A stretch of DNA of 64,000 nt, from assembly GCA_945787845.1 (NCBI GenBank), contig CALZJH010000007.1, forward strand, positions 186,001-250,000. The letters run 5' to 3'. The DNA is from an uncultured Woeseiaceae bacterium. Its GTDB lineage: Bacteria; Pseudomonadota; Gammaproteobacteria; Steroidobacterales; Woeseiaceae. The notes under the pieces were generated by a model, which was given only the letters and a program-made list of their open reading frames with translations, made no database searches and was not told where the DNA came from. Both the position numbers and the translations under genes were made by a program. Positions 1 through 64,000 of this stretch are shown here, in pieces; position 1 is the first letter of the stretch; each line of letters begins with the position of its first letter.

Positions 1-1299
1 GACCTTAATGCCCAGATTCAGGAGGCCCTCGAAGAGAACATAATGCTCGAGATGGAGGACCTCCCCGACGTCCCGAGAACGGACGCCGAGACCACGGCCG
101 AAGTCGAGACGATCAAGGCTGATGAGCTGTGGGAGTCGCGAGCCGCCGACCGTATCCAGGACGGTGGCTGGAACGGCGAAGGCCGGCCCATCTCTGAATT
201 TGCTGACGAATCCGGCCAGTCGCTGCGCGACCATCTGCTGTGGCAGCTCGAAATGGAGCACTTCACGCCTCGCGAGATCATTATTGGGGAATCCATCGTC
301 GATTCGATCAACGACGACGGCTACCTGGAGGCCGATTTCGACGAGATTCTCGAGACCCTGGACGAGAAACCGGCCGTTACCGAACGCGAGGTCGAGAAGA
401 CGCTCGTCAAGATCCAGCGCCTCGACCCTATGGGCGTCGGCGCGCGCACTCTCTCAGAGTGCATCATCCTGCAACTCAGCCAGCTTGACTGGAATACGCC
501 CGGCCTGCAGCTCGCGATCGAGATTGCCGGCGATCACCTCGACCTGGTTGCAACACGCGACTACGGCGAACTGCGCCGCGGCCTCAGGACTTCCGAAGAC
601 GACTTGCACACGGCCCTCGCGCTGATTCGCGGCTGTAACCCACGACCCGGGACGGCAGTGAGTTCAGCCGCGGCAGAGTACGTCATTCCTGACGTCTTCG
701 TCCGCAAGGTCGACAATCGCTGGCAGGTAGAGATCAGCCCGACCGGCGTACCGCGACTATCGGTCAATCAGCAGTACGCCAAGTTGCTGCGCGGCAGCGG
801 CGAGCACACGGTACTGAAATCACAGCTGCAGGAAGCACGCTGGCTGATTCGGAGCCTCGAAATACGCAACGAGACGCTGCTCAAGGTCGCGACCAGCATC
901 GTATCGCGCCAGACTGAGTTCCTGGAACACGGGGACGAGGCCATGAAACCCATGGTCCTGCGCGACATCGCCGACGAAATCGGCATGCATGAATCAACGA
1001 TTTCACGCGTAACAACCAACAAGTACATGCACACCCCGCGAGGCGTTTTCGAGTTCAAGTACTTCTTCTCGTCCCACCTCTCGTCCGAAAGCGGCGAGGA
1101 CCAGTCCTCGACCTCAGTTCGCGCGAAAATCCGCAAACTGATCGGTGCCGAGAACCCGGCGAAACCGCTCAGTGACAGCAAGATCACGAACTTACTGAAG
1201 GACGAAGGTATTTCGGTTGCGAGACGCACAGTCGCGAAGTACCGTGAAGCTATGAATATTCCGTCGTCGAGCGAACGCAGGGTTCGCGACGCCAGATAA
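1..1299 (+). CDS. rpoN: RNA polymerase sigma-54 factor, 5' truncated by window edge
   Basis: Frame is open from base 1 upstream of the listed ORF start at 43; C-terminal RpoN-box-like ARRTVAKYREAMNIPSSSERR; followed by hpf-ptsN-rapZ as in the classical rpoN operon. Confidence 0.97.
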   Translation, partial: DLNAQIQEALEENIMLEMEDLPDVPRTDAETTAEVETIKADELWESRAADRIQDGGWNGEGRPISEFADESGQSLRDHLLWQLEMEHFTPREIIIGESIVDSINDDGYLEADFDEILETLDEKPAVTEREVEKTLVKIQRLDPMGVGARTLSECIILQLSQLDWNTPGLQLAIEIAGDHLDLVATRDYGELRRGLRTSEDDLHTALALIRGCNPRPGTAVSSAAAEYVIPDVFVRKVDNRWQVEISPTGVPRLSVNQQYAKLLRGSGEHTVLKSQLQEARWLIRSLEIRNETLLKVATSIVSRQTEFLEHGDEAMKPMVLRDIADEIGMHESTISRVTTNKYMHTPRGVFEFKYFFSSHLSSESGEDQSSTSVRAKIRKLIGAENPAKPLSDSKITNLLKDEGISVARRTVAKYREAMNIPSSSERRVRDAR

Positions 1300-1387
1300 G
1301 GATGCTAGGTAAGAATCACTACATGAAGGAGGACCAACGGACTGTTATCCTGAACCCGCAGGTAAATCGAGAATATGGGAGACCATT

Positions 1388-1708
1388 ATGCAGTTGAATG
1401 TTTCAGGCCATCATGTCGAGGTAACTGAATCCATGAGAGACTATGTCGGCGCAAAAGTAGACAAGATCGGCCGACATTTTGACATTGTGTCTGACGTCCA
1501 ATGTATCCTGACCGTAGAAAAACTACGGCACAAAGCCGAGGCCACTGCCAGCGTCAATGGCGGCACCATTTACTGTGACCATATCGAAGAGGATATGTAC
1601 GCAGCAATTGATGGTCTCGTAGACAAACTTGAACGGCGCGTGCGCAAGTACAAAGAAAAACTTGTCGACCACCACGCCCGAGATAAACACAAAGAACGAT
1701 ACGCCTGA
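1388..1708 (+). CDS. hpf: Ribosome hibernation promoting factor (short HPF/YfiA family)
   Basis: MQLNVSGHHVEVTESMRDYVGAKVDKIGRHFD...; position downstream of rpoN. Confidence 0.95.
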   Translation: MQLNVSGHHVEVTESMRDYVGAKVDKIGRHFDIVSDVQCILTVEKLRHKAEATASVNGGTIYCDHIEEDMYAAIDGLVDKLERRVRKYKEKLVDHHARDKHKERYA

Positions 1709-1771
1709 CACGGCGGTTCCGGCGCGGTCAAGCGGGGCCGCGCCGGCCGTTCTCAGCAAGAATCCATTCCT

Positions 1772-2251
1772 ATGTCGCTCCAAGAAATCATCAAGCCTGA
1801 CGGTGTCCTGTGCAACGCCACCGCCCGCAGCAAGAAGCACTGTCTCGAGATATTGAGCGAACTCCTCATTCGCAACATTCCGGACGTCGCGAGCGACGAT
1901 ATTTTCGAGTGCCTGATCAGCCGTGAGCGGCTCGGGTGCACGAGCCTCGACAGGGGAGCCGCATTTCCACATTGTCGCGTCAAGGGCATTGACGAAAGCG
2001 TCGCCGTACTCATCAAGCTTTCCGAACCCATTGACTTCGATGCGGCCGATGGTGAGCCGGTCGACATCGTGATCGCCATGATGGTTCCTGAAGAAGTCGA
2101 AGACCACCACCGCGCCGACGTCGAACTTGTGACCAGGGTCCTCGCCGACGAAGGATTGCGCGCCCGCCTCCGCGAAACAACCAGCAGTAAGGATCTCTAC
2201 GACGCCCTCATCAACGGCGCGGACATGACATGCCAGGCAAACTGCGCCTGA
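1772..2251 (+). CDS. ptsN: PTS IIA-like nitrogen regulatory protein
   Basis: Active-site-like DRGAAFPHCRVKG; rpoN operon context; overlaps rapZ start. Confidence 0.93.
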   Translation: MSLQEIIKPDGVLCNATARSKKHCLEILSELLIRNIPDVASDDIFECLISRERLGCTSLDRGAAFPHCRVKGIDESVAVLIKLSEPIDFDAADGEPVDIVIAMMVPEEVEDHHRADVELVTRVLADEGLRARLRETTSSKDLYDALINGADMTCQANCA

Positions 2252-3120
2252 TCATTGTCAGCGGACTTTCCGGCTCCGGAAAGTCCGTCGCCCTCCACGT
2301 TCTGGAAGACCTGGGCTACTACTGTATTGACAACCTACCGGCCGGATTGTTGGTCGCTGCCGTGGAAGAAATACGCCGCGGCGCGGGTGACACGCCCAGG
2401 CACCTGGCCGTGGGCGTCGACGCAAGAAACCAGGTCGAAAATCTGAACGCGCTGCCCGACCTGTTGCGCGAACTGCGCGAGCAGGGAGTCGACACAGATG
2501 TCATCTTCCTCCACGCCAGCGACGATATCCTGCTGCAACGCTACAGCGAATCCCGGCGACGCCATCCGCTCGCCGAGCAAGGCGTGCAACTGCGCGCGGC
2601 GATCGAAACCGAGCGCGCCGTGTTGTCGGAAGTGCAGATGTCGGCAGATCTGATCATCGATACCTCGCAGTCGAGCATTTACGAACTGGCGGACGTGATT
2701 CGTTCGCGCGTCGATTCCCGCGAATCGCAGTCACTGTCCGTGCTGATTGAGAGTTTTGGCTTCAAGTACGGTATTCCCACCGATGCCGATTTCGTTTTTG
2801 ACCTGCGAAGCCTGCCCAACCCCTACTGGACGCTGAAGTTGCGCGGTCTGAACGGCATGGACCAGGAAGTACAACGTTTTCTCGACAAGCAGCCCAAGTT
2901 CGCCGAAATGTTTGAGGACATTCGCGCGTTCCTCGGTCGCTGGATACCGCATTACAAGGAAGCGAACCGCGGCTATCTCACCGTGGCGATCGGCTGCACG
3001 GGCGGCCAACACCGCTCTGTGTATATGACCGAGAAGCTCGCCGCCGCATTGCGGGATCGTCACGAGACCATCCTGACGCGCCACAACAGCCTGCCCGAGC
3101 ATCGTCTCCGTCCGGACTAA
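2230..3120 (+). CDS. rapZ: RNase adapter protein RapZ (P-loop)
   Basis: LIIVSGLSGSGKSVALHVLEDLGYYCIDNLP and C-terminal IGCTGGQHRSVYMTEKLA. Confidence 0.97.
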   Translation: MPGKLRLIIVSGLSGSGKSVALHVLEDLGYYCIDNLPAGLLVAAVEEIRRGAGDTPRHLAVGVDARNQVENLNALPDLLRELREQGVDTDVIFLHASDDILLQRYSESRRRHPLAEQGVQLRAAIETERAVLSEVQMSADLIIDTSQSSIYELADVIRSRVDSRESQSLSVLIESFGFKYGIPTDADFVFDLRSLPNPYWTLKLRGLNGMDQEVQRFLDKQPKFAEMFEDIRAFLGRWIPHYKEANRGYLTVAIGCTGGQHRSVYMTEKLAAALRDRHETILTRHNSLPEHRLRPD

Positions 3121-3139
3121 GCTGCTAAACTCCGCGGGC

Positions 3140-4489
3140 ATGGAAGCGCGAGACCACACAAAAGCCAATGCCGAACTCCTCCTGGAGAAGCTCGACAGCG
3201 GCCGCATGCGATCCGCCGCCATGATGGTGAACAGCCTGCACCCGGCCGAAGTCGCGCGCCTTCTCGAATCCTTGCCGCTCAAGGATCGTGCTGTCCTCTG
3301 GGAAATGGTCGACCACGACCTCGAGGGCGACGTCCTTGTCGAGCTTGCCGAGGTAGTTCGTGACGGCCTGATCAAGGGCATGGGCACGGAGGACCTTGTC
3401 GCTGCGACCGAAGGCATGGAGGTCGACGATCTCGCTGATCTTGTCGCCGACCTTCCGGAATCCGTAACGCAGGAAGTCCTGCAGTCACTCGACAAGCAGG
3501 ACCACGAGCGGCTGCAGCAGGTCCTCGCGTACGACGAGGAAAGCGCAGGCGGCATGATGAACGTCGACGTCGTGACCGTGCGCCCCGACGTCACGCTGGA
3601 AGTCGTCTCCCGCTACCTCAGGGCCGCCGGTGAGATACCGGACGGCACAGATTCAATCTTCGTTGTCAGCCGCGACAACACGTACATCGGCTCGTTGTTT
3701 CTTTCCCGACTGCTGACGCATGACCCCGACACCATGGTGGCCAACGTCATGTCGACCGACCTGATGCCGATCCCGGCACACACGCCGTCTAACCAGGTTG
3801 TCTGGGAATTCGAGAATCGCGATCTGCTGTCGGCACCGGTCATTGACGACGACTATCGCGTACTCGGCCGTATTACGGTCGATGACGTTGTCGACGTCAT
3901 CCGCGACGAAGCGGAGCATGCCCTCATGGGCGCGGTCGGTCTGGACGAAGAGGACGACATGTTCGCGCCCGTTTTCAAGAGCGCGACGCGCAGGGCGCTC
4001 TGGCTTGGGGTCAATCTCGGCACCGCCTTCCTCGCGGCGGCCGTTGTCGACCAGTTCAAGACGACCCTCGACGCCATTGTGCTGCTTGCCGTATTGATGC
4101 CGATCGTACCCAGTATGGGTGGCGTCGCCGGTACACAGTCGCTGGTCATCATCACGCGCGCCATCGCGCTCGGGCAGATAAACAGCGCGAATGCGGCCGG
4201 TATCCTGCGCAAGGAGTTGATGGTGGGCGTGCTGAACGGCATCGGCTGGGCGCTGATCGTATCTGTCTTTACCTACCTGTGGTTCGGTGACTGGCGTATC
4301 GGCGGCATCATCGGCGCGGCCATGATCATCAACCTCGTCGTGGCCGCGTCGGCCGGCTTTGTTATTCCGTTGACCCTGAAACGCCTGAAAGTGGATCCTG
4401 CGCTAGCCGGCGGTGTGGTGCTGACAACGGTCACCGATGTGATCGGTTACATGGCCTTCCTGGGACTCGCCGCGATCTTCCTCATGTAA
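3140..4489 (+). CDS. mgtE: Magnesium transporter MgtE
   Basis: N-terminal MgtE_N repeats, CBS domains, C-terminal membrane domain (MPIVPSMGGVAGTQSLVIITRAIALG). Confidence 0.95.
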   Translation: MEARDHTKANAELLLEKLDSGRMRSAAMMVNSLHPAEVARLLESLPLKDRAVLWEMVDHDLEGDVLVELAEVVRDGLIKGMGTEDLVAATEGMEVDDLADLVADLPESVTQEVLQSLDKQDHERLQQVLAYDEESAGGMMNVDVVTVRPDVTLEVVSRYLRAAGEIPDGTDSIFVVSRDNTYIGSLFLSRLLTHDPDTMVANVMSTDLMPIPAHTPSNQVVWEFENRDLLSAPVIDDDYRVLGRITVDDVVDVIRDEAEHALMGAVGLDEEDDMFAPVFKSATRRALWLGVNLGTAFLAAAVVDQFKTTLDAIVLLAVLMPIVPSMGGVAGTQSLVIITRAIALGQINSANAAGILRKELMVGVLNGIGWALIVSVFTYLWFGDWRIGGIIGAAMIINLVVAASAGFVIPLTLKRLKVDPALAGGVVLTTVTDVIGYMAFLGLAAIFLM

Positions 4490-5687
4490 AGGCGCTGAGG
4501 TCTTTCTTGATCCAGCTCGGCGCAAACAGGCGCGGGACGTCCTTGCCGTCCACAAAGTCCAGCAACTCGTCTTTTACCTTCATGGCATCCCTGTAACCCA
4601 GGTTCATGAGTTCTCGCGTGTAGGCCATCTCGAACAGCAGGAAGCTCAGGAGACGATTCTCACCGGGATTGCTACCACCAACGCCTCGCAGCAGTGCGCG
4701 AATGGCGAACGGCAGTTCGGCACGGTGCTTGTGGGCGATCACCCGCAGGTCTTCGCTCGGCACGATCAGCATCGTGTCGATCGGCCGGTAGGGCCGGCCG
4801 CCACGCCGGTCTCCTTCGGGTGGCGCTGAGTCCAGCATTTCGTTGATGCGGGTAATGCGTTCAAGGTCGGAATACAGGCCGTCCATGAACAGGGTGTCGA
4901 GCATGTAACCTGCGATCTGGGCGAAGCTCGGCGGATCGCCCGGAGTATCCGGGACCTTCTCCCCGGTCTCGTCGCGAATGCCGATGACGAGAATTCGATC
5001 GGCACCCAAATGCACCGCCGGACTCAGGGGAGTCGCCTGGCGCATGGCGCCATCGCCGAAATACTCGTTACCTATGCACACGGGCGGAAATATCATCGGC
5101 ACCGCAATCGATGCCATGAGGTGATCCAGGTGCAGCTCGATGTTCTTGCCGAGCCGCCGCGTGCGCTCCCACGGCTTCAGGTCGGACCGCGCTTCGAAGA
5201 ACGTTGTCGACCTCGCCGAGGCATAGCCGGCCGCGGTGACCGCAACGGCGTCGAGATGCCCGGCTTCGATGCCGTCCTGGATCCGGGGAAAGTGCACGTT
5301 ATTGCTTAGCAAGGCACGCAGCGGCGCATTATCCAACAGCGATTTCGGTGTGCCGACCAGCCAGCCACCGAGGATCAACGATGCCATCCAGTGCAGGCTG
5401 CTCTTGAGCATGGTCAGGTGATCGGTCTTGTAGACGTGGTGACAGCGAAAATGGCCCCAGACCCGCTCGAGCTCGGCGACGGCGGTACGGTAATTCCGGG
5501 CACGGGATGCGAGAACCACCGAGTTGACGGCCCCGGCGGACGTACCGCTGATAACCGAGAACGGGTTGGGCCGGCCGCGCGGCATCAATTCGGCCAGCGC
5601 CTTGAGTACGCCGACCTGGAATGCGCCGCGGGCACCGCCGCCCGGCATGACCAGGGCGGTTCTGACTTTGTCCGGCTGGCTGCTCAT
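4482..5687 (-). CDS. Patatin-like phospholipase family protein
   Basis: ALVMPGGGARGAFQVGVLKAL, GTSAGA nucleophile motif, GDGAMRQ Asp motif. Confidence 0.93.
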   Translation of the reverse strand: MSSQPDKVRTALVMPGGGARGAFQVGVLKALAELMPRGRPNPFSVISGTSAGAVNSVVLASRARNYRTAVAELERVWGHFRCHHVYKTDHLTMLKSSLHWMASLILGGWLVGTPKSLLDNAPLRALLSNNVHFPRIQDGIEAGHLDAVAVTAAGYASARSTTFFEARSDLKPWERTRRLGKNIELHLDHLMASIAVPMIFPPVCIGNEYFGDGAMRQATPLSPAVHLGADRILVIGIRDETGEKVPDTPGDPPSFAQIAGYMLDTLFMDGLYSDLERITRINEMLDSAPPEGDRRGGRPYRPIDTMLIVPSEDLRVIAHKHRAELPFAIRALLRGVGGSNPGENRLLSFLLFEMAYTRELMNLGYRDAMKVKDELLDFVDGKDVPRLFAPSWIKKDLSAFT

Positions 5688-5762
5688 GCCCTAATTGTAA
5701 AGAGATACTTCGCCATGATGGAGATCGTATTATAATGCGCGTCCGAAAAAGGGACGCGTATC

Positions 5763-6305
5763 ATGAATCGAAATATTACTGTCACCCTCGTTTTCGTCGC
5801 CCTGGCGGCCATATTTGGCTTTACCTCCATCGGCATTGCCAATGACCAGGTGACGACCGGCGACCCGGCACCTGAATTCGAGCTGTCCGACCAGAACGGC
5901 CAGCTGCATTCGCTCGAGGACTATCGGGACCGGTGGGTTGTGCTGTATTTCTACCCGAAAGACGAAACACCCGGATGCACGACCGAGGCCTGCGAATTCC
6001 GCGACAATATCTTCGCTTACAGGGAGCTGAACGCGCAGATCCTGGGTGTCAGCCTTGACGACGCGGAGTCGCACAAGGCATTTGCGGAAAACCACGGGCT
6101 CCCCTTCCCACTGCTCGCCGATGTCGACGGGGAAGCCTCCACGGCCTATGGCGTCAAAACGCGCATGTTCGGCATGACCGTCGCCAAGCGCCAGACGTTT
6201 ATCATTGGGCCCGACGGCACTATTGCAAAGCACTACGACAAGGTAAAACCTGCAGAGCACTCCGATGAGGTTCTGGCTGACCTCAGGAAGCTGACGGCGC
6301 TCTGA
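5763..6305 (+). CDS. Thioredoxin-dependent peroxiredoxin (Bcp/PrxQ-like), N-terminal signal/anchor
   Basis: VLYFYPKDETPGCTTEACEFRDN peroxidatic-Cys motif; hydrophobic N-terminus. Confidence 0.92.
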   Translation: MNRNITVTLVFVALAAIFGFTSIGIANDQVTTGDPAPEFELSDQNGQLHSLEDYRDRWVVLYFYPKDETPGCTTEACEFRDNIFAYRELNAQILGVSLDDAESHKAFAENHGLPFPLLADVDGEASTAYGVKTRMFGMTVAKRQTFIIGPDGTIAKHYDKVKPAEHSDEVLADLRKLTAL

Positions 6306-6346
6306 GGATCAGGTTTCGGACTTCCGCTTTACGAATGGCGGCGCAG

Positions 6347-7975
6347 CTAAAATTCCGCTACGGCGATAGACTCTGGCGGCAATTCGAAGACGCTCTGCGG
6401 CATCGCAACCGTGGTAAGCGGGTTTGCCGGGTCGGCGCTGGCGTCAAACACGAACAATTGGGTTGGTGTCACAACCGTGCCGTCGAGCGAAACTCTCGTA
6501 GTTCGCGATGTTTGGTTACGGTTGACGAGCAACACCCTTATGACGCCGGTCGTTGTATCGCGTGATACCAGTACTGCACCCATACCAGCATCAAGTCGAC
6601 CATCCGCAATACCTTGAACCACAATTCGCTCGGTCGTATCCGAAACCAGTTTCGCCATGAGTTCGTACGCGCGATACAGTGGCCGCGGTGTACCGCCATT
6701 GTCGATCAGCCCGAGCGCGATGGCCGGGAAGAAGTCGTAGATGATCGCATTGTGAGAGCGATCGAGACCGGTGTTAGCGCCCAGCGCGAGCACTGTGGTC
6801 GCATGTAGAGCTGGCGCCATGGAGCTTGCGTACTGCTGGTCGCCCGCTCGAGTAGCGAGATCCGGACCCCACTCAGCCAGGACCATCTCAATATCCTGAT
6901 AGTTTGTAGATCCCTGAATCGCGCTTTCAGTCAATTGAATAGCGTCGGCGATTACCAGCGGATCGTCGTTATACGCATGAAACGAGATGAAATCGAACGG
7001 AATATTGACGGCATCGAGATTGACGATAGTTGCGACCGCCGTGGTTGCACTGATGAAACTGCCGAGCCCAATCTTAATAGCCTGTCCATTTGGATCTGCG
7101 GTCGTATCCCTGTAGCCATCGAGTTCAAGCAGCGTTGCAATTGCCATATCGAAGAATGAATCAGGGTCCGCCGTTAATGTCGGCTCCCAAAAGGTCGCGA
7201 TCTCGGGCTCGTTCCAGACTTCCCAGTAGCGAACCGGTCTTGGACGTTCAGTGCCTGTCTTTGCACCGGTGCCTTCGACGACACGTGATACCAAACCAGC
7301 AGCGGCCTTTGAAAAGACCACTGGATCCGCCGGCTCATTGTTTGAAACGCTGTTGGTGAATGTAGCGTCACAACTGAGCCGATTCGGCGTCTGATTGATC
7401 GATAGCGCACGCGGCATATGGTCAATCGAGACGTACGGTGTGGCACCAAATGCCGTTGCATCATCGATAACTGATCGCACGTAGTCCAGTTGATAACGAG
7501 CATCGACAATGCTCGCTTCAAGCACCGGACTTCCATCAGTGAACGTAAACCAGTCTCGGCTAGCGATGAGCGCAGTATCCGTCGCGAAAGCTGTTTCGGA
7601 TTCGGGCGTTGCGTTAAGACACGGACTGCCATCGGTCAGTGTTGGCAATATCTCCGTGGCGATTTCCCAGCGCCCGGCACCGATGCGCCAATCAGCGCCA
7701 GTAATCGTTGATGAAAATCCGACATCCTGCATGTTGGTCATCAGCCCAGGTACGTTTTGGTAGTCGTAAAGAACGCCGGAAAGATCGTAGTAGCCGATCA
7801 GTGCAGGGCTCAGCGCATTTGCAGCATCTGCACTGTTTACGGCGAGATCCCAGTTTGGCGCTACTGGCGGTGGAGGAGGTGGCGGCGTTGGCGGCGCGGA
7901 ACCACCCGAACCTCCGCAGGCCGCGAGTACTGCCATTGTCGCGCCGGTAACCGCGAGCTTTCTGATCCTGTCCAT
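6347..7975 (-). CDS. Secreted lipoprotein with GH39-like glycoside hydrolase domain
   Basis: Lipobox VLAACGG followed by poly-Pro linker; RYWEVWNEPEIATFW acid/base-like motif; FISFHAYNDDP. Confidence 0.7.
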   Translation of the reverse strand: MDRIRKLAVTGATMAVLAACGGSGGSAPPTPPPPPPPVAPNWDLAVNSADAANALSPALIGYYDLSGVLYDYQNVPGLMTNMQDVGFSSTITGADWRIGAGRWEIATEILPTLTDGSPCLNATPESETAFATDTALIASRDWFTFTDGSPVLEASIVDARYQLDYVRSVIDDATAFGATPYVSIDHMPRALSINQTPNRLSCDATFTNSVSNNEPADPVVFSKAAAGLVSRVVEGTGAKTGTERPRPVRYWEVWNEPEIATFWEPTLTADPDSFFDMAIATLLELDGYRDTTADPNGQAIKIGLGSFISATTAVATIVNLDAVNIPFDFISFHAYNDDPLVIADAIQLTESAIQGSTNYQDIEMVLAEWGPDLATRAGDQQYASSMAPALHATTVLALGANTGLDRSHNAIIYDFFPAIALGLIDNGGTPRPLYRAYELMAKLVSDTTERIVVQGIADGRLDAGMGAVLVSRDTTTGVIRVLLVNRNQTSRTTRVSLDGTVVTPTQLFVFDASADPANPLTTVAMPQSVFELPPESIAVAEF

Positions 7976-8166
7976 TACCCATCACTCCCAGGCACTCCAA
8001 TTCAGATTCACTGCATCGGAGCGGCAATATGTTTACTGATTGATTTAACGATACATGGACGATTAGGACTGTGACGTGATGGTCGCTTTTAGCCGAAAGC
8101 CGCCAGTCGGCCCCTTTGCGATAAGATGACGGCTTCTCAACAAAAGCAGACCCCTGTGACCGGATC

Positions 8167-8673
8167 ATGTGGAGTGTAGTACCGAGTGTCGCCGTTCTTG
8201 GGCTGGTTGCCATCGTCGCAGCACGACTCGCGCAGAGTCGCTCATCGCCAATCGACGCGGCAGCCGAACGAATTGCCGCATCCACGGTGCTAGGCATTAG
8301 CACAGCCGTTCAGAGTGCACACTTCGTGGAGGAGTGGGCTACGGGGTTTCACGCGCGCTTTCCGGCCTTGTTAGGCCTGGATCCTATGCCGCTGTCTCTA
8401 TTTGTTGCTTTCAACCTGGCGTGGATAGCTATCTGGATCGTATCAATACCGTTTCTTCGACGCGGTCGAAAAGCAGCGTTCTTCGCAGCGTGGTTTCTTG
8501 CTATCGCCGGAATCCTGAACGGTATTGCGCATCCAATGATGGCTATGGCATCGGGTGGCTACTTCCCGGGCCTGATAACGTCACCGTTTATTGGAATTGC
8601 TGGCGTGATTCTCTGGCAACGACTTCAAAGGGCCACTTCAAAGCCTGTGCGGATAAGGAATAACGCATCATGA
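8167..8673 (+). CDS. HXXEE domain membrane protein
   Basis: HFVEEWATGFHARFP motif, four predicted hydrophobic segments. Confidence 0.75.
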   Translation: MWSVVPSVAVLGLVAIVAARLAQSRSSPIDAAAERIAASTVLGISTAVQSAHFVEEWATGFHARFPALLGLDPMPLSLFVAFNLAWIAIWIVSIPFLRRGRKAAFFAAWFLAIAGILNGIAHPMMAMASGGYFPGLITSPFIGIAGVILWQRLQRATSKPVRIRNNAS

Positions 8674-9446
8674 CGGTATCAGGCACTAGTTTTGGAAAGG
8701 CAGCGAAAGATTACGGCACTTTTCGGGCCGGATTTCCTGAGTCGATTTTCGATCGGCTCGCTGCGTTCAATGTTGGGCTGCGAGGTCAAACGGTAATCGA
8801 TCTCGGGACCGGAACCGGAACGCTGGCCCGCGGATTTGCTCGAAACGGTTGCCATGTGATCGGCGTTGACCCTGACCCACGAATGCTCGGCGAAGCACAG
8901 AAGCTGGATCGCCGGAATAGCGTGAGCGTCAGATACGTGGAGGCAAAAGCCGAGTCCACGGGTCTGGACAGCGGCACTGCTGATGTCGTGACAGCAGGTC
9001 AGTGTTGGCACTGGTTCGATCAGCCTCGGGCAATTGCGGAGGTGAACCGCCTCCTCAAAGCTGGCGGCAGGCTTGTCATCGCTAACTTCGATTGGCTGCC
9101 ACTGGCCGGGAACGTGGTCGAGGCCACAGAAGAGTTAATCATTCAGTACAACCCTGCCTGGCATTTTGGCGGCGGCCTCGGCATGTACCCGCATTACCTT
9201 CCGGTATTGAGCCAGGCGGGCATGCAGAATATCCAGACGTTTTCCTATGACATGGACGTGCCCTATTCGCCGGAGGCATGGAGAGGCCGCATCCGGGCAA
9301 GTGCGGGCGTCACTGCATTGGATGCGGACTCAGCTCAAAAATTTGATGCGGACCATTTGCGATTGCTTGCCAGGCGGTTTCCATCGGATGTTCTCGAGGT
9401 ACCCCACCGCGTTTTCGCCATTGTCGCGGAAGCGGCCGACGAGTGA
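8670..9446 (+). CDS. Class I SAM-dependent methyltransferase
   Basis: VIDLGTGTGTLARGFARNGCHVIGVDPDPRML; 4-bp ATGA overlap with the preceding gene. Confidence 0.9.
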   Translation: MTVSGTSFGKAAKDYGTFRAGFPESIFDRLAAFNVGLRGQTVIDLGTGTGTLARGFARNGCHVIGVDPDPRMLGEAQKLDRRNSVSVRYVEAKAESTGLDSGTADVVTAGQCWHWFDQPRAIAEVNRLLKAGGRLVIANFDWLPLAGNVVEATEELIIQYNPAWHFGGGLGMYPHYLPVLSQAGMQNIQTFSYDMDVPYSPEAWRGRIRASAGVTALDADSAQKFDADHLRLLARRFPSDVLEVPHRVFAIVAEAADE

Positions 9447-9485
9447 CCATTCCGGCCGCGTCCGCATGGCGCTTCACCGGAGCAG

Positions 9486-10661
9486 CTAGTGCAGCTCCCG
9501 GATTGCGTCATCGAGACCCGCGATCGTCAGCGGGTACATCCGGTCGCCCATAAGATCCCGAATCAGCTTGGTCGATGGCGTGTATTCCCAGCGTTCCCGC
9601 GGCTCCGGATTCAGCCATACCGCTTTCGGATAGGTGTTAAGCAGTCGCCTGATCCAGACGGCGCCGGGCTCTTCGTTCCAGTGCTCCACGCTGCCGCCCG
9701 CGTAGACGATTTCGTACGGGCTCATCGTGGCATCTCCAACGAAGATCAGTTTGTAGTCGGAACCGTACTTGTGGGCGATGTCCAGGGTCGGCGTCTTCTC
9801 GGAATGACGACGCCGGTTATCCTTCCACAGGCTCTCGTAGATGAAGTTGTGAAAGTAGAAATATTCGAGGTGTTTGAACTCGCTGCGCGCCGCCGAGAAC
9901 ATCTCCTCGCAGATACGCACGTGGTCGTCCATTGAGCCACCGATGTCGAGACACAAGAGCACCTTGATCGCATTGTGGCGTTCGGGAACCATGCGAATAT
10001 CAAGCAAGCCGGCGTTGCGCGCCGTCTTGTCGATCGTGGCATCGAGATCGAGCTGGTCCGCAGCCCCCTCGCGCGCGAACTTTCGCAGGCGCCGTAGCGC
10101 CACCTTGATGTTGCGCGTGCCGAGCTCCAGCGAATCGTCCAGGTTACGGTATTCGCGCTTGTCCCAGACCTTTACGGCGCTGCGGTTGCGCGAGCCATGC
10201 TGGCCGATACGCACGCCTTCCGGGTTGTAGCCGTAAGCGCCAAAGGGTGACGTGCCGGCCGTGCCAATCCACTTGCTGCCGCCCTCGTGGCGGTCTTCCT
10301 GTTCTTCGAGTCGCTCCTGCAGCGCCCGCATTAACTCCTCGAAGCCGCCCATCGCTTCAATTTGCGCACGCTCTTCCTCGGTCAGGTTGAGTTCAGCCTG
10401 CTGGCGTAGCCATTCTTCGGGAACCTCCTGAAAAAGGTCCGCCAGCGAGTCCTCGACGCCTTTGAAATAAGCCCCGAAGATGCGGTCAAACCGATCGAGC
10501 TCGGATTCGTCCTTGACCAACGTGGTGCGCGCAAGGAAGTAGAAATCGTCCACGCTCTGCCCCGCCAGCCCCTTCTTCATTGCCTCCAGCAACGTCAGCA
10601 GCTCGGTGATGGACGTCTTCATACCGCCCTCACGTAGCATGTAAAAAAACGGCAGCAGCAT
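9486..10661 (-). CDS. VWA domain-containing protein (CoxE-like)
   Basis: MLLPFFYMLREGG start; LLCLDIGGSMDDHV MIDAS-like motif; paired with MoxR ATPase. Confidence 0.9.
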   Translation of the reverse strand: MLLPFFYMLREGGMKTSITELLTLLEAMKKGLAGQSVDDFYFLARTTLVKDESELDRFDRIFGAYFKGVEDSLADLFQEVPEEWLRQQAELNLTEEERAQIEAMGGFEELMRALQERLEEQEDRHEGGSKWIGTAGTSPFGAYGYNPEGVRIGQHGSRNRSAVKVWDKREYRNLDDSLELGTRNIKVALRRLRKFAREGAADQLDLDATIDKTARNAGLLDIRMVPERHNAIKVLLCLDIGGSMDDHVRICEEMFSAARSEFKHLEYFYFHNFIYESLWKDNRRRHSEKTPTLDIAHKYGSDYKLIFVGDATMSPYEIVYAGGSVEHWNEEPGAVWIRRLLNTYPKAVWLNPEPRERWEYTPSTKLIRDLMGDRMYPLTIAGLDDAIRELH

Positions 10662-10665
10662 GACG

Positions 10666-11523
10666 TTATTGCGGGTTCGTGCGTCGATCCAGGAAAACGA
10701 GTTGTTCGAACAGGTGGACGTCCTGCTCGTTCTTCAGCAGCGCTCCATAGAGCGGCGGAATGGCACTGCGACTGCCCTCCCCGCGCAGCGCCTCGGGAGG
10801 AATATCCTCGGCCAGCAGCAACTTGATCCAGTCGAGCAACTCGGACGTCGATGGTTTCTTCTTCAGTCCACGCACGTCTCGCACTTTGTAGAACGCATTG
10901 AGCGCCTCCGCGAGCAGGTCTTTTTTGAGATTCGGGAAATGCACGTCGACGATTTCTGTCATCGTGTCCATGTCAGGAAACTTGATGTAGTGGAAGAAGC
11001 AACGACGGAGAAACGCATCCGGCAACTCTTTCTCATTGTTGCTGGTGATCACAATAATCGGGCGGTGTTTCGCCGTGACGAGTTTCTTCGTCTCGTAGAC
11101 GTAGAACTCCATACGATCGAGTTCACGCAACAGGTCGTTCGGAAATTCAATATCGGCCTTGTCGATCTCATCGATCAGCAGGACGGGCTGTTCCTCTGAC
11201 TCGAACGCCTCCCAGATCTTGCCCGGCACAATGTAGTTCGCGATATCATGTACGCGATCATCGCCGAGCTGCGAATCCCGCAGCCGCGCGACTGCGTCGT
11301 ATTCATAAAGGCCCTGCTGAGCCTTGGTCGTCGACTTGATGTGCCACTCATGCAGCGGCTTGCCCAGCGCGCTGGCGACCTCGATCGCAAGTTGCGTCTT
11401 GCCGGTGCCCGGCTCGCCTTTCACGAGAATGGGACGCTCGAGCGTCACCGCCGCGTTGACGGCCATCGTCAGGTCGTCGGTCGCGATGTAAGAACTCGTG
11501 CCAGTAAATTTGTTGTCAGTCAT
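10666..11523 (-). CDS. MoxR-family AAA ATPase
   Basis: VKGEPGTGKTQLAIEVA Walker A, PVLLIDEIDKAD Walker B; probable ATG at 11523 (ORF extends to 11547). Confidence 0.94.
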   Translation of the reverse strand: MTDNKFTGTSSYIATDDLTMAVNAAVTLERPILVKGEPGTGKTQLAIEVASALGKPLHEWHIKSTTKAQQGLYEYDAVARLRDSQLGDDRVHDIANYIVPGKIWEAFESEEQPVLLIDEIDKADIEFPNDLLRELDRMEFYVYETKKLVTAKHRPIIVITSNNEKELPDAFLRRCFFHYIKFPDMDTMTEIVDVHFPNLKKDLLAEALNAFYKVRDVRGLKKKPSTSELLDWIKLLLAEDIPPEALRGEGSRSAIPPLYGALLKNEQDVHLFEQLVFLDRRTNPQ

Positions 11524-11555
11524 TAGCCCGTCCGTGAAGCACCACACTCATCATC

Positions 11556-13928
11556 TTACCGCCTGTCAGGGTTGAGCGTCAGGCTATAGAGCGACTCGCC
11601 CGGAAGAAACGGGTTTGACCGGCCGTCAACCCAGTCGTCATGGCCGCGGCCAAAAAACTCCGACAACGGGTGCGCGCTCTGGCTGGTCGGCATATGCAGG
11701 ATGCTGCTCGCCTCGTCCCCCGGATATACCGCGTAACGCTGCGAGGCGCCGAATGTCGGGCCCTGCGCCTTGGGCATATCCAGGTCACCATTGAGTTCGT
11801 CCGCAGGCATGTCGAGGTAGCCGCCCAGGATCGGGATATTTCTGCTCAGCGGATGTCGGATCGACGCCGTGTTTACCTCGCCCCAGTCACGCTCCGACAG
11901 GGGGCCCTCGAAATTTTCGGCGAACCAGGTCAGGTTCTGCTCGACAGCGGCAAGCATGAGCTCCTTCCAGTTCTCGTAGTCGCGCGGCAGCAGATGCTGT
12001 GGCTGTTCCGTCACGACGGACCACAGCGGGCCTTCGAACTGGTTACTGAGCCGCAGCCGGACATCCTCGCCGTAGGCTTCCCACGCCGGTGCCATCAACG
12101 CGTGAAAGACGCGTCGCTCGACCTCGAGGCGGAAGGCCCGCACCAGGCGATAGCCGACCGACTCGGGAACGGCCCGCGGAATCCAGTCCTCAACAAGCTC
12201 ACGGTATTCCGCCAGCGCCGGGTTCCCGGCAATCGCATCGGCGTCGACGACCTCGAGAAGGAGGTCCCGCCAGCGCGACAGGAACACGGCACGGTCGTCG
12301 TACTGGATCGCCAGCATATCCTCGGGCGAAAACATGTCTTTCGCAAACAACCCGTCGCGAATCTGCCGGGCGCGAGCGCCCAGGTCGTAGCCGCCGTCAC
12401 CGACGACACGCAGTGCCTCCGCGTCCGTAACGCGCGCGTTCGCGGTCCAGATACGGCCGCTGTCGGGATTGAACACGCGCGGGTATTCCGCGGGCTCCAG
12501 CCAGCCCTGCCAGCCGTGTTCTGCACTCCAGTCCGCAGGCAGCATCGGATCGAAGTTTGTCTTGCGCGGGATCTGCCCCGCGATGGTCCAGCCGATGTTG
12601 CCGCCGGCGTCGCCCGTGACGAAGTTTTGCGGCGGCATCGACATCGTATTGGCGACATCGAGCGCTTCAGCCACGGATGAGACGGTCTCGAGATCGAGCA
12701 GCCTGAGATTCAGGCCTTCCGGCTTGTGCGCAATCCAGCTCACGGCAATCTCGCCGTCCGGATACTCGATATCGTCGACGACCGGACCCCAAATCGTTTC
12801 CCGAATCGAGTATTCCACGGGCTCGCCGTCCTTGACGTTGATCTGCTCAAGGATCGTCACGAACTCACGATCGCCCTCGGGTGTCCGGTAGGTCCCTTCT
12901 TCGTCACCCGGCTTCAAGAGCACGGCGTCGGTCCAGTCGCCGTAACTGTTGGTGTAACCCCAGGCCACCTGCGAGTTGCTGCCGCTAATGACGAACGGGG
13001 TACCGGGCAGCGTCACACCGGCGACGTCGCGCGCCTCAGCCCCGTTGACGCGGAGCCGGGCCTGGTACCAGATATTGGGCACACTGTGACCGAGATGCAT
13101 GTCGTTCGAAACGAGCGCCCGCCCCGTGGGCGTCAAGGCGCCGGACACGGCCCAGTTGTTGCTGCCGCGCAGCGGATAGCGGCCCCGTTCGTTGGCCGGC
13201 GGAGCATTGTCGGCAACATGCCGGACCGAATAGACGTCGGGCCCCGGAATGGGCGCGACCTCGCGTGCCTCGCCCATGATCGGCGCATCCCAGGACGTGC
13301 CCTGCGGATACATCCATGCGTAGACCTCGGCCGGCAGCAAGCGGTGCGCCAGACCACGTCGCGTTTCCTTCGAAGCCCGCGAATCATTGAGCTCCATGTA
13401 CATCCCGTAGACGGCCAGCAGGGAATCCCTTGCGTCCCATGGGCGCGGTTCCTCACCGAGTACGAAATACTCGAACGGCCTCGCATCCAGCGACGCAAGA
13501 GCCGCGTTGACACCGGCGGCGTAGGCTTCCATCAATTGCCGCTCGTCGGCCGATGCAGCGTCGTAAACGGCTTGCGCCCGCGCGCGGAAGCGGTGGAAAC
13601 GATAGCGCTTGTCGACATCGATAGCGGCCGCGCCGACCAATTCGGAAAGCTCGCCCGCGGCCTGGCGCCGAATCAGGTCCATCTGGAAGAAACGATCCTG
13701 GCCGTGCGCAAACCCGGTCCCAAACGCGAGATCACTACGATTCGACGCCGTGATGACCGGAATGCCCTCTGTATCGCGCTCAATCGTTACCGTGTCATCA
13801 ATACCGCGTACCAGGATTTCGCCATCGAGCTCGGGAAGACTTGATCGCAATCCCAGCCAGCCGAGCACGACCAACAGCACAAGCAGCAGCGCAATGCCGC
13901 CAACCAGGCGGAACAGGACTTTCTTCAT
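11556..13928 (-). CDS. Penicillin acylase family protein (Ntn hydrolase)
   Basis: LRGSNNWAVSGALTPTGRALVSNDMHLGHSVPNIWY autoprocessing Ser region; signal anchor at N-terminus. Confidence 0.95.
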   Translation of the reverse strand: MKKVLFRLVGGIALLLVLLVVLGWLGLRSSLPELDGEILVRGIDDTVTIERDTEGIPVITASNRSDLAFGTGFAHGQDRFFQMDLIRRQAAGELSELVGAAAIDVDKRYRFHRFRARAQAVYDAASADERQLMEAYAAGVNAALASLDARPFEYFVLGEEPRPWDARDSLLAVYGMYMELNDSRASKETRRGLAHRLLPAEVYAWMYPQGTSWDAPIMGEAREVAPIPGPDVYSVRHVADNAPPANERGRYPLRGSNNWAVSGALTPTGRALVSNDMHLGHSVPNIWYQARLRVNGAEARDVAGVTLPGTPFVISGSNSQVAWGYTNSYGDWTDAVLLKPGDEEGTYRTPEGDREFVTILEQINVKDGEPVEYSIRETIWGPVVDDIEYPDGEIAVSWIAHKPEGLNLRLLDLETVSSVAEALDVANTMSMPPQNFVTGDAGGNIGWTIAGQIPRKTNFDPMLPADWSAEHGWQGWLEPAEYPRVFNPDSGRIWTANARVTDAEALRVVGDGGYDLGARARQIRDGLFAKDMFSPEDMLAIQYDDRAVFLSRWRDLLLEVVDADAIAGNPALAEYRELVEDWIPRAVPESVGYRLVRAFRLEVERRVFHALMAPAWEAYGEDVRLRLSNQFEGPLWSVVTEQPQHLLPRDYENWKELMLAAVEQNLTWFAENFEGPLSERDWGEVNTASIRHPLSRNIPILGGYLDMPADELNGDLDMPKAQGPTFGASQRYAVYPGDEASSILHMPTSQSAHPLSEFFGRGHDDWVDGRSNPFLPGESLYSLTLNPDRR

Positions 13929-15361
13929 GAAGCTTCGGTCACCTTGACGATCTTCAGCGCATTGGTGCCACCGGTCACACCGTCCAGGTCACCCTTTGTG
14001 AAGATCACGAGGTCGCCGACGTGAACGCGTTCGGCGGCCAGCAGCTTCGTGAAGATGTCCTGGTAAAGGCTGCGGGGATTGTTGACGTCAATTTCAAATG
14101 CGACGGGATAGACACCGCGGTACAGGGTAACGCGACGACTCGTCCCTTCATGCGGAGTCAGGGCGTAGATGGGGATATCGGAACGCACGCGCGACATCCA
14201 TCGCGGCGTGGATCCTGATTCCGTCATTGCAATGATGGCTCTCACGGAGAGGTGATTGGCCGCATACATCGCCGCCATTGCGATGGCCTCGTCAACGCGC
14301 GCAAACTGTTCCGCCACGCGTCGCGCCGTCATGCCGTGCGGCACGTTGAATTTCTCGGCGCCGACACACACTTCGGCCATGGCCTTGATGGCCTTGTTCG
14401 GATGCTGGCCCACGGCCGTTTCGCCCGAGAGCATCACCGCGTCTGTGCCGTCGATTACCGCGTTGGCGACATCCGACACTTCCGCGCGCGTGGGAATCGG
14501 GTTTTCGATCATCGACTCCATCATTTGCGTCGCGGTAATGACGATCTTGTGGGCCTTGCGCGTCTTGCGAATGAGTCTCTTCTGGATGCCCGTCAGGCTG
14601 GCGTAGCCCATCTCCACGCCGAGATCACCGCGCGCCACCATGATGATGTCAGCCGCATCAATGATCGAGTCAATATTCTCGACAGCTTCGGTGCGTTCGA
14701 TCTTGGCGACAATCTGCCCGTTACCACCGGCCGCTTCAAACAGCTTGCGCGCCTCAATGACATCTTCGCCGGTGCGGACAAAGGACACGGCGAGAAAATC
14801 GATACCCAGTTCGGCAGCAAGCTTGATGTTCTCCCGATCGACATCGGTCAGCGCCGCCGCCGACAGACCACCACCCTTCAGGTTGATGCCCTTGTGATCC
14901 GACAGGATCCCGCCATCAATGACGGTTGTGTGGATACGGGTACCTTCAACGCTGTCTACTTGCAGTGAGATCAGTCCGTCGTTGAGCAACAAGGTGTCGC
15001 CCGCCTTAACGTCCTTGTGCAGGGTCTCGAGTGCAACGCCGACACCTTTTTTCGTGCCGTCGTTCAGGCCCAGCGTGCTATCCAGGAAAAACGCCTGCCC
15101 TGCCTTAAGATTGGCGCTGCCCTTCTTAAAGCGCATCACCCGGATCTTGGGGCCCTGCAGATCACCCAGCAGGCCGACGTCACGACCGCACGCAGACGCA
15201 GCCTCGCGCAGCGCGCGAGCGCGCTCACGGTGTTCGTCAGCACTGCCATGCGAAAAATTCAGCCGCGCTACGTCGAGTCCGCTATGGATCATTTTGCGCA
15301 GTGTTTTCGGCTGCTCCGACGCGGGTCCCAGCGTGGCGACAATCTTGGTTCTTCTCAGCAT
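13925..15361 (-). CDS. pyk: Pyruvate kinase
   Basis: MLRRTKIVATLGPAS start at 15361 (longer listed ORF is a spurious extension); VARGDLGVEMG; ATQMMESMI. Confidence 0.96.
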   Translation of the reverse strand: MLRRTKIVATLGPASEQPKTLRKMIHSGLDVARLNFSHGSADEHRERARALREAASACGRDVGLLGDLQGPKIRVMRFKKGSANLKAGQAFFLDSTLGLNDGTKKGVGVALETLHKDVKAGDTLLLNDGLISLQVDSVEGTRIHTTVIDGGILSDHKGINLKGGGLSAAALTDVDRENIKLAAELGIDFLAVSFVRTGEDVIEARKLFEAAGGNGQIVAKIERTEAVENIDSIIDAADIIMVARGDLGVEMGYASLTGIQKRLIRKTRKAHKIVITATQMMESMIENPIPTRAEVSDVANAVIDGTDAVMLSGETAVGQHPNKAIKAMAEVCVGAEKFNVPHGMTARRVAEQFARVDEAIAMAAMYAANHLSVRAIIAMTESGSTPRWMSRVRSDIPIYALTPHEGTSRRVTLYRGVYPVAFEIDVNNPRSLYQDIFTKLLAAERVHVGDLVIFTKGDLDGVTGGTNALKIVKVTEAS

Positions 15362-15478
15362 GCGCGCGATTATTGCACAGCTCTGTTGCGGAAAGGGCCC
15401 GTAAACCGGAATCAGACCTTTCAGTTGTAACAAATCGCGTCTATGCTGCCCCGAGAAACCCACAGACTTCGCTAAACC

Positions 15479-16834
15479 ATGTTGAACCGTCGCCATTTCC
15501 TGCAGAGCATCGCCGCTGCAGCCGTCACCCCGGTCGTGACTCAGGCCGCACCGTCTGCCGGCGCCGTACCGCTGGTCAACGACCCCATGAAGCTCTTTGA
15601 CCTGCCGAAAGGCTTCAGCTACAGCGTCGTATCGAAGGTCGGCACCGAGATGAGCGACGGCCTGCAGGTGCCTGGCAAGCACGACGGCATGGCCGCGTTC
15701 GCCGGCAAAGATGGTCGGATCCGCCTCGTCTGCAATCACGAGATCATGCCCGAGACGACGTCGGCCAACACGCTGCGATCACGCTTTGCTGCCCTTCCCG
15801 AGGAGATGCGCGCCAAATTCTACGACCGCGGCGCCGACAGGACGCCAGGCCTCGGGGGCACCACGACGACCGTTTACAACCCGGTCACCCGGGAAACGGA
15901 GCGGCAGTTCCTGAGCCTCGGCGGCACCGAGCTGAACTGCGCGGGAGGCCCAACCCCCTGGGGCAGCTGGCTGTCCTGCGAAGAATGTTTCGAGTGGGCG
16001 GGCAACGTCGAGTATTTCGGTATCCCCGCTGCCCGGCGCGACAAGTGGCACGGCTATGTGTTCGAGGTGCCGGCCGATGCGGACGAGCTCGTGCCGGCCA
16101 TTCCGATCAAGGACATGGGGCGCTTCGAGCACGAAGCTGCTGCCGTGGACCCGGTGACGGGCGTCGTCTATATGACCGAAGACCGGGATCACAGCCTGTT
16201 TTATCGTTACATCCCGAACAAACCCGGTGAGCTTCTCGCGGGCGGCAAGCTGCAGGCCCTGGTCGTGGACGGGCAGCCATCGCTGGCGACCCACAACTGG
16301 ACCGCCAAGCCCGCTATGCACATCGGCGAGCCGCGGGGCGCGCACTGGATTGACATCGAAAGGCCGAACCCGCTCGAGGACGAGATCCGGTTGGTCGGCG
16401 AACGCAACGGCGCCGCGACGTTTGCGCGTGGCGAAGGACTGTGTATCGCCGGTGACCGCTTTGCGTTTACCTGCACTATCGGCGGCCCTGCGCGCCTCGG
16501 CCAGATATTCACGTACAAGCCGACCTCGGCCGACGCAGGCGAACTGGAACTGATCGCCGAGTCGCAGCCCGGCTCACTGCTGCAGAATGCGGATAACCTG
16601 ACCCTGGCGCCCTGGGGCGACCTGGTGGTTTGCGAGGATACGTCCGGCCATTGCGGGCTCGTCGGCATCCGCCCGGACGGCAGTCAATACGCGGTCGGCG
16701 ACAACACCTACACGAGCTCGGAACTTGCGGGGGTCTGCTTCTCACCCGACGGCGAGATCATGTTCGTCAACATCCAGTACCCCGGCATGACGCTCGCCAT
16801 CACCGGCGACTGGTCGGTCTTTCAAGAGGGCTGA
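15479..16834 (+). CDS. PhoX-like (DUF839) phosphatase family protein, Tat-like signal
   Basis: MLNRRHFLQSIAAAAVTPVV; WGSWLSCEEC; FEHEAAAVDPVTGVVYMTEDRDHSLFYRYIP. Confidence 0.88.
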   Translation: MLNRRHFLQSIAAAAVTPVVTQAAPSAGAVPLVNDPMKLFDLPKGFSYSVVSKVGTEMSDGLQVPGKHDGMAAFAGKDGRIRLVCNHEIMPETTSANTLRSRFAALPEEMRAKFYDRGADRTPGLGGTTTTVYNPVTRETERQFLSLGGTELNCAGGPTPWGSWLSCEECFEWAGNVEYFGIPAARRDKWHGYVFEVPADADELVPAIPIKDMGRFEHEAAAVDPVTGVVYMTEDRDHSLFYRYIPNKPGELLAGGKLQALVVDGQPSLATHNWTAKPAMHIGEPRGAHWIDIERPNPLEDEIRLVGERNGAATFARGEGLCIAGDRFAFTCTIGGPARLGQIFTYKPTSADAGELELIAESQPGSLLQNADNLTLAPWGDLVVCEDTSGHCGLVGIRPDGSQYAVGDNTYTSSELAGVCFSPDGEIMFVNIQYPGMTLAITGDWSVFQEG

Positions 16835-16838
16835 GGGC

Positions 16839-18017
16839 TTAGCCGCGGGCTGCGCGTCTCTCGAGCATTTCGACCGCCGGCAGTTTCTTGCCCTCGACGA
16901 ACTCGAGGAAAGCGCCGCCACCGGTCGAGATGTAGGAAATCCCGTCGCGAACGCCGTACTTGTCGATGGCTGCGAGGGTATCGCCACCACCCGCAACCGA
17001 GAATGCGTCGCTTGCCGCGATGGCATCCGCCAACACTTTCGTACCTTCGCCGAACGCGTCAAATTCGAATACGCCAACCGGACCATTCCAGATAATTGTG
17101 CCGGCGTCCTTGAGAATCGCCGCAAAACGCGCTGCGGTGTTCGGACCAATATCGAGAATCATTTCGCCGGCCTCTACCGCATCGACCGAGCGAACGGTGG
17201 CATTCGCGTCTGCCGAGAACTCGTCAGCACAAACGACATCGTCGGGGACAGGTATCTCAGCCCGACCGTCTTCATTCGCCGCAAGCTCGCGGGCCGTGTC
17301 GAGCATATCCATCTCGCACAAGGATTTGCCAACATCGTTACCAGCCGCCGCGATGAAGGTATTCGCAATGCCGCCGCCCACGATAAGCGTGTCGACCTTG
17401 TCCGCCAGCGCATCGAGCACGGTCAGCTTGGTCGAGACCTTCGAACCGCCCACGATGGCGACAAACGGTCGCGCCGGTTTGTCGAGCGCCTTGGCCAGCG
17501 CATCCAGTTCTGTCGCCAGCAGCGGCCCGGCACACGCGATAGGGGCATGCTCGCCGACCCCGTAGGTGCTGGCCTGGGCGCGGTGTGCTGTGCCGAACGC
17601 ATCCATGACGAAGACGTCGCAGAGCGCGGCCATCTTCTTCGCCAGGGCGTCATCGCATTTCTTCTCGCCCACGAGGAAACGCACATTCTCGAGCAGGACG
17701 ACGTTGCCGGGCTCGACGTCGACGCCGTCGAGCCAGTCCTTCACCAGCGGCACGTCGCGCCCGAGGAGTTCGCCAATACGATCGGCTACGGGCTGCAACG
17801 AGAACTTGTCCTCGGGTTGCCCCTCGGTCGGGCGACCGAGGTGCGACACCAGCATGACTGCGGCGTTCGCCTCCAGCGCCGCCTTGATAGTAGGCAAGGC
17901 AGCCCGGATGCGAGCATCGCTCGTCACCACCCCGTCAGCGACGGGGACATTCAGATCTTCACGGATAAAAACGCGTTTGCCCGACAATTCGATGTCGGAC
18001 ATCTTGATGACGGCCAT
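16839..18017 (-). CDS. pgk: Phosphoglycerate kinase
   Basis: [34 protein letters not shown]. Confidence 0.98.
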
Positions 18018-18039
18018 GCTGATTCCTTTCCTGGCTTGC

Positions 18040-19053
18040 TTACTTCGCGTTCATCAACGCGACAGTCGTGTCGAGCATACGATTCGAGAAGCCCCACTCG
18101 TTGTCGTACCAGGACAATACCTTGACGAGGTTGCCTTCCATCACCTTGGTCAGGCCCGCGTCGAATGTGGACGAATGCGGGTCATGATTGAAGTCGACCG
18201 ACACCAGCGGTTCGTCGTTATACGCGAGAATGCCCTTCAGCGGACCTTCGCTTGCCGCACGGATGATGTCGTTGACCTCATCGACCGTCGTGTCGCGATC
18301 AGCAACAAAAGTCAGGTCCACACACGAGACATTGATCGTCGGAACACGCATCGAGAAACCGTCCAGCTTGCCATTCAACTCCGGCAGTACGAGACCAACC
18401 GCCTTGGCGGCACCGGTGCTCGTCGGGATTTGCGACATCGTGCCGGAACGCGCGCGGCGCAGGTCCTTGTGGAACACGTCGGTCAGGACCTGGTCGTTGG
18501 TGTAGGCGTGAATCGTCGTCATGATGCCGTGCTTCAGGCCGATGGCGTCGTGCAGCGGCTTGACCAGCGGTGCGAGGCAGTTGGTCGTGCACGAAGCGTT
18601 CGAGATAACCTGGTCAGATGCTTCCAGGATACTGTCGTTCACACCGTAAACGATCGTCTTTTCGACGCCGGCACCGCCAGGTGCCGAGATGATGACCTTC
18701 TTCGCTCCACCGGCGATGTGCTGACCAGCCGTCTCCGCCGTGCGGAACAGGCCCGTGCACTCGAATACGACGTCAACGCCCAGCTCACCCCAGGGGAGCT
18801 TCGCCGGGTCACGCTCTGCGAAGACCTTGATGCGATCACCGTTGACAATGATGTCACCGCCGTCAACCTCGACCGTGCCGTCAAACCGGCCATGCGCCGT
18901 GTCGTATCGCGTCAGGTGTGCATTCGTCTCCGGGTCACCCAGGTCGTTGAGTGCGACGACGTCGAACTCGCTGGTGCGGCCGTACTCATGGATCGCGCGT
19001 ACGATGTTGCGTCCGATGCGGCCGTAACCGTTGATTCCAATCTTAATTGCCAT
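18040..19053 (-). CDS. gap: Glyceraldehyde-3-phosphate dehydrogenase, type I
   Basis: [29 protein letters not shown] active site. Confidence 0.98.
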
Positions 19054-19074
19054 GGTGTTTCTTCTCCTTAAGTA

Positions 19075-21102
19075 TTAATTCAGTAGGTCTTTCACGACTG
19101 CGACGACGTTGTCGCTCGTGAAGCCGAAGTGTTCAAAAAGTTCATTCGCGGGCGCCGATTCTCCAAACCGGTCCAACCCGATAACCTGCCCCTGCATTCC
19201 GACATAACGCCACCAGCCGTCAGTAACGCCCGCCTCGATGGCCACGCGTGCACTAACTGCCGCTGGCAGCACCGACTCGCGGTAGTCTGCATCCTGCGCG
19301 TCGAAGACGTCCGTAGACGGCATTGATACTACACGGACCCGGGTGCCGTCCTCGACAAGCGCGTCAGCCGCGGCCATCGCCAGCTCCACCTCGGAGCCGG
19401 TCGCGATCAGGATGATACTCGGTCTGCCGTCACAGTCCTTCAATACGTAACCGCCACGTGCCGCCGCCTCAATCTGCGCCGCGTCGCGCTGCTGGTGCGG
19501 CAGGCCCTGGCGCGTCAGCACGAGGCTGGTCGGGCCGGTCTCGTTCTCAAGGGCGTACCGCCAGGCAATCGCCGTTTCCACAGTGTCGCATGGGCGCCAG
19601 ACGCTCATGTTGGGCATGAGGCGCAGCGATGCCGTGTGCTCAACGGGCTGATGCGTAGGACCGTCTTCGCCCAGGCCAATCGAGTCGTGAGTGTAGACCA
19701 GGATGTTCTGCACTTTCATCAGAGCGGCCATGCGCAGCGCATTGCGCGAATAGTCCGAAAACGTCAGGAACGTGCCGCAGTACGGAATGAAACCGCCGTG
19801 CAGGCCGAGGCCGTTGCAGATAGCCGTCATGCCAAATTCGCGCACGCCAAACCAGACGTAGTTGCCCTTGGCATCATCGCCCGAGATTGGTGTCGACGTG
19901 TCGTGCTTGGTCAGGTTGGAGCCCGTCAGGTCGGCAGATCCGCCGGCCATCTCAGGCAGGAACGGCGCAAACGCGTTCAGTGCACGCAACGATGCCTTGC
20001 GCGTTGCCATGGCGGCAGCCTCACCGTTTATCTCGGCAATCGCCTTGTCCGCGTGCTGGCACCAGCCGTGAGGGCGCTTGCCTGCCATGCGGCGCGCGAA
20101 CTCTGCAGCAAGTTCCGGGTACTCGGCGTTATAAGCCGCGAACGCTTCGTTCCAGCTCGACTCCTCGGCTGCGCCGCGCTCGCGCCCATCCCAAGCCGAC
20201 GCCACGTCGGCCGGAATCTCGAAGGCAGCGGCGCTCCAGCCCAGCTCCTTGCGCGTGGCAGCGATTTCTTCATCGCCAAGCGGCGCGCCATGGGTAGAAG
20301 CCGTGCCCTGCTTGTTCGGGGCACCAAAACCGATGACGGTCTTGCAGCAGATCATGGTCGGCTTGTCGGTCTCGGCCGTGGCCTGGTCGATCGCAGCGGC
20401 GATCGCGGCGGCATCATGGCCGTCGACGTTGTCGATCACCTGCCAGCCGTAGGCCTCAAAGCGTTTCGCCGTATCGTCGGTGAACCAGGCATCGACTTCG
20501 CCGTCGATCGAAATATTGTTGTCGTCGTACAGACAGATCAGCCTGCCAAGCTTCAGCGTACCCGCCAGCGAACAGGCCTCGTGCGAGATACCTTCCATGA
20601 GACAGCCGTCACCGAGGAACACCCAGGTTTTGTGGTTGACGATGTCGTGGCCCGGCCGGTTAAATTCGGCGGCCAGCATTTTCTCGGCCATCGCCATACC
20701 GACGCCGTTCGTAATGCCCTGGCCCAATGGACCCGTGGTCGTTTCAACGGGGCCGCCGGGTTCAAACTCAGGGTGACCGGCGGTCTTGTACCCGAGCTGG
20801 CGGAAGTTACGAAGCTGGTCGATTGTGAATTCTTCGTACCCGGTCAGGTGCAACAAGCTATACAACAGCATCGACCCATGGCCGTTCGACAGCACGAAGC
20901 GGTCGCGGTCTGCCCATCGCGGGTTGGCCGGGTTGTGCTTGAGATAATCGCGCCACAGGACTTCGGCGATATCCGCCATGCCCATCGGGGCGCCGGGGTG
21001 ACCCGAGTTCGCCGCTTGCACAGCATCCATACTCAGGGCTCTGATCGCGTTCGCGAGATCACGCCGGGCGGGTTGGCCGGCGCTAGAAGCTTGTTGTGAC
21101 AT
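19075..21102 (-). CDS. tkt: Transketolase
   Basis: [34 protein letters not shown]; tkt-gap-pgk order. Confidence 0.98.
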
Positions 21103-21234
21103 GGGACCTGTCTTTGGCCAGGAGGCCTTCTAATAGGGGTGGATTTCGCTTTCGCGACGCGCACATTTTCGCTGTTATAGAGGGCCGCATCAAGGGTACA
21201 ATGCGCCACCCCTTCGTATGGAACACCCCAAATT

Positions 21235-22392
21235 ATGAGTGATAGTTTCCTGTTTACCTCGGAATCGGTTTCCGAGGGGCACCCCGACAAGATTTCCGAC
21301 CAGATATCAGACGCGATTCTCGACGCAATTATCGCCGAGGACAAGGCCGCCCGCGTGGCTGTCGAGACCATGGTCAAGACCGGCATGGCTATTGTCGCCG
21401 GCGAAGTCACGACATCCGCCTGGGTGGATATCGAGGAAATCGTGCGCAGCACTGTACTCGATATCGGCTACAACTCGTCCGATATGGGCTTCGACGGCGC
21501 ATCGTGCTCGGTGCTGAGCGCAATCGGCAAGCAGTCCGTCGACATTGCGATGGGCGTTGACCGGGAAGCTGCCGAGAAGCAGGGCGCCGGCGACCAGGGC
21601 CTGATGTTTGGCTATGCCACCAACGAGACGAACGTGCTGATGCCCGCGCCGATCACGTTTTCGCACCGCCTCGTCAAGCGCCATTCGGAGATTCGCAAGA
21701 ACGGCACGCTGTCGTACCTGCGCCCGGATGCGAAGAGCCAGGTCACGTTCGTCTACCAGGACAGCAAGCCTGTAGCCATCGATGCGATCGTCTTGTCGAC
21801 ACAGCACGCGCACGACGTTTCGATGAAAGACCTGCGCGAAGGGGTCATGGAAGAGATCATCAAGCCGATCATTCCGGCCGAACTCGTCAGCGACAAGACG
21901 AAGTACCACATCAACCCGACGGGCCGCTTCGAGATCGGCGGACCGATGGGCGACTGTGGCCTGACCGGCCGCAAGATCATCGTCGACACCTACGGTGGCT
22001 CGGCCCGGCATGGCGGCGGAGCATTCTCCGGCAAGGACCCGTCGAAGGTCGACCGTTCCGCGGCCTACGCCGCGCGTTACGTCGCCAAGAACATCGTTGC
22101 GGCCGGCCTCGCCGATCGCTGCGAAATCCAGGTGTCCTATGCCATCGGCGTTGCCGAGCCTACGTCAATTTCGGTGCGCACGTTCGGTACCGGGAAACTT
22201 TCTGATACAAAGTTGACCGAACTTATCCGGTATCATTTTGACCTGACCCCGTACGGCATCCTGACGATGCTCGACCTCATCCGGCCGATCTACAAGCAGA
22301 CGGCTGCCTACGGACACTTCGGCCGGGAAGATATCGACCTGAGCTGGGAACGCACTGACAAGGCCGAGGCGCTTAGAGACGCCGCGGCCTGA
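21235..22392 (+). CDS. metK: S-adenosylmethionine synthetase
   Basis: [44 protein letters not shown]. Confidence 0.98.
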
Positions 22393-22417
22393 TACCGACT
22401 ACACCAGGAGAACGACT

Positions 22418-23731
22418 ATGAGCAGCGAACCCGTTGCCATTCAGCAGAACGACTACAAGGTCGCCGATATTTCGCTGGCCGAGTGGGGCCGCAAGGAGAT
22501 CGCCATCGCCGAGACCGAGATGCCGGGTCTCATGGCGCTGCGCGAAGAGTACAAGGGCCAGAAGCCGCTCGACGGCGCGCGCCTGACGGGCTGCCTGCAC
22601 ATGACCATCCAGACGGCCGTGCTGATCGAGACGCTGAGAGAACTCGGCGCCGATATCCGCTGGTCGTCATGCAATATCTTCTCGACCCAGGATCACGCGG
22701 CTGCGGCAGTCGCTGCCTCCGGTGTTCCCGTGTTTGCCTGGAAAGGCGAGACCGAGGAAGAGTACTGGTGGTGCGTCGAACAGACGATCAGCGGCCCTGA
22801 CGGCTGGCAGCCAAACATGATTCTCGATGACGGCGGCGACCTGACCCAGGTGCTGCACGACAAGTACCCCGAGATCATGAAAGGCGTCAAGGGACTGTCC
22901 GAAGAAACGACTACGGGCGTGAAGCGTCTGTACGACATGATGAAAGACGGTTCGCTGGCCTGCCCGGCCTTCAACGTCAACGATTCGGTCACCAAGTCCA
23001 AGTTCGACAATCTTTACGGCTGTCGCGAGTCACTCGTTGACGCCATAAAACGCGCGACCGACGTCATGGTCGCCGGCAAGGTTGCCGTTGTCTGTGGCTA
23101 CGGCGATGTCGGTAAGGGCTCGGCGCAATCGCTGCGCGGATTGGGTGCGACGGTACTGATCACTGAAATCGATCCGATTTGTGCGCTACAGGCAGCAATG
23201 GAAGGTTATCGCGTCGTTGAACTTGATGACGTCATCGACAAAGTCGATATTGTGGTCACGGCGACAGGCAACTACCACATCGTCACCGGGCCGCAGATGG
23301 AACGCATGAAAAACCAGGCGATCATCTGCAACATCGGTCATTTTGACAACGAGATCGACGTTGCTTACCTGAAGCAATACGAGTGGGACAACATTAAGCC
23401 CCAGGTCGACCACGTTGTGTTCCCGGACGGCAAGCGCATCATCCTGCTGGCTGAGGGACGCCTGGTGAACCTCGGTTGCGGCACCGGTCACCCGAGTTTC
23501 GTCATGTCGAACTCGTTCACCAACCAGGTGTTGGCCCAGATCGAGCTCTGGCAGAATGGCGATAACTACGAGCGCCAGGTCTACGTGTTGCCCAAGCACC
23601 TCGACGAGAAGGTGGCTCGCTTGCACCTCGATCGTATTGGTGCCAAGGTCACCGAATTGTCGGATGAGCAAGCCAAGTATATCGGCGTCGACAAGCAAGG
23701 GCCGTACAAGCCTGAGCATTATCGTTACTAG
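22418..23731 (+). CDS. ahcY: Adenosylhomocysteinase
   Basis: [21 protein letters not shown]-terminal [13 protein letters not shown]. Confidence 0.98.
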
Positions 23732-23736
23732 GGTGT

Positions 23737-24522
23737 CTGCCTATTCAAGCGACTGCGGAAGGTAACAGCGATTCGATTCCGGTCCTGCATCTGACGGATC
23801 CGCACCTATTTGCCAATCCTGACGGCGAGCTGCGTGGCGCAGTGACTGCCGCCACTCTGCAAAGCGTACTCGACCACTATCAGGCCAGTGACTGGCGCGC
23901 AACACGCGTGCTCGTCACCGGTGACCTTATCCAGGACGATTCTGCGGAAGCCTACGAACGCTTCCGCCACCTGATGTCGCCCCTGAACCTCCGCATCCAC
24001 TGCGTTCCCGGCAATCACGATATCCGCGACCTCATGCGGCCTGTCTGCTGCCGGCCGCCGTTCTCGTACTGTGCCTATGAAGAAATTGGCGAATGGCTGA
24101 TCGTTGGCATCGACAGCTGCGTCAAGGGCCATGCCGGTGGCGAGGTACGTCGTGAGGAGCTGGAGAGACTCGGAAACATCATCCTGCGAAGTCCCGCAAA
24201 ATACGTCATGGTCTGCCTGCACCATCCGCCGGTCGAGATGGGCAGTGCCTGGCTCGACACGGTCGGGCTGAAGAACGCAGACGAAGTACTCGCGCGCCTG
24301 GTATCACTATCGCGCGTGCGCATCGCCGTGTTCGGGCACGTCCACCAGGAATATGACGCAGACCATGAGGGCGTTCGCATTATCGGAACCCCTTCGACGT
24401 GCCGACAGTTCAAGCCCGGCAGCAGTAAGTTTGCGGTTGATGACAGGCCGCCCGCCTATCGCCGCATTGAACTCAACGCTGACGGCAGCGTCGATACGGA
24501 GATGATCTGGGTGGAAGCATGA
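23737..24522 (+). CDS. Calcineurin-like phosphoesterase (CpdA-like), start uncertain (no ATG/GTG/TTG in frame upstream of the first motif)
   Basis: Frame 1 reads PVLHLTDPHLFANPDGELRG before the listed GTG start at 23842; VTGDLIQDDS, GNHD, FGHVHQ motifs follow. 23737 is a CTG codon chosen as the most plausible start. Confidence 0.8.
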   Translation: MPIQATAEGNSDSIPVLHLTDPHLFANPDGELRGAVTAATLQSVLDHYQASDWRATRVLVTGDLIQDDSAEAYERFRHLMSPLNLRIHCVPGNHDIRDLMRPVCCRPPFSYCAYEEIGEWLIVGIDSCVKGHAGGEVRREELERLGNIILRSPAKYVMVCLHHPPVEMGSAWLDTVGLKNADEVLARLVSLSRVRIAVFGHVHQEYDADHEGVRIIGTPSTCRQFKPGSSKFAVDDRPPAYRRIELNADGSVDTEMIWVEA

Positions 24523-25412
24523 GAAGCATCATCGCGAGCCTTGTGCTGGTACTGGTATCCAGTGCGGCCCTCGCCGGTGACGAGGCGCACCCTGTCACGC
24601 TCTGGCGTGTCGCGGGTGAGGCGAATTCCGTCTACCTGCTTGGCTCGATTCACCTGTTGCGTGAACAGGATCTCCCGCTGCCAACCGTCATTGATGACGC
24701 CTATGGCGACGCTGAAATTATCGTCATGGAACTGGACATGGACGATATGGACCCGGTGTACGCGCAGGCCGCATTTAATCGCGCCGGTGTGAGGACCGAC
24801 GGTACGACCCTGCAAGACCTGATGGGCGACGAAGCTTACGCGGAAGCCGAGAAGAGCGCGGCGCAGCTCGATATTCCACTGGAGATGCTCGCGCAAAGCG
24901 AACCCTGGCTGGCCGCGCTGACCGTGGAACTCATGATGCTTTACCGCATCGGCTTTGACCCGACGCTCGGCGTCGAAATGATGATCACGCAACGCGCGAC
25001 TGCTGACGGTAAGCGGATCGAGGGCCTGGAAACGATCGACGAGCAGCTGTCGTTCCTGGACGGCCTGCCGCTTGAAGCCCAGCGCGAGATGCTGCTGCAG
25101 ACGCTGGCCGAGGGCGCGGCCCTCAGCGAGACGATCGATGAGCTAATCCACGCATGGCACCACGGCGACACCGCCGCCCTTGAGGAAGGCCTGCTCGAGT
25201 CGATAGGCGAACAGGATGCCTTCACCGACGCCCTTATTCACGACCGCAACCGCCGCTGGGCGGAAACGATCGCTGAATGGCTGGACGACGAGCAAGACTA
25301 CCTGGTAGTTGTCGGCGCACTCCACCTCGTGGGCGACCTGGGCGTGCCCGCTCTTCTGGATGACCGGGGTTTCGGTATTCATCAGTTGAGCGAGCCGGCA
25401 ACACTCCGGTAG
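24519..25412 (+). CDS. TraB/GumN family protein
   Basis: SVYLLGSIHLLREQDLPLP N-terminal motif and VVVGALHLVGDLGVPALL C-terminal motif. Confidence 0.9.
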   Translation: MRSIIASLVLVLVSSAALAGDEAHPVTLWRVAGEANSVYLLGSIHLLREQDLPLPTVIDDAYGDAEIIVMELDMDDMDPVYAQAAFNRAGVRTDGTTLQDLMGDEAYAEAEKSAAQLDIPLEMLAQSEPWLAALTVELMMLYRIGFDPTLGVEMMITQRATADGKRIEGLETIDEQLSFLDGLPLEAQREMLLQTLAEGAALSETIDELIHAWHHGDTAALEEGLLESIGEQDAFTDALIHDRNRRWAETIAEWLDDEQDYLVVVGALHLVGDLGVPALLDDRGFGIHQLSEPATLR

Positions 25413-25439
25413 CATCCGCTCCTCTTCAGGAGAAATACC

Positions 25440-26708
25440 ATGAGTCTCTATACCGATGCCCGTGAGGTCATTGCTGGCGGCGTGAACTCCCCGGTCCGGG
25501 CGTTCGCAGGCGTTGGCGGCGAACCCGTCTTCTTCAAGAGCGCTAAAGGCGCGCGTTTCCAGTCCGAGGACGGCAAGGAGTACATCGACTACGTTGGCTC
25601 TTGGGGCCCCATGATCCTCGGCCATGCACACCCGGATGTGCTTGACGCTGTGATTGCCACGGCGCGCAGTGGCCTGAGCTTTGGGGCGCCGTGTGTCCTG
25701 GAGACGCAGATCGCGGAGAAGATCTGTGCCATGTTGCCGTCGGCCGACAAGGTGCGCATGGTCAGCTCGGGAACGGAGGCCACGATGAGCGCCATTCGGC
25801 TGGCACGCGGCCATACCGGCCGCGACAAGATCGTCAAGTTCGAAGGCTGCTACCACGGGCATTCGGACTCGCTGCTGATCAAGGCGGGCTCAGGCGCGCT
25901 GACGCTCGGCGTCCCGAGTTCACCGGGTGTCCCCGCCGGTCTCGCGGAGCACACCATCACTCTGCCGTTCAACGACATCGACGCGGTCAAGTCTGCGTTT
26001 TCGGAGATTGGCGACCAGATCGCCTGCGTGATTGTCGAGCCGATCGCCGGCAACATGAACATGGTGCCTCCGGTGCCCGGCTTCCACGAGACGCTGCGCG
26101 ATGAATGCACCAAAGCCGGCGCCCTCCTGGTTTTCGACGAAGTCATGACCGGTTTTCGCGTTGCCAGGGGCTGTGCACAGTCAATTTTTGGCGTTACGCC
26201 GGACATCACAACGCTCGGCAAGGTGATCGGCGGCGGTATGCCCGCCGCGGCCTACTGCGGTCGCGCCGACGTCATGGCGAGCATCGCCCCCGACGGGCCC
26301 GTCTACCAGGCCGGCACCTTGTCAGGCAATCCTGTCGCGATGGCGGCTGGACTCAAGACGCTCGAACTGATTGACGACGACGCCTTCTGGACCGCGCTGA
26401 CCGCCAAGACAAAACACCTCGTCGATAGCCTCGCGGCCGCAGCCGCAGATGCCGGCATTCCCGTTGCCGTCGAGTGCGAAGGCGGCATGTTCGGAATGGT
26501 GTTCACGGATCAGGGTCCTGTGCGGACCTTCGCCCAGGTTGCTGCGGCCGACACCGAGCGGTTCAAGACGTTCTTTCACGGCATGCTCGATGAAGGCGTC
26601 TACCTTGCGCCGTCGGCATTCGAGGCGGGCTTCGTGTCGGCGGCGCACAGCGACGACGATCTCGACCAGACCATCGCCGCTGCCGCCAAAGTCTTCAGGA
26701 CACTCTAG
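25440..26708 (+). CDS. hemL: Glutamate-1-semialdehyde 2,1-aminomutase
   Basis: [34 protein letters not shown]. Confidence 0.98.
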
Positions 26709-28786
26709 AACGACCAGATAATGCCCGCCGACAGCGTGCGTTCCGCACCGTAGAGTCGTTCCCCGACAGGAATGTCGGAACCGTTTGCGCGGTTGATACC
26801 GGCCACGTGGTCCTGGTACGTCTCGTCCAGCAGGTTGTCGATACGTGCCTCGAGCCGCAGCGATTCCAGCGGGCTCCAGAACAAGGCCGCGTTAAGCAGT
26901 TCGTAGCCCAGCGTTTGCTGCTCGTTGTTGTAAACGGATACCTTGTCCTGCCTTGCGTAAGCCACAACCTCGGTTGTTATCGAGACGCCCTCGCCTTCCC
27001 ACGTCAGTCCGATCGACGCATTCGGCGGCGCGAGTCGGTACAGGTCGTCATCGATATCACGGCGCTTGCCGCGCGCGTAGGAAGCGATACCATCCAGGTA
27101 CCACGCGTCGGCCAGTTCGTATTTCCACGCTAGATCGGCGCCATAGATCTCAGCATCGACATTGGCGAACTGCAGCGCAGGATTACCCGACATCATCTGC
27201 GACACCATGTTTGCCGTCATATTCGTCGACGGGATACCCTGTATGTAACCGTCCACGCGCCGGTAAAAGACTTGCGGTGAAATCGTGAAACGCCCGATGT
27301 CCTTGCCGAAGCCGATCGTAATCTCGTTGGAGCGCTCTTCGTCGAGACCGAGGCCACCGATGTAGCTACGCCCGTCAGCCAACCCGCCGGTCGCCTGCAA
27401 CGGCAGCCACAGATAAAGCTCCTGGTATGAGGGTGCGCGCGTCTTGCTACCCAGTTCGACACGCCATTCCGTGCCCGACGCCACGTTGAGTCGGTATTTG
27501 AACACCGCATCAACTGAGTTCCACGCCTGGCTTCGCTCTGACGCGTTGAAGGCGTCGGCCAGCAAGGCAACGTTCGCGCCCATGTCGCCCATCATTCCGG
27601 CACTGCCGACTTCGCCGGAATCCGCTTCGACCCGTTTGGCCCGCACCCCGAATTCCATGTCGCCCCGTTCACTGTTCATGCGCCACTCTGCGAATATCGA
27701 GGACACATCCCGCTCCACGTCGACGAAATTGTCAACGCGGAACATTGCGTTGTTCGGGTTGGTGATCGTCGCATCATGGTCGGCCGTGGTGGCGTCGATA
27801 CCAAGCTTGAGTGTCGATTCGCGCAGCGCGATTCCTGCAGACACGCTGACTTGTCCGCCAGTTCCGGTCGTAAGGTTCTGTCTCTGCATCGCCGGCATCG
27901 GCGACTGGCGCAAACCGAAGTTGTCCATGAGATGTTCGACATCGTTCCAGGCAACGCGACCGTCCAGCGAAACTTTGTCAGTCAGGTCGAGACTTGCCTG
28001 TGCACCGGCGAGACTGGTATCGATGTAGCGAATGTCCATTGGCAGCGCCGGCGTTCCGGTGTCGTCGGTATCCAGCCTTCCGACGAACAACAGTACGGAT
28101 GAATCATCACGGGCAAAGGAATAGCTCAGGTCCATGCGCTCACGATGCAGCTGCGATGGGCGGACTTCGCCCTTCGGCGTCTTGATGGCATCGCCGTCAT
28201 CGAGTTCAGCCAGCATCGACACCTTGTGAAGCCCGCCGGCCAGCGTCAACCGGCCGGCCGTCGTACTGACGTTGCCGTTGCCCGAGTAGCGGCTGCCAAC
28301 GAAACCCGACAAGCTCGTCCCCGACGGATTGAATTCGCCACGCGACAGGGTGGTTGAAACGTGGCCGCCGATGGACTCGGGTGCCAGCGAGACGCTCGCA
28401 ACCCCGCGCGTCACTGACAGTGAATCGGTGATCATCGGTGAGACATACGACAGGGGTGCGTCCATGGCATTCGGGCCGCCCGACACAACGCCGAGGTGGT
28501 CGATCACGACGGATATGCGATCACCGTACATGCCGCGATACTGGGCGATCCCCGTAACAGGGCCATTTGCATTGACGTTGGCGCCCGGAATGTCCTTGAG
28601 GATTGTCGCCGTGTCGACCAGCATTTCACGATCGACTTCAATTTGCGCAAGGCCCGTCGCAACTGATCTGCCGATCACGATGACTTCGTCCACGTCGGAC
28701 GCGCCCGGCCCGGCAGACGGTTGCGCGGCCACGGCGGCTGGCAACAACAGCACGGCCGCCATGGCCGTGGGTATGCAAGAATTCAT
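26705..28786 (-). CDS. TonB-dependent receptor, copper-receptor-like (OprC/NosA-like)
   Basis: Plug and beta-barrel patterns, terminal W-S-F; Met-rich segments ([16 protein letters not shown]); probable start MNSCIPTAM after AGGAGAAAA; adjacent His-rich DUF2946-like protein. Confidence 0.8.
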
Positions 28787-28858
28787 TGCTTTTCTCCTGG
28801 GTAGCAATCAATTACGCGGCGCGCGCCGCGCAATGAAAAAGGTTCTGGAAATTGCTAC

Positions 28859-29245
28859 TCAGGCAGGGGGTGCGCGCGAACGATACGCAGTGGTCGATAC
28901 CCGGATCAGAAGGGTGGCGGGTGCTTCCTCAAACGCCGCCGTGTCAGGAACGAGGTCGGGCTGTACTCCCATATCCACGGCAACCGCCGACGCCAGCATG
29001 TGGCCGATCGGACATTGCTCGGTTCCCGTGACCGACGCCCCGTCCTCACCGCCATGATGATGGTGATGTTGGTCGCTGGCCAATGCCTGCATGATTTCGG
29101 CAGGCATGCCATCCGGACAGAGTTCGTAGAGCAGGCCACTGCGCTCCGACCCCGGCATATAACCGTCCGGTGTCAACGCACGCAACGACAGCACCACCAG
29201 TGTGGCAATCAGCAGGGTCTGTCTGTTGCTCGCGAAAAGACTCAT
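28859..29245 (-). CDS. DUF2946-like small exported protein with His-rich segment
   Basis: LRALTPDGYMPGSERSGLLYELCPDGMP...DQHHHHHGGEDG...EQCPIGHMLA. Confidence 0.7.
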   Translation of the reverse strand: MSLFASNRQTLLIATLVVLSLRALTPDGYMPGSERSGLLYELCPDGMPAEIMQALASDQHHHHHGGEDGASVTGTEQCPIGHMLASAVAVDMGVQPDLVPDTAAFEEAPATLLIRVSTTAYRSRAPPA

Positions 29246-29322
29246 ATAATCAACATTCTAACGGCGGGATCTCGCAGTGATATGGGTAGTTTCCATAATC
29301 CTGGTATGGGGGGGCATGACGT

Positions 29323-29886
29323 TCAGGAATGGAGGACGCTCTCGATCATGCTCAGGCAGGCAGGAATATCCTCGCTCTCGAGCCAGAACTGCTTCTGTTC
29401 GAGCCCGATCGGCAAGACCTCCACGAAGCGGTGCGCGACCCACGCCGCATCATCGATGCGGCGCTCGAGGTGCTCGTACAGCCGGCCGAGATCGTTCATG
29501 ACGCTCTCGAGGATGTGCGGCAATCCTGAAAACTCCTCGGGCAGCGGCATCGGTTCCGCGATCGGAAGCAGCTCGATCTCCCCGACGTTGAGCCCATCAT
29601 CCTGGCGCTCTGCAGCCAGCAACCGGAATCGCTGCGTGCCAATTGCAGTGACGCCCAATAAGCCATCGCTGCCCTGGTACCAGTCGGTGATCGTGGCCAG
29701 CGTACCGATCTCGTACGTCGTCACGGGCCCGACCTCCTGGCCGTCCCGGATGAGCAGGACGCCGAACGGTGCGTCATCCTTCATGCAGCGACTGATCATG
29801 TCGAGGTAGCGCGGCTCGAATACGCGCAAAGGCAAGGGACCGCCCGGGAAGAGGACGGTATTCAGGGGAAAGAGTGGCGTAGTCAC
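29323..29886 (-). CDS. LON peptidase substrate-binding domain protein
   Basis: LFPLNTVLFPGGPLPLRVFEPRYLDMI. Confidence 0.93.
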   Translation of the reverse strand: MTTPLFPLNTVLFPGGPLPLRVFEPRYLDMISRCMKDDAPFGVLLIRDGQEVGPVTTYEIGTLATITDWYQGSDGLLGVTAIGTQRFRLLAAERQDDGLNVGEIELLPIAEPMPLPEEFSGLPHILESVMNDLGRLYEHLERRIDDAAWVAHRFVEVLPIGLEQKQFWLESEDIPACLSMIESVLHS

Positions 29887-29906
29887 TCTCTAAATATAGA
29901 CGTTTA

Positions 29907-31274
29907 TCAGGCCCTGGTCCGCTGCAGCAACGCCGTCAGCGTCTGACGGGCCGAGCCAAAGCCACCATTGCTCATAAATATGACCTGGTCCCCGCCAAGA
30001 ACGCGCGTCGACATATCGTTGACCAGGCGATCGTAATCATCGTAGAGCCGCAGCTTCTTGCCCAGCGATTCCAGGCTGCTCTCGAAGTCACCCGGCATGC
30101 CGTCCGGTCGATACATCCAGACGAGATCGGCATCCTGCAATGCATCCGCCAGTGTCTCGCTGTGTACGCCAAGTTTCATCGTATTGGAGCGGGGTTCGAC
30201 AGCGACCACAATGCGATGACCCGGATAGCGCCTGCGCATGGAACGGATCGACTTGGCAATGGCCGTCGGGTGATGCGCGAAATCATCGTAAATCGCGATA
30301 TTGGCGACCGTTGCCGTACGCTCCATGCGGCGCTTTACACCGTCGAACCGGGACATCGAGTCAACGGCCTGCTCGAGCGAGACGCCAGCCGACGCGGCCG
30401 CGGCAACCGCAGCAAGCGCATTTTCGAGGTTATACGTCCCTCCGATGCGCCAGCGAGTCTCTGCCGCCTGCCCGCCCGGCCCACGCATGCCGATGTGGCG
30501 CTCTACCTTGTCGCCGAAGCGCGCCGTCCAGTCAGAATCGTCACCCGTGCTGAACGTCTCGGTCGGTGTCCAGCAACCCTGGCTCAGCAACACTTTCAGA
30601 TTTTCGTCGACGCCGTTCACGACGATGCGCCCCTTGCCGGGCACGGTTCGCAGTAGCTGGTGAAACTGCCAGAGAATCGCGTCCAAATCCTTGTAAATGT
30701 CGGCGTGGTCGTACTCGAGGTTATTCAGCACCAGCGTGCGTGGGCGATAGTGAACAAACTTCGCCCGCTTGTCGAAGAAAGCCGTGTCGTACTCGTCGGC
30801 TTCGACGACGAAGTACTCCGAATCCCCAAAGCGTGCAGAGGTACCAAAGTTTGCAGGGATACCGCCGATGAGAAAGCCCGGCGCATGCCCCGCGTCTTCC
30901 AGAATCCAGGCCAGCATGCTGGCCGTCGTTGTTTTCCCGTGCGTGCCGGCGACGGCCAGCACATGACGATCGTTGAGCACGTTTTCGGCCAGCCAGGCGG
31001 GCCCGGACTTGTAAGGCATATTCCGATCGAGCATCGCTTCAACGACCTCGACGCCGCGGCTCATGACATTGCCCACGACCACGCAGTCGGGATTGATGTC
31101 CAGCTGCCTGGCATCGACACCTTCGTGAATTTCGATTCCCAGCGATTTGAGCTGTGTGCTCATGGGTGGGTAAACGTTGCGATCGCAACCCGTTACTTCG
31201 TGGCCGGCCGCGCGCGCCAGGGCCGCAACGCCGCCCATGAAGGTCCCACAAATGCCGAGGATGTGAATATGCAT
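29907..31274 (-). CDS. mpl: UDP-N-acetylmuramate:L-alanyl-gamma-D-glutamyl-meso-diaminopimelate ligase
   Basis: MHIHILGICGTFMGGVAALARAAGHEVTGCD; AVAGTHGKTTTASMLAW. Confidence 0.97.
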   Translation of the reverse strand: MHIHILGICGTFMGGVAALARAAGHEVTGCDRNVYPPMSTQLKSLGIEIHEGVDARQLDINPDCVVVGNVMSRGVEVVEAMLDRNMPYKSGPAWLAENVLNDRHVLAVAGTHGKTTTASMLAWILEDAGHAPGFLIGGIPANFGTSARFGDSEYFVVEADEYDTAFFDKRAKFVHYRPRTLVLNNLEYDHADIYKDLDAILWQFHQLLRTVPGKGRIVVNGVDENLKVLLSQGCWTPTETFSTGDDSDWTARFGDKVERHIGMRGPGGQAAETRWRIGGTYNLENALAAVAAAASAGVSLEQAVDSMSRFDGVKRRMERTATVANIAIYDDFAHHPTAIAKSIRSMRRRYPGHRIVVAVEPRSNTMKLGVHSETLADALQDADLVWMYRPDGMPGDFESSLESLGKKLRLYDDYDRLVNDMSTRVLGGDQVIFMSNGGFGSARQTLTALLQRTRA

Positions 31275-31280
31275 ATCGAA

Positions 31281-31805
31281 CTAAGCCGCGGTCGCTTGCG
31301 CCGGATTCATCGCGGAACTCAGGTAGTACTGCAGCGCAAAGATAAGAAACGCGAGAATCACGCCGTACAGGCGAGGTCGCTCCAGGGTCCGGGACAATAT
31401 ATGACCATCGACAACGATTGAAAACAGCGTGATGGCCCAGACCGTCATCAGCCCAAGTACGGTGACGGCCGAGAATTCCTGGAATCGCAACATGACCGCT
31501 ATCACCACGGTCAGCGCCATTCCCAGCACTGCACCGCAGCCAATCAGTGCCGTCATCATTTGCAGAAGCCGCTCATTCTTGCGGTCGAGCGCCACGATCA
31601 TTGCGAACAGGACCAGGCCGATCAGGCTCACTATGAGCCCCGAGATCGACGTCGTGCCGACGTCGGGGATGACCAGTTCGCCAAGCAGGTCGACGAACAG
31701 CCAGAACGCGACCACGATGACGAACAGCGCCATGGAATGGGGAATCGCATCCGGACCTTTTTTGAGGCGGATGATGTCAACCAGCGTTTGCAGTAGCGTC
31801 AGCAT
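31281..31805 (-). CDS. Hypothetical multi-pass membrane protein
   Basis: Intact 174-codon ORF with about five hydrophobic segments; downstream end abuts mpl start. Confidence 0.75.
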   Translation of the reverse strand: MLTLLQTLVDIIRLKKGPDAIPHSMALFVIVVAFWLFVDLLGELVIPDVGTTSISGLIVSLIGLVLFAMIVALDRKNERLLQMMTALIGCGAVLGMALTVVIAVMLRFQEFSAVTVLGLMTVWAITLFSIVVDGHILSRTLERPRLYGVILAFLIFALQYYLSSAMNPAQATAA

Positions 31806-31854
31806 GATGTGCGCATGTTAACCTCTGTGTCCGAATTTCGCCCACGCCTTTTTC

Positions 31855-32928
31855 ATGTCTCATTATCAATTCGTCGAACAGTCCGACTCGCTCCTCCCTG
31901 CCCTGCAGAAGCACGGGCAGCTTGGCATTGACACGGAGTTCATGCGCGAACGCACCTACTTTGCACAGCTTTGCCTTGTGCAGATATCGACACGCGGTGA
32001 AATCTGGTGCGTCGATCCGCTGTCCGGACACTCGCAGGACGACTTCTGGAAAGAGCTGTTGACCCATGACTGGGTCTTGCACTCGGCCCGCCAGGATATC
32101 GAGGTCATTTACCAGGCCGCCGGCACAATGCCCGAATCCATTTTCGATACCCAGGTGGCTGCCGGCCTGCTCGGATACCCGGCGCAGATGGGCTACGCCG
32201 GACTCGTCAAGGAGTTGTTTGACGTCGAGATTCACAAATCGCACACACGCGCTGACTGGAGCAAACGGCCGCTGCGACAGGAATATCTTGATTACGCGGC
32301 CGAAGACGTCGAATACCTGCTGCCTGCCTGCGACCTCCTCACGGAAAAGCTCGACCAGAAGGGCCGGCTGGCATGGGCGCGAGAAGATTCACACTGGCTG
32401 CTGGATTCCACCCTCTACGATATCGGTGACAGCCAGGCTCTCGATCGCCTGAAAGGGGCGCGAAATTTTCGCGGCCGCAGGCGTGCAGCGGCGGCGCGAC
32501 TCGCCGGGTGGCGTGAGGCCGAGGCGATCAAGCGCGATCGGCCACGACAATGGATCATGCGCGACAATGTCCTGCTGGATATCGCCTACCGGCTGCCGGA
32601 GTCCGAGGCGGCAATGGCAGATATACAGGGTGTGCCCTCCAAGCTCGTCAAGCGCGTGGGCCGACAGCTGCTGGAACTGGTCGCCGCGTCCGCGAACGAC
32701 AACCGGGAATACAGCCCGCCGCGCCCGCCGGACGAGGGGCAGAAAGCCCTGCTCAAGGAGATGCAGTCGCGAGTTGCGGCGTGCGCCAAAGACCTGGACA
32801 TCGCCGCCGAAACGCTCGCATCGAAACGCGAGTTGTCGGGGGTCATTATCTCCGGCAATCACAACTCCCGCGTCTTCAGCGGCTGGCGCGCCGAACTGAT
32901 CGGGAACGACCTGCTGGGCTTGCTATAG
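31855..32928 (+). CDS. rnd: Ribonuclease D
   Basis: GIDTEFMRERTYFAQLCLVQIS; DYAAEDVEYLLP; HRDC-like C-terminus. Confidence 0.95.
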   Translation: MSHYQFVEQSDSLLPALQKHGQLGIDTEFMRERTYFAQLCLVQISTRGEIWCVDPLSGHSQDDFWKELLTHDWVLHSARQDIEVIYQAAGTMPESIFDTQVAAGLLGYPAQMGYAGLVKELFDVEIHKSHTRADWSKRPLRQEYLDYAAEDVEYLLPACDLLTEKLDQKGRLAWAREDSHWLLDSTLYDIGDSQALDRLKGARNFRGRRRAAAARLAGWREAEAIKRDRPRQWIMRDNVLLDIAYRLPESEAAMADIQGVPSKLVKRVGRQLLELVAASANDNREYSPPRPPDEGQKALLKEMQSRVAACAKDLDIAAETLASKRELSGVIISGNHNSRVFSGWRAELIGNDLLGLL

Positions 32929-33561
32929 CGCCTCGACCAAACGCTCGTAGACTTCGTCGATCGAGCCTTCGGCATTGATGGTCACCAGTTTGTCGCGCTT
33001 GCGATAGAACTCGATCAACGGCTCGGTATTTTCACGATAAACATCGAGCCGATTACCGATCGTCTCTTCGTTGTCGTCTTCGCGCTGGATCAGTTCACCG
33101 CCCGCGTCGGTGCATTCGTCCAGCTCTTCCTGTGAAGAAAAGTACACATTCAGCAGCTTCCCGGTCAGCGAACAGGTGCGGCGCCCCGTGAGGCGCTTCA
33201 TGAGAATGTCGAAATCGACATCCATGAGAACCGCCGAATTCAGCGGCGTCCCCATCTGGTCGAGCAACTCCTCAAGGTCGAGGGCCTGCTGGGTCGTCCG
33301 CGGAAAGCCATCCAGGATGAAACCATCCTGCGCATCAGGCTGATCCAGGCGCTCGCTGATGATGCCCAGTACAACCTCGTCGGGGACCAGGTTACCGGCC
33401 TCCATGATCGACTTGGCTTTGAGGCCGAAACGCGTGCCCTCGGCCACGGCCTCACGCAACATGTCGCCGGTTGAAACCTGCGGAATGTTCTTGTCAGCCA
33501 TCAGTTTTTTCGCCTGGGTCCCCTTGCCGGATCCCGGGGCGCCAAGAAGTACGATACGCAT
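32923..33561 (-). CDS. adk: Adenylate kinase
   Basis: MRIVLLGAPGSGKGTQAKKL; FILDGFPRTTQQA; start at 33561. Confidence 0.98.
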   Translation of the reverse strand: MRIVLLGAPGSGKGTQAKKLMADKNIPQVSTGDMLREAVAEGTRFGLKAKSIMEAGNLVPDEVVLGIISERLDQPDAQDGFILDGFPRTTQQALDLEELLDQMGTPLNSAVLMDVDFDILMKRLTGRRTCSLTGKLLNVYFSSQEELDECTDAGGELIQREDDNEETIGNRLDVYRENTEPLIEFYRKRDKLVTINAEGSIDEVYERLVEAL

Positions 33562-33673
33562 TGCCAAATCTCGTGGTCTGTGTCGGGGCAAAGTACGCTA
33601 CTCGCAAAGGACTTTGCCGTCAATGCGAGGTATCCTTGCGGCCTCTTAACAACGTCAAATCAGGAATCGAACC

Positions 33674-34936
33674 ATGTCTGCAATGAACGCATTTTATGCC
33701 CAGTCGGGCGGCGTTACGGCTGTCATCAATGCTACGGCGTGCGGCGTCATCGAGACAGCACGCAAACACCCGAACAAGATCGCCAACGTGTATGCCGGCA
33801 GCAACGGCATCATCGGCGCGCTGACAGAGAACATGATCGATACCAGCAAGGAAAGCGCCGCCGCCATTGCGGCACTAATGCATACGCCTGGGGGCGCGTT
33901 CGGCTCGGCACGCTACAAATTGAAGGGTATTGAGGAGAATCGCGCCGAATACGAACGCCTCATCGAGGTCTTCAAGGCGCACGATATCGGGTACTTCTTC
34001 TACAATGGCGGTAACGACTCGATGGATACGGCCCACAAGGTGTCGCAGATCTCCAAGAGGATGGGATTCCCCGTCAACTGCCTGGGCGTTCCGAAGACTG
34101 TCGATAACGACCTGCCGGTTACGGATTGCTGCCCGGGCTTCGGGTCGGTCGCGAAATACGTCGCCGTCTCGACCCAGGAAGCGGCGATGGACGTCGCGTC
34201 GATGGCGGAAACCTCGACCAAGGTGTTCATCCTCGAAGTCATGGGGCGCCACGCCGGCTGGATTGCAGCGGCAGGTGGGCTCGCGGGCAAGAACGAAGGC
34301 GATGCGCCGCACATTATCCTGTTCCCGGAAATCCCGTTTAAGAAGCGCGACTTCCTGAAGAAGGTCCGCCATTGCGTCAATGACTACGGCTACTGCGTGA
34401 TCGTCGTCAGCGAAGGTGCCCAGTATGCCAACGGCAAGTTCCTGGCCGACCAGGGCACGCGTGACGCCTTCGGGCACGCCCAGCTGGGCGGAGTCGCCTC
34501 GGTGGTGGCGACGATGGTTCGCGACAATCTCGGCTTCAAATACCACTACGCGATCGCCGACTACCTGCAGCGATCCGCGCGCCATATCGCCTCGGACACC
34601 GACGTGAAACAGGCGTATGCCGTGGGCAAGGCGGCGGTACAGTACGCGTTGCAGGGGAAGACCGCGGTGATGCCCGTAATCAAGCGCGTATCCGACAAGC
34701 CGTATCGCTGGAAAATCGAATCTGCCCCGCTCGGCCGCATCGCCAACAAGGAAAAGATGGTTCCGCGGCGCTATATCACCAAGGATGGCTTCGGGATCAC
34801 GGCGGCCGCACGCCGCTACCTCGAACCGTTGATCAAGGGCGAGAATTACCCTCCGTATATCAATGGCTTACCGAGAACGGCGAAGCTTAAAAAGCGGCTC
34901 GTCAGACCAAAGCTCGGCACGAAATTTGTGGTATGA
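33674..34936 (+). CDS. 6-phosphofructokinase, pyrophosphate-dependent type
   Basis: GGNDSMDTAHKVS (Asp in place of the ATP-PFK Gly) and GVPKTVDNDLPVTD (Lys in PKTVDND), the residues diagnostic of PPi-PFK. Confidence 0.93.
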   Translation: MSAMNAFYAQSGGVTAVINATACGVIETARKHPNKIANVYAGSNGIIGALTENMIDTSKESAAAIAALMHTPGGAFGSARYKLKGIEENRAEYERLIEVFKAHDIGYFFYNGGNDSMDTAHKVSQISKRMGFPVNCLGVPKTVDNDLPVTDCCPGFGSVAKYVAVSTQEAAMDVASMAETSTKVFILEVMGRHAGWIAAAGGLAGKNEGDAPHIILFPEIPFKKRDFLKKVRHCVNDYGYCVIVVSEGAQYANGKFLADQGTRDAFGHAQLGGVASVVATMVRDNLGFKYHYAIADYLQRSARHIASDTDVKQAYAVGKAAVQYALQGKTAVMPVIKRVSDKPYRWKIESAPLGRIANKEKMVPRRYITKDGFGITAAARRYLEPLIKGENYPPYINGLPRTAKLKKRLVRPKLGTKFVV

Positions 34937-35071
34937 TGCGCATCCGGCTCAGCCGGTGAAGAACAATCCTTTTTGGGGAACATCACAATTCAACGCATCC
35001 TTGCGCTCGCCTTTACGGCCGGCGCTGTCGACTGCGCTTGATCTCAAACAATAAAAGTCAGGAGATATCTG

Positions 35072-37117
35072 ATGTCTAACGAGTTGGCCCTGTGGCTCTC
35101 GATCGGTGCTGGCGTACTCGCCATCCTGTTCGGAGTTGTCACTACACAGTGGGTTCTCAAGCAGCCTGCAGGCAACGCCCGCATGCAGGAAATCGGCGCG
35201 GCAATCCAGGAAGGCGCAAAGGCCTACATGGATCGCCAGTACATGACCATTGGCATGGTCGGCGTCGTGCTTGCAGTGGTTCTTGGTTTCGCCCTTGATT
35301 GGGCGACGGCGATCGGCTTTTCGATCGGCGCTGTCTTCTCAGCCCTTGCCGGTTACATCGGCATGTTCGTATCGGTGCGCGCCAACACGCGCACAGCAGA
35401 AGCTGCAACCAAGGGCGTTAACCCGGCATTGAACGTCGCGTTCAAGGGCGGCGCTATTACGGGCATGCTCGTGGTCGGCCTCGGCCTGCTCGGCGTCGCG
35501 GGCTACTACACTATCTTGATGAAGATGGGCTCGACTGTCGATCACGCCATCCACGCACTGGTTGGCCTTGCCTTCGGCGGCTCGCTGATCTCGATCTTCG
35601 CCCGACTCGGCGGCGGTATCTTCACCAAGGGTGCGGATGTCGGTGCTGATCTCGTTGGCAAGGTCGAAGCCGGTATTCCGGAAGACGATCCCCGCAACCC
35701 GGGCGTCATCGCGGACAACGTCGGCGACAACGTCGGCGACTGCGCCGGTATGGCCGCGGATCTGTTTGAGACCTACGCTGTCACGATCATCGCAACGATG
35801 CTGCTCGGCAGCCTCATTATCGATGCCTACGGTATCCAGGCCGTTCTGTATCCGCTGGTTCTGGGCGCGGTTTCGATCGTCGCTTCTATCATCGGCACGT
35901 TCTTCGTTAAGACATCTGACGGAGGCAAGGTCATGGGTGCCCTCTACAAGGGCATGATTGTTGCGGCGATACTCGCGGCCATCGCGTTCTGGTTCATCAC
36001 CGACTTGATGATGGGCGGCACGGGCGCTGCGAAGAACATCTACTTCTCGTCGCTGATCGGCCTGGCGCTCACGGCTGCCATGGTTGTAATTACCGAGTAC
36101 TACACAGGTACGGATTACAAGCCTGTTAAAACTATCGCCAACGCTTCACTCACGGGTGACGCAACGAACATCATCGCGGGCCTCGGCATCTCAATGAAAG
36201 CGACCGCACTTCCGGTCCTGGCCGTCTGTGCCAGCATCTGGGGTGCGTTCCAGCTGGCGCCCGAAGGCGTGCCGATGGGTGGTTTGTACAATATCGCGAT
36301 CGCTGCTACGGCAATGCTATCGATGACAGGCGTCATCGTTGCTCTCGACGCATTTGGCCCGATCACGGATAACGCCGGTGGCGTTGCCGAGATGGCCGAG
36401 TTGCCGCCGGAAGTTCGCAAGATTACTGACCAGCTCGATGCAGTCGGTAACACGACCAAGGCCGTAACCAAAGGTTACGCCATTGGCTCGGCCGGTCTCG
36501 CCGCCCTCGTCCTGTTTGCGGACTACAACAACGCGCTGGCCACGGCCGGCAAGGACGTTACCTTCCTGCTGAACGACTACCGCGTCATCATCGGCCTGTT
36601 CATTGGCGGTCTCGTACCGTACCTGTTCGGCGCCATGGCGATGGAAGCGGTGGGTCGCGCTGCCGGCGCGGTGGTCGAAGAAGTTCGCCGCCAGTTCCGC
36701 GAGATCGAAGGCATCATGGAAGGCACAGGCAAGCCGGATTACAGCCGCGCTGTCGACCTGCTGACCAAGGCCGCGATCAAAGAAATGGTCGTACCCAGTC
36801 TGCTGCCGATCGCGGTACCGCTGATCGTCGGCTTCACTCTCGGTGTTGAGGCCCTGGGTGGCCTGCTCCTCGGCACGATCGTTACCGGCCTGTTCGTCGC
36901 CATCTCGATGACGGCTGGCGGCGGTGCCTGGGACAACGCCAAAAAGTACATCGAAGATGGCAACTGTGGCGGCAAGGGCTCCGATGCCCACAAAGCCGCT
37001 GTCACGGGCGACACCGTCGGCGATCCGTACAAGGATACGGCCGGCCCGGCGATTAACCCGCTGATCAAGATCATCAACATCGTTGCGCTGCTGATGGTCC
37101 CGCTGCTGGTTGGCTAA
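35072..37117 (+). CDS. hppA: Membrane-bound proton-translocating pyrophosphatase, K+-independent type
   Basis: [56 protein letters not shown] (Lys at the K+-independence position). Confidence 0.97.
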
Positions 37118-37143
37118 GTCCTCACCACAGTGATACAAACAAG

Positions 37144-37175
37144 GCCGCCGGGTATTCTGCCTGGCGGCTTTTTTT
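37144..37175 (+). terminator. Rho-independent terminator after hppA
   Basis: GCCGCCGGG-tattctg-CCTGGCGGC stem followed by TTTTTTT. Confidence 0.92.
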
Positions 37176-37240
37176 GTACACGGACGTACTTATGCCGCGA
37201 AGTGCAGGGATGCACGAGAGCGGCGTTTTGCCCGTACACT

Positions 37241-38077
37241 ATGACTATCGACGATACCCTTATTAACTATAGACCGCGCCGTGAGCTGACCGGCGTCTCG
37301 CGCTTCGTCGCCGAGTTCCTGTTCTTCGGCATCAAGGAAGCACGAGCCTGCCTGTTCGCCGGTTTGTTTTTTGTCGCCGTATTTGCCGTCCCCAGGGCCG
37401 GCCTGTTCGGGATCCCTCGCTACGACCTGTTGTTGCTCATTGCGCTCGGCGTCCAGGCCGGAATGCTCTGGCTGAAACTGGAAACCTGGGATGAGGTAAA
37501 GGCGATCACGCTGTTTCACCTGATCGGCTTTGCTCTCGAAGTATTCAAGACGTCGAGCGCGATCCAATCCTGGTCCTATCCCGATTTCGCCTACACCAAG
37601 GTGTTCGGCGTGCCGCTGTTCTCGGGATTCATGTACGCGGCGGTGGGCAGCTACATGATCCAGGCCTGGCGTTTGCTCGACTTGAAAATAGACCACCACC
37701 CGCCTTACTGGATGGCCTGGATCGTCGCGATTCTCGTGTACGCCAATTTCTTTACGCACCATTTCATTGGCGATTACCGCTGGTACATCGCGGCGCTCGC
37801 CCTGGGTCTCTACGCGCGCTCTGTGGTGACATTCCGTCCCCTCGACCGCGAGCGCCGCATGCCCCTGCTCCTGGCGTTCGTGCTGATCGGTTTTTTCATC
37901 TGGCTTGCCGAAAACATCAGCACCTTTTTCTCTATCTGGAGCTATCCCGACCAGCTTGGTGCGTGGTCGGTCGTACACGTCGCCAAGTGGAGCTCCTGGT
38001 CGCTGCTCGTGATCATGACCTTCACCATTGTCGCGAACCTGAAACACATCAAGGAGAAGATCCGGGTTCCGAACTGA
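37241..38077 (+). CDS. DUF817 family membrane protein
   Basis: SWSYPDFAYTKVFGVPLFSGFMYAAVGSYMIQAWRL; ENISTFFSIWSYPDQ; start MTIDDTLINY at 37241. Confidence 0.88.
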   Translation: MTIDDTLINYRPRRELTGVSRFVAEFLFFGIKEARACLFAGLFFVAVFAVPRAGLFGIPRYDLLLLIALGVQAGMLWLKLETWDEVKAITLFHLIGFALEVFKTSSAIQSWSYPDFAYTKVFGVPLFSGFMYAAVGSYMIQAWRLLDLKIDHHPPYWMAWIVAILVYANFFTHHFIGDYRWYIAALALGLYARSVVTFRPLDRERRMPLLLAFVLIGFFIWLAENISTFFSIWSYPDQLGAWSVVHVAKWSSWSLLVIMTFTIVANLKHIKEKIRVPN

Positions 38078-38167
38078 CAAGTGAACCTGCGAAAGCTCGC
38101 GTCTCGTGCTATTTTGGTAAGACAAGGCCGGCGTCCGCAGGACCCATGGAACCGGCAGGAGGGGAAC

Positions 38168-38362
38168 ATGACAGAGCACCACGATGACGCACATAACCTG
38201 TCGCTGTTTATCGGCGTAGGTGTTGCGCTGGGCGCCGGTGTTGGTGCCGCGCTGGGCGCGGCTTTTGACAACCTCGCGGTGGGCGTTGGCATGGGACCCG
38301 CGATTGGCATCGCGATAGCCGTCGGTGTCTGGAGTGCGCGGCAGTCCAGAGAGGACCAGTAG
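38168..38362 (+). CDS. Small Gly-rich membrane protein (glycine-zipper-like)
   Basis: MTEHHDDAHNLSLFIGVGVALGAGVGAALGAAFDNLAVGVGMGPAIGIAIAVGVW after AGGAGGGGAAC RBS. Confidence 0.7.
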   Translation: MTEHHDDAHNLSLFIGVGVALGAGVGAALGAAFDNLAVGVGMGPAIGIAIAVGVWSARQSREDQ

Positions 38363-38424
38363 ACAATCCGAAAAGCGTGAACTGCGCCGCAGGCCCCGGT
38401 AGCCTGTGAAGCGACAATAGAGGC

Positions 38425-39051
38425 ATGAAAAAGCCTCTGTTGTTTGTCATAGCCCTCGCCGGCGCGTGGTACGCCTGGAGTCAACATACTGGCGTCCAGG
38501 GTGCGTACGATGAGAATGGCGAACCCGTAACCCTGTTGTTCACTACCGGCCAGTGCGGCGAAGCCTGTGACCAGATGCGGCTCTATCTGCAGAAGCGCGT
38601 CGAATTCGAAGAACACGATGCCTTCGAAGACGAGGCCGGACGCGCCTTGTACCTCGAGTACGGGGGCGATGGTTACCTCCCTTACGTTGTCATGGGCGAG
38701 CAGCGCGTCGTCGGGCCCGATACAGGTGCGGTCGTCTCTGCGATGGCGGCCGAGTTGGGGCCCGGTTCCATCCGCGAACGCGAGGCACAGGCGCTGGCCC
38801 TGAACTTCGACCAGGACGGTGAACCGATTGTCGTCATGTACGCCACGGACTGGTGCGGCTATTGCAAGCAGGCTCGCGACTACTTTCGCGCCAACAACAT
38901 CGTATTCGTGGAGTACGACATCGAGAAGAACAGTAAGGCCAAGAGGAATTACGACGTGTTAAAGGGGAGCGGAACGCCCCTGATTTACCAGGGCTACACG
39001 CGCGTGGTGGGTTTTCATCCGCGCCTGGTGGAAGAAAAACTCGATCTCTGA
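38425..39051 (+). CDS. Exported protein with two thioredoxin-fold/glutaredoxin-like modules
   Basis: First module TTGQCGEACDQMRLYLQ...LPYVVMGEQRVVG; second module ATDWCGYCKQARDYF...TPLIYQGYTRVVG. Confidence 0.82.
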   Translation: MKKPLLFVIALAGAWYAWSQHTGVQGAYDENGEPVTLLFTTGQCGEACDQMRLYLQKRVEFEEHDAFEDEAGRALYLEYGGDGYLPYVVMGEQRVVGPDTGAVVSAMAAELGPGSIREREAQALALNFDQDGEPIVVMYATDWCGYCKQARDYFRANNIVFVEYDIEKNSKAKRNYDVLKGSGTPLIYQGYTRVVGFHPRLVEEKLDL

Positions 39052-41385
39052 TCAGGGATTGAGCGTACGGTAGCTGCCGGTCGTCCCGGTTCCAAGCAAC
39101 GCAGGCGCTTCGATAAAGTGCCCCTGCACAAAATCCACACCCACGTCACGCAACCAGTCGAAGTCTTCCTGGTGCTCAACCTGTTCGGCCACGATCTTGA
39201 ACTCCATGGTTCGCGCAAGCTTGATCATGGCGGTCACCATCTCCTGGTTCACGAGGTCGGTTTGCAGGTGGCGCGTATACGTGCCGTCGATCTTCAGGTA
39301 GTCGATCGGAAGGTGCTTGAGACTCGAAAACGAGCCGAGGCCGCTGCCAAAGTCATCGAGCGAAAACTCGCAGCCGATGCCATGCAGTACCTCAATGAAT
39401 CGCTGGGCTTGCTGCACATTGGACAGGATGGATTTTTCGGTCACCTCGAAACAGATTGACGACGGCGCAACGCCGGTACGGTCGAGGGCATCCACAACGA
39501 ACCCCAGGAACGCCTCATCACCGAGCGTCTGCCCCGACAGGTTAATGGCACAGCTCCGGTGTCCGGCCAGTTTTATTTCACCGCCGGAGATCGCGGCCAG
39601 GGCCGCGTTGATCACCCAGCGATCTATCTGCGGCATCATTTGGTAACGCTCGGCAGGCCGCAGGAATTCGGCCGAGTCCGTCGCGCGGCCACGCCCTTCG
39701 CTGAGCCGTATCAATACCTCAAGCGCCGGTCCCGTGTCGGTCTTGCCGCGCATGGCAATGATGGGCTGCACAGCAAGTTCAAAGCCGTCCTCGTGCAAGG
39801 CCGTTTGCAGTTGCCGCAACCACTGGATATCGCCACGCTCGCGCGCCACGGCTTCATCGCGAGCCGAGTAGATATGTACCTGGCCCCTGCCCTGCTGCTT
39901 CGCCATATAGCACGCCGAATCCGCCGCGCTCATGAGATCCTGCAAGGTGCCGCTGGCGTGGGATATTTCGACGAGGCCAATCGAAATGCCGATATTGAAG
40001 ATCTTGTCTTTCCATACGAAGCGGTAGTCGGCGATCGCGTTGCATATATCGGTCGCAATCTGGCGCGCCTTCTCGATCGGGCAACCGATAAGCAGCGCAC
40101 CAAATTCGTCGCCGCCCAACCTGCCGACGAAATCCGAGTCCCGGACCTGGTCCTTGATGAGCGCCGCCACTTCACGAAGCATGTTGTCACCGGCCATATG
40201 ACCGCAGCTGTCATTGACGGCCTTGAAGCGATCAAGATCCATGTAGAACAACATGTGCACGGCTTCTTCGGCATGCGCAGCGTCCATGGCCTCGTCGAGG
40301 CGGCGTTCAAACTCGCGGCGGTTGACCAGGCCTGTAAGCGGGTCATGGGTTGCCTGGTAGGACATTTTGCGTGTGAGGCCGCGCAATTCGCCGACGTCAT
40401 GAAAGACGACGACCGTGCCTGAAATACTGTTGCTCGGCCCGCGAACCGGCGACGCGGTAATTTCGACGGAATGCTCATGCTCGCCGTCGGCCGTGACCAT
40501 GACCGCACGCCGCCCCATATTGACGCGCCGCCGCATGGCCAGGCAGCGATCGACGGGGTCACCGAGTGGACGACGATCCGCATCGTCGACCAGGTTGAAC
40601 AACTCCCCGATGCGATGACCGGAGGCATCATCCCGGTTGGTACCGATCAGCGTTTCGGCAGCCTGGTTCATGTAATCGATGCGGCCGTCGTTATCCGTCG
40701 TAATCACGCCCTCGGAAATAGACTCCAGGGTGTACTGGGCCTGCCGTTTGCTGCGCGACAACGACACTTCGAGACTCTTTCGATGGCTCACATCCCGAGC
40801 CACGGTGAGGATAGCGGTGTGCCCCTGGAAGTCGATCGTCGAACTCTGTGCCTCGACCCAGAGTCCGGCCTGGTTGCCGTTGATCAGCTGCATTTCGATT
40901 CGACGCGGCACGTTTTCGCCCGCGAGGCGCTTGGCGACCGTCTTGCGAAACAGCGCGCGGTACGCCGGCTTGACCAGGTCGGCAATTTCGCGGCCAATCA
41001 GCTGGACGGGTTCCAGACCCACGAGACTGGCCGCCGACTCATTGGCCAGCAGAATCTTTTCGTCGTGAATGATGACGATTTCAGGAAGGGTCTGAGCGAA
41101 ATCCCGGAAAAGACGGTCGCGCCCCTGGATCTTCTCGTCGCGCTCGCCAAGCGCGTCAAACAGCCGATTCACCGTGTGCGCAAGCTGCGCCGCCTCAGGG
41201 TCGTTCGGAATGGTCAGGCGATGCCCGACCGACGCGTCACGCGACGCCTCGAGCAATTCTTCGTTGAGACGCGAAACACGGTTGAGCACTCGCCGACGTG
41301 ACCGCCACAGGCTCACAGACATCACCAGTGCCACAATAGCCACCGCGGCCAGTGCGAGTGTGATAATGACTTGAGTGGAAATCAT
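39052..41385 (-). CDS. PAS-GGDEF-EAL cyclic-di-GMP turnover protein
   Basis: RLGGDEF with upstream RDSD I-site; EVL, INLS, FEVTE, DDFGSG, LKID, VAEQVE motifs. Confidence 0.95.
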   Translation of the reverse strand: MISTQVIITLALAAVAIVALVMSVSLWRSRRRVLNRVSRLNEELLEASRDASVGHRLTIPNDPEAAQLAHTVNRLFDALGERDEKIQGRDRLFRDFAQTLPEIVIIHDEKILLANESAASLVGLEPVQLIGREIADLVKPAYRALFRKTVAKRLAGENVPRRIEMQLINGNQAGLWVEAQSSTIDFQGHTAILTVARDVSHRKSLEVSLSRSKRQAQYTLESISEGVITTDNDGRIDYMNQAAETLIGTNRDDASGHRIGELFNLVDDADRRPLGDPVDRCLAMRRRVNMGRRAVMVTADGEHEHSVEITASPVRGPSNSISGTVVVFHDVGELRGLTRKMSYQATHDPLTGLVNRREFERRLDEAMDAAHAEEAVHMLFYMDLDRFKAVNDSCGHMAGDNMLREVAALIKDQVRDSDFVGRLGGDEFGALLIGCPIEKARQIATDICNAIADYRFVWKDKIFNIGISIGLVEISHASGTLQDLMSAADSACYMAKQQGRGQVHIYSARDEAVARERGDIQWLRQLQTALHEDGFELAVQPIIAMRGKTDTGPALEVLIRLSEGRGRATDSAEFLRPAERYQMMPQIDRWVINAALAAISGGEIKLAGHRSCAINLSGQTLGDEAFLGFVVDALDRTGVAPSSICFEVTEKSILSNVQQAQRFIEVLHGIGCEFSLDDFGSGLGSFSSLKHLPIDYLKIDGTYTRHLQTDLVNQEMVTAMIKLARTMEFKIVAEQVEHQEDFDWLRDVGVDFVQGHFIEAPALLGTGTTGSYRTLNP

Positions 41386-41616
41386 GTCGAGCCCGGTTAT
41401 TGCGTAGTCAGATTAGTATGGATCATTTGATATGATTGCTTTTTTCTGGGCTCGAGACGCATCTTCGGGTAAGCATATCCCAGCCGAACAAGCCCACCGA
41501 GGCTATTCACCATAATTCTGAACTGGCTGTCATAAGGCGCGTGGTCGCGTTGTTGGCGAGAACAGGCTGAATGCTGGATAGGTCTTCAATTTCAATTGCT
41601 TACAGGTACGACACGC

Positions 41617-42267
41617 ATGAACACCGATTACGCTCGCCTGCAGATGGTCAACCAGCAGGTTCGTGGCTGGAATGTCTACGACGAGGATGTCCTGGCGATG
41701 CTCGGGCAACTGCCCAGAGAGCACTTTGTGCCCGAGGAATTCATCTCGCTCGCGTTCGCCGACATCGCTTTGCCCATCGGGCACGGCGAATTTATGATGA
41801 CACCGACCATCGAGGGCCGCCTGTTGCAGGCATTGAGTCTCGATGGCGACGAAAACGTCCTCGAGATCGGCACCGGCAGTGGCTTCATGACGGCCTGCCT
41901 TGCGCAGCTCGCAAGTCACGTCACGAGCATCGACATCTATGACGACTTTATCGAGTCGGCGGCAGAGAAGCTCGCCGATGAAGAAATTGGGAATGTCGAG
42001 CTCCTGCAAATGGACGCAACGCAGGCGCTGCCGGAAGGCCGGTTCGATGCGATCGCCGTCACCGGATCCATTCAGTCGTTTGATCCACGCTTTGTCGAGG
42101 CGTTGAGCCCGCACGGCCGTCTGTTCGTCGTCGTCGGAGACGGGCCGGCCATGCAGGCCAGGCTGATCGAGCGAACCGAAGAGCATGACTGGCAAACGGT
42201 GTCCTTATTCGAGACGGAACTGGCACCACTGGTGCACGGAGCATTGCCGCCACAGTTTTCTTTTTAA
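41617..42267 (+). CDS. Protein-L-isoaspartate O-methyltransferase family protein
   Basis: MVNQQVRGWNVYDEDVLAMLGQLPREHFVPEEF; VLEIGTGSGFMTACLA. Confidence 0.92.
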   Translation: MNTDYARLQMVNQQVRGWNVYDEDVLAMLGQLPREHFVPEEFISLAFADIALPIGHGEFMMTPTIEGRLLQALSLDGDENVLEIGTGSGFMTACLAQLASHVTSIDIYDDFIESAAEKLADEEIGNVELLQMDATQALPEGRFDAIAVTGSIQSFDPRFVEALSPHGRLFVVVGDGPAMQARLIERTEEHDWQTVSLFETELAPLVHGALPPQFSF

Positions 42268-42331
42268 AAAGACGAAACCAGTTGCAGGCCTCTTGCATCT
42301 AAGACCTGAAGCGCTTCTTTCCAACTGGTTT

Positions 42332-42355
42332 GGTGATATAGTAGACTATAACACC
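42332..42355. promoter_or_regulatory. 24-bp imperfect palindrome upstream of tolC
   Basis: GGTG-a-TATAGT-ag-ACTATA-a-CACC-type symmetry (10 of 12 pairs). Confidence 0.5.
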
Positions 42356-42392
42356 TCGCGCCACATAGCGGCCCCTACCCGGAACGGTAAAA

Positions 42393-43826
42393 ATGAATAA
42401 ATTGAGAAAAATCAAAATCTTGTTATTTATCACCAGCGCAGTGGCACTGCCGGCATCCGCCAACGCCGCCACCTTGCTGGAAATTTACCAGCAGGCTCTG
42501 CAGAGCGACCCGTTGATTCATGAGGCAGAAGCACGACGTCTCGCGGCGCTCGAAGCCAAGCCCCAGGCGCGCGGCGCGTACCTGCCGCAGGTTTCGTTCA
42601 GCAGTGGCTACACCATGAACGAGCAGTCCGGACCGGATTTCGCCCAGGTCGACGCGCCGCCTGCACCGCCGGTGGTCGTTACCGCGACCACCGAATCGGA
42701 TGTGCTGGACTGGCGCTTCGATCTTCGCCAGTCCATATTCCGGTGGGACCAGATCGTTAATCTCAGACGTGCCGACAAGCTCGTCGCGAGAGCCGAAGCA
42801 GTACGCGAGGCCGCGCAGCAGGACCTGATCATCCGCGTGGCTCAGCGGTATTTCGACGTCCTCGCTGCAGAAGATGCGCTGACCTCGATCCATGCCGACC
42901 GCACGGCCATTGCACGGCGTCTCGAGCAGGCCAAGCAACGCTTTGAAGTCGGACTGATCGCGATCACGGACGTGCAGGAATCACAGGCCGCCTACGATCA
43001 GTCAGTGGCCGACGAAATCGGCGCCAAGCGACAGCTGGCGACGGCACGTGAGTTCCTGCGCGAAATAACGGGCGAGTACGTCACCCAGCTGTCTGCACCG
43101 AAACCGGATTTTCCGCTGCAGCGCCCCCAGAAATCGGAGCGCGAATGGGTCGACCTGTCGATGAGCCAGAACCTCAACCTCGTCGCCAGCCGGCTCGATG
43201 AAAAGCTGGCCCGCGACGAAATCGCTTTCCGCAGGAACGGCCACTACCCCACGCTTGAGCTCGTCGCCAACACCGGTGAAACCGAGTCCGAGGTCAAGTA
43301 CAGCGCGGCCGGCATTTCACAGCCGACCAGCGACTTTACGAGAACCAGTGACAGCATCGGCATCCAGTTCAGCGTCCCGTTGTTTGCGGGCGGTGGCACA
43401 TCGTCAAGAGTCCGGGAGGCGGTCTACCTCCACCGCGCCAGCCGCGAGCAACTGCAGCGCGTGGCACGCGAAACCGAGCGCCAGTCTCGCGATGCCTACC
43501 TGGGTGTGCTTGCTGAAGAAAGCCGGGTCAAGGCCCTCGACCAAGCTGTCGCGTCAAGCCGCACGGCTCTCGAAGCGACGCAGGCCGGCTTCGATGTCGG
43601 TACGCGTACCATCGTCGACGTCCTGAATTCGCAGTTCGCTTTGTACGCCGCCATCACGAATTACGAAAGAAGCCGGTACGACTATATTCTCAACGTCCTG
43701 CGCCTCAAGCAGGCCGCCGGCACCTTACAAATACAGGACCTCGAGCAAATCGACGCATGGCTGACGGAACGCATGACGCCGGAAGAAGCCTTTGCCGAGG
43801 AGGCTGCGGCCGAGTCGGGCAGCTAG
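42393..43826 (+). CDS. tolC: TolC family outer membrane protein
   Basis: TLLEIYQQALQSDPLIHEAEARRLAALEAKPQARGAYLPQV; VGTRTIVDVLNSQ. Confidence 0.94.
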   Translation: MNKLRKIKILLFITSAVALPASANAATLLEIYQQALQSDPLIHEAEARRLAALEAKPQARGAYLPQVSFSSGYTMNEQSGPDFAQVDAPPAPPVVVTATTESDVLDWRFDLRQSIFRWDQIVNLRRADKLVARAEAVREAAQQDLIIRVAQRYFDVLAAEDALTSIHADRTAIARRLEQAKQRFEVGLIAITDVQESQAAYDQSVADEIGAKRQLATAREFLREITGEYVTQLSAPKPDFPLQRPQKSEREWVDLSMSQNLNLVASRLDEKLARDEIAFRRNGHYPTLELVANTGETESEVKYSAAGISQPTSDFTRTSDSIGIQFSVPLFAGGGTSSRVREAVYLHRASREQLQRVARETERQSRDAYLGVLAEESRVKALDQAVASSRTALEATQAGFDVGTRTIVDVLNSQFALYAAITNYERSRYDYILNVLRLKQAAGTLQIQDLEQIDAWLTERMTPEEAFAEEAAAESGS

Positions 43827-45094
43827 TTCGACGCTCTGTCGACGAGCAGCGGCTCCAGCAGCACCAGGAGCCGCTCGAGCGCCCCCCTGTTCTCGTCCAG
43901 CAGCTGTTGTCCCGCGCGCCCCAGGCTCGCCGCCTGTTCGCGCTCTGACAGCAGCTCGCTGACGGTCTCGACCAGTTCTTTGGGCCCGGCCACGACACGG
44001 CAGGCGCCACGGTCGACGAACAGGTCCGCGATATCCTGACCATTGAAATTGTAGGGCCCCGCCACGATAGGCACGCCCAGAACGGCAGGCTCGAGAAGGT
44101 TGTGCCCACCGATTGGCACGAGACTGCCCGCGACAAAGGCAACGTCGCTGGCGGCATAAAAATGCGGCACTTCGCCCATCGTGTCGCATAGGAAAACGGA
44201 CGCGTCGCCCGCGGGGCGATTTTCTGTCCTGGCAACCAGGCTGAAGCCCCGCTTTACAGTGAGTTCACGGACCGGGGAAAAGCGCTCAGGATGGCGCGGG
44301 ACCAGTACCAGCAGGAGATCGGGGTGGCGTGCAAGCAAGTCGCGATGCACGTCGAGCACGATGTCCTCTTCGCCCTCATGCGTGCTGGCGGCTATCCAGA
44401 CCGGTCGATCACCGAACAGTTCGGCACGCAGGTTCCTGCCCTCTTGCAACACGGCCGGGTCGGCCTCGACATCAAACTTGATGTTGCCCATGACACAGGT
44501 GCGTGCCGGGTTCGCACCCAGCGCCAGGAATCGGTCCGCGTCCACCTGGCTCTGGGCGGCGATAATAATGCCGTGTGACAGGGTTTCACGAATGAGCGGC
44601 AGAAGTTTGCGGTATCCCGGCACCGAACGCGGCGAAATCCTCGCGCTGACGAGAATCAGCGGAATGTCGCGAACACCACTACCGCGATAAAGATTGGGCC
44701 AGATCTCGGTTTCCATAATGAGCGCCGCCTGCGGATTCACGTTGCGATAGAAGTTGCGCACCGCATTCGGGAATTCAAACGGGATGAAACAGTGCTGCAC
44801 CGTGTCGCCGAACAGTCTCCTGACACGGTTTGCCCCGGTCGGGGTCACGGTCGTGATCAGGAGGCTACGATCCGGGTGGCGCTCCTGCAGCGCGCGGATC
44901 AAAGGCGCCGCAGCCTGCACTTCGCCGACCGACACGGCGTGGACCCAGATACAGCGGTCGATTTTCGGAAAGCCGAAGCCGAAGCGCTGGCCGAGCCGCT
45001 CAAAGTAGGTGCGGTTGCCGAAGCCGCGCACCACCCAGTAGCACGCGAACGGAATCAGCAGGAGGTAGGTGAGCAGGTTGTATAGGAAGCGCAC
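43823..45094 (-). CDS. waaA: 3-deoxy-D-manno-octulosonic acid transferase
   Basis: CIWVHAVSVGEVQAAAPLIRAL; METEIWPNL; SLVPIGGHNLLEPA. Confidence 0.96.
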   Translation of the reverse strand: MRFLYNLLTYLLLIPFACYWVVRGFGNRTYFERLGQRFGFGFPKIDRCIWVHAVSVGEVQAAAPLIRALQERHPDRSLLITTVTPTGANRVRRLFGDTVQHCFIPFEFPNAVRNFYRNVNPQAALIMETEIWPNLYRGSGVRDIPLILVSARISPRSVPGYRKLLPLIRETLSHGIIIAAQSQVDADRFLALGANPARTCVMGNIKFDVEADPAVLQEGRNLRAELFGDRPVWIAASTHEGEEDIVLDVHRDLLARHPDLLLVLVPRHPERFSPVRELTVKRGFSLVARTENRPAGDASVFLCDTMGEVPHFYAASDVAFVAGSLVPIGGHNLLEPAVLGVPIVAGPYNFNGQDIADLFVDRGACRVVAGPKELVETVSELLSEREQAASLGRAGQQLLDENRGALERLLVLLEPLLVDRASN

Positions 45095-45106
45095 GACCGG
45101 CTCGGG

Positions 45107-46528
45107 CTATTCGTCGCCCAGCCTGTCGATGATGCGACTGGATGAGTGACCGTCACGGAATGCGAGTACCCGAACTTCACCGCCATTCTGCAGCACCTCG
45201 CGAGCACCGACGATTTCCTCGGGCCGGTAGTCACCGCCCTTGACGAGAACATCCGGCAACACCGCTTCGATCAGCCTGGCGGGCGTGTCCTCCGCGAATG
45301 GGACGACCCAGTCGACCGCAGCCAACCCGGCCAGCACCAGCAAGCGGTCTTCCAGTGCATTGATCGGCCGGGACTCGCCTTTGAGCCGGCGTACCGAGTC
45401 GTCGTCGTTGACGGCGACGATCAGCCGATCGCCAAGGCTCTTAGCCTCTTCGAGATAGGCCACGTGACCCGCATGCAAGACGTCGAAACAACCATTGGTC
45501 ATGATGACGCGCTCATTACGACCGTGGGACTCGGCGACCAGTGCCAGAAGCGCCTCAAGGTCGACCAGTCCCCGTCCACCCTGGCCACGCTGGTGCAATG
45601 CGGCGGAAATTTCGCCGGGTGTGACGGTCGCCACGCCGATCTTCCGGACGACAAGCCCGGCCGCGATATTGGCGAGCGCCGCCGCGGCTCCGAGTCCCTG
45701 GCCACTGGCCAGCGCCGCCGCGAGCGTCGCGATAACCGTATCGCCCGCGCCCGTCACGTCAAACACTTCGCGGGCCTGCGTTGACAGGAACAGGGGCTCC
45801 GCACCGGACTCGACCAGCAGCATGCCTTTCTCGCTGCGGGTCACGAGGAGCGCATCGAGTTGCAGCGAATCCATCATTGAGCGCGCGCGCTCGACCAGTT
45901 CTTCATCCGAACTGCTGGGTCCGGCCACGGCCTCAAACTCGGACTGGTTTGGCGTAATTAACGACGCACCGCGATACTTCTCGAAGTCTGTGCCTTTCGG
46001 GTCCACGAGGACGGGCACACCGGCGTCGCGACACGCCGCGATCATGGCGCGAACGTCAGACAAGGCGCCCTTACCATAGTCGGACAAGACCACGGCGCCC
46101 GCCCCTTCGAGCGTCTTGCTGAGCGCGTCGACCATCGCATCGCCGGGCATCGCCTGCGCTTTCTCTTCGTCGAGGCGAATGAGCTGCTGGCCCCGACTCT
46201 GAACGCGCGTCTTGGTAATCGTCGGCCGGTCGGCAGCCGTTGCAAAGCGGCACTCGATACCGCGGTCGCTCAGGATGGATGCCAAAGAATCGGCGGCCGC
46301 GTCCTTACCGACAACGCCGACAAGGCTGGTCGATACGCCGAGGGCCGCGAGATTCACCGCGACGTTGGCCGCGCCGCCAGGTCGATCGTCGGTTTCGTGC
46401 ACGTGCACGACGGGCACGGGAGCTTCGGGCGAGATGCGACCCGTGGAGCCGAACAGGTAACGATCGAGCATGACGTCGCCGGCAACGACGACGCGGGTCG
46501 ATGAGAAATCAGGAATCGAGATAGTCAC
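45107..46528 (-). CDS. hldE: Bifunctional D-glycero-beta-D-manno-heptose-7-phosphate kinase / 1-phosphate adenylyltransferase
   Basis: VVVAGDVMLDRYLFGSTGRISPEAPVPV; TNGCFDVLHAGHVAYLEEA. Confidence 0.97.
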   Translation of the reverse strand: MTISIPDFSSTRVVVAGDVMLDRYLFGSTGRISPEAPVPVVHVHETDDRPGGAANVAVNLAALGVSTSLVGVVGKDAAADSLASILSDRGIECRFATAADRPTITKTRVQSRGQQLIRLDEEKAQAMPGDAMVDALSKTLEGAGAVVLSDYGKGALSDVRAMIAACRDAGVPVLVDPKGTDFEKYRGASLITPNQSEFEAVAGPSSSDEELVERARSMMDSLQLDALLVTRSEKGMLLVESGAEPLFLSTQAREVFDVTGAGDTVIATLAAALASGQGLGAAAALANIAAGLVVRKIGVATVTPGEISAALHQRGQGGRGLVDLEALLALVAESHGRNERVIMTNGCFDVLHAGHVAYLEEAKSLGDRLIVAVNDDDSVRRLKGESRPINALEDRLLVLAGLAAVDWVVPFAEDTPARLIEAVLPDVLVKGGDYRPEEIVGAREVLQNGGEVRVLAFRDGHSSSRIIDRLGDE

Positions 46529-46588
46529 GCGGGCAATCTATCAGATTGAGCGCGCCGCAGCAGCTAGCCAGCCGCTCGTATCGTCGTC

Positions 46589-46649
46589 TCAGGCTAGCCG
46601 CACTTTGAATCGCCGCAACTGAGGCACGTCATGCACCCGTCCATCATGG
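46589..46649. repeat. Left copy of direct repeat flanking the PKD/HTCS segment (att-like)
   Basis: TCAGGCTAGCCGCACTTTGAATC core identical to 52430..52452. Confidence 0.88.
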
Positions 46650-46650
46650 C
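46594..46650 (-). pseudogene. Displaced 3'-end remnant of nrdJb (encodes MMDGCMTCLSCGDSKCG-stop)
   Basis: Translation identical to the last 17 residues of NrdJb at 52435; 23 bp perfect DNA identity (46589..46611 = 52430..52452) and about 52/61 identity over the whole aligned block, constant offset 5841. Confidence 0.9.
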
Positions 46651-46656
46651 GAAGAT

Positions 46657-46812
46657 TCAAGCGCCTGAACGACAAGGGGCGGGCCGGCGCCACCAGATGG
46701 CAGCCTCGATCTTCGCGGGGGGTGCCGGCACTCTCTCATACACACAGCGGATACGGCCAGCAGGTTCTGAGGTCAATTCAAACTTGCTGGCCGCACCGCT
46801 GCGGCATTTCAT
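46657..46812 (-). CDS. Small hypothetical ORF (51 aa), coding status uncertain
   Basis: ATG..TGA open frame MKCRSGAASKFELTSEPAGRIRCVYERVPAPPAKIEAAIWWRRPAPCRSGA immediately 5' of the nrdJb remnant. Confidence 0.25.
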   Translation of the reverse strand: MKCRSGAASKFELTSEPAGRIRCVYERVPAPPAKIEAAIWWRRPAPCRSGA

Positions 46813-46866
46813 GACTAGCGCTTCGTGATCGCTACCGGAGAGCGATATTCATGGTTTTTTCAAGGA

Positions 46867-47775
46867 TCAGTGGGCCCAGGGGCCGCCTCCTCCACCGGTG
46901 CACTGTTCTGCAGTGAACGTCTTCTTGCGTGACGGGCCACAGGTCGATTCAGCCGATGTAAGGCAGCCTCGAACCTCGACTGTATGACTGGAACCAGCAG
47001 TCAGCCATGGTAAGACTTCATAGTTGTCAACCTGGTACTCCACAGCCTGATTGTCGAATTTGTAATAGAAGATACTGGTCGGCTGAGGACCCGAACCCGG
47101 AGACCAGGTCAGCAGATGGCTAGCGGTCATGCCATAGCATCCGGTGAACTCTTCCAGAATCAACGACGGCCGGCCCGGCAGGTTGGGATTGTCAGTCAAG
47201 GTTATGGTTTCGGTGTGGCTGTCCTGACGCCCGTTTGCGTCGCTTATCGTGAGCGTAACGTTGTAGGTCCCAGCCAGATTGTACTGATGTGTCGGCGACG
47301 TCGCCGCGCTCGTCGTGTTATCGCCAAAATCCCAGAGATAAGTGCGGGGAAAGGCGCCGCCGGAGACTGAAGCCGAGAAAGTCAGGTCAGTCAGATTCCA
47401 GAGACTGCCGTTAACACTGACTGAATTGACCGACGGCAATTCATAAGCGTCCACAATGTGCCAGCAGTATCCCTGACCGACTGCCCAAGCGCCAAGTTGC
47501 CAACGGCCGCTGCTAGGTATGGGAATAATGCCAGCGTTGGTGCCGGCCGGAACGTTATATGCCAAATCGACGAAGGGCCCGTAGTTGAAACTGTAAAAGA
47601 AGTTTGCTGTTTCATCGACGGCCATTACCAAGTTGTCTCCTACGTAGTAGTTGTTCTGTGGAGAGACCATGTTATTGGAGAACCCCAGACCAAAGGGGGA
47701 TTCACAAAATGCATCGGCGAATGCATTAGTCGAGCCAAACAACAGAATCACAAACGCTAGAAGTTTCTGTTTCAT
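46867..47775 (-). CDS. Secreted PKD-domain protein
   Basis: Signal peptide MKQKLLAFVILLFGSTNAFA; PRTYLWDFGDNTTSAATSPTHQYNLAGTYNVTLTISDANG PKD repeat. Confidence 0.85.
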   Translation of the reverse strand: MKQKLLAFVILLFGSTNAFADAFCESPFGLGFSNNMVSPQNNYYVGDNLVMAVDETANFFYSFNYGPFVDLAYNVPAGTNAGIIPIPSSGRWQLGAWAVGQGYCWHIVDAYELPSVNSVSVNGSLWNLTDLTFSASVSGGAFPRTYLWDFGDNTTSAATSPTHQYNLAGTYNVTLTISDANGRQDSHTETITLTDNPNLPGRPSLILEEFTGCYGMTASHLLTWSPGSGPQPTSIFYYKFDNQAVEYQVDNYEVLPWLTAGSSHTVEVRGCLTSAESTCGPSRKKTFTAEQCTGGGGGPWAH

Positions 47776-47900
47776 AGGTTTTCCTTTCTGGTTGGATGAT
47801 TTTCAAAACGAGATCAGCGCTGCCGCTATTCCAGGCAGTCATAAACGATTTGGAACAGGTCAATTCAAGCCTGCAACGGCATCCAACGACACAACATATG

Positions 47901-47926
47901 GGACAAAATTCTCACGAATCGGGACT
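47901..47926. promoter_or_regulatory. Candidate regulator-binding direct repeat (GGGAC-N16-GGGAC)
   Basis: gggacaaaattctcacgaatcgggac; GGGAC half-sites 21 bp apart in the divergent intergenic region. Confidence 0.4.
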
Positions 47927-48154
47927 AGAGTTTCGGGTTGCGCGCGCCAAGAACGGGCCGATGGTTGGTCATAAGCGGTTAGAATCAATAGAAAAGCACT
48001 GAATAACGAACCGCTCTCGGCTTGACTTCACTCGCAGTCGAGAAAAGACGTCCTGCGTCGCACGCGTGGTGTACCCGCAATATTCCATCTGGTAATTTTG
48101 TTACACATATGTAGGGTCGCGAAGAAATACCGTCAAAGACCCTGCTTCAACAGG

Positions 48155-51100
48155 ATGAAGATGAAGTTTCGCTGCGGACTGATTGCGATTTTGTGCATTG
48201 CGTTATCTGAAACGACGCATGCCACCACGTACCGGTTCGAGGCGTTCGACTACGACTCTCACTACGTCTCCATTCGGGTCGATGCCGTCGCGCGAGGTGA
48301 GGACGGCTATGTCTGGATAGCCACCAACACCGGCCTGCAGCGCTTCGATGGCCGCTGGATCAAGCTCTTCAAACACTCCGATGAGCCAGGCTCTGTATCC
48401 AATAACCATGTACTGGACGTCATCTACGACGCGTCAGGTACTCTGTGGGCCGCAACCGAGGACGGCCTGAATCGGTTCGACCCACAGACCGAAACGTTTC
48501 AACAATTCCTGCATGACCCGGCCGATCCGTCCTCGATACCCGGCAAGACGGTCCGTTCCCTCGCCGTCGACAGCGCGGGCGTTCTCTGGCTGGCAACCGA
48601 CGGCGGTCTTGCTCGATTCGATGCTGAAACGGAGACATTCGCTCGTTACGTCCACGATCCGAGTAATCCGTCCACGCTCTCGGAAAACCTGATCATCAGA
48701 ATCGCCGTCGACGCAGAGGACAATGTCTGGGCATTGGCGAACGGCACGGGAGTCAATCACCTCAATGCGGACACCGGCGAAGTGACTCGATATCTGCCTG
48801 GCGCTGCGCAACATCGGGTCGACGATCGCCGAGCCCGATCCGTGGGCATCGGCGCCGACGGCTCTGTATGGATCGGCTATCGCGACGGCGACCTCGCGTT
48901 TCTGGACCGGGTGTCCGGAAACTTTCTGAAGTACACCGAATCCGTTGGTGACGTGGCGCCATTCAATGTGTCGGCGATCACGCCCCTGAGCGACGGCAAA
49001 CTCATGCTCGGCACTGTGAACCGGGGTCTGTTTGTGCTCGATCCGGCCGGCCAGGAGGACCTCGAGTGGGTGCCGCCCTCCTCTACGAATCCGGACGGCA
49101 TGCGAGCGAGCCATGTCGAAGATATCTTCGAAGACGCCGAAAGCAACATCTGGATCGCAACAATCGAGCACGGCCTGTACTTCCTTCGCAACGCTTACCG
49201 TTCGAAGAGCGCGCTTTCGCAATACTCCGCCGCGTGGAATCGTTTGCCGGACGATCTTGTTTGGAGCGTCTATGAGGATTCGGCCGGCCGGCTCTGGGTC
49301 GGGACGAATACAGAGGGTGTGGTGGTGCTGGACCGGGGAAACCGCGAGGCGCGCCATTATCGCCATGACCCTGCCGATCCGAGTTCGCTCAGCGGCAACC
49401 TTGTGCTTGATGTTTTCGAAGATAGCGACGGCTCTGTCTGGCTCGGGACAGGCGGTGGACTTAGCCGCTTCGATCCTGAGACCGAGACTTTCGAGCGGTT
49501 TTTCGAAGACGCAGATCATCCTCTTGCCTCCTACATGGTGGCCGAGCTATTCGAGGATAGCGAGGGTGGGCTTTGGGCAACCACGCTTGGCGGTGGGCTG
49601 GCGAGATTTATCGGGGACGAGCAGCAGATTTTTCAGCGCCAGGAGCAAGGCAATTCGATTTCCCATAACTACGTGACCAGCGTCGCCGAGTCCGCCGATG
49701 GAGTCATTTGGATAGGCACGCGTGACGGGCTCGACAGGCTCGAACTTGCTACCGGTGCGATCTCGAATTTCGATCTCCCGGATAACTGGGTTCTGTCGCT
49801 GCACTACAGCGCAAAGTCCGACAGAATGCTGGCGGGTACGGGAAACGGCCTGGTGTTTCTCGACCCGGGCTCCGGAGAACGAGCCCTGCAGGACATTACC
49901 GACCAGATTCCTCCTACCCAGGTCTTCTGCATTCTCGAAGTCGAGGACAGCTATATTCTGGGCACCGGTTTCGGGATCGTGACGATCGCTCCGCAGAATA
50001 TCGTGGAGAAATTCACGTGGTTTCATGGGATTCAGGCCGGATACAACCTGAATGCCTGCGACCAGGGCGCCGACTCGACGCTGTACTTCGGCGGCAACAA
50101 AGGTGTCGACTATTTTCGGCCGGACGAACTGAAGCTGAGCGATCATAAGCCGGTCGTTCACATCACCGGAGTGCGCCTGCAACCTCGCGACGGCTCCGCT
50201 GCGGAGTCCCTGCCGATGATTGGACCAGCGCCAGAGCTGGCACATGATCAGAACGATCTTCGTATCAACTTCACAGGAATCTACTTCGCGAATACCAAGG
50301 GATTGACTTATCGCCATCGACTGCTGGGACTGAGCGACGCATGGACGGTGCAGGACAAGGGAGATCCGTTTGTTTTGTCGCGGCTGGTGCCGGACAGCGT
50401 TGCGACTTACATGAACCTTGCGGCTGGCGACTACACGTTCGAAGTGCAGTATCAGTCGGTCGACGGAGCTGTCTCCGACACGGCGCGCTACACCTTTGCC
50501 ATCCTGCCAGCCTGGTGGGAAACGACGCTGGCGAAGCTGGTGTATGTCCTCGCCGCCATACTGTTGCTGACCGCGTTCGTCCGCTGGCGTACCCGCCAAT
50601 CGGAACGCGAACGGCGCGTGCTCGATCGCCTGGTGAAGGAGCGCACGGTCGAACTGAACCGCATGGCGCAGAGAGCTGCATCGCTCGCACAGCAAAAGAC
50701 CCGCTTGTTTGCCAATGTGTCTCACGAATTCCGTACACCGCTGACGCTCATCATCAATCCGATCACAACCATGCTGGAAAAGACAAATGACGCCGACGCC
50801 CGGCACCGGTTGGACGCCGTAAAGCGCAATGCGATGCGCCTGCTGGGTATGGTCGATCGCATGGTGACGTTCTCACAGCTCGACGCGGAAGCCAGGTCCC
50901 CTCGGGTCCTGTACGACGTCAATGCCGCCGTGACGCAGGTGTGCGATGGCTTCGAGACGGTGGCCAATGAGCAAAGCATTCAGCTGACCATCCGCGGAAC
51001 CGATCCGGTTTATGTCAGCCTCACAGAAGACTCCCTGGAGCAGATCGTCACCAATCTCGTTTCCAACGCTCTGAAGTACACCGAATCCGGGGGTGAGGTC

Positions 51101-52249
51101 ACTGTGTCCGTGCGGTTCGATAATCCCGACGTCGTCATCGAGGTTCGCGATACCGGCATCGGCATCAGCGAAGACAGGCAGACTGAGATATTCGAGCGTT
51201 TCCATCGCATCGAGTCCGAGCGGACCAGTCAGGTGCCGGGCACGGGGCTCGGCCTCGCCGTCGTTGCCGAGCTCGTCAAAGCCAATGGCGGCAGGATCGA
51301 GGTTGTGAGCACCCCGGGGGTCGGCAGCGCTTTCTCCGTCAATCTGCCCGGCGCGACCTCGTTCATTCCGGCCGACAGCGATCTGAAGCAGACCTTCAAT
51401 GGCCGGTTCGTCGAGCTCGAGCGACTCAGCATCATTCGGTCAGCGGAGTCGAGCCCTTCGCCCGAGGTCGCGCCTACCGACGATTCGGGTTCGCGCATCC
51501 TCGTCATTGAGGACAATGCGGAGATGCGTGAGTACGTGGTCGGGCTGCTTAGCGAGAAGTACGCCTGCTATTCCGCGAGCAACGGCACCGCGGGACTCGA
51601 TCTGGCGCAGGAGTGCATTCCGGACCTGATCGTCAGCGACGTGATGATGGCCGGCATGGACGGTTACGAAGTCGTGCATGCGCTGCGTGATGACGTGCGC
51701 ACGTCGCACATTCCGATCATCCTGCTGACGGCGAAATCAGATCATCAGAGCCGGATTGCCGGCTGGCTCGAAAACGTCGACGACTACATCGTCAAGCCGT
51801 TCGACCCCGAAGAGCTGGTTTATCGCATCGACAGCCTGCTGTCAGTTCGCGAACTGCTGCGCAAGCGCTTTGGTGCGGGCCTGAGCAAGGAAGATCCGGA
51901 GGACTCGCCAATCGTCACCGAGATGCGGCCAAAGGATCGAGATTTCCTGCAGAAGTTCGAGGCTATTGTTGCCAAACACTACGCCGATCACGATTTTCGC
52001 AGGTCGACCGCTGCCTCGCTGATGGCCGTCAGCGAACGCCAGCTGAACCGCAAGCTCAGCGCGCTCGTGGATCACAATTTCTCGGACTACGTGCGCAAAT
52101 ACCGTTTGAGGCAGTCGCTCAGCCTGCTCGATGAGGGACTGCAAGTCGCACAGGTAAGTGAGCGCGTTGGATTTTCAAACGCGAATTACTTCAGCTCGTG
52201 TTTCCGAGCCGAGTACGGCCAGACCGCGAAGTCTTACCAGATGCGCTAG
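48155..52249 (+). CDS. Hybrid two-component system: periplasmic beta-propeller/Y_Y_Y sensor, histidine kinase, receiver, AraC-type HTH
   Basis: Reg_prop repeats (GYVWIATNTGLQRFDG), Y_Y_Y region, TM, FANVSHEFRTPLTLI, GTGLGLAVVAELV, ILVIEDNAEMREYV...VSDVMMAGMDG...KPFD, C-terminal AraC HTH RVGFSNANYFSSCFRAEYG; probable start MKMKFRCGLIAIL. Confidence 0.94.
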   Translation: MKMKFRCGLIAILCIALSETTHATTYRFEAFDYDSHYVSIRVDAVARGEDGYVWIATNTGLQRFDGRWIKLFKHSDEPGSVSNNHVLDVIYDASGTLWAATEDGLNRFDPQTETFQQFLHDPADPSSIPGKTVRSLAVDSAGVLWLATDGGLARFDAETETFARYVHDPSNPSTLSENLIIRIAVDAEDNVWALANGTGVNHLNADTGEVTRYLPGAAQHRVDDRRARSVGIGADGSVWIGYRDGDLAFLDRVSGNFLKYTESVGDVAPFNVSAITPLSDGKLMLGTVNRGLFVLDPAGQEDLEWVPPSSTNPDGMRASHVEDIFEDAESNIWIATIEHGLYFLRNAYRSKSALSQYSAAWNRLPDDLVWSVYEDSAGRLWVGTNTEGVVVLDRGNREARHYRHDPADPSSLSGNLVLDVFEDSDGSVWLGTGGGLSRFDPETETFERFFEDADHPLASYMVAELFEDSEGGLWATTLGGGLARFIGDEQQIFQRQEQGNSISHNYVTSVAESADGVIWIGTRDGLDRLELATGAISNFDLPDNWVLSLHYSAKSDRMLAGTGNGLVFLDPGSGERALQDITDQIPPTQVFCILEVEDSYILGTGFGIVTIAPQNIVEKFTWFHGIQAGYNLNACDQGADSTLYFGGNKGVDYFRPDELKLSDHKPVVHITGVRLQPRDGSAAESLPMIGPAPELAHDQNDLRINFTGIYFANTKGLTYRHRLLGLSDAWTVQDKGDPFVLSRLVPDSVATYMNLAAGDYTFEVQYQSVDGAVSDTARYTFAILPAWWETTLAKLVYVLAAILLLTAFVRWRTRQSERERRVLDRLVKERTVELNRMAQRAASLAQQKTRLFANVSHEFRTPLTLIINPITTMLEKTNDADARHRLDAVKRNAMRLLGMVDRMVTFSQLDAEARSPRVLYDVNAAVTQVCDGFETVANEQSIQLTIRGTDPVYVSLTEDSLEQIVTNLVSNALKYTESGGEVTVSVRFDNPDVVIEVRDTGIGISEDRQTEIFERFHRIESERTSQVPGTGLGLAVVAELVKANGGRIEVVSTPGVGSAFSVNLPGATSFIPADSDLKQTFNGRFVELERLSIIRSAESSPSPEVAPTDDSGSRILVIEDNAEMREYVVGLLSEKYACYSASNGTAGLDLAQECIPDLIVSDVMMAGMDGYEVVHALRDDVRTSHIPIILLTAKSDHQSRIAGWLENVDDYIVKPFDPEELVYRIDSLLSVRELLRKRFGAGLSKEDPEDSPIVTEMRPKDRDFLQKFEAIVAKHYADHDFRRSTAASLMAVSERQLNRKLSALVDHNFSDYVRKYRLRQSLSLLDEGLQVAQVSERVGFSNANYFSSCFRAEYGQTAKSYQMR

Positions 52250-52429
52250 TCGCGCTCAATGATCGCTTCGATTTCCGCGACCTTTCCTTAAGTCGCCGGA
52301 TGATCCTCGCCTGGCACACGAATGGCAGCCTGGATCTGCGCTCATCGGCCCGGTTTCTGCTCGCGCCAATGGATTCGCTCCTGACACAGGGGCCCATATG
52401 GCAGCTTATGCGCACTCCCACACGGTAGT

Positions 52430-52490
52430 TCAGGCTAGCCGCACTTTGAATCACCACAGGACAGACACGTCATGCACCCATCCATCATGA
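52430..52490. repeat. Right copy of direct repeat (3' end of intact nrdJb)
   Basis: Aligned ungapped with 46589..46649. Confidence 0.88.
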
Positions 52491-53136
52491 TGACGGCTGT
52501 CGTGTTGCACTTCGTACACAGCTGGGCACCCTCGGGGTAGTCGCTGTCCGAAAACGCATCCGTCTGCTTCTTGGCTTCTTCGAATTGGGCACGCTTCTCG
52601 GCGATCAGTTTCTTCTGGCCCTCGTCGAGCTCCGGCGCAGCAATCATACCGATCATGATCAGGTGCTTCTCAACGATGTGGCCGAGCTCGGCAATGATCG
52701 ACGGCATGAACCTGCCGCCTGGCTGCCAGTAGCCGCCACGCGGGTCGAACACAGCCTTGAGCTCCTCAACGAGGAAGGTCACGTCGCCACCCTTGCGGAA
52801 GACGGCTGAAATAATGCGTGTCAGCGCTACGATCCACTGGTAGTGGTCGAGGTTCTTGGAGTTGATGAAGATCTCAAACGGGCGGCGCTTTTCATGCTCC
52901 GTCCCTTCATTGAGGATAATGTCGTTAACAGTCACGTACATCGCGTGATCCGACACCGGCGTCTTCACCTTGTAGGTCGAACCAACGAGCATCTCCGGGC
53001 GTTCGAGCTTCTCGTGCATGCGTATGACTTCCGCACGATCGCCACCACCCTCACGCTTGAACTCGCGTTTCTCTTCCTTTTCCTCGGCCGGCTGATTGAC
53101 AGCATAGCCCACGATTTTCTTGTCAATTTTGATCAT
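52435..53136 (-). CDS. nrdJb: Class II ribonucleotide reductase, C-terminal subunit NrdJb
   Basis: KRRPFEIFINSKNLDHYQWIVALTRIISAVFRKGGDVTFLVEEL; C-terminal MDGCMTCLSCGDSKCG; abuts nrdJa. Confidence 0.9.
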   Translation of the reverse strand: MIKIDKKIVGYAVNQPAEEKEEKREFKREGGGDRAEVIRMHEKLERPEMLVGSTYKVKTPVSDHAMYVTVNDIILNEGTEHEKRRPFEIFINSKNLDHYQWIVALTRIISAVFRKGGDVTFLVEELKAVFDPRGGYWQPGGRFMPSIIAELGHIVEKHLIMIGMIAAPELDEGQKKLIAEKRAQFEEAKKQTDAFSDSDYPEGAQLCTKCNTTAVIMMDGCMTCLSCGDSKCG

Positions 53137-55287
53137 TTAAAACTTTCCGTAATAGCCTTCTTTGAGAGCGTCGAACAGGTTCGCGGCAGTATGCACTTCG
53201 CCGTCGTACTCGATTTCCTCGTCGCCCTTGAGATCGATGGTCGACCCATCGTCCAACGTGAAGGTGTAATTCGTATTCTTGAGGTCTTTCTCTTTTACGA
53301 GCACGCCCTGGAACGCTTCCGGGTTGAATCGGAACGTCGTGCATCCCTTGAGGCCCTGCTTGTACGCATACAGGTAGATATCCTTGAAGTCACCGTAGGG
53401 ATAATCTGTGGGCACATTCGCCGTCTTCGAAATGGACGAGTCGATCCACTTCTGGGCAGCGGCCTGGATGTCCACGTGCTGATTCGGTGTGACCTCGTCA
53501 GCCGTGATGAAATAGTCAGGCAGGTTGTTTGCCGCGTCGGCGGCGCGCACCGGCATGGCATCCGGATCCACGCACTCGCGATACGCCAGCAGTTCGAATG
53601 AGAACACGTCGATCTTCTCTTTGGTCTTCTTGCCCTGGCGAATGACGTTGCGGAAATAGTGATGCGCGAAACTCGGCTCGATGCCATTCGACGCGTTGTT
53701 GGCCAGTGATAATGAGATCGTGCCGGTCGGTGCGATCGAACTGTGGTGCGTGAAACGTGCTCCGGTCTCGACAAGCTGGTCGACGAGCTCGGGCGCTTCC
53801 GCCGCAACGCGCTGCATATAGCGGCTGTAACGGGCGTGCAGAATGCGGCCCGGCACTTTGTCGCCAGCCTGGTAACCGTCCGTGCGCATCTCCGGGCGCT
53901 TGCGCAGCATCTCCTCGGTCACCTCGAAGTTCTCGTTCATGATCGGGGCCGGGCCCTTCTCCTTCGCGAGTTCAAGCCCCTCTTCCCAGCCAGCCAGTGC
54001 CAGCTGCCGCGAGACTTCCTCGGTGAACTCGACGGCGGCGGGCTCGCCGTACTTCATGCGCAGCATCGTGATGGTCGAACCCAGTCCCAAAAAGCCCATG
54101 CCATGACGGCGCTTGCGCTGGATCTCGTTACGCTGCTGCGGCAGCGGCAGGCCATTGATCTCGACCACATTATCGAGCATGCGCGTAAATATCTTGACCA
54201 CCTTGCGGAACTGTTCCCAGTCAAAGGCCGCCTCTTCAGAGAACGGTTTGACCACGAAACGCGTCAGGTTCACCGATCCCAGCAGGCACGAACCATAGGG
54301 CGGCAGCGGCTGCTCGCCGCACGGGTTGGTTGCGCGGATGTTTTCGCAGAACCAGTTGTTGTTCATCTCGTTGACCTTGTCGATCAGCACGAAGCCGGGC
54401 TCCGCGAAATCGTAGGTCGACGCCATGATGATGTCCCAGACACGGCGAGCCGGCAGCGTCTTGTAAACCTTGCAGGCGACCAGGCCTTCCGGATTCGTTA
54501 CGTAATTACCGGCTTCCGGCCAGTCACGCCACACGAACTGGCTCTTGTCATTGACGTCGAGCTTATCTTCCTCGGTTTCCTTGTGAGTGACGGGGAACGC
54601 GAGCTTCCAGTCATCCTCATTGATAACGGCCTGCATGAACTCGTCGGTGACCAGCAGCGACAGGTTGAACTGGCGCAGGCGGCCGTCCTCGCGCTTGGCG
54701 CGAATGAATTCCATGACATCCGGATGCCCGACATCGAACGTGCCCATCTGCGCGCCGCGGCGGCCACCCGCCGACGACACGGTGAAACACATCTTGTCGT
54801 AGATATCCATGAAAGACAGCGGGCCCGAGGTAAAGGCACCGGCGCCCGTCACGTAGGCGCCCTTCGGACGCAGCGTCGAGAACTCGTAGCCGATACCGCA
54901 ACCGGCTTTCAGCGTCAGCCCGGCCTCGTGCACCTTGTTGAGGATGTTGTCCATCGAATCGCCGACCGTGCCCGACACGGTGCAGTTGATCGTAGACGTA
55001 GCCGGTTTGTGCTCCTGGGCACCCGCATTAGACATAATGCGGCCGGCCGGAATCGCGCCGGAGCGTAACGCCCAGACAAATTCCTTGTAGAAATGTTCGC
55101 GCCGCGACTCTACCTCAACATTGGCAAGCGCCTCGGCAACCCGCTTATAGGTCTCGTCGATCGTGGCGTCGATCTTCGATCCATCTTTGGCGGTAAGTCG
55201 ATATTTTGCATCCCAAATATCGAGCGATGCGGGCTGAAATTCGATGTCGGTAACCGTGTGCGTGTCCAGATTGACGGCAGACTTCAT
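53137..55287 (-). CDS. nrdJa: Adenosylcobalamin-dependent ribonucleotide reductase, catalytic subunit NrdJa
   Basis: AGGRRGAQMGTFDVGHPDVMEFI; ATNPCGEQPLPPYGSCLLGSVNL; probable start MKSAVNLDTHT at 55287 (ORF extends to 55326). Confidence 0.93.
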   Translation of the reverse strand: MKSAVNLDTHTVTDIEFQPASLDIWDAKYRLTAKDGSKIDATIDETYKRVAEALANVEVESRREHFYKEFVWALRSGAIPAGRIMSNAGAQEHKPATSTINCTVSGTVGDSMDNILNKVHEAGLTLKAGCGIGYEFSTLRPKGAYVTGAGAFTSGPLSFMDIYDKMCFTVSSAGGRRGAQMGTFDVGHPDVMEFIRAKREDGRLRQFNLSLLVTDEFMQAVINEDDWKLAFPVTHKETEEDKLDVNDKSQFVWRDWPEAGNYVTNPEGLVACKVYKTLPARRVWDIIMASTYDFAEPGFVLIDKVNEMNNNWFCENIRATNPCGEQPLPPYGSCLLGSVNLTRFVVKPFSEEAAFDWEQFRKVVKIFTRMLDNVVEINGLPLPQQRNEIQRKRRHGMGFLGLGSTITMLRMKYGEPAAVEFTEEVSRQLALAGWEEGLELAKEKGPAPIMNENFEVTEEMLRKRPEMRTDGYQAGDKVPGRILHARYSRYMQRVAAEAPELVDQLVETGARFTHHSSIAPTGTISLSLANNASNGIEPSFAHHYFRNVIRQGKKTKEKIDVFSFELLAYRECVDPDAMPVRAADAANNLPDYFITADEVTPNQHVDIQAAAQKWIDSSISKTANVPTDYPYGDFKDIYLYAYKQGLKGCTTFRFNPEAFQGVLVKEKDLKNTNYTFTLDDGSTIDLKGDEEIEYDGEVHTAANLFDALKEGYYGKF

Positions 55288-55430
55288 TGGTCCTGTTACT
55301 CCCCTGACTCCCTTAGGAGACCCCAAAATGCTGTTTTAGCGAGCTATTCTTCCGGAGAAAAGGGCCCCGCTCGCCAACGGCCAGAGTGCGCGTGACGAGA
55401 GCCGTTTCCGACCTCATTTCTCTTCTGATC

Positions 55431-55450
55431 AGACACAAGATGTTGTGTCT
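55431..55450. promoter_or_regulatory. NrdR-box-like palindrome
   Basis: AGACACAAGATGTTGTGTCT; inner 16-mer ACACAAGATGTTGTGT fits acaCwAtATaTwGtgt at 14/16. Confidence 0.75.
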
Positions 55451-55461
55451 AAGTGCTGACA

Positions 55462-55490
55462 AGATTATGCCCGTTGCGGCCTACTGTCAA
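55462..55490 (-). promoter_or_regulatory. Sigma70-type promoter for nrdJab
   Basis: Minus strand TTGACA-17 bp-TAATCT, with the palindrome just downstream of the expected start site. Confidence 0.75.
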
Positions 55491-55611
55491 GGGTTTCCGG
55501 CAAATTTCTTCATAGGCTTTTCAGATTAAAAAACAACAACTTATAGAGCTATTGCGAGTAAGTGCTTTAAAAATCAGCGAAAAAAAATGGCACTTCTGTG
55601 AAATACCCTGA

Positions 55612-55627
55612 CCACTACATATAGTGG
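55612..55627. promoter_or_regulatory. Second NrdR-box-like palindrome
   Basis: CCACTACATATAGTGG, 13/16 to the NrdR consensus. Confidence 0.4.
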
Positions 55628-55651
55628 GCATTATTGTCACATACAAATGGG

Positions 55652-55680
55652 CTTGAAATGCCCCCTGGCGCCCCTATCTA
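55652..55680 (+). promoter_or_regulatory. Sigma32 (RpoH)-type heat-shock promoter for hsp20
   Basis: CTTGAAA-12 bp-CCCCTATCTA, about 35 bp upstream of the hsp20 start. Confidence 0.75.
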
Positions 55681-55714
55681 AGCCTCCATCAATGCATTTT
55701 AGGTGGAGAAAACC

Positions 55715-56155
55715 ATGAATATTACCCGTTTCGAACCCTGGTCTTTTGTTGACCTGTTGCACCGCGATCTCGACCGCCTGGCGGCCCGGCGCAATACCGT
55801 CGACTCCGACAACAGCGCTGTTGCTGACTGGGTCCCGGCCGTTGATATCGTTGAAGAAAAGGACCGTTTCGTCCTGCGTGCCGACGTGCCTGGCGTCAAC
55901 CCGGACGACATCGATGTGTCAATGGACGCCGGCGTGTTAAGCCTTTCGGGAGAACGCCACGCGATTGCGCCATCGGACGACACCGGCGTGCAGCGCATTG
56001 AGCGCGCGACCGGCCGATTCCTGCGGCGCTTCACATTACCGGAGACGGCCGATGCCGAGGGCGTGACGGCCAAGTGCACCAACGGCATTCTGGAAGTGTC
56101 GATACCCAAGACCCCCGCAATCCAGGCGCGTCGCATTGCCGTAGAAGCCGCCTGA
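55715..56155 (+). CDS. Small heat shock protein, Hsp20/alpha-crystallin family
   Basis: VPAVDIVEEKDRFVLRADVPGVNPDDIDVSMDAGVLSLSGER; C-terminal GILEVSIPKT. Confidence 0.96.
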   Translation: MNITRFEPWSFVDLLHRDLDRLAARRNTVDSDNSAVADWVPAVDIVEEKDRFVLRADVPGVNPDDIDVSMDAGVLSLSGERHAIAPSDDTGVQRIERATGRFLRRFTLPETADAEGVTAKCTNGILEVSIPKTPAIQARRIAVEAA

Positions 56156-56173
56156 ACCTGAAATGACGCCACC

Positions 56174-56211
56174 GCCCGGGCGCGACGATGCGGCGCGCCC
56201 GGGCATCTTTT
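56174..56211 (+). terminator. Rho-independent terminator after hsp20
   Basis: GCCCGGGCGCG-acgatgcgg-CGCGCCCGGGC perfect 11-bp stem followed by atctttt. Confidence 0.85.
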
Positions 56212-56321
56212 GTAGCAAGGCCTATAATCCACCGCAGGCTCGATCATTCACAGGTGATTCAGCCACGTGAACCTAATCTTGAATTCCGCATCAAACAGGA
56301 CAACGGACCACCGAGAACTCT

Positions 56322-57617
56322 ATGACGATGAAGACACGACTCACGTGGGGCAGCCTGCTCCTTGCTCTTGTATCACTGGGCGCCCACGCGGCGTTACCTG
56401 CCAGCGTTGGCGGTCAATCGGTCACCAGCCTGGCGCCACTGGTCGAAGCAGCATCGCCTGCCGTGGTAAACATCCAGGTAACGCAGCTTCGTCGTGACCG
56501 CTTTGGTCGCACCGGCGAATTCGGCGGCGCAGGCTCCGGCGTCATAGTCGATGCGGACGACGGCTACATCCTGACCAATCATCACGTTGTCGCGGACGCT
56601 GACGGAATCGAAGTCACCCTGAGTGACGGTCGTACACTCGATGCCGAGATCGTGGGTTCGGATGAGCGGACGGATATTGCCGTGCTCAAGGTCGAACCCG
56701 AAAGCCTGACGGAAATGCCGATTGGCGATTCAGCCAAAGTCCGTGTGGGTGATTTCGTCATCGCAATCGGCAACCCTTACGGTCTCGATAATACGGTCAC
56801 CTCCGGCATCGTCAGCGCCCTGGGCCGCACCGGTATCAATCGCGGCGGCGTCGAGAGCTTTATCCAGACGGACGCATCGATCAATCCCGGCAACTCCGGT
56901 GGCGCCCTGGTCAACATGGATGGCGAGCTCATCGGCATCAACTCGATGATCTTCAGCCGCTCCGGCGGCAACGTCGGCATCGGTTTTTCCGTGCCTACCG
57001 AGATCGCCAGTTCGATCATGCGACAAATCCTCGACTTCGGTGAGGTCCGACGCGGCCTGCTGGGTGTGAATATCGAAACGCTCAGTTCGGAAGATGCGGA
57101 AACCCTCAACATTGATGTCGGGGGCGGTGCGCTGGTGACCCGCGTATCGCCGCAGTCCGCGGCGGAGACGGCCGGCCTGGAAGTGGGCGACATCATCGTG
57201 GGCGTGAACGAAAAAACCGTCCGGAGTGGTCCCGAACTCATTAACACGATCGGACTGCTCCGCTCGGGCGATGTCGTCACGGTTCGCTACCTGCGTGACA
57301 ACAAGGAATTCCTCGTTACGGCAAAACTTGGGCGTGTCGAGGACCAGTTGCTATCGGGCGCGAACATTCACCCCGGACTGACAGGAGTGAGTTTCGCACC
57401 AGCCAGTGCCACGAGTGAAGACGGCGTGGTCGTCACGGCGGTCGAAGAAGGCAGCCGGGCCGCTCAGCGCGATCTGCGGGTCGGGGACGTCATCACGGCA
57501 GTCAATCGCATCCTCGTGCGCAACCTGAGCGACCTGCAATCCGTCGCCGAAGGCAATCGCATCCTGTTCCTTCTGGTTAAACGCGGCGAGCGCTCCCTCT
57601 TGCTCCGTATAGGGTAA
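56322..57617 (+). CDS. Do/DegQ-family periplasmic serine endoprotease with PDZ domains
   Basis: GSGVIVDADDGYILTNHHVV, ERTDIAVLKV, NPGNSGGALVNMDGELIGIN. Confidence 0.96.
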   Translation: MTMKTRLTWGSLLLALVSLGAHAALPASVGGQSVTSLAPLVEAASPAVVNIQVTQLRRDRFGRTGEFGGAGSGVIVDADDGYILTNHHVVADADGIEVTLSDGRTLDAEIVGSDERTDIAVLKVEPESLTEMPIGDSAKVRVGDFVIAIGNPYGLDNTVTSGIVSALGRTGINRGGVESFIQTDASINPGNSGGALVNMDGELIGINSMIFSRSGGNVGIGFSVPTEIASSIMRQILDFGEVRRGLLGVNIETLSSEDAETLNIDVGGGALVTRVSPQSAAETAGLEVGDIIVGVNEKTVRSGPELINTIGLLRSGDVVTVRYLRDNKEFLVTAKLGRVEDQLLSGANIHPGLTGVSFAPASATSEDGVVVTAVEEGSRAAQRDLRVGDVITAVNRILVRNLSDLQSVAEGNRILFLLVKRGERSLLLRIG

Positions 57618-57626
57618 GCTACATGA

Positions 57627-59618
57627 ATGCATAGCGAGGACAGAATACGGCCGGCCTGCGCACGATTTGTCGGCGCCATCCTCGCTTTCGCGTTACTCGC
57701 GCTGCCCACTATTGCGGCAGCGAACATCGAGCAGCAGCGCGAACTGTTCAAGAGCGTGTACAAGACCGTCGAGCGGGGTGACTGGAGCCCTGTCGACGGT
57801 CTTTCTGCATCTGAGCGTGCGCTTCTCGAGCGCTACGTATTGTGGCCGGACCTGCGGGCAACCTGGCTTCGCGCCAACCTCAAGTCCGCACCGGCCGCCG
57901 AAATCGATGCGTTCATGCAGCAATACGGCACGTTACGTCCCGCCCGTGAATTGCGTTACAAGCAGGCAATGATGCTGGCCAGGGATGGCGACCTCGCAGG
58001 GTTTCGAAAAATATACGAGCAGTTTTACCAGGGGCAGGACATCGCTCGCCTGGATTGCCTGGCACTGCAAGCCGAGATCGACGCCGGGCGGCATGAGCGC
58101 GTCAATCAGCGCGCCATCGACCTCTGGCTGGTCGGCACGAGCCAGGTCAGCGAGTGTGATCCGGTCTTTGCCTACCTTGACCGCAACAAGCTGCTCGGCC
58201 CGGTGGAATACCGCAAGCGATTCGCGCTGGCGATCGAGGCCCGCGAATTCCGGCTGGCGCGCTGGCTTGCAAAGAAAATCGATCAACCGCACGTCGACGC
58301 GGCCACGCTGTGGATCCAGGCACAGTCGGATCCGGAAGGGTTCCTGCGCCGGCACAACCGGGCAAGCGATAGCCCAACCTATCGACAACAACTGGCTTAC
58401 GCGGCAGAGCGACTAACCTACAGAGACCCCGAAGTCGCGTCACGGCTTTGGGGCGCCGTCGAACAACGCTACGGATTTCCCGAGGAACTGAAGCTGCGCA
58501 CTTGGCGGCATATTGCGCTGTGGACGGCCCGCGATAATCTCCCTGCGGGCTACACGCTGCTTGCAGCATTACCACCTGCCGCACAGGACGAGGAAGTGAT
58601 GCGCTGGCGTGCACGCAGCAGCCTGCGGGATACGAGTTGGCAGCAACTGCTGGTCGACATCGCCGCGATGACACCGGCCGAACGTGATACCGAAGAATGG
58701 CAATACTGGCGCGCGGTTGCGTTGCAGCGTACCGGACAGGTCGCCGCGGCACAGTCTGCGTTTGCGGCACTGAGCCTGGAACGAAGCTACTACGGCTTTC
58801 TTGCCGCTGACGAAATCGGTGGCGCCTACGCGCTCGACAACAGCCAGCTGGCGGCCGATGAAGCGGCGTTGGCGGCTGTCGCCAGGAAACCCGGCATTGT
58901 GCGAGCCCGCGAGCTGTTTCTTGTCGGCCTCGACGGGCGCGGTCGCTCGGAATGGGATACCGCGGTGCGCTTGCTGGACGATGCAGAAACGCTGCAGGCG
59001 GCGATACTCGCCGATCGCTGGGGCTGGCATTCACGCGCCATCTCGACCGCCGCGAGCCTGGGTCAGTATGACGACCTCGCGATTCGTTACCCGTTGCCCT
59101 GGAAACAGCAGTTCGAGTCCTTTGCTTCCGCCGCAAAGATTTCGCCGACCTGGGCTTATGGCATCGCTCGCAGCGAGAGCCTCTTCATGCGCGACGTGCG
59201 CTCCAGCGCCGGCGCCGTCGGCCTGATGCAGCTCATGCCGGCAACGGGCCGCCAGGTAGCCCGCGAACTTCGCCTGCCCTATTCCGGTCTCGCCACGTTG
59301 ACGGACCCCGCAAGCAACATTCGGCTCGGCACCTCGTATCTTGGACAAATGGCGGCCCGCTACAGTGGCAACGAGGTCCTCGCCACGGCCGCATACAATG
59401 CCGGGCCTCACCGCGTCGACCGCTGGCTTCCGCAGAACGGCAGCGAAGACGCCCGGGTCTGGATTGAAAATATTCCATTCAACGAGACCCGTAAATACGT
59501 CAAGCGTGTGATGTCGGCCCAGGCCATTTTCCAGTGGCGAATGACCGGCAAGGTACGGCGTCTTTCCGACCAACTGCCGGCCGTCAAGGCACAGCACCAG
59601 CAGCTCGCCGCGCGCTAG
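57627..59618 (+). CDS. slt: Soluble lytic murein transglycosylase
   Basis: GIARSESLFMRDVRSSAGAVGLMQLMPATGRQVAR; ATAAYNAGPHRVDRWLP. Confidence 0.95.
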   Translation: MHSEDRIRPACARFVGAILAFALLALPTIAAANIEQQRELFKSVYKTVERGDWSPVDGLSASERALLERYVLWPDLRATWLRANLKSAPAAEIDAFMQQYGTLRPARELRYKQAMMLARDGDLAGFRKIYEQFYQGQDIARLDCLALQAEIDAGRHERVNQRAIDLWLVGTSQVSECDPVFAYLDRNKLLGPVEYRKRFALAIEAREFRLARWLAKKIDQPHVDAATLWIQAQSDPEGFLRRHNRASDSPTYRQQLAYAAERLTYRDPEVASRLWGAVEQRYGFPEELKLRTWRHIALWTARDNLPAGYTLLAALPPAAQDEEVMRWRARSSLRDTSWQQLLVDIAAMTPAERDTEEWQYWRAVALQRTGQVAAAQSAFAALSLERSYYGFLAADEIGGAYALDNSQLAADEAALAAVARKPGIVRARELFLVGLDGRGRSEWDTAVRLLDDAETLQAAILADRWGWHSRAISTAASLGQYDDLAIRYPLPWKQQFESFASAAKISPTWAYGIARSESLFMRDVRSSAGAVGLMQLMPATGRQVARELRLPYSGLATLTDPASNIRLGTSYLGQMAARYSGNEVLATAAYNAGPHRVDRWLPQNGSEDARVWIENIPFNETRKYVKRVMSAQAIFQWRMTGKVRRLSDQLPAVKAQHQQLAAR

Positions 59619-60613
59619 CGGTCCGCAGAGTCCAGGGACGCGGCCAGCGCGCGTGCCTCTTCGTAGAAACACGCGATGTGTTGTTCGCACTGCTCGAACA
59701 GCGCCCGAAATACGGGCAATTGACCTTCGTAGAGGGTCATCGTGGCAAGACGCGCATTGTTGAGTTCGCCGTTCTGCCAGCTCCCTGCCCCGTGCCCGGC
59801 ACGCTCGACAACGGCCGCCATCTCGTCGGCCAGCAATTCAAGCCTCGCCCGCTTCGCGCGCCGCTTGTCATCATCCGGCAACGCGCCCGCATACAGGCCC
59901 TCCAGGTCGGCTCGCGCGGCGGCAGCGGCCGCCATCAACGCCTGCCGCAAAGCCCGCCGCGACTCGTAGCGTTCGATCTCGGCCGTCTGGCCGCGAGATT
60001 CCAGCCAGCGATACACGCCGAATTCCTCGACAGCCGTCGCGAACGACTCGTTAAAGCCGGAGTCGCCTTTGACATATAGCACCTGGTGGGCGAGCTCATG
60101 AAACAGCACGGCCACCAGCTGCACGTCATCCCAGTTCATCATGGAGCTCAGCACAGGGTCGCGCAGTTTGCCCAGCGTCGAATACGCCGCAACCCCGCCG
60201 ACAAACACGTCGTAGCCGTCGTCGGCAAGTCGCTCGGCTTCGCGACGCGCCGCTTTTTCGGAGAAATACCCGCGATAACTGACGCAACCGGCGACAGGAA
60301 AACACCAGGTCCTCGCCTGCAGCGAAAACTCGGGAGCGGCGACCACGCTCCACACGACGAAGTCGCGTTCGATGTCCGCATAGGTTCGGTAACTCTCGTT
60401 ATCGGGGAGCCCGAGCACATCGATCGAAAACTGCCGCGCTTCCTGCACCAGCTGCAAGCGCTCTGCGAGCTCGGGTGACGTCGTTTCATCCTCAAGGATA
60501 TCGGCGATGGGTTCGCGTTTACGGGTCAGTTCAAGCTGCCCTCTTGCCGCCTGCAGGTAGTAGCACCCGGCGAGCGATAACGAGATGAGGACAAGCACGA
60601 CAGTACGCAGCAT
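59615..60613 (-). CDS. Predicted aminopeptidase lipoprotein
   Basis: Lipobox SLSLAGCYYLQAARGQLELT; VAVLFHELAHQVLYVKGDSGFNESFATAVEEFG (HExxH-like). Confidence 0.88.
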   Translation of the reverse strand: MLRTVVLVLISLSLAGCYYLQAARGQLELTRKREPIADILEDETTSPELAERLQLVQEARQFSIDVLGLPDNESYRTYADIERDFVVWSVVAAPEFSLQARTWCFPVAGCVSYRGYFSEKAARREAERLADDGYDVFVGGVAAYSTLGKLRDPVLSSMMNWDDVQLVAVLFHELAHQVLYVKGDSGFNESFATAVEEFGVYRWLESRGQTAEIERYESRRALRQALMAAAAAARADLEGLYAGALPDDDKRRAKRARLELLADEMAAVVERAGHGAGSWQNGELNNARLATMTLYEGQLPVFRALFEQCEQHIACFYEEARALAASLDSADR

Positions 60614-60630
60614 TCGGGTACTATGACACG

Positions 60631-61863
60631 ATGCAGGTCTATCTCGTAGGTGGCGCGGTTCGCGATGAGCAGCTCGGCATCCCGCACAGGGAGCGGGACT
60701 GGTGCGTCGTGGGCGCGAACCCCGGCGAACTCGAGGCGCTGGGGTACCAGAAAGTCGGCAAGGACTTTCCCGTATTCCTGCACCCCGATACGAAAGAAGA
60801 ATACGCATTGGCCAGGACCGAAAGAAAGACGGGACCCGGCTACCATGGCTTTGATTTCGACTGCTCGCCCGAGGTCTCCATCGAACAGGATCTGCAGCGC
60901 CGCGACCTGACGATCAACGCCATTGCGAAGGACGCCGACGGCACCATCATCGACCCCTGGGGCGGACTTGCCGACATTGAGAACCGTGTGCTGCGCCATG
61001 TCTCAGATGCCTTCCTGGAAGACCCGGTACGTATTCTGCGCGTCGCACGATTTGCGGCGCGCTTCTCACACCTCGGGTTCACGGTCGCGGGCGAAACCCT
61101 GAGTCTCATGCACCGTATGGTCGATGACGGCGAAGTCGATGCACTTGTGCCGGACCGGGTCTGGAAAGAAACGGAGCTTGCGCTCGCCGGCTCGAACGCG
61201 CGCGTCTATTTCGAAGTGCTGCGCTCCTGCGGCGCACTGCGCGTATTGTTTCCCGAGGTGGACGCGCTCTTCGGCGTCGCGCAGCCGGAGCAATGGCATC
61301 CGGAGATCGACACGGGACTGCACGTCATGATGGTGCTGGACCAGGCTGAGAAGCTCAGCGATGAACTTGAAGTCCGCTTCGCAGCGCTGACCCATGATCT
61401 CGGCAAAGGCATGACGCCGCGAGACGTGCTACCCAGCCATCCCGGCCATGAGATTCGGGGCTGCAAGTTGATTCGCCGAATTGCCGAGCGTCTGCCGGTT
61501 CCCAGGGCATGCCGCGACCTTGCCCTGCTGGTGGCCGAGTACCACACGCATTGTCATCGCGCACTCGAGTTGCGTCCCAAGACTATTCTGAAGGTACTGG
61601 AGAGGTCGGATGCGTTTCGCAGACCCGGCCGTTTCGAGCAGTTCCTTGTGACCTGCGAAGCCGACGCGCGCGGCCGCGCCGGGCTGGAGAATCGGCGCTA
61701 TCCGCAGGCCGATTTTTTCCGCGGCGCGCTGGCAGCCGCAGCGGCTGTCGACGCTGCCACGATCGCGAAACAGACCGCAGAACGCAAGATCCCGACCGCG
61801 ATACGGCGCGCGCGCAAGCACGCCATTGCGGAGTTCAAATCCGGGGCTCAGGTTCCGCCGTAG
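60631..61863 (+). CDS. cca: Multifunctional CCA tRNA nucleotidyltransferase
   Basis: MQVYLVGGAVRDEQLGIPHRERDWCVVG; HD-domain LTHDLGKG. Confidence 0.97.
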   Translation: MQVYLVGGAVRDEQLGIPHRERDWCVVGANPGELEALGYQKVGKDFPVFLHPDTKEEYALARTERKTGPGYHGFDFDCSPEVSIEQDLQRRDLTINAIAKDADGTIIDPWGGLADIENRVLRHVSDAFLEDPVRILRVARFAARFSHLGFTVAGETLSLMHRMVDDGEVDALVPDRVWKETELALAGSNARVYFEVLRSCGALRVLFPEVDALFGVAQPEQWHPEIDTGLHVMMVLDQAEKLSDELEVRFAALTHDLGKGMTPRDVLPSHPGHEIRGCKLIRRIAERLPVPRACRDLALLVAEYHTHCHRALELRPKTILKVLERSDAFRRPGRFEQFLVTCEADARGRAGLENRRYPQADFFRGALAAAAAVDAATIAKQTAERKIPTAIRRARKHAIAEFKSGAQVPP

Positions 61864-62684
61864 AAGTACAGGAACACGGACAGGAAGGTCACGCTCCCAT
61901 AGAGATCTGAGTTGTCGACGCCCAGCCCGAACTCGATGTCACCACGGTCGCCCATTGGGGTCGTCAGCCGCAGGGTTGCCGAACGCGTCGTGCCGCCGTC
62001 GGCCTCACCTTTCCACGTGGCCGCCTCAAACCGCCAGTAGCGTTTCCCGGTATCGACGCCCAGGCTGGCACCCACCCGGTAGTCGACCAGGCTATTGATC
62101 AGGCTCAGTCGCGAGAATGCGAGTAACTGGAGCAAGCCCCGATTCCTGTCAAGCCGCAGGTTTGCGCCATAGTCATAGTCCTTACCCTGCAAGCCAAGGC
62201 TTACGTTCTCGGTGAGATCAATACGTGCCGTCAATCCAATACCGCTGGCATCGAAGCGAAACTCGCGGCCCGGAAAGAAATCCGTTGCGGGCAGCTCAAA
62301 TCGGAAATCGCGATACTCGTATTCCCCGGCCAGCAGGAACTTGTCGCCGCGCCAGTACACCGAGCCACGCCAGTCCCTGGAATCCAGCGTATCGCTGTCG
62401 CCCCAGTACGACACCCCGAGGCTCACGCCGACGGGGTCGAACAGGTGATCGATTTCGAGGTCGCCGTACCAGCTGTCGACGGATCGCCTGTCGGGCACGT
62501 CGACAACACTCCTTGCGACCGCACCCGTCAGCCAGGTGTTCTGGCCGACGGCGAGATCGCCGATGAGCGCGGCGCCCAGTCCGTCGGCGGAATCGCCCTC
62601 CAGGCCGAACCCCACGATGTAACCTTCTGCCGCGAGTGCGTTACTCGCGAGTAACAGGCATACGATGCCGCTACGCCAGTACAT
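61848..62684 (-). CDS. Predicted outer-membrane beta-barrel protein
   Basis: Signal peptide MYWRSGIVCLLLASNALA; alternating amphipathic strands; aromatic C-terminus VFLYFYGGT; ORF could start as far as 62723. Confidence 0.65.
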   Translation of the reverse strand: MYWRSGIVCLLLASNALAAEGYIVGFGLEGDSADGLGAALIGDLAVGQNTWLTGAVARSVVDVPDRRSVDSWYGDLEIDHLFDPVGVSLGVSYWGDSDTLDSRDWRGSVYWRGDKFLLAGEYEYRDFRFELPATDFFPGREFRFDASGIGLTARIDLTENVSLGLQGKDYDYGANLRLDRNRGLLQLLAFSRLSLINSLVDYRVGASLGVDTGKRYWRFEAATWKGEADGGTTRSATLRLTTPMGDRGDIEFGLGVDNSDLYGSVTFLSVFLYFYGGT

Positions 62685-63468
62685 AGAGAATGAGGCCCGC
62701 CAACGCGAGCCGGTAGATCGCAAACGGTGCGAGCCCGATGCGGCTGACGAAGCGCATGAAGAACTCGATACTCAGGTAAGCGACGATGGCCGATACCACC
62801 ACGCCGAGTGCAAGCTGACCCCACTCTACGACGGTATCGCCCAGCATGAGCTCCGCTCCCTTGTAAATGGTTGCGAGCAGAATGACCGGCGCAGACAGGA
62901 GGAATGAAAATCGCGCCGCGTCCTGGCGCTCGAACCCCAGCAGACGACCGGCCGTAATCGTCACGCCGGAGCGAGACGTCCCGGGGACCAGCGCGAGCGC
63001 CTGCGCCACGCCGATGACCAGCGCATCGCGGATGCGAATATCGGTCATCCCCTTCTCGCGCTTCCCAAAACGATCGGCCAGCGCCATCAGGATTCCGTAG
63101 CCCGCCAGCGTGTACACAATTATCGACGGATCTCGCAGGTTATTTTCGATCCAGGATGCGAACAACAACCCGGCCGCGGCTGCCGGAACCGTGCCCAGCG
63201 CGATCGCCAGCGCCATATAGGACTGCGGCGACTTAAGGTCGCCGCCGAGAATACGTACGCCGCCACGCAACAGACCCATGATGTCCTCGCGAAAGAACAG
63301 GCATACGGCAACGAGCGATCCGAAATGCACAGCGACATCGAAGGCGAGGCCCTGATCTGTCCATTCAACCAGGTAGGGCACCAGCACGAGGTGGCCTGAA
63401 CTCGAAATCGGGAGAAACTCTGTCAGCCCCTGGACGATGGCCAGCACTACTACTTGCAATGTTGTCAC
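62671..63468 (-). CDS. uppP: Undecaprenyl-diphosphatase
   Basis: IVQGLTEFLPISSSGHLVLV; PGTSRSGVTITAGRLLGFERQDAARFSFLLSAP. Confidence 0.97.
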   Translation of the reverse strand: MTTLQVVVLAIVQGLTEFLPISSSGHLVLVPYLVEWTDQGLAFDVAVHFGSLVAVCLFFREDIMGLLRGGVRILGGDLKSPQSYMALAIALGTVPAAAAGLLFASWIENNLRDPSIIVYTLAGYGILMALADRFGKREKGMTDIRIRDALVIGVAQALALVPGTSRSGVTITAGRLLGFERQDAARFSFLLSAPVILLATIYKGAELMLGDTVVEWGQLALGVVVSAIVAYLSIEFFMRFVSRIGLAPFAIYRLALAGLILYVLA

Positions 63469-63497
63469 TGCTTACCTCTTCTCGACGTACCTGTCGC

Positions 63498-64000
63498 TCA
63501 TAACGTATGCGTCCGGTCAGCCAGCCCAAATGCGGACGGCTTCGCGATCGCTCCCCTCTGTAGTGCCATGCACTTGAAATGCTCGCCCATTTCCCCGGGC
63601 AGAGTAAGGGTTTTGACCTGTCGCGACAACGCGAGCTGCTCCTGCAACGGCAGCGTCGCGAGGTTCTTCAGTTCCTCCGCAAGACCACCGGCCATCAGGA
63701 ACTGCGCCTGCGCGGAATACCCGGAGATCTCGAAGCCGGCGGCCACTGCGGCCTCGGCCACGGCCGTAAAGTCAACCCAGGCGGTCAGGTCCTGTATCCC
63801 GACCAGCACCAACGGGTTGTTATGTGCGTGATGCCGGAAGTGGCAGCGCAGCCAGCCGGAGCTGCGCTCCGGCGCGTAGTACTCGCGCCGGGATACACCG
63901 TAGTCAAACAGAAAGGCCATGCCGGTTTGCAGGACATCGGCGAGTTCCTGGATCCAGGCCGGCACGGCCAGGCAGACTTCCGAGACGTAAGCCTCGGGAA
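63498..64000 (-). CDS. MidA-like SAM-dependent methyltransferase (DUF185), 5' part beyond window
   Basis: FLFDYGVSRREYYAPERSSGWLRCHFRHHAHNNPL; frame stays open to base 64000 (PEAYVSEVCLAVPAWIQEL). Confidence 0.9.
   Translation of the reverse strand, partial: PEAYVSEVCLAVPAWIQELADVLQTGMAFLFDYGVSRREYYAPERSSGWLRCHFRHHAHNNPLVLVGIQDLTAWVDFTAVAEAAVAAGFEISGYSAQAQFLMAGGLAEELKNLATLPLQEQLALSRQVKTLTLPGEMGEHFKCMALQRGAIAKPSAFGLADRTHTL

Follow-up and report, generated by a model that had tools for sequence, protein, structure and literature searches.

The 3′ end of nrdJb, which encodes the C-terminal part of a split class II ribonucleotide reductase, is probably an attachment site for a family of Tn7-like transposons. 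The 5.8-kb segment that follows this gene in the window (the whole 64,000-nucleotide stretch of DNA analyzed) is best read as a truncated derivative of a transposon, which probably entered together with a foreign nrdJb end through recombination. The full account, comprising a Tn7-like site at nrdJb, the derivative in the window, and a recombinational import that left a native remnant of the gene end, is given a probability of about 0.6. The host genome belongs to a Woeseia-like genus, and Woeseiaceae and unclassified gammaproteobacterial MAGs predominate among its named relatives. The locus contains the following features.

45107 to 46528, minus strand: hldE, the core gene across the insert from nrdJb (HldE equivalog)
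46529 to 46588, no strand: native nrdJb-hldE intergenic sequence, ~90% identical to that of the sister species (L067)
46589 to 46648, minus strand: distal repeat copy, a 60-bp remnant of the native nrdJb end (contiguous alignment with L067 from here through hldE)
46652 to 46712, minus strand: 3′ half (positions 77 to 138) of the dispersed non-coding repeat R, adjoining the distal nrdJb remnant
46867 to 47775, minus strand: PKD-domain protein, cargo (domain matches; best homologues in the genus 38 to 41% identical)
48098 to 52249, plus strand: hybrid two-component sensor/regulator, cargo (domain matches: Reg_prop, Y_Y_Y, HisKA, HATPase, response regulator, and AraC-type HTH)
52322 to 52395, minus strand: 5′ half (positions 19 to 92) of the dispersed non-coding repeat R
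52389 to 52422, minus strand: Tn7-like transposon end TGTGGGAGTGCGCATAAGCTGCCATATGGGCCCC, aligning with the L119 end and with the end of the complete L075/G670 element at the same place after nrdJb
52423 to 52434, minus strand: 12-bp spacer from the nrdJb stop to the transposon end, closing with TACCG, the expected but unpaired target duplication
52430 to 52489, minus strand: proximal repeat copy, the live nrdJb end (sequence comparison)
52435 to 53136, minus strand: nrdJb (TSCPD domain, NCBIfam B12-dependent RNR match)
52438 to 52600, minus strand: 3′ part of nrdJb, likely a foreign allele (~17% diverged from L067 versus 6% elsewhere; breakpoint P = 0.013)
53137 to 55326, minus strand: nrdJa, the catalytic part of the class II ribonucleotide reductase (domain and NCBIfam matches)

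An acquired segment bounded by two copies of the nrdJb end

The nearest relative is a sister species (L067) with a 99% identical NrdJb protein and an empty site, hldE lying 68 bp after nrdJb. The alignment of the window with this locus extends from a point upstream of nrdJa to the end of the proximal repeat; it resumes at the distal repeat (46648) and continues through hldE and beyond. The empty site and collinear alignment of L067 show that ~5.8 kb was added here and that the distal copy occupies the ancestral position. The segment is therefore a real acquired insert, as a sequence-only reading of the window had proposed, and the distance of ~65 bp that it predicted between nrdJb and hldE after removal of the segment agrees with the ~66 bp found here, which is near the 68 bp seen in L067.

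The earlier claim that the 3′ end of nrdJb is directly repeated was also borne out: the two copies are identical at 52 of 60 bases and are spaced 5,841 bp apart, and the identical core is the first 23 bp, which crosses the stop codon. The repeat scores 36 (≤12 in shuffled sequences) and is present at two places only in the 3.68-Mb genome, which are both ends of the insert. Both copies encode the peptide MMDGCMTCLSCGDSKCG followed by a stop. The earlier count of nine differences in 61 positions becomes eight over 60 aligned bases; its statement that the peptide is unchanged holds, as all eight coding differences are synonymous, an outcome given by none of 200,000 simulations with eight random changes. 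An assembly or binning artefact that joined two places might be suspected in a draft genome of 33 contigs, but it is very improbable, given that the longest identical run between the copies is 23 bp, that both junctions align with the collinear locus of L067, and that two halves of one repeat (R) flank the cargo in order.

The distal copy encodes an intact C terminus but is not part of any nrdJb reading frame of greater length, a TGA lying just upstream. No further nrdJb sequence was found beyond 46648; homology to the L067 nrdJb ends there, repeat R starts, and the join at 46648/46649 is abrupt. A remnant that encodes an intact C terminus could have come from a second, full-length nrdJb that decayed in place, which had been named earlier as the alternative that would refute an island, or from duplication of the gene end in tandem. 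Either event is extremely improbable: nrdJb homology stops where R begins, a dead copy would not gather synonymous changes alone, and L067 has one copy.

Within the live gene, identity to L067 is ~94% over the first 540 bp and ~84% over the last 160 bp. The breakpoint test, which was weighted by site variability, gave a modest P value of 0.013, and among ten other comparisons only that between the window and L069 was clearly significant, with a different breakpoint. Nearby 154-bp stretches with similar divergence to L067 exist beside the 3′ end of nrdJb. Sequence comparison suggests, short of proof, a foreign origin for the live end of the gene. The earlier proposal that one repeat copy is a foreign gene end is probable on the basis of this 3′ divergence and the exclusively synonymous differences, tempered by the modest P value.

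Tn7-like elements at nrdJb in relatives

A complete Tn7-like element of 30,382 bp starts 11 bp after the nrdJb stop in G670 (genome G069, locus L075). It has inverted ends with repeated CATAAG sites, is flanked on both sides by a 5-bp duplication (CAACC), and encodes TnsA (weak match), TnsB, TnsC (TniB/TnsC, 9.6e−26), and a 774-amino-acid TniQ (2.6e−18). Its TnsB matches TnsB in the PDB (2e−74), the closest solved structure being TnsB of CRISPR-associated Tn7-like elements, and its TniQ, the sole TniQ of that genome, matches solved TniQ proteins. Among the cargo genes are those for a class II pAgo and its partner, a Helical-REase (L189; L075, 9006 to 12469). A minimal element of 1,922 bp lies 15 bp after the nrdJb stop in G036, with both ends found and GCTCA on both sides; the flanks joined without the element match the empty site of L072. 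This element lacks a tns/TniQ core and would be non-autonomous. In G056, of another family, Tns/TniQ homologues are 43 to 62% identical, one end is visible, and no 5-bp duplication is visible. At L119 (3901 to 3960), a solo Tn7-like end lies 33 bp after nrdJb with a gltD-like gene downstream, and no TniQ was found in that genome.

When 396 genomes of the order were scanned with the G670 TniQ, six proved to have it, and it lies beside nrdJb on the same contig in five of them (G069, G056, G134, G177, and G709). In three of these five, all of a further genus, TniQ is only ~26% identical. The transposon ends of the TniQ genomes and of G036 begin 11 to 30 bp after the nrdJb stop. Overall, the elements at nrdJb have TGTG...CACA ends and 5-bp duplications and start 11 to 33 bp after the stop; the far side of the complete elements carries no copy of the nrdJb end. 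The core of TGTGGGAGTGCGCATAAGCTGCCATATGGGCCCC, with ≤4 substitutions allowed, is found in 1.69 Mb of fetched loci only after nrdJb (window, L075, and L119). The pattern used to scan for ends was written after L075, L119, and the window had been seen, and the independent confirmations are G036 and the genomes found through TniQ.

The position of the operon beside nrdJb in five of the six TniQ genomes points to TniQ-directed homing to this gene. It is rather likely that the nrdJ 3′ end is the homing target, across the order, of a Tn7-like family whose TniQ/TnsD proteins form two or more divergent lineages (~26% identical) and which carries cargo such as Argonaute defense genes, that nrdJ is a new safe harbor, and that the window insert is a decayed descendant. 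The earlier view of the nrdJ 3′ end as an attachment site thus holds in this group, with Tn7-like elements as its users.

A related TnsABC-TniQ operon in G204 (L200 and L201) is not adjacent to nrdJb within the fetched part. Terminator-like hairpins, several with a T-run, were seen by eye within less than ~250 bp inside the nrdJb-facing end at L075, L119, L080, L199, and L202 to L205, as if insulating the element from the nrdJ operon.

The window insert as a probable transposon derivative

The window insert has one Tn7-like end, 12 bp after the nrdJb stop, which aligns with the ends in relatives and has one recognizable binding-site repeat, compared with two or more in complete ends. A second inverted end and a matching 5-bp duplication were not found in 46530 to 52435. 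The insert contains no tns genes, its two cargo genes being the only ones, and no TniQ is present anywhere in the genome (G000).

Positions 19 to 92 and 77 to 138 of R flank the cargo in order and are the sole pieces of R found in the genome. This arrangement suggests that a single copy of R once lay between the distal remnant and the transposon end and that the kinase and PKD genes now sit within it. With the cargo inside this split dispersed repeat, its arrival may have been independent of that of the transposon end. In the genus, R has a sharp 5′ end (GCGGATAGTGCGTATAAGGGGCCATTATGTCAGG) and a variable 3′ extent (~35 to 700 bp) and occurs in one to three copies in 15 of 73 genomes (L147 to L154 and L178 to L187, besides the two window pieces). 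R had no Rfam match and no unusual fold. No repeats surround 16 other R copies, and R therefore fails as a maker of target duplications and as an explanation of the 60-bp repeat.

None of the other 72 genomes of the genus holds a close homologue of the sensor/regulator. A donor was sought through relatives of the cargo, and none was close in the genus, in evenly drawn samples of the order (PKD protein), or in evenly drawn samples of the class (sensor kinase). Phage origin of the insert was considered and found generic matches only.

The nrdJb-hldE junction as an insertion hotspot

More than 600 bp (0.6 to 14.6 kb) separates nrdJb from hldE in eight of the 51 relatives that have both genes, and no inserts of >600 bp were found in these relatives at six other junctions of the neighborhood. 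The contents vary and include RND efflux, a methyltransferase, an epimerase, a putative capsular polysaccharide protein, and beta-lactamase-fold proteins. Two different inserts (L033, 3466 to 4296, and L034, 2385 to 3224) are alike in that the gene immediately following nrdJb, and convergent with it, encodes a class II glutamine amidotransferase. In 21 relatives (L085, L087, L091, and 18 other loci), hldE is absent here and kdtA directly follows nrdJb.

The segment had been interpreted from sequence alone as a probable integrated island with attL and attR at its ends, either a mobilized passenger or a decayed element. As an island of a tyrosine recombinase, it would have the 23-bp core as the crossover site and the two repeats as attL and attR, and would have lost its integrase. 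Direct repeats that cross the gene stop at both ends of an island of foreign genes, together with an existing empty site, are what such an origin would leave, and the earlier observation that the segment holds no integrase is correct. However, no integrase was found among the ORFs examined in the window insert or in the other inserts, and the repeated nrdJb end is absent from the other large inserts tested at the junction, where the proposed check had anticipated further islands ending at the same core; a duplicated gene end as a common att was rejected for this absence. The repeat has only its two copies in the genome, the part in which they differ lies inside the gene and does so synonymously, which an attP arm would not need, and the elements shown using the site are Tn7-like. 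A tyrosine-recombinase origin is accordingly improbable, and the repeats are not considered att sites.

A less remote alternative, still unlikely, is that the window segment is an integrase-free insert of hotspot type instead of a Tn7-like derivative. Varied inserts without recognized mobility genes or Tn7-like ends in G018, G033, G007, G021, and others fit this possibility, and mobile elements are missing from many known hotspots (PMC5635113). Against it, the end in the window corresponds in position and sequence to the ends of complete elements at nrdJb, and its core motif is confined to nrdJb ends in the fetched loci.

Proposed mechanism

A truncated, imported Tn7-like derivative is thus the preferred reading. 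The conserved end of nrdJb is probably recognized by a large TniQ/TnsD protein, much as TnsD acts at glmS, and the last ~50 bp of the gene would be the target sequence. TnsABC would then place the element 11 to 33 bp downstream of the stop, duplicating 5 bp of the target and leaving nrdJ intact. The window insert would derive from such an element, with one end kept and the second presumably lost.

The 60-bp remnant is not a normal product of transposition, because complete elements have no nrdJb end at their far side. It most likely arose when donor DNA that comprised a foreign nrdJb end and the attached insert was imported. One side would have entered through homologous recombination within nrdJb and the other through a non-homologous join in the recipient's own nrdJb end, which would leave the 60-bp native remnant beside hldE. 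The divergence of the nrdJb 3′ part, the synonymous-only differences between the copies, and the collinearity of the distal copy with the native hldE flank speak for import, and recombination in nrdJb combined with a non-homologous join would fit all parts of the locus.

Few chromosomal homing genes are known for Tn7-like elements, and a TniQ that reads nrdJ would add a gene of nucleotide metabolism. If true, this would extend the range of protein-guided insertion specificities, and defense and accessory genes of Woeseia-type bacteria could be sought at the 3′ end of nrdJ. The papers searched contain no description of nrdJ or ribonucleotide reductase as a target of Tn7-like elements or TnsD, and an earlier listing in a supplementary table is possible; by title and abstract, papers naming both Tn7 and nrdJ concern Pseudomonas and Streptomyces physiology.

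Comparison with known systems

The nrdJb elements of relatives resemble Tn7 and Tn7-like elements at glmS (TnsD) in their TnsABC and large TniQ, TGTG..CACA inverted ends with repeated sites, 5-bp duplication, and location shortly after the stop of a conserved gene (PMC11406308). They differ in that the site is nrdJb and not one of the targets tabulated in that review (glmS, yhiN, comM, parE, and tRNA genes), and the window copy differs further in lacking machinery and having one end only. The G670 element, with its class II pAgo and Helical-REase, resembles Tn7-like elements with defense cargo (PMC8649781), although neither Argonaute nor nrd genes come up in the main text of that paper. The cargo of the window differs, consisting of a PKD protein and a hybrid sensor kinase. 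Integrase-free hotspots between core genes (PMC5635113) share with the nrdJb-hldE junction a varied cargo and inserts mostly without mobility genes, but some nrdJb-hldE inserts carry Tn7-like ends. For the proposed import, the parallel is homology-facilitated illegitimate recombination, which was proposed for the displaced ends of type VI secretion system (T6SS) effectors in Vibrio (PMC5361080). Both cases would combine a homology anchor on one side, a non-homologous join on the other, and an old gene 3′ end moved downstream; in the present case, a housekeeping gene would serve as the anchor and the piece displaced measures 60 bp, the likeness being one of inferred events.
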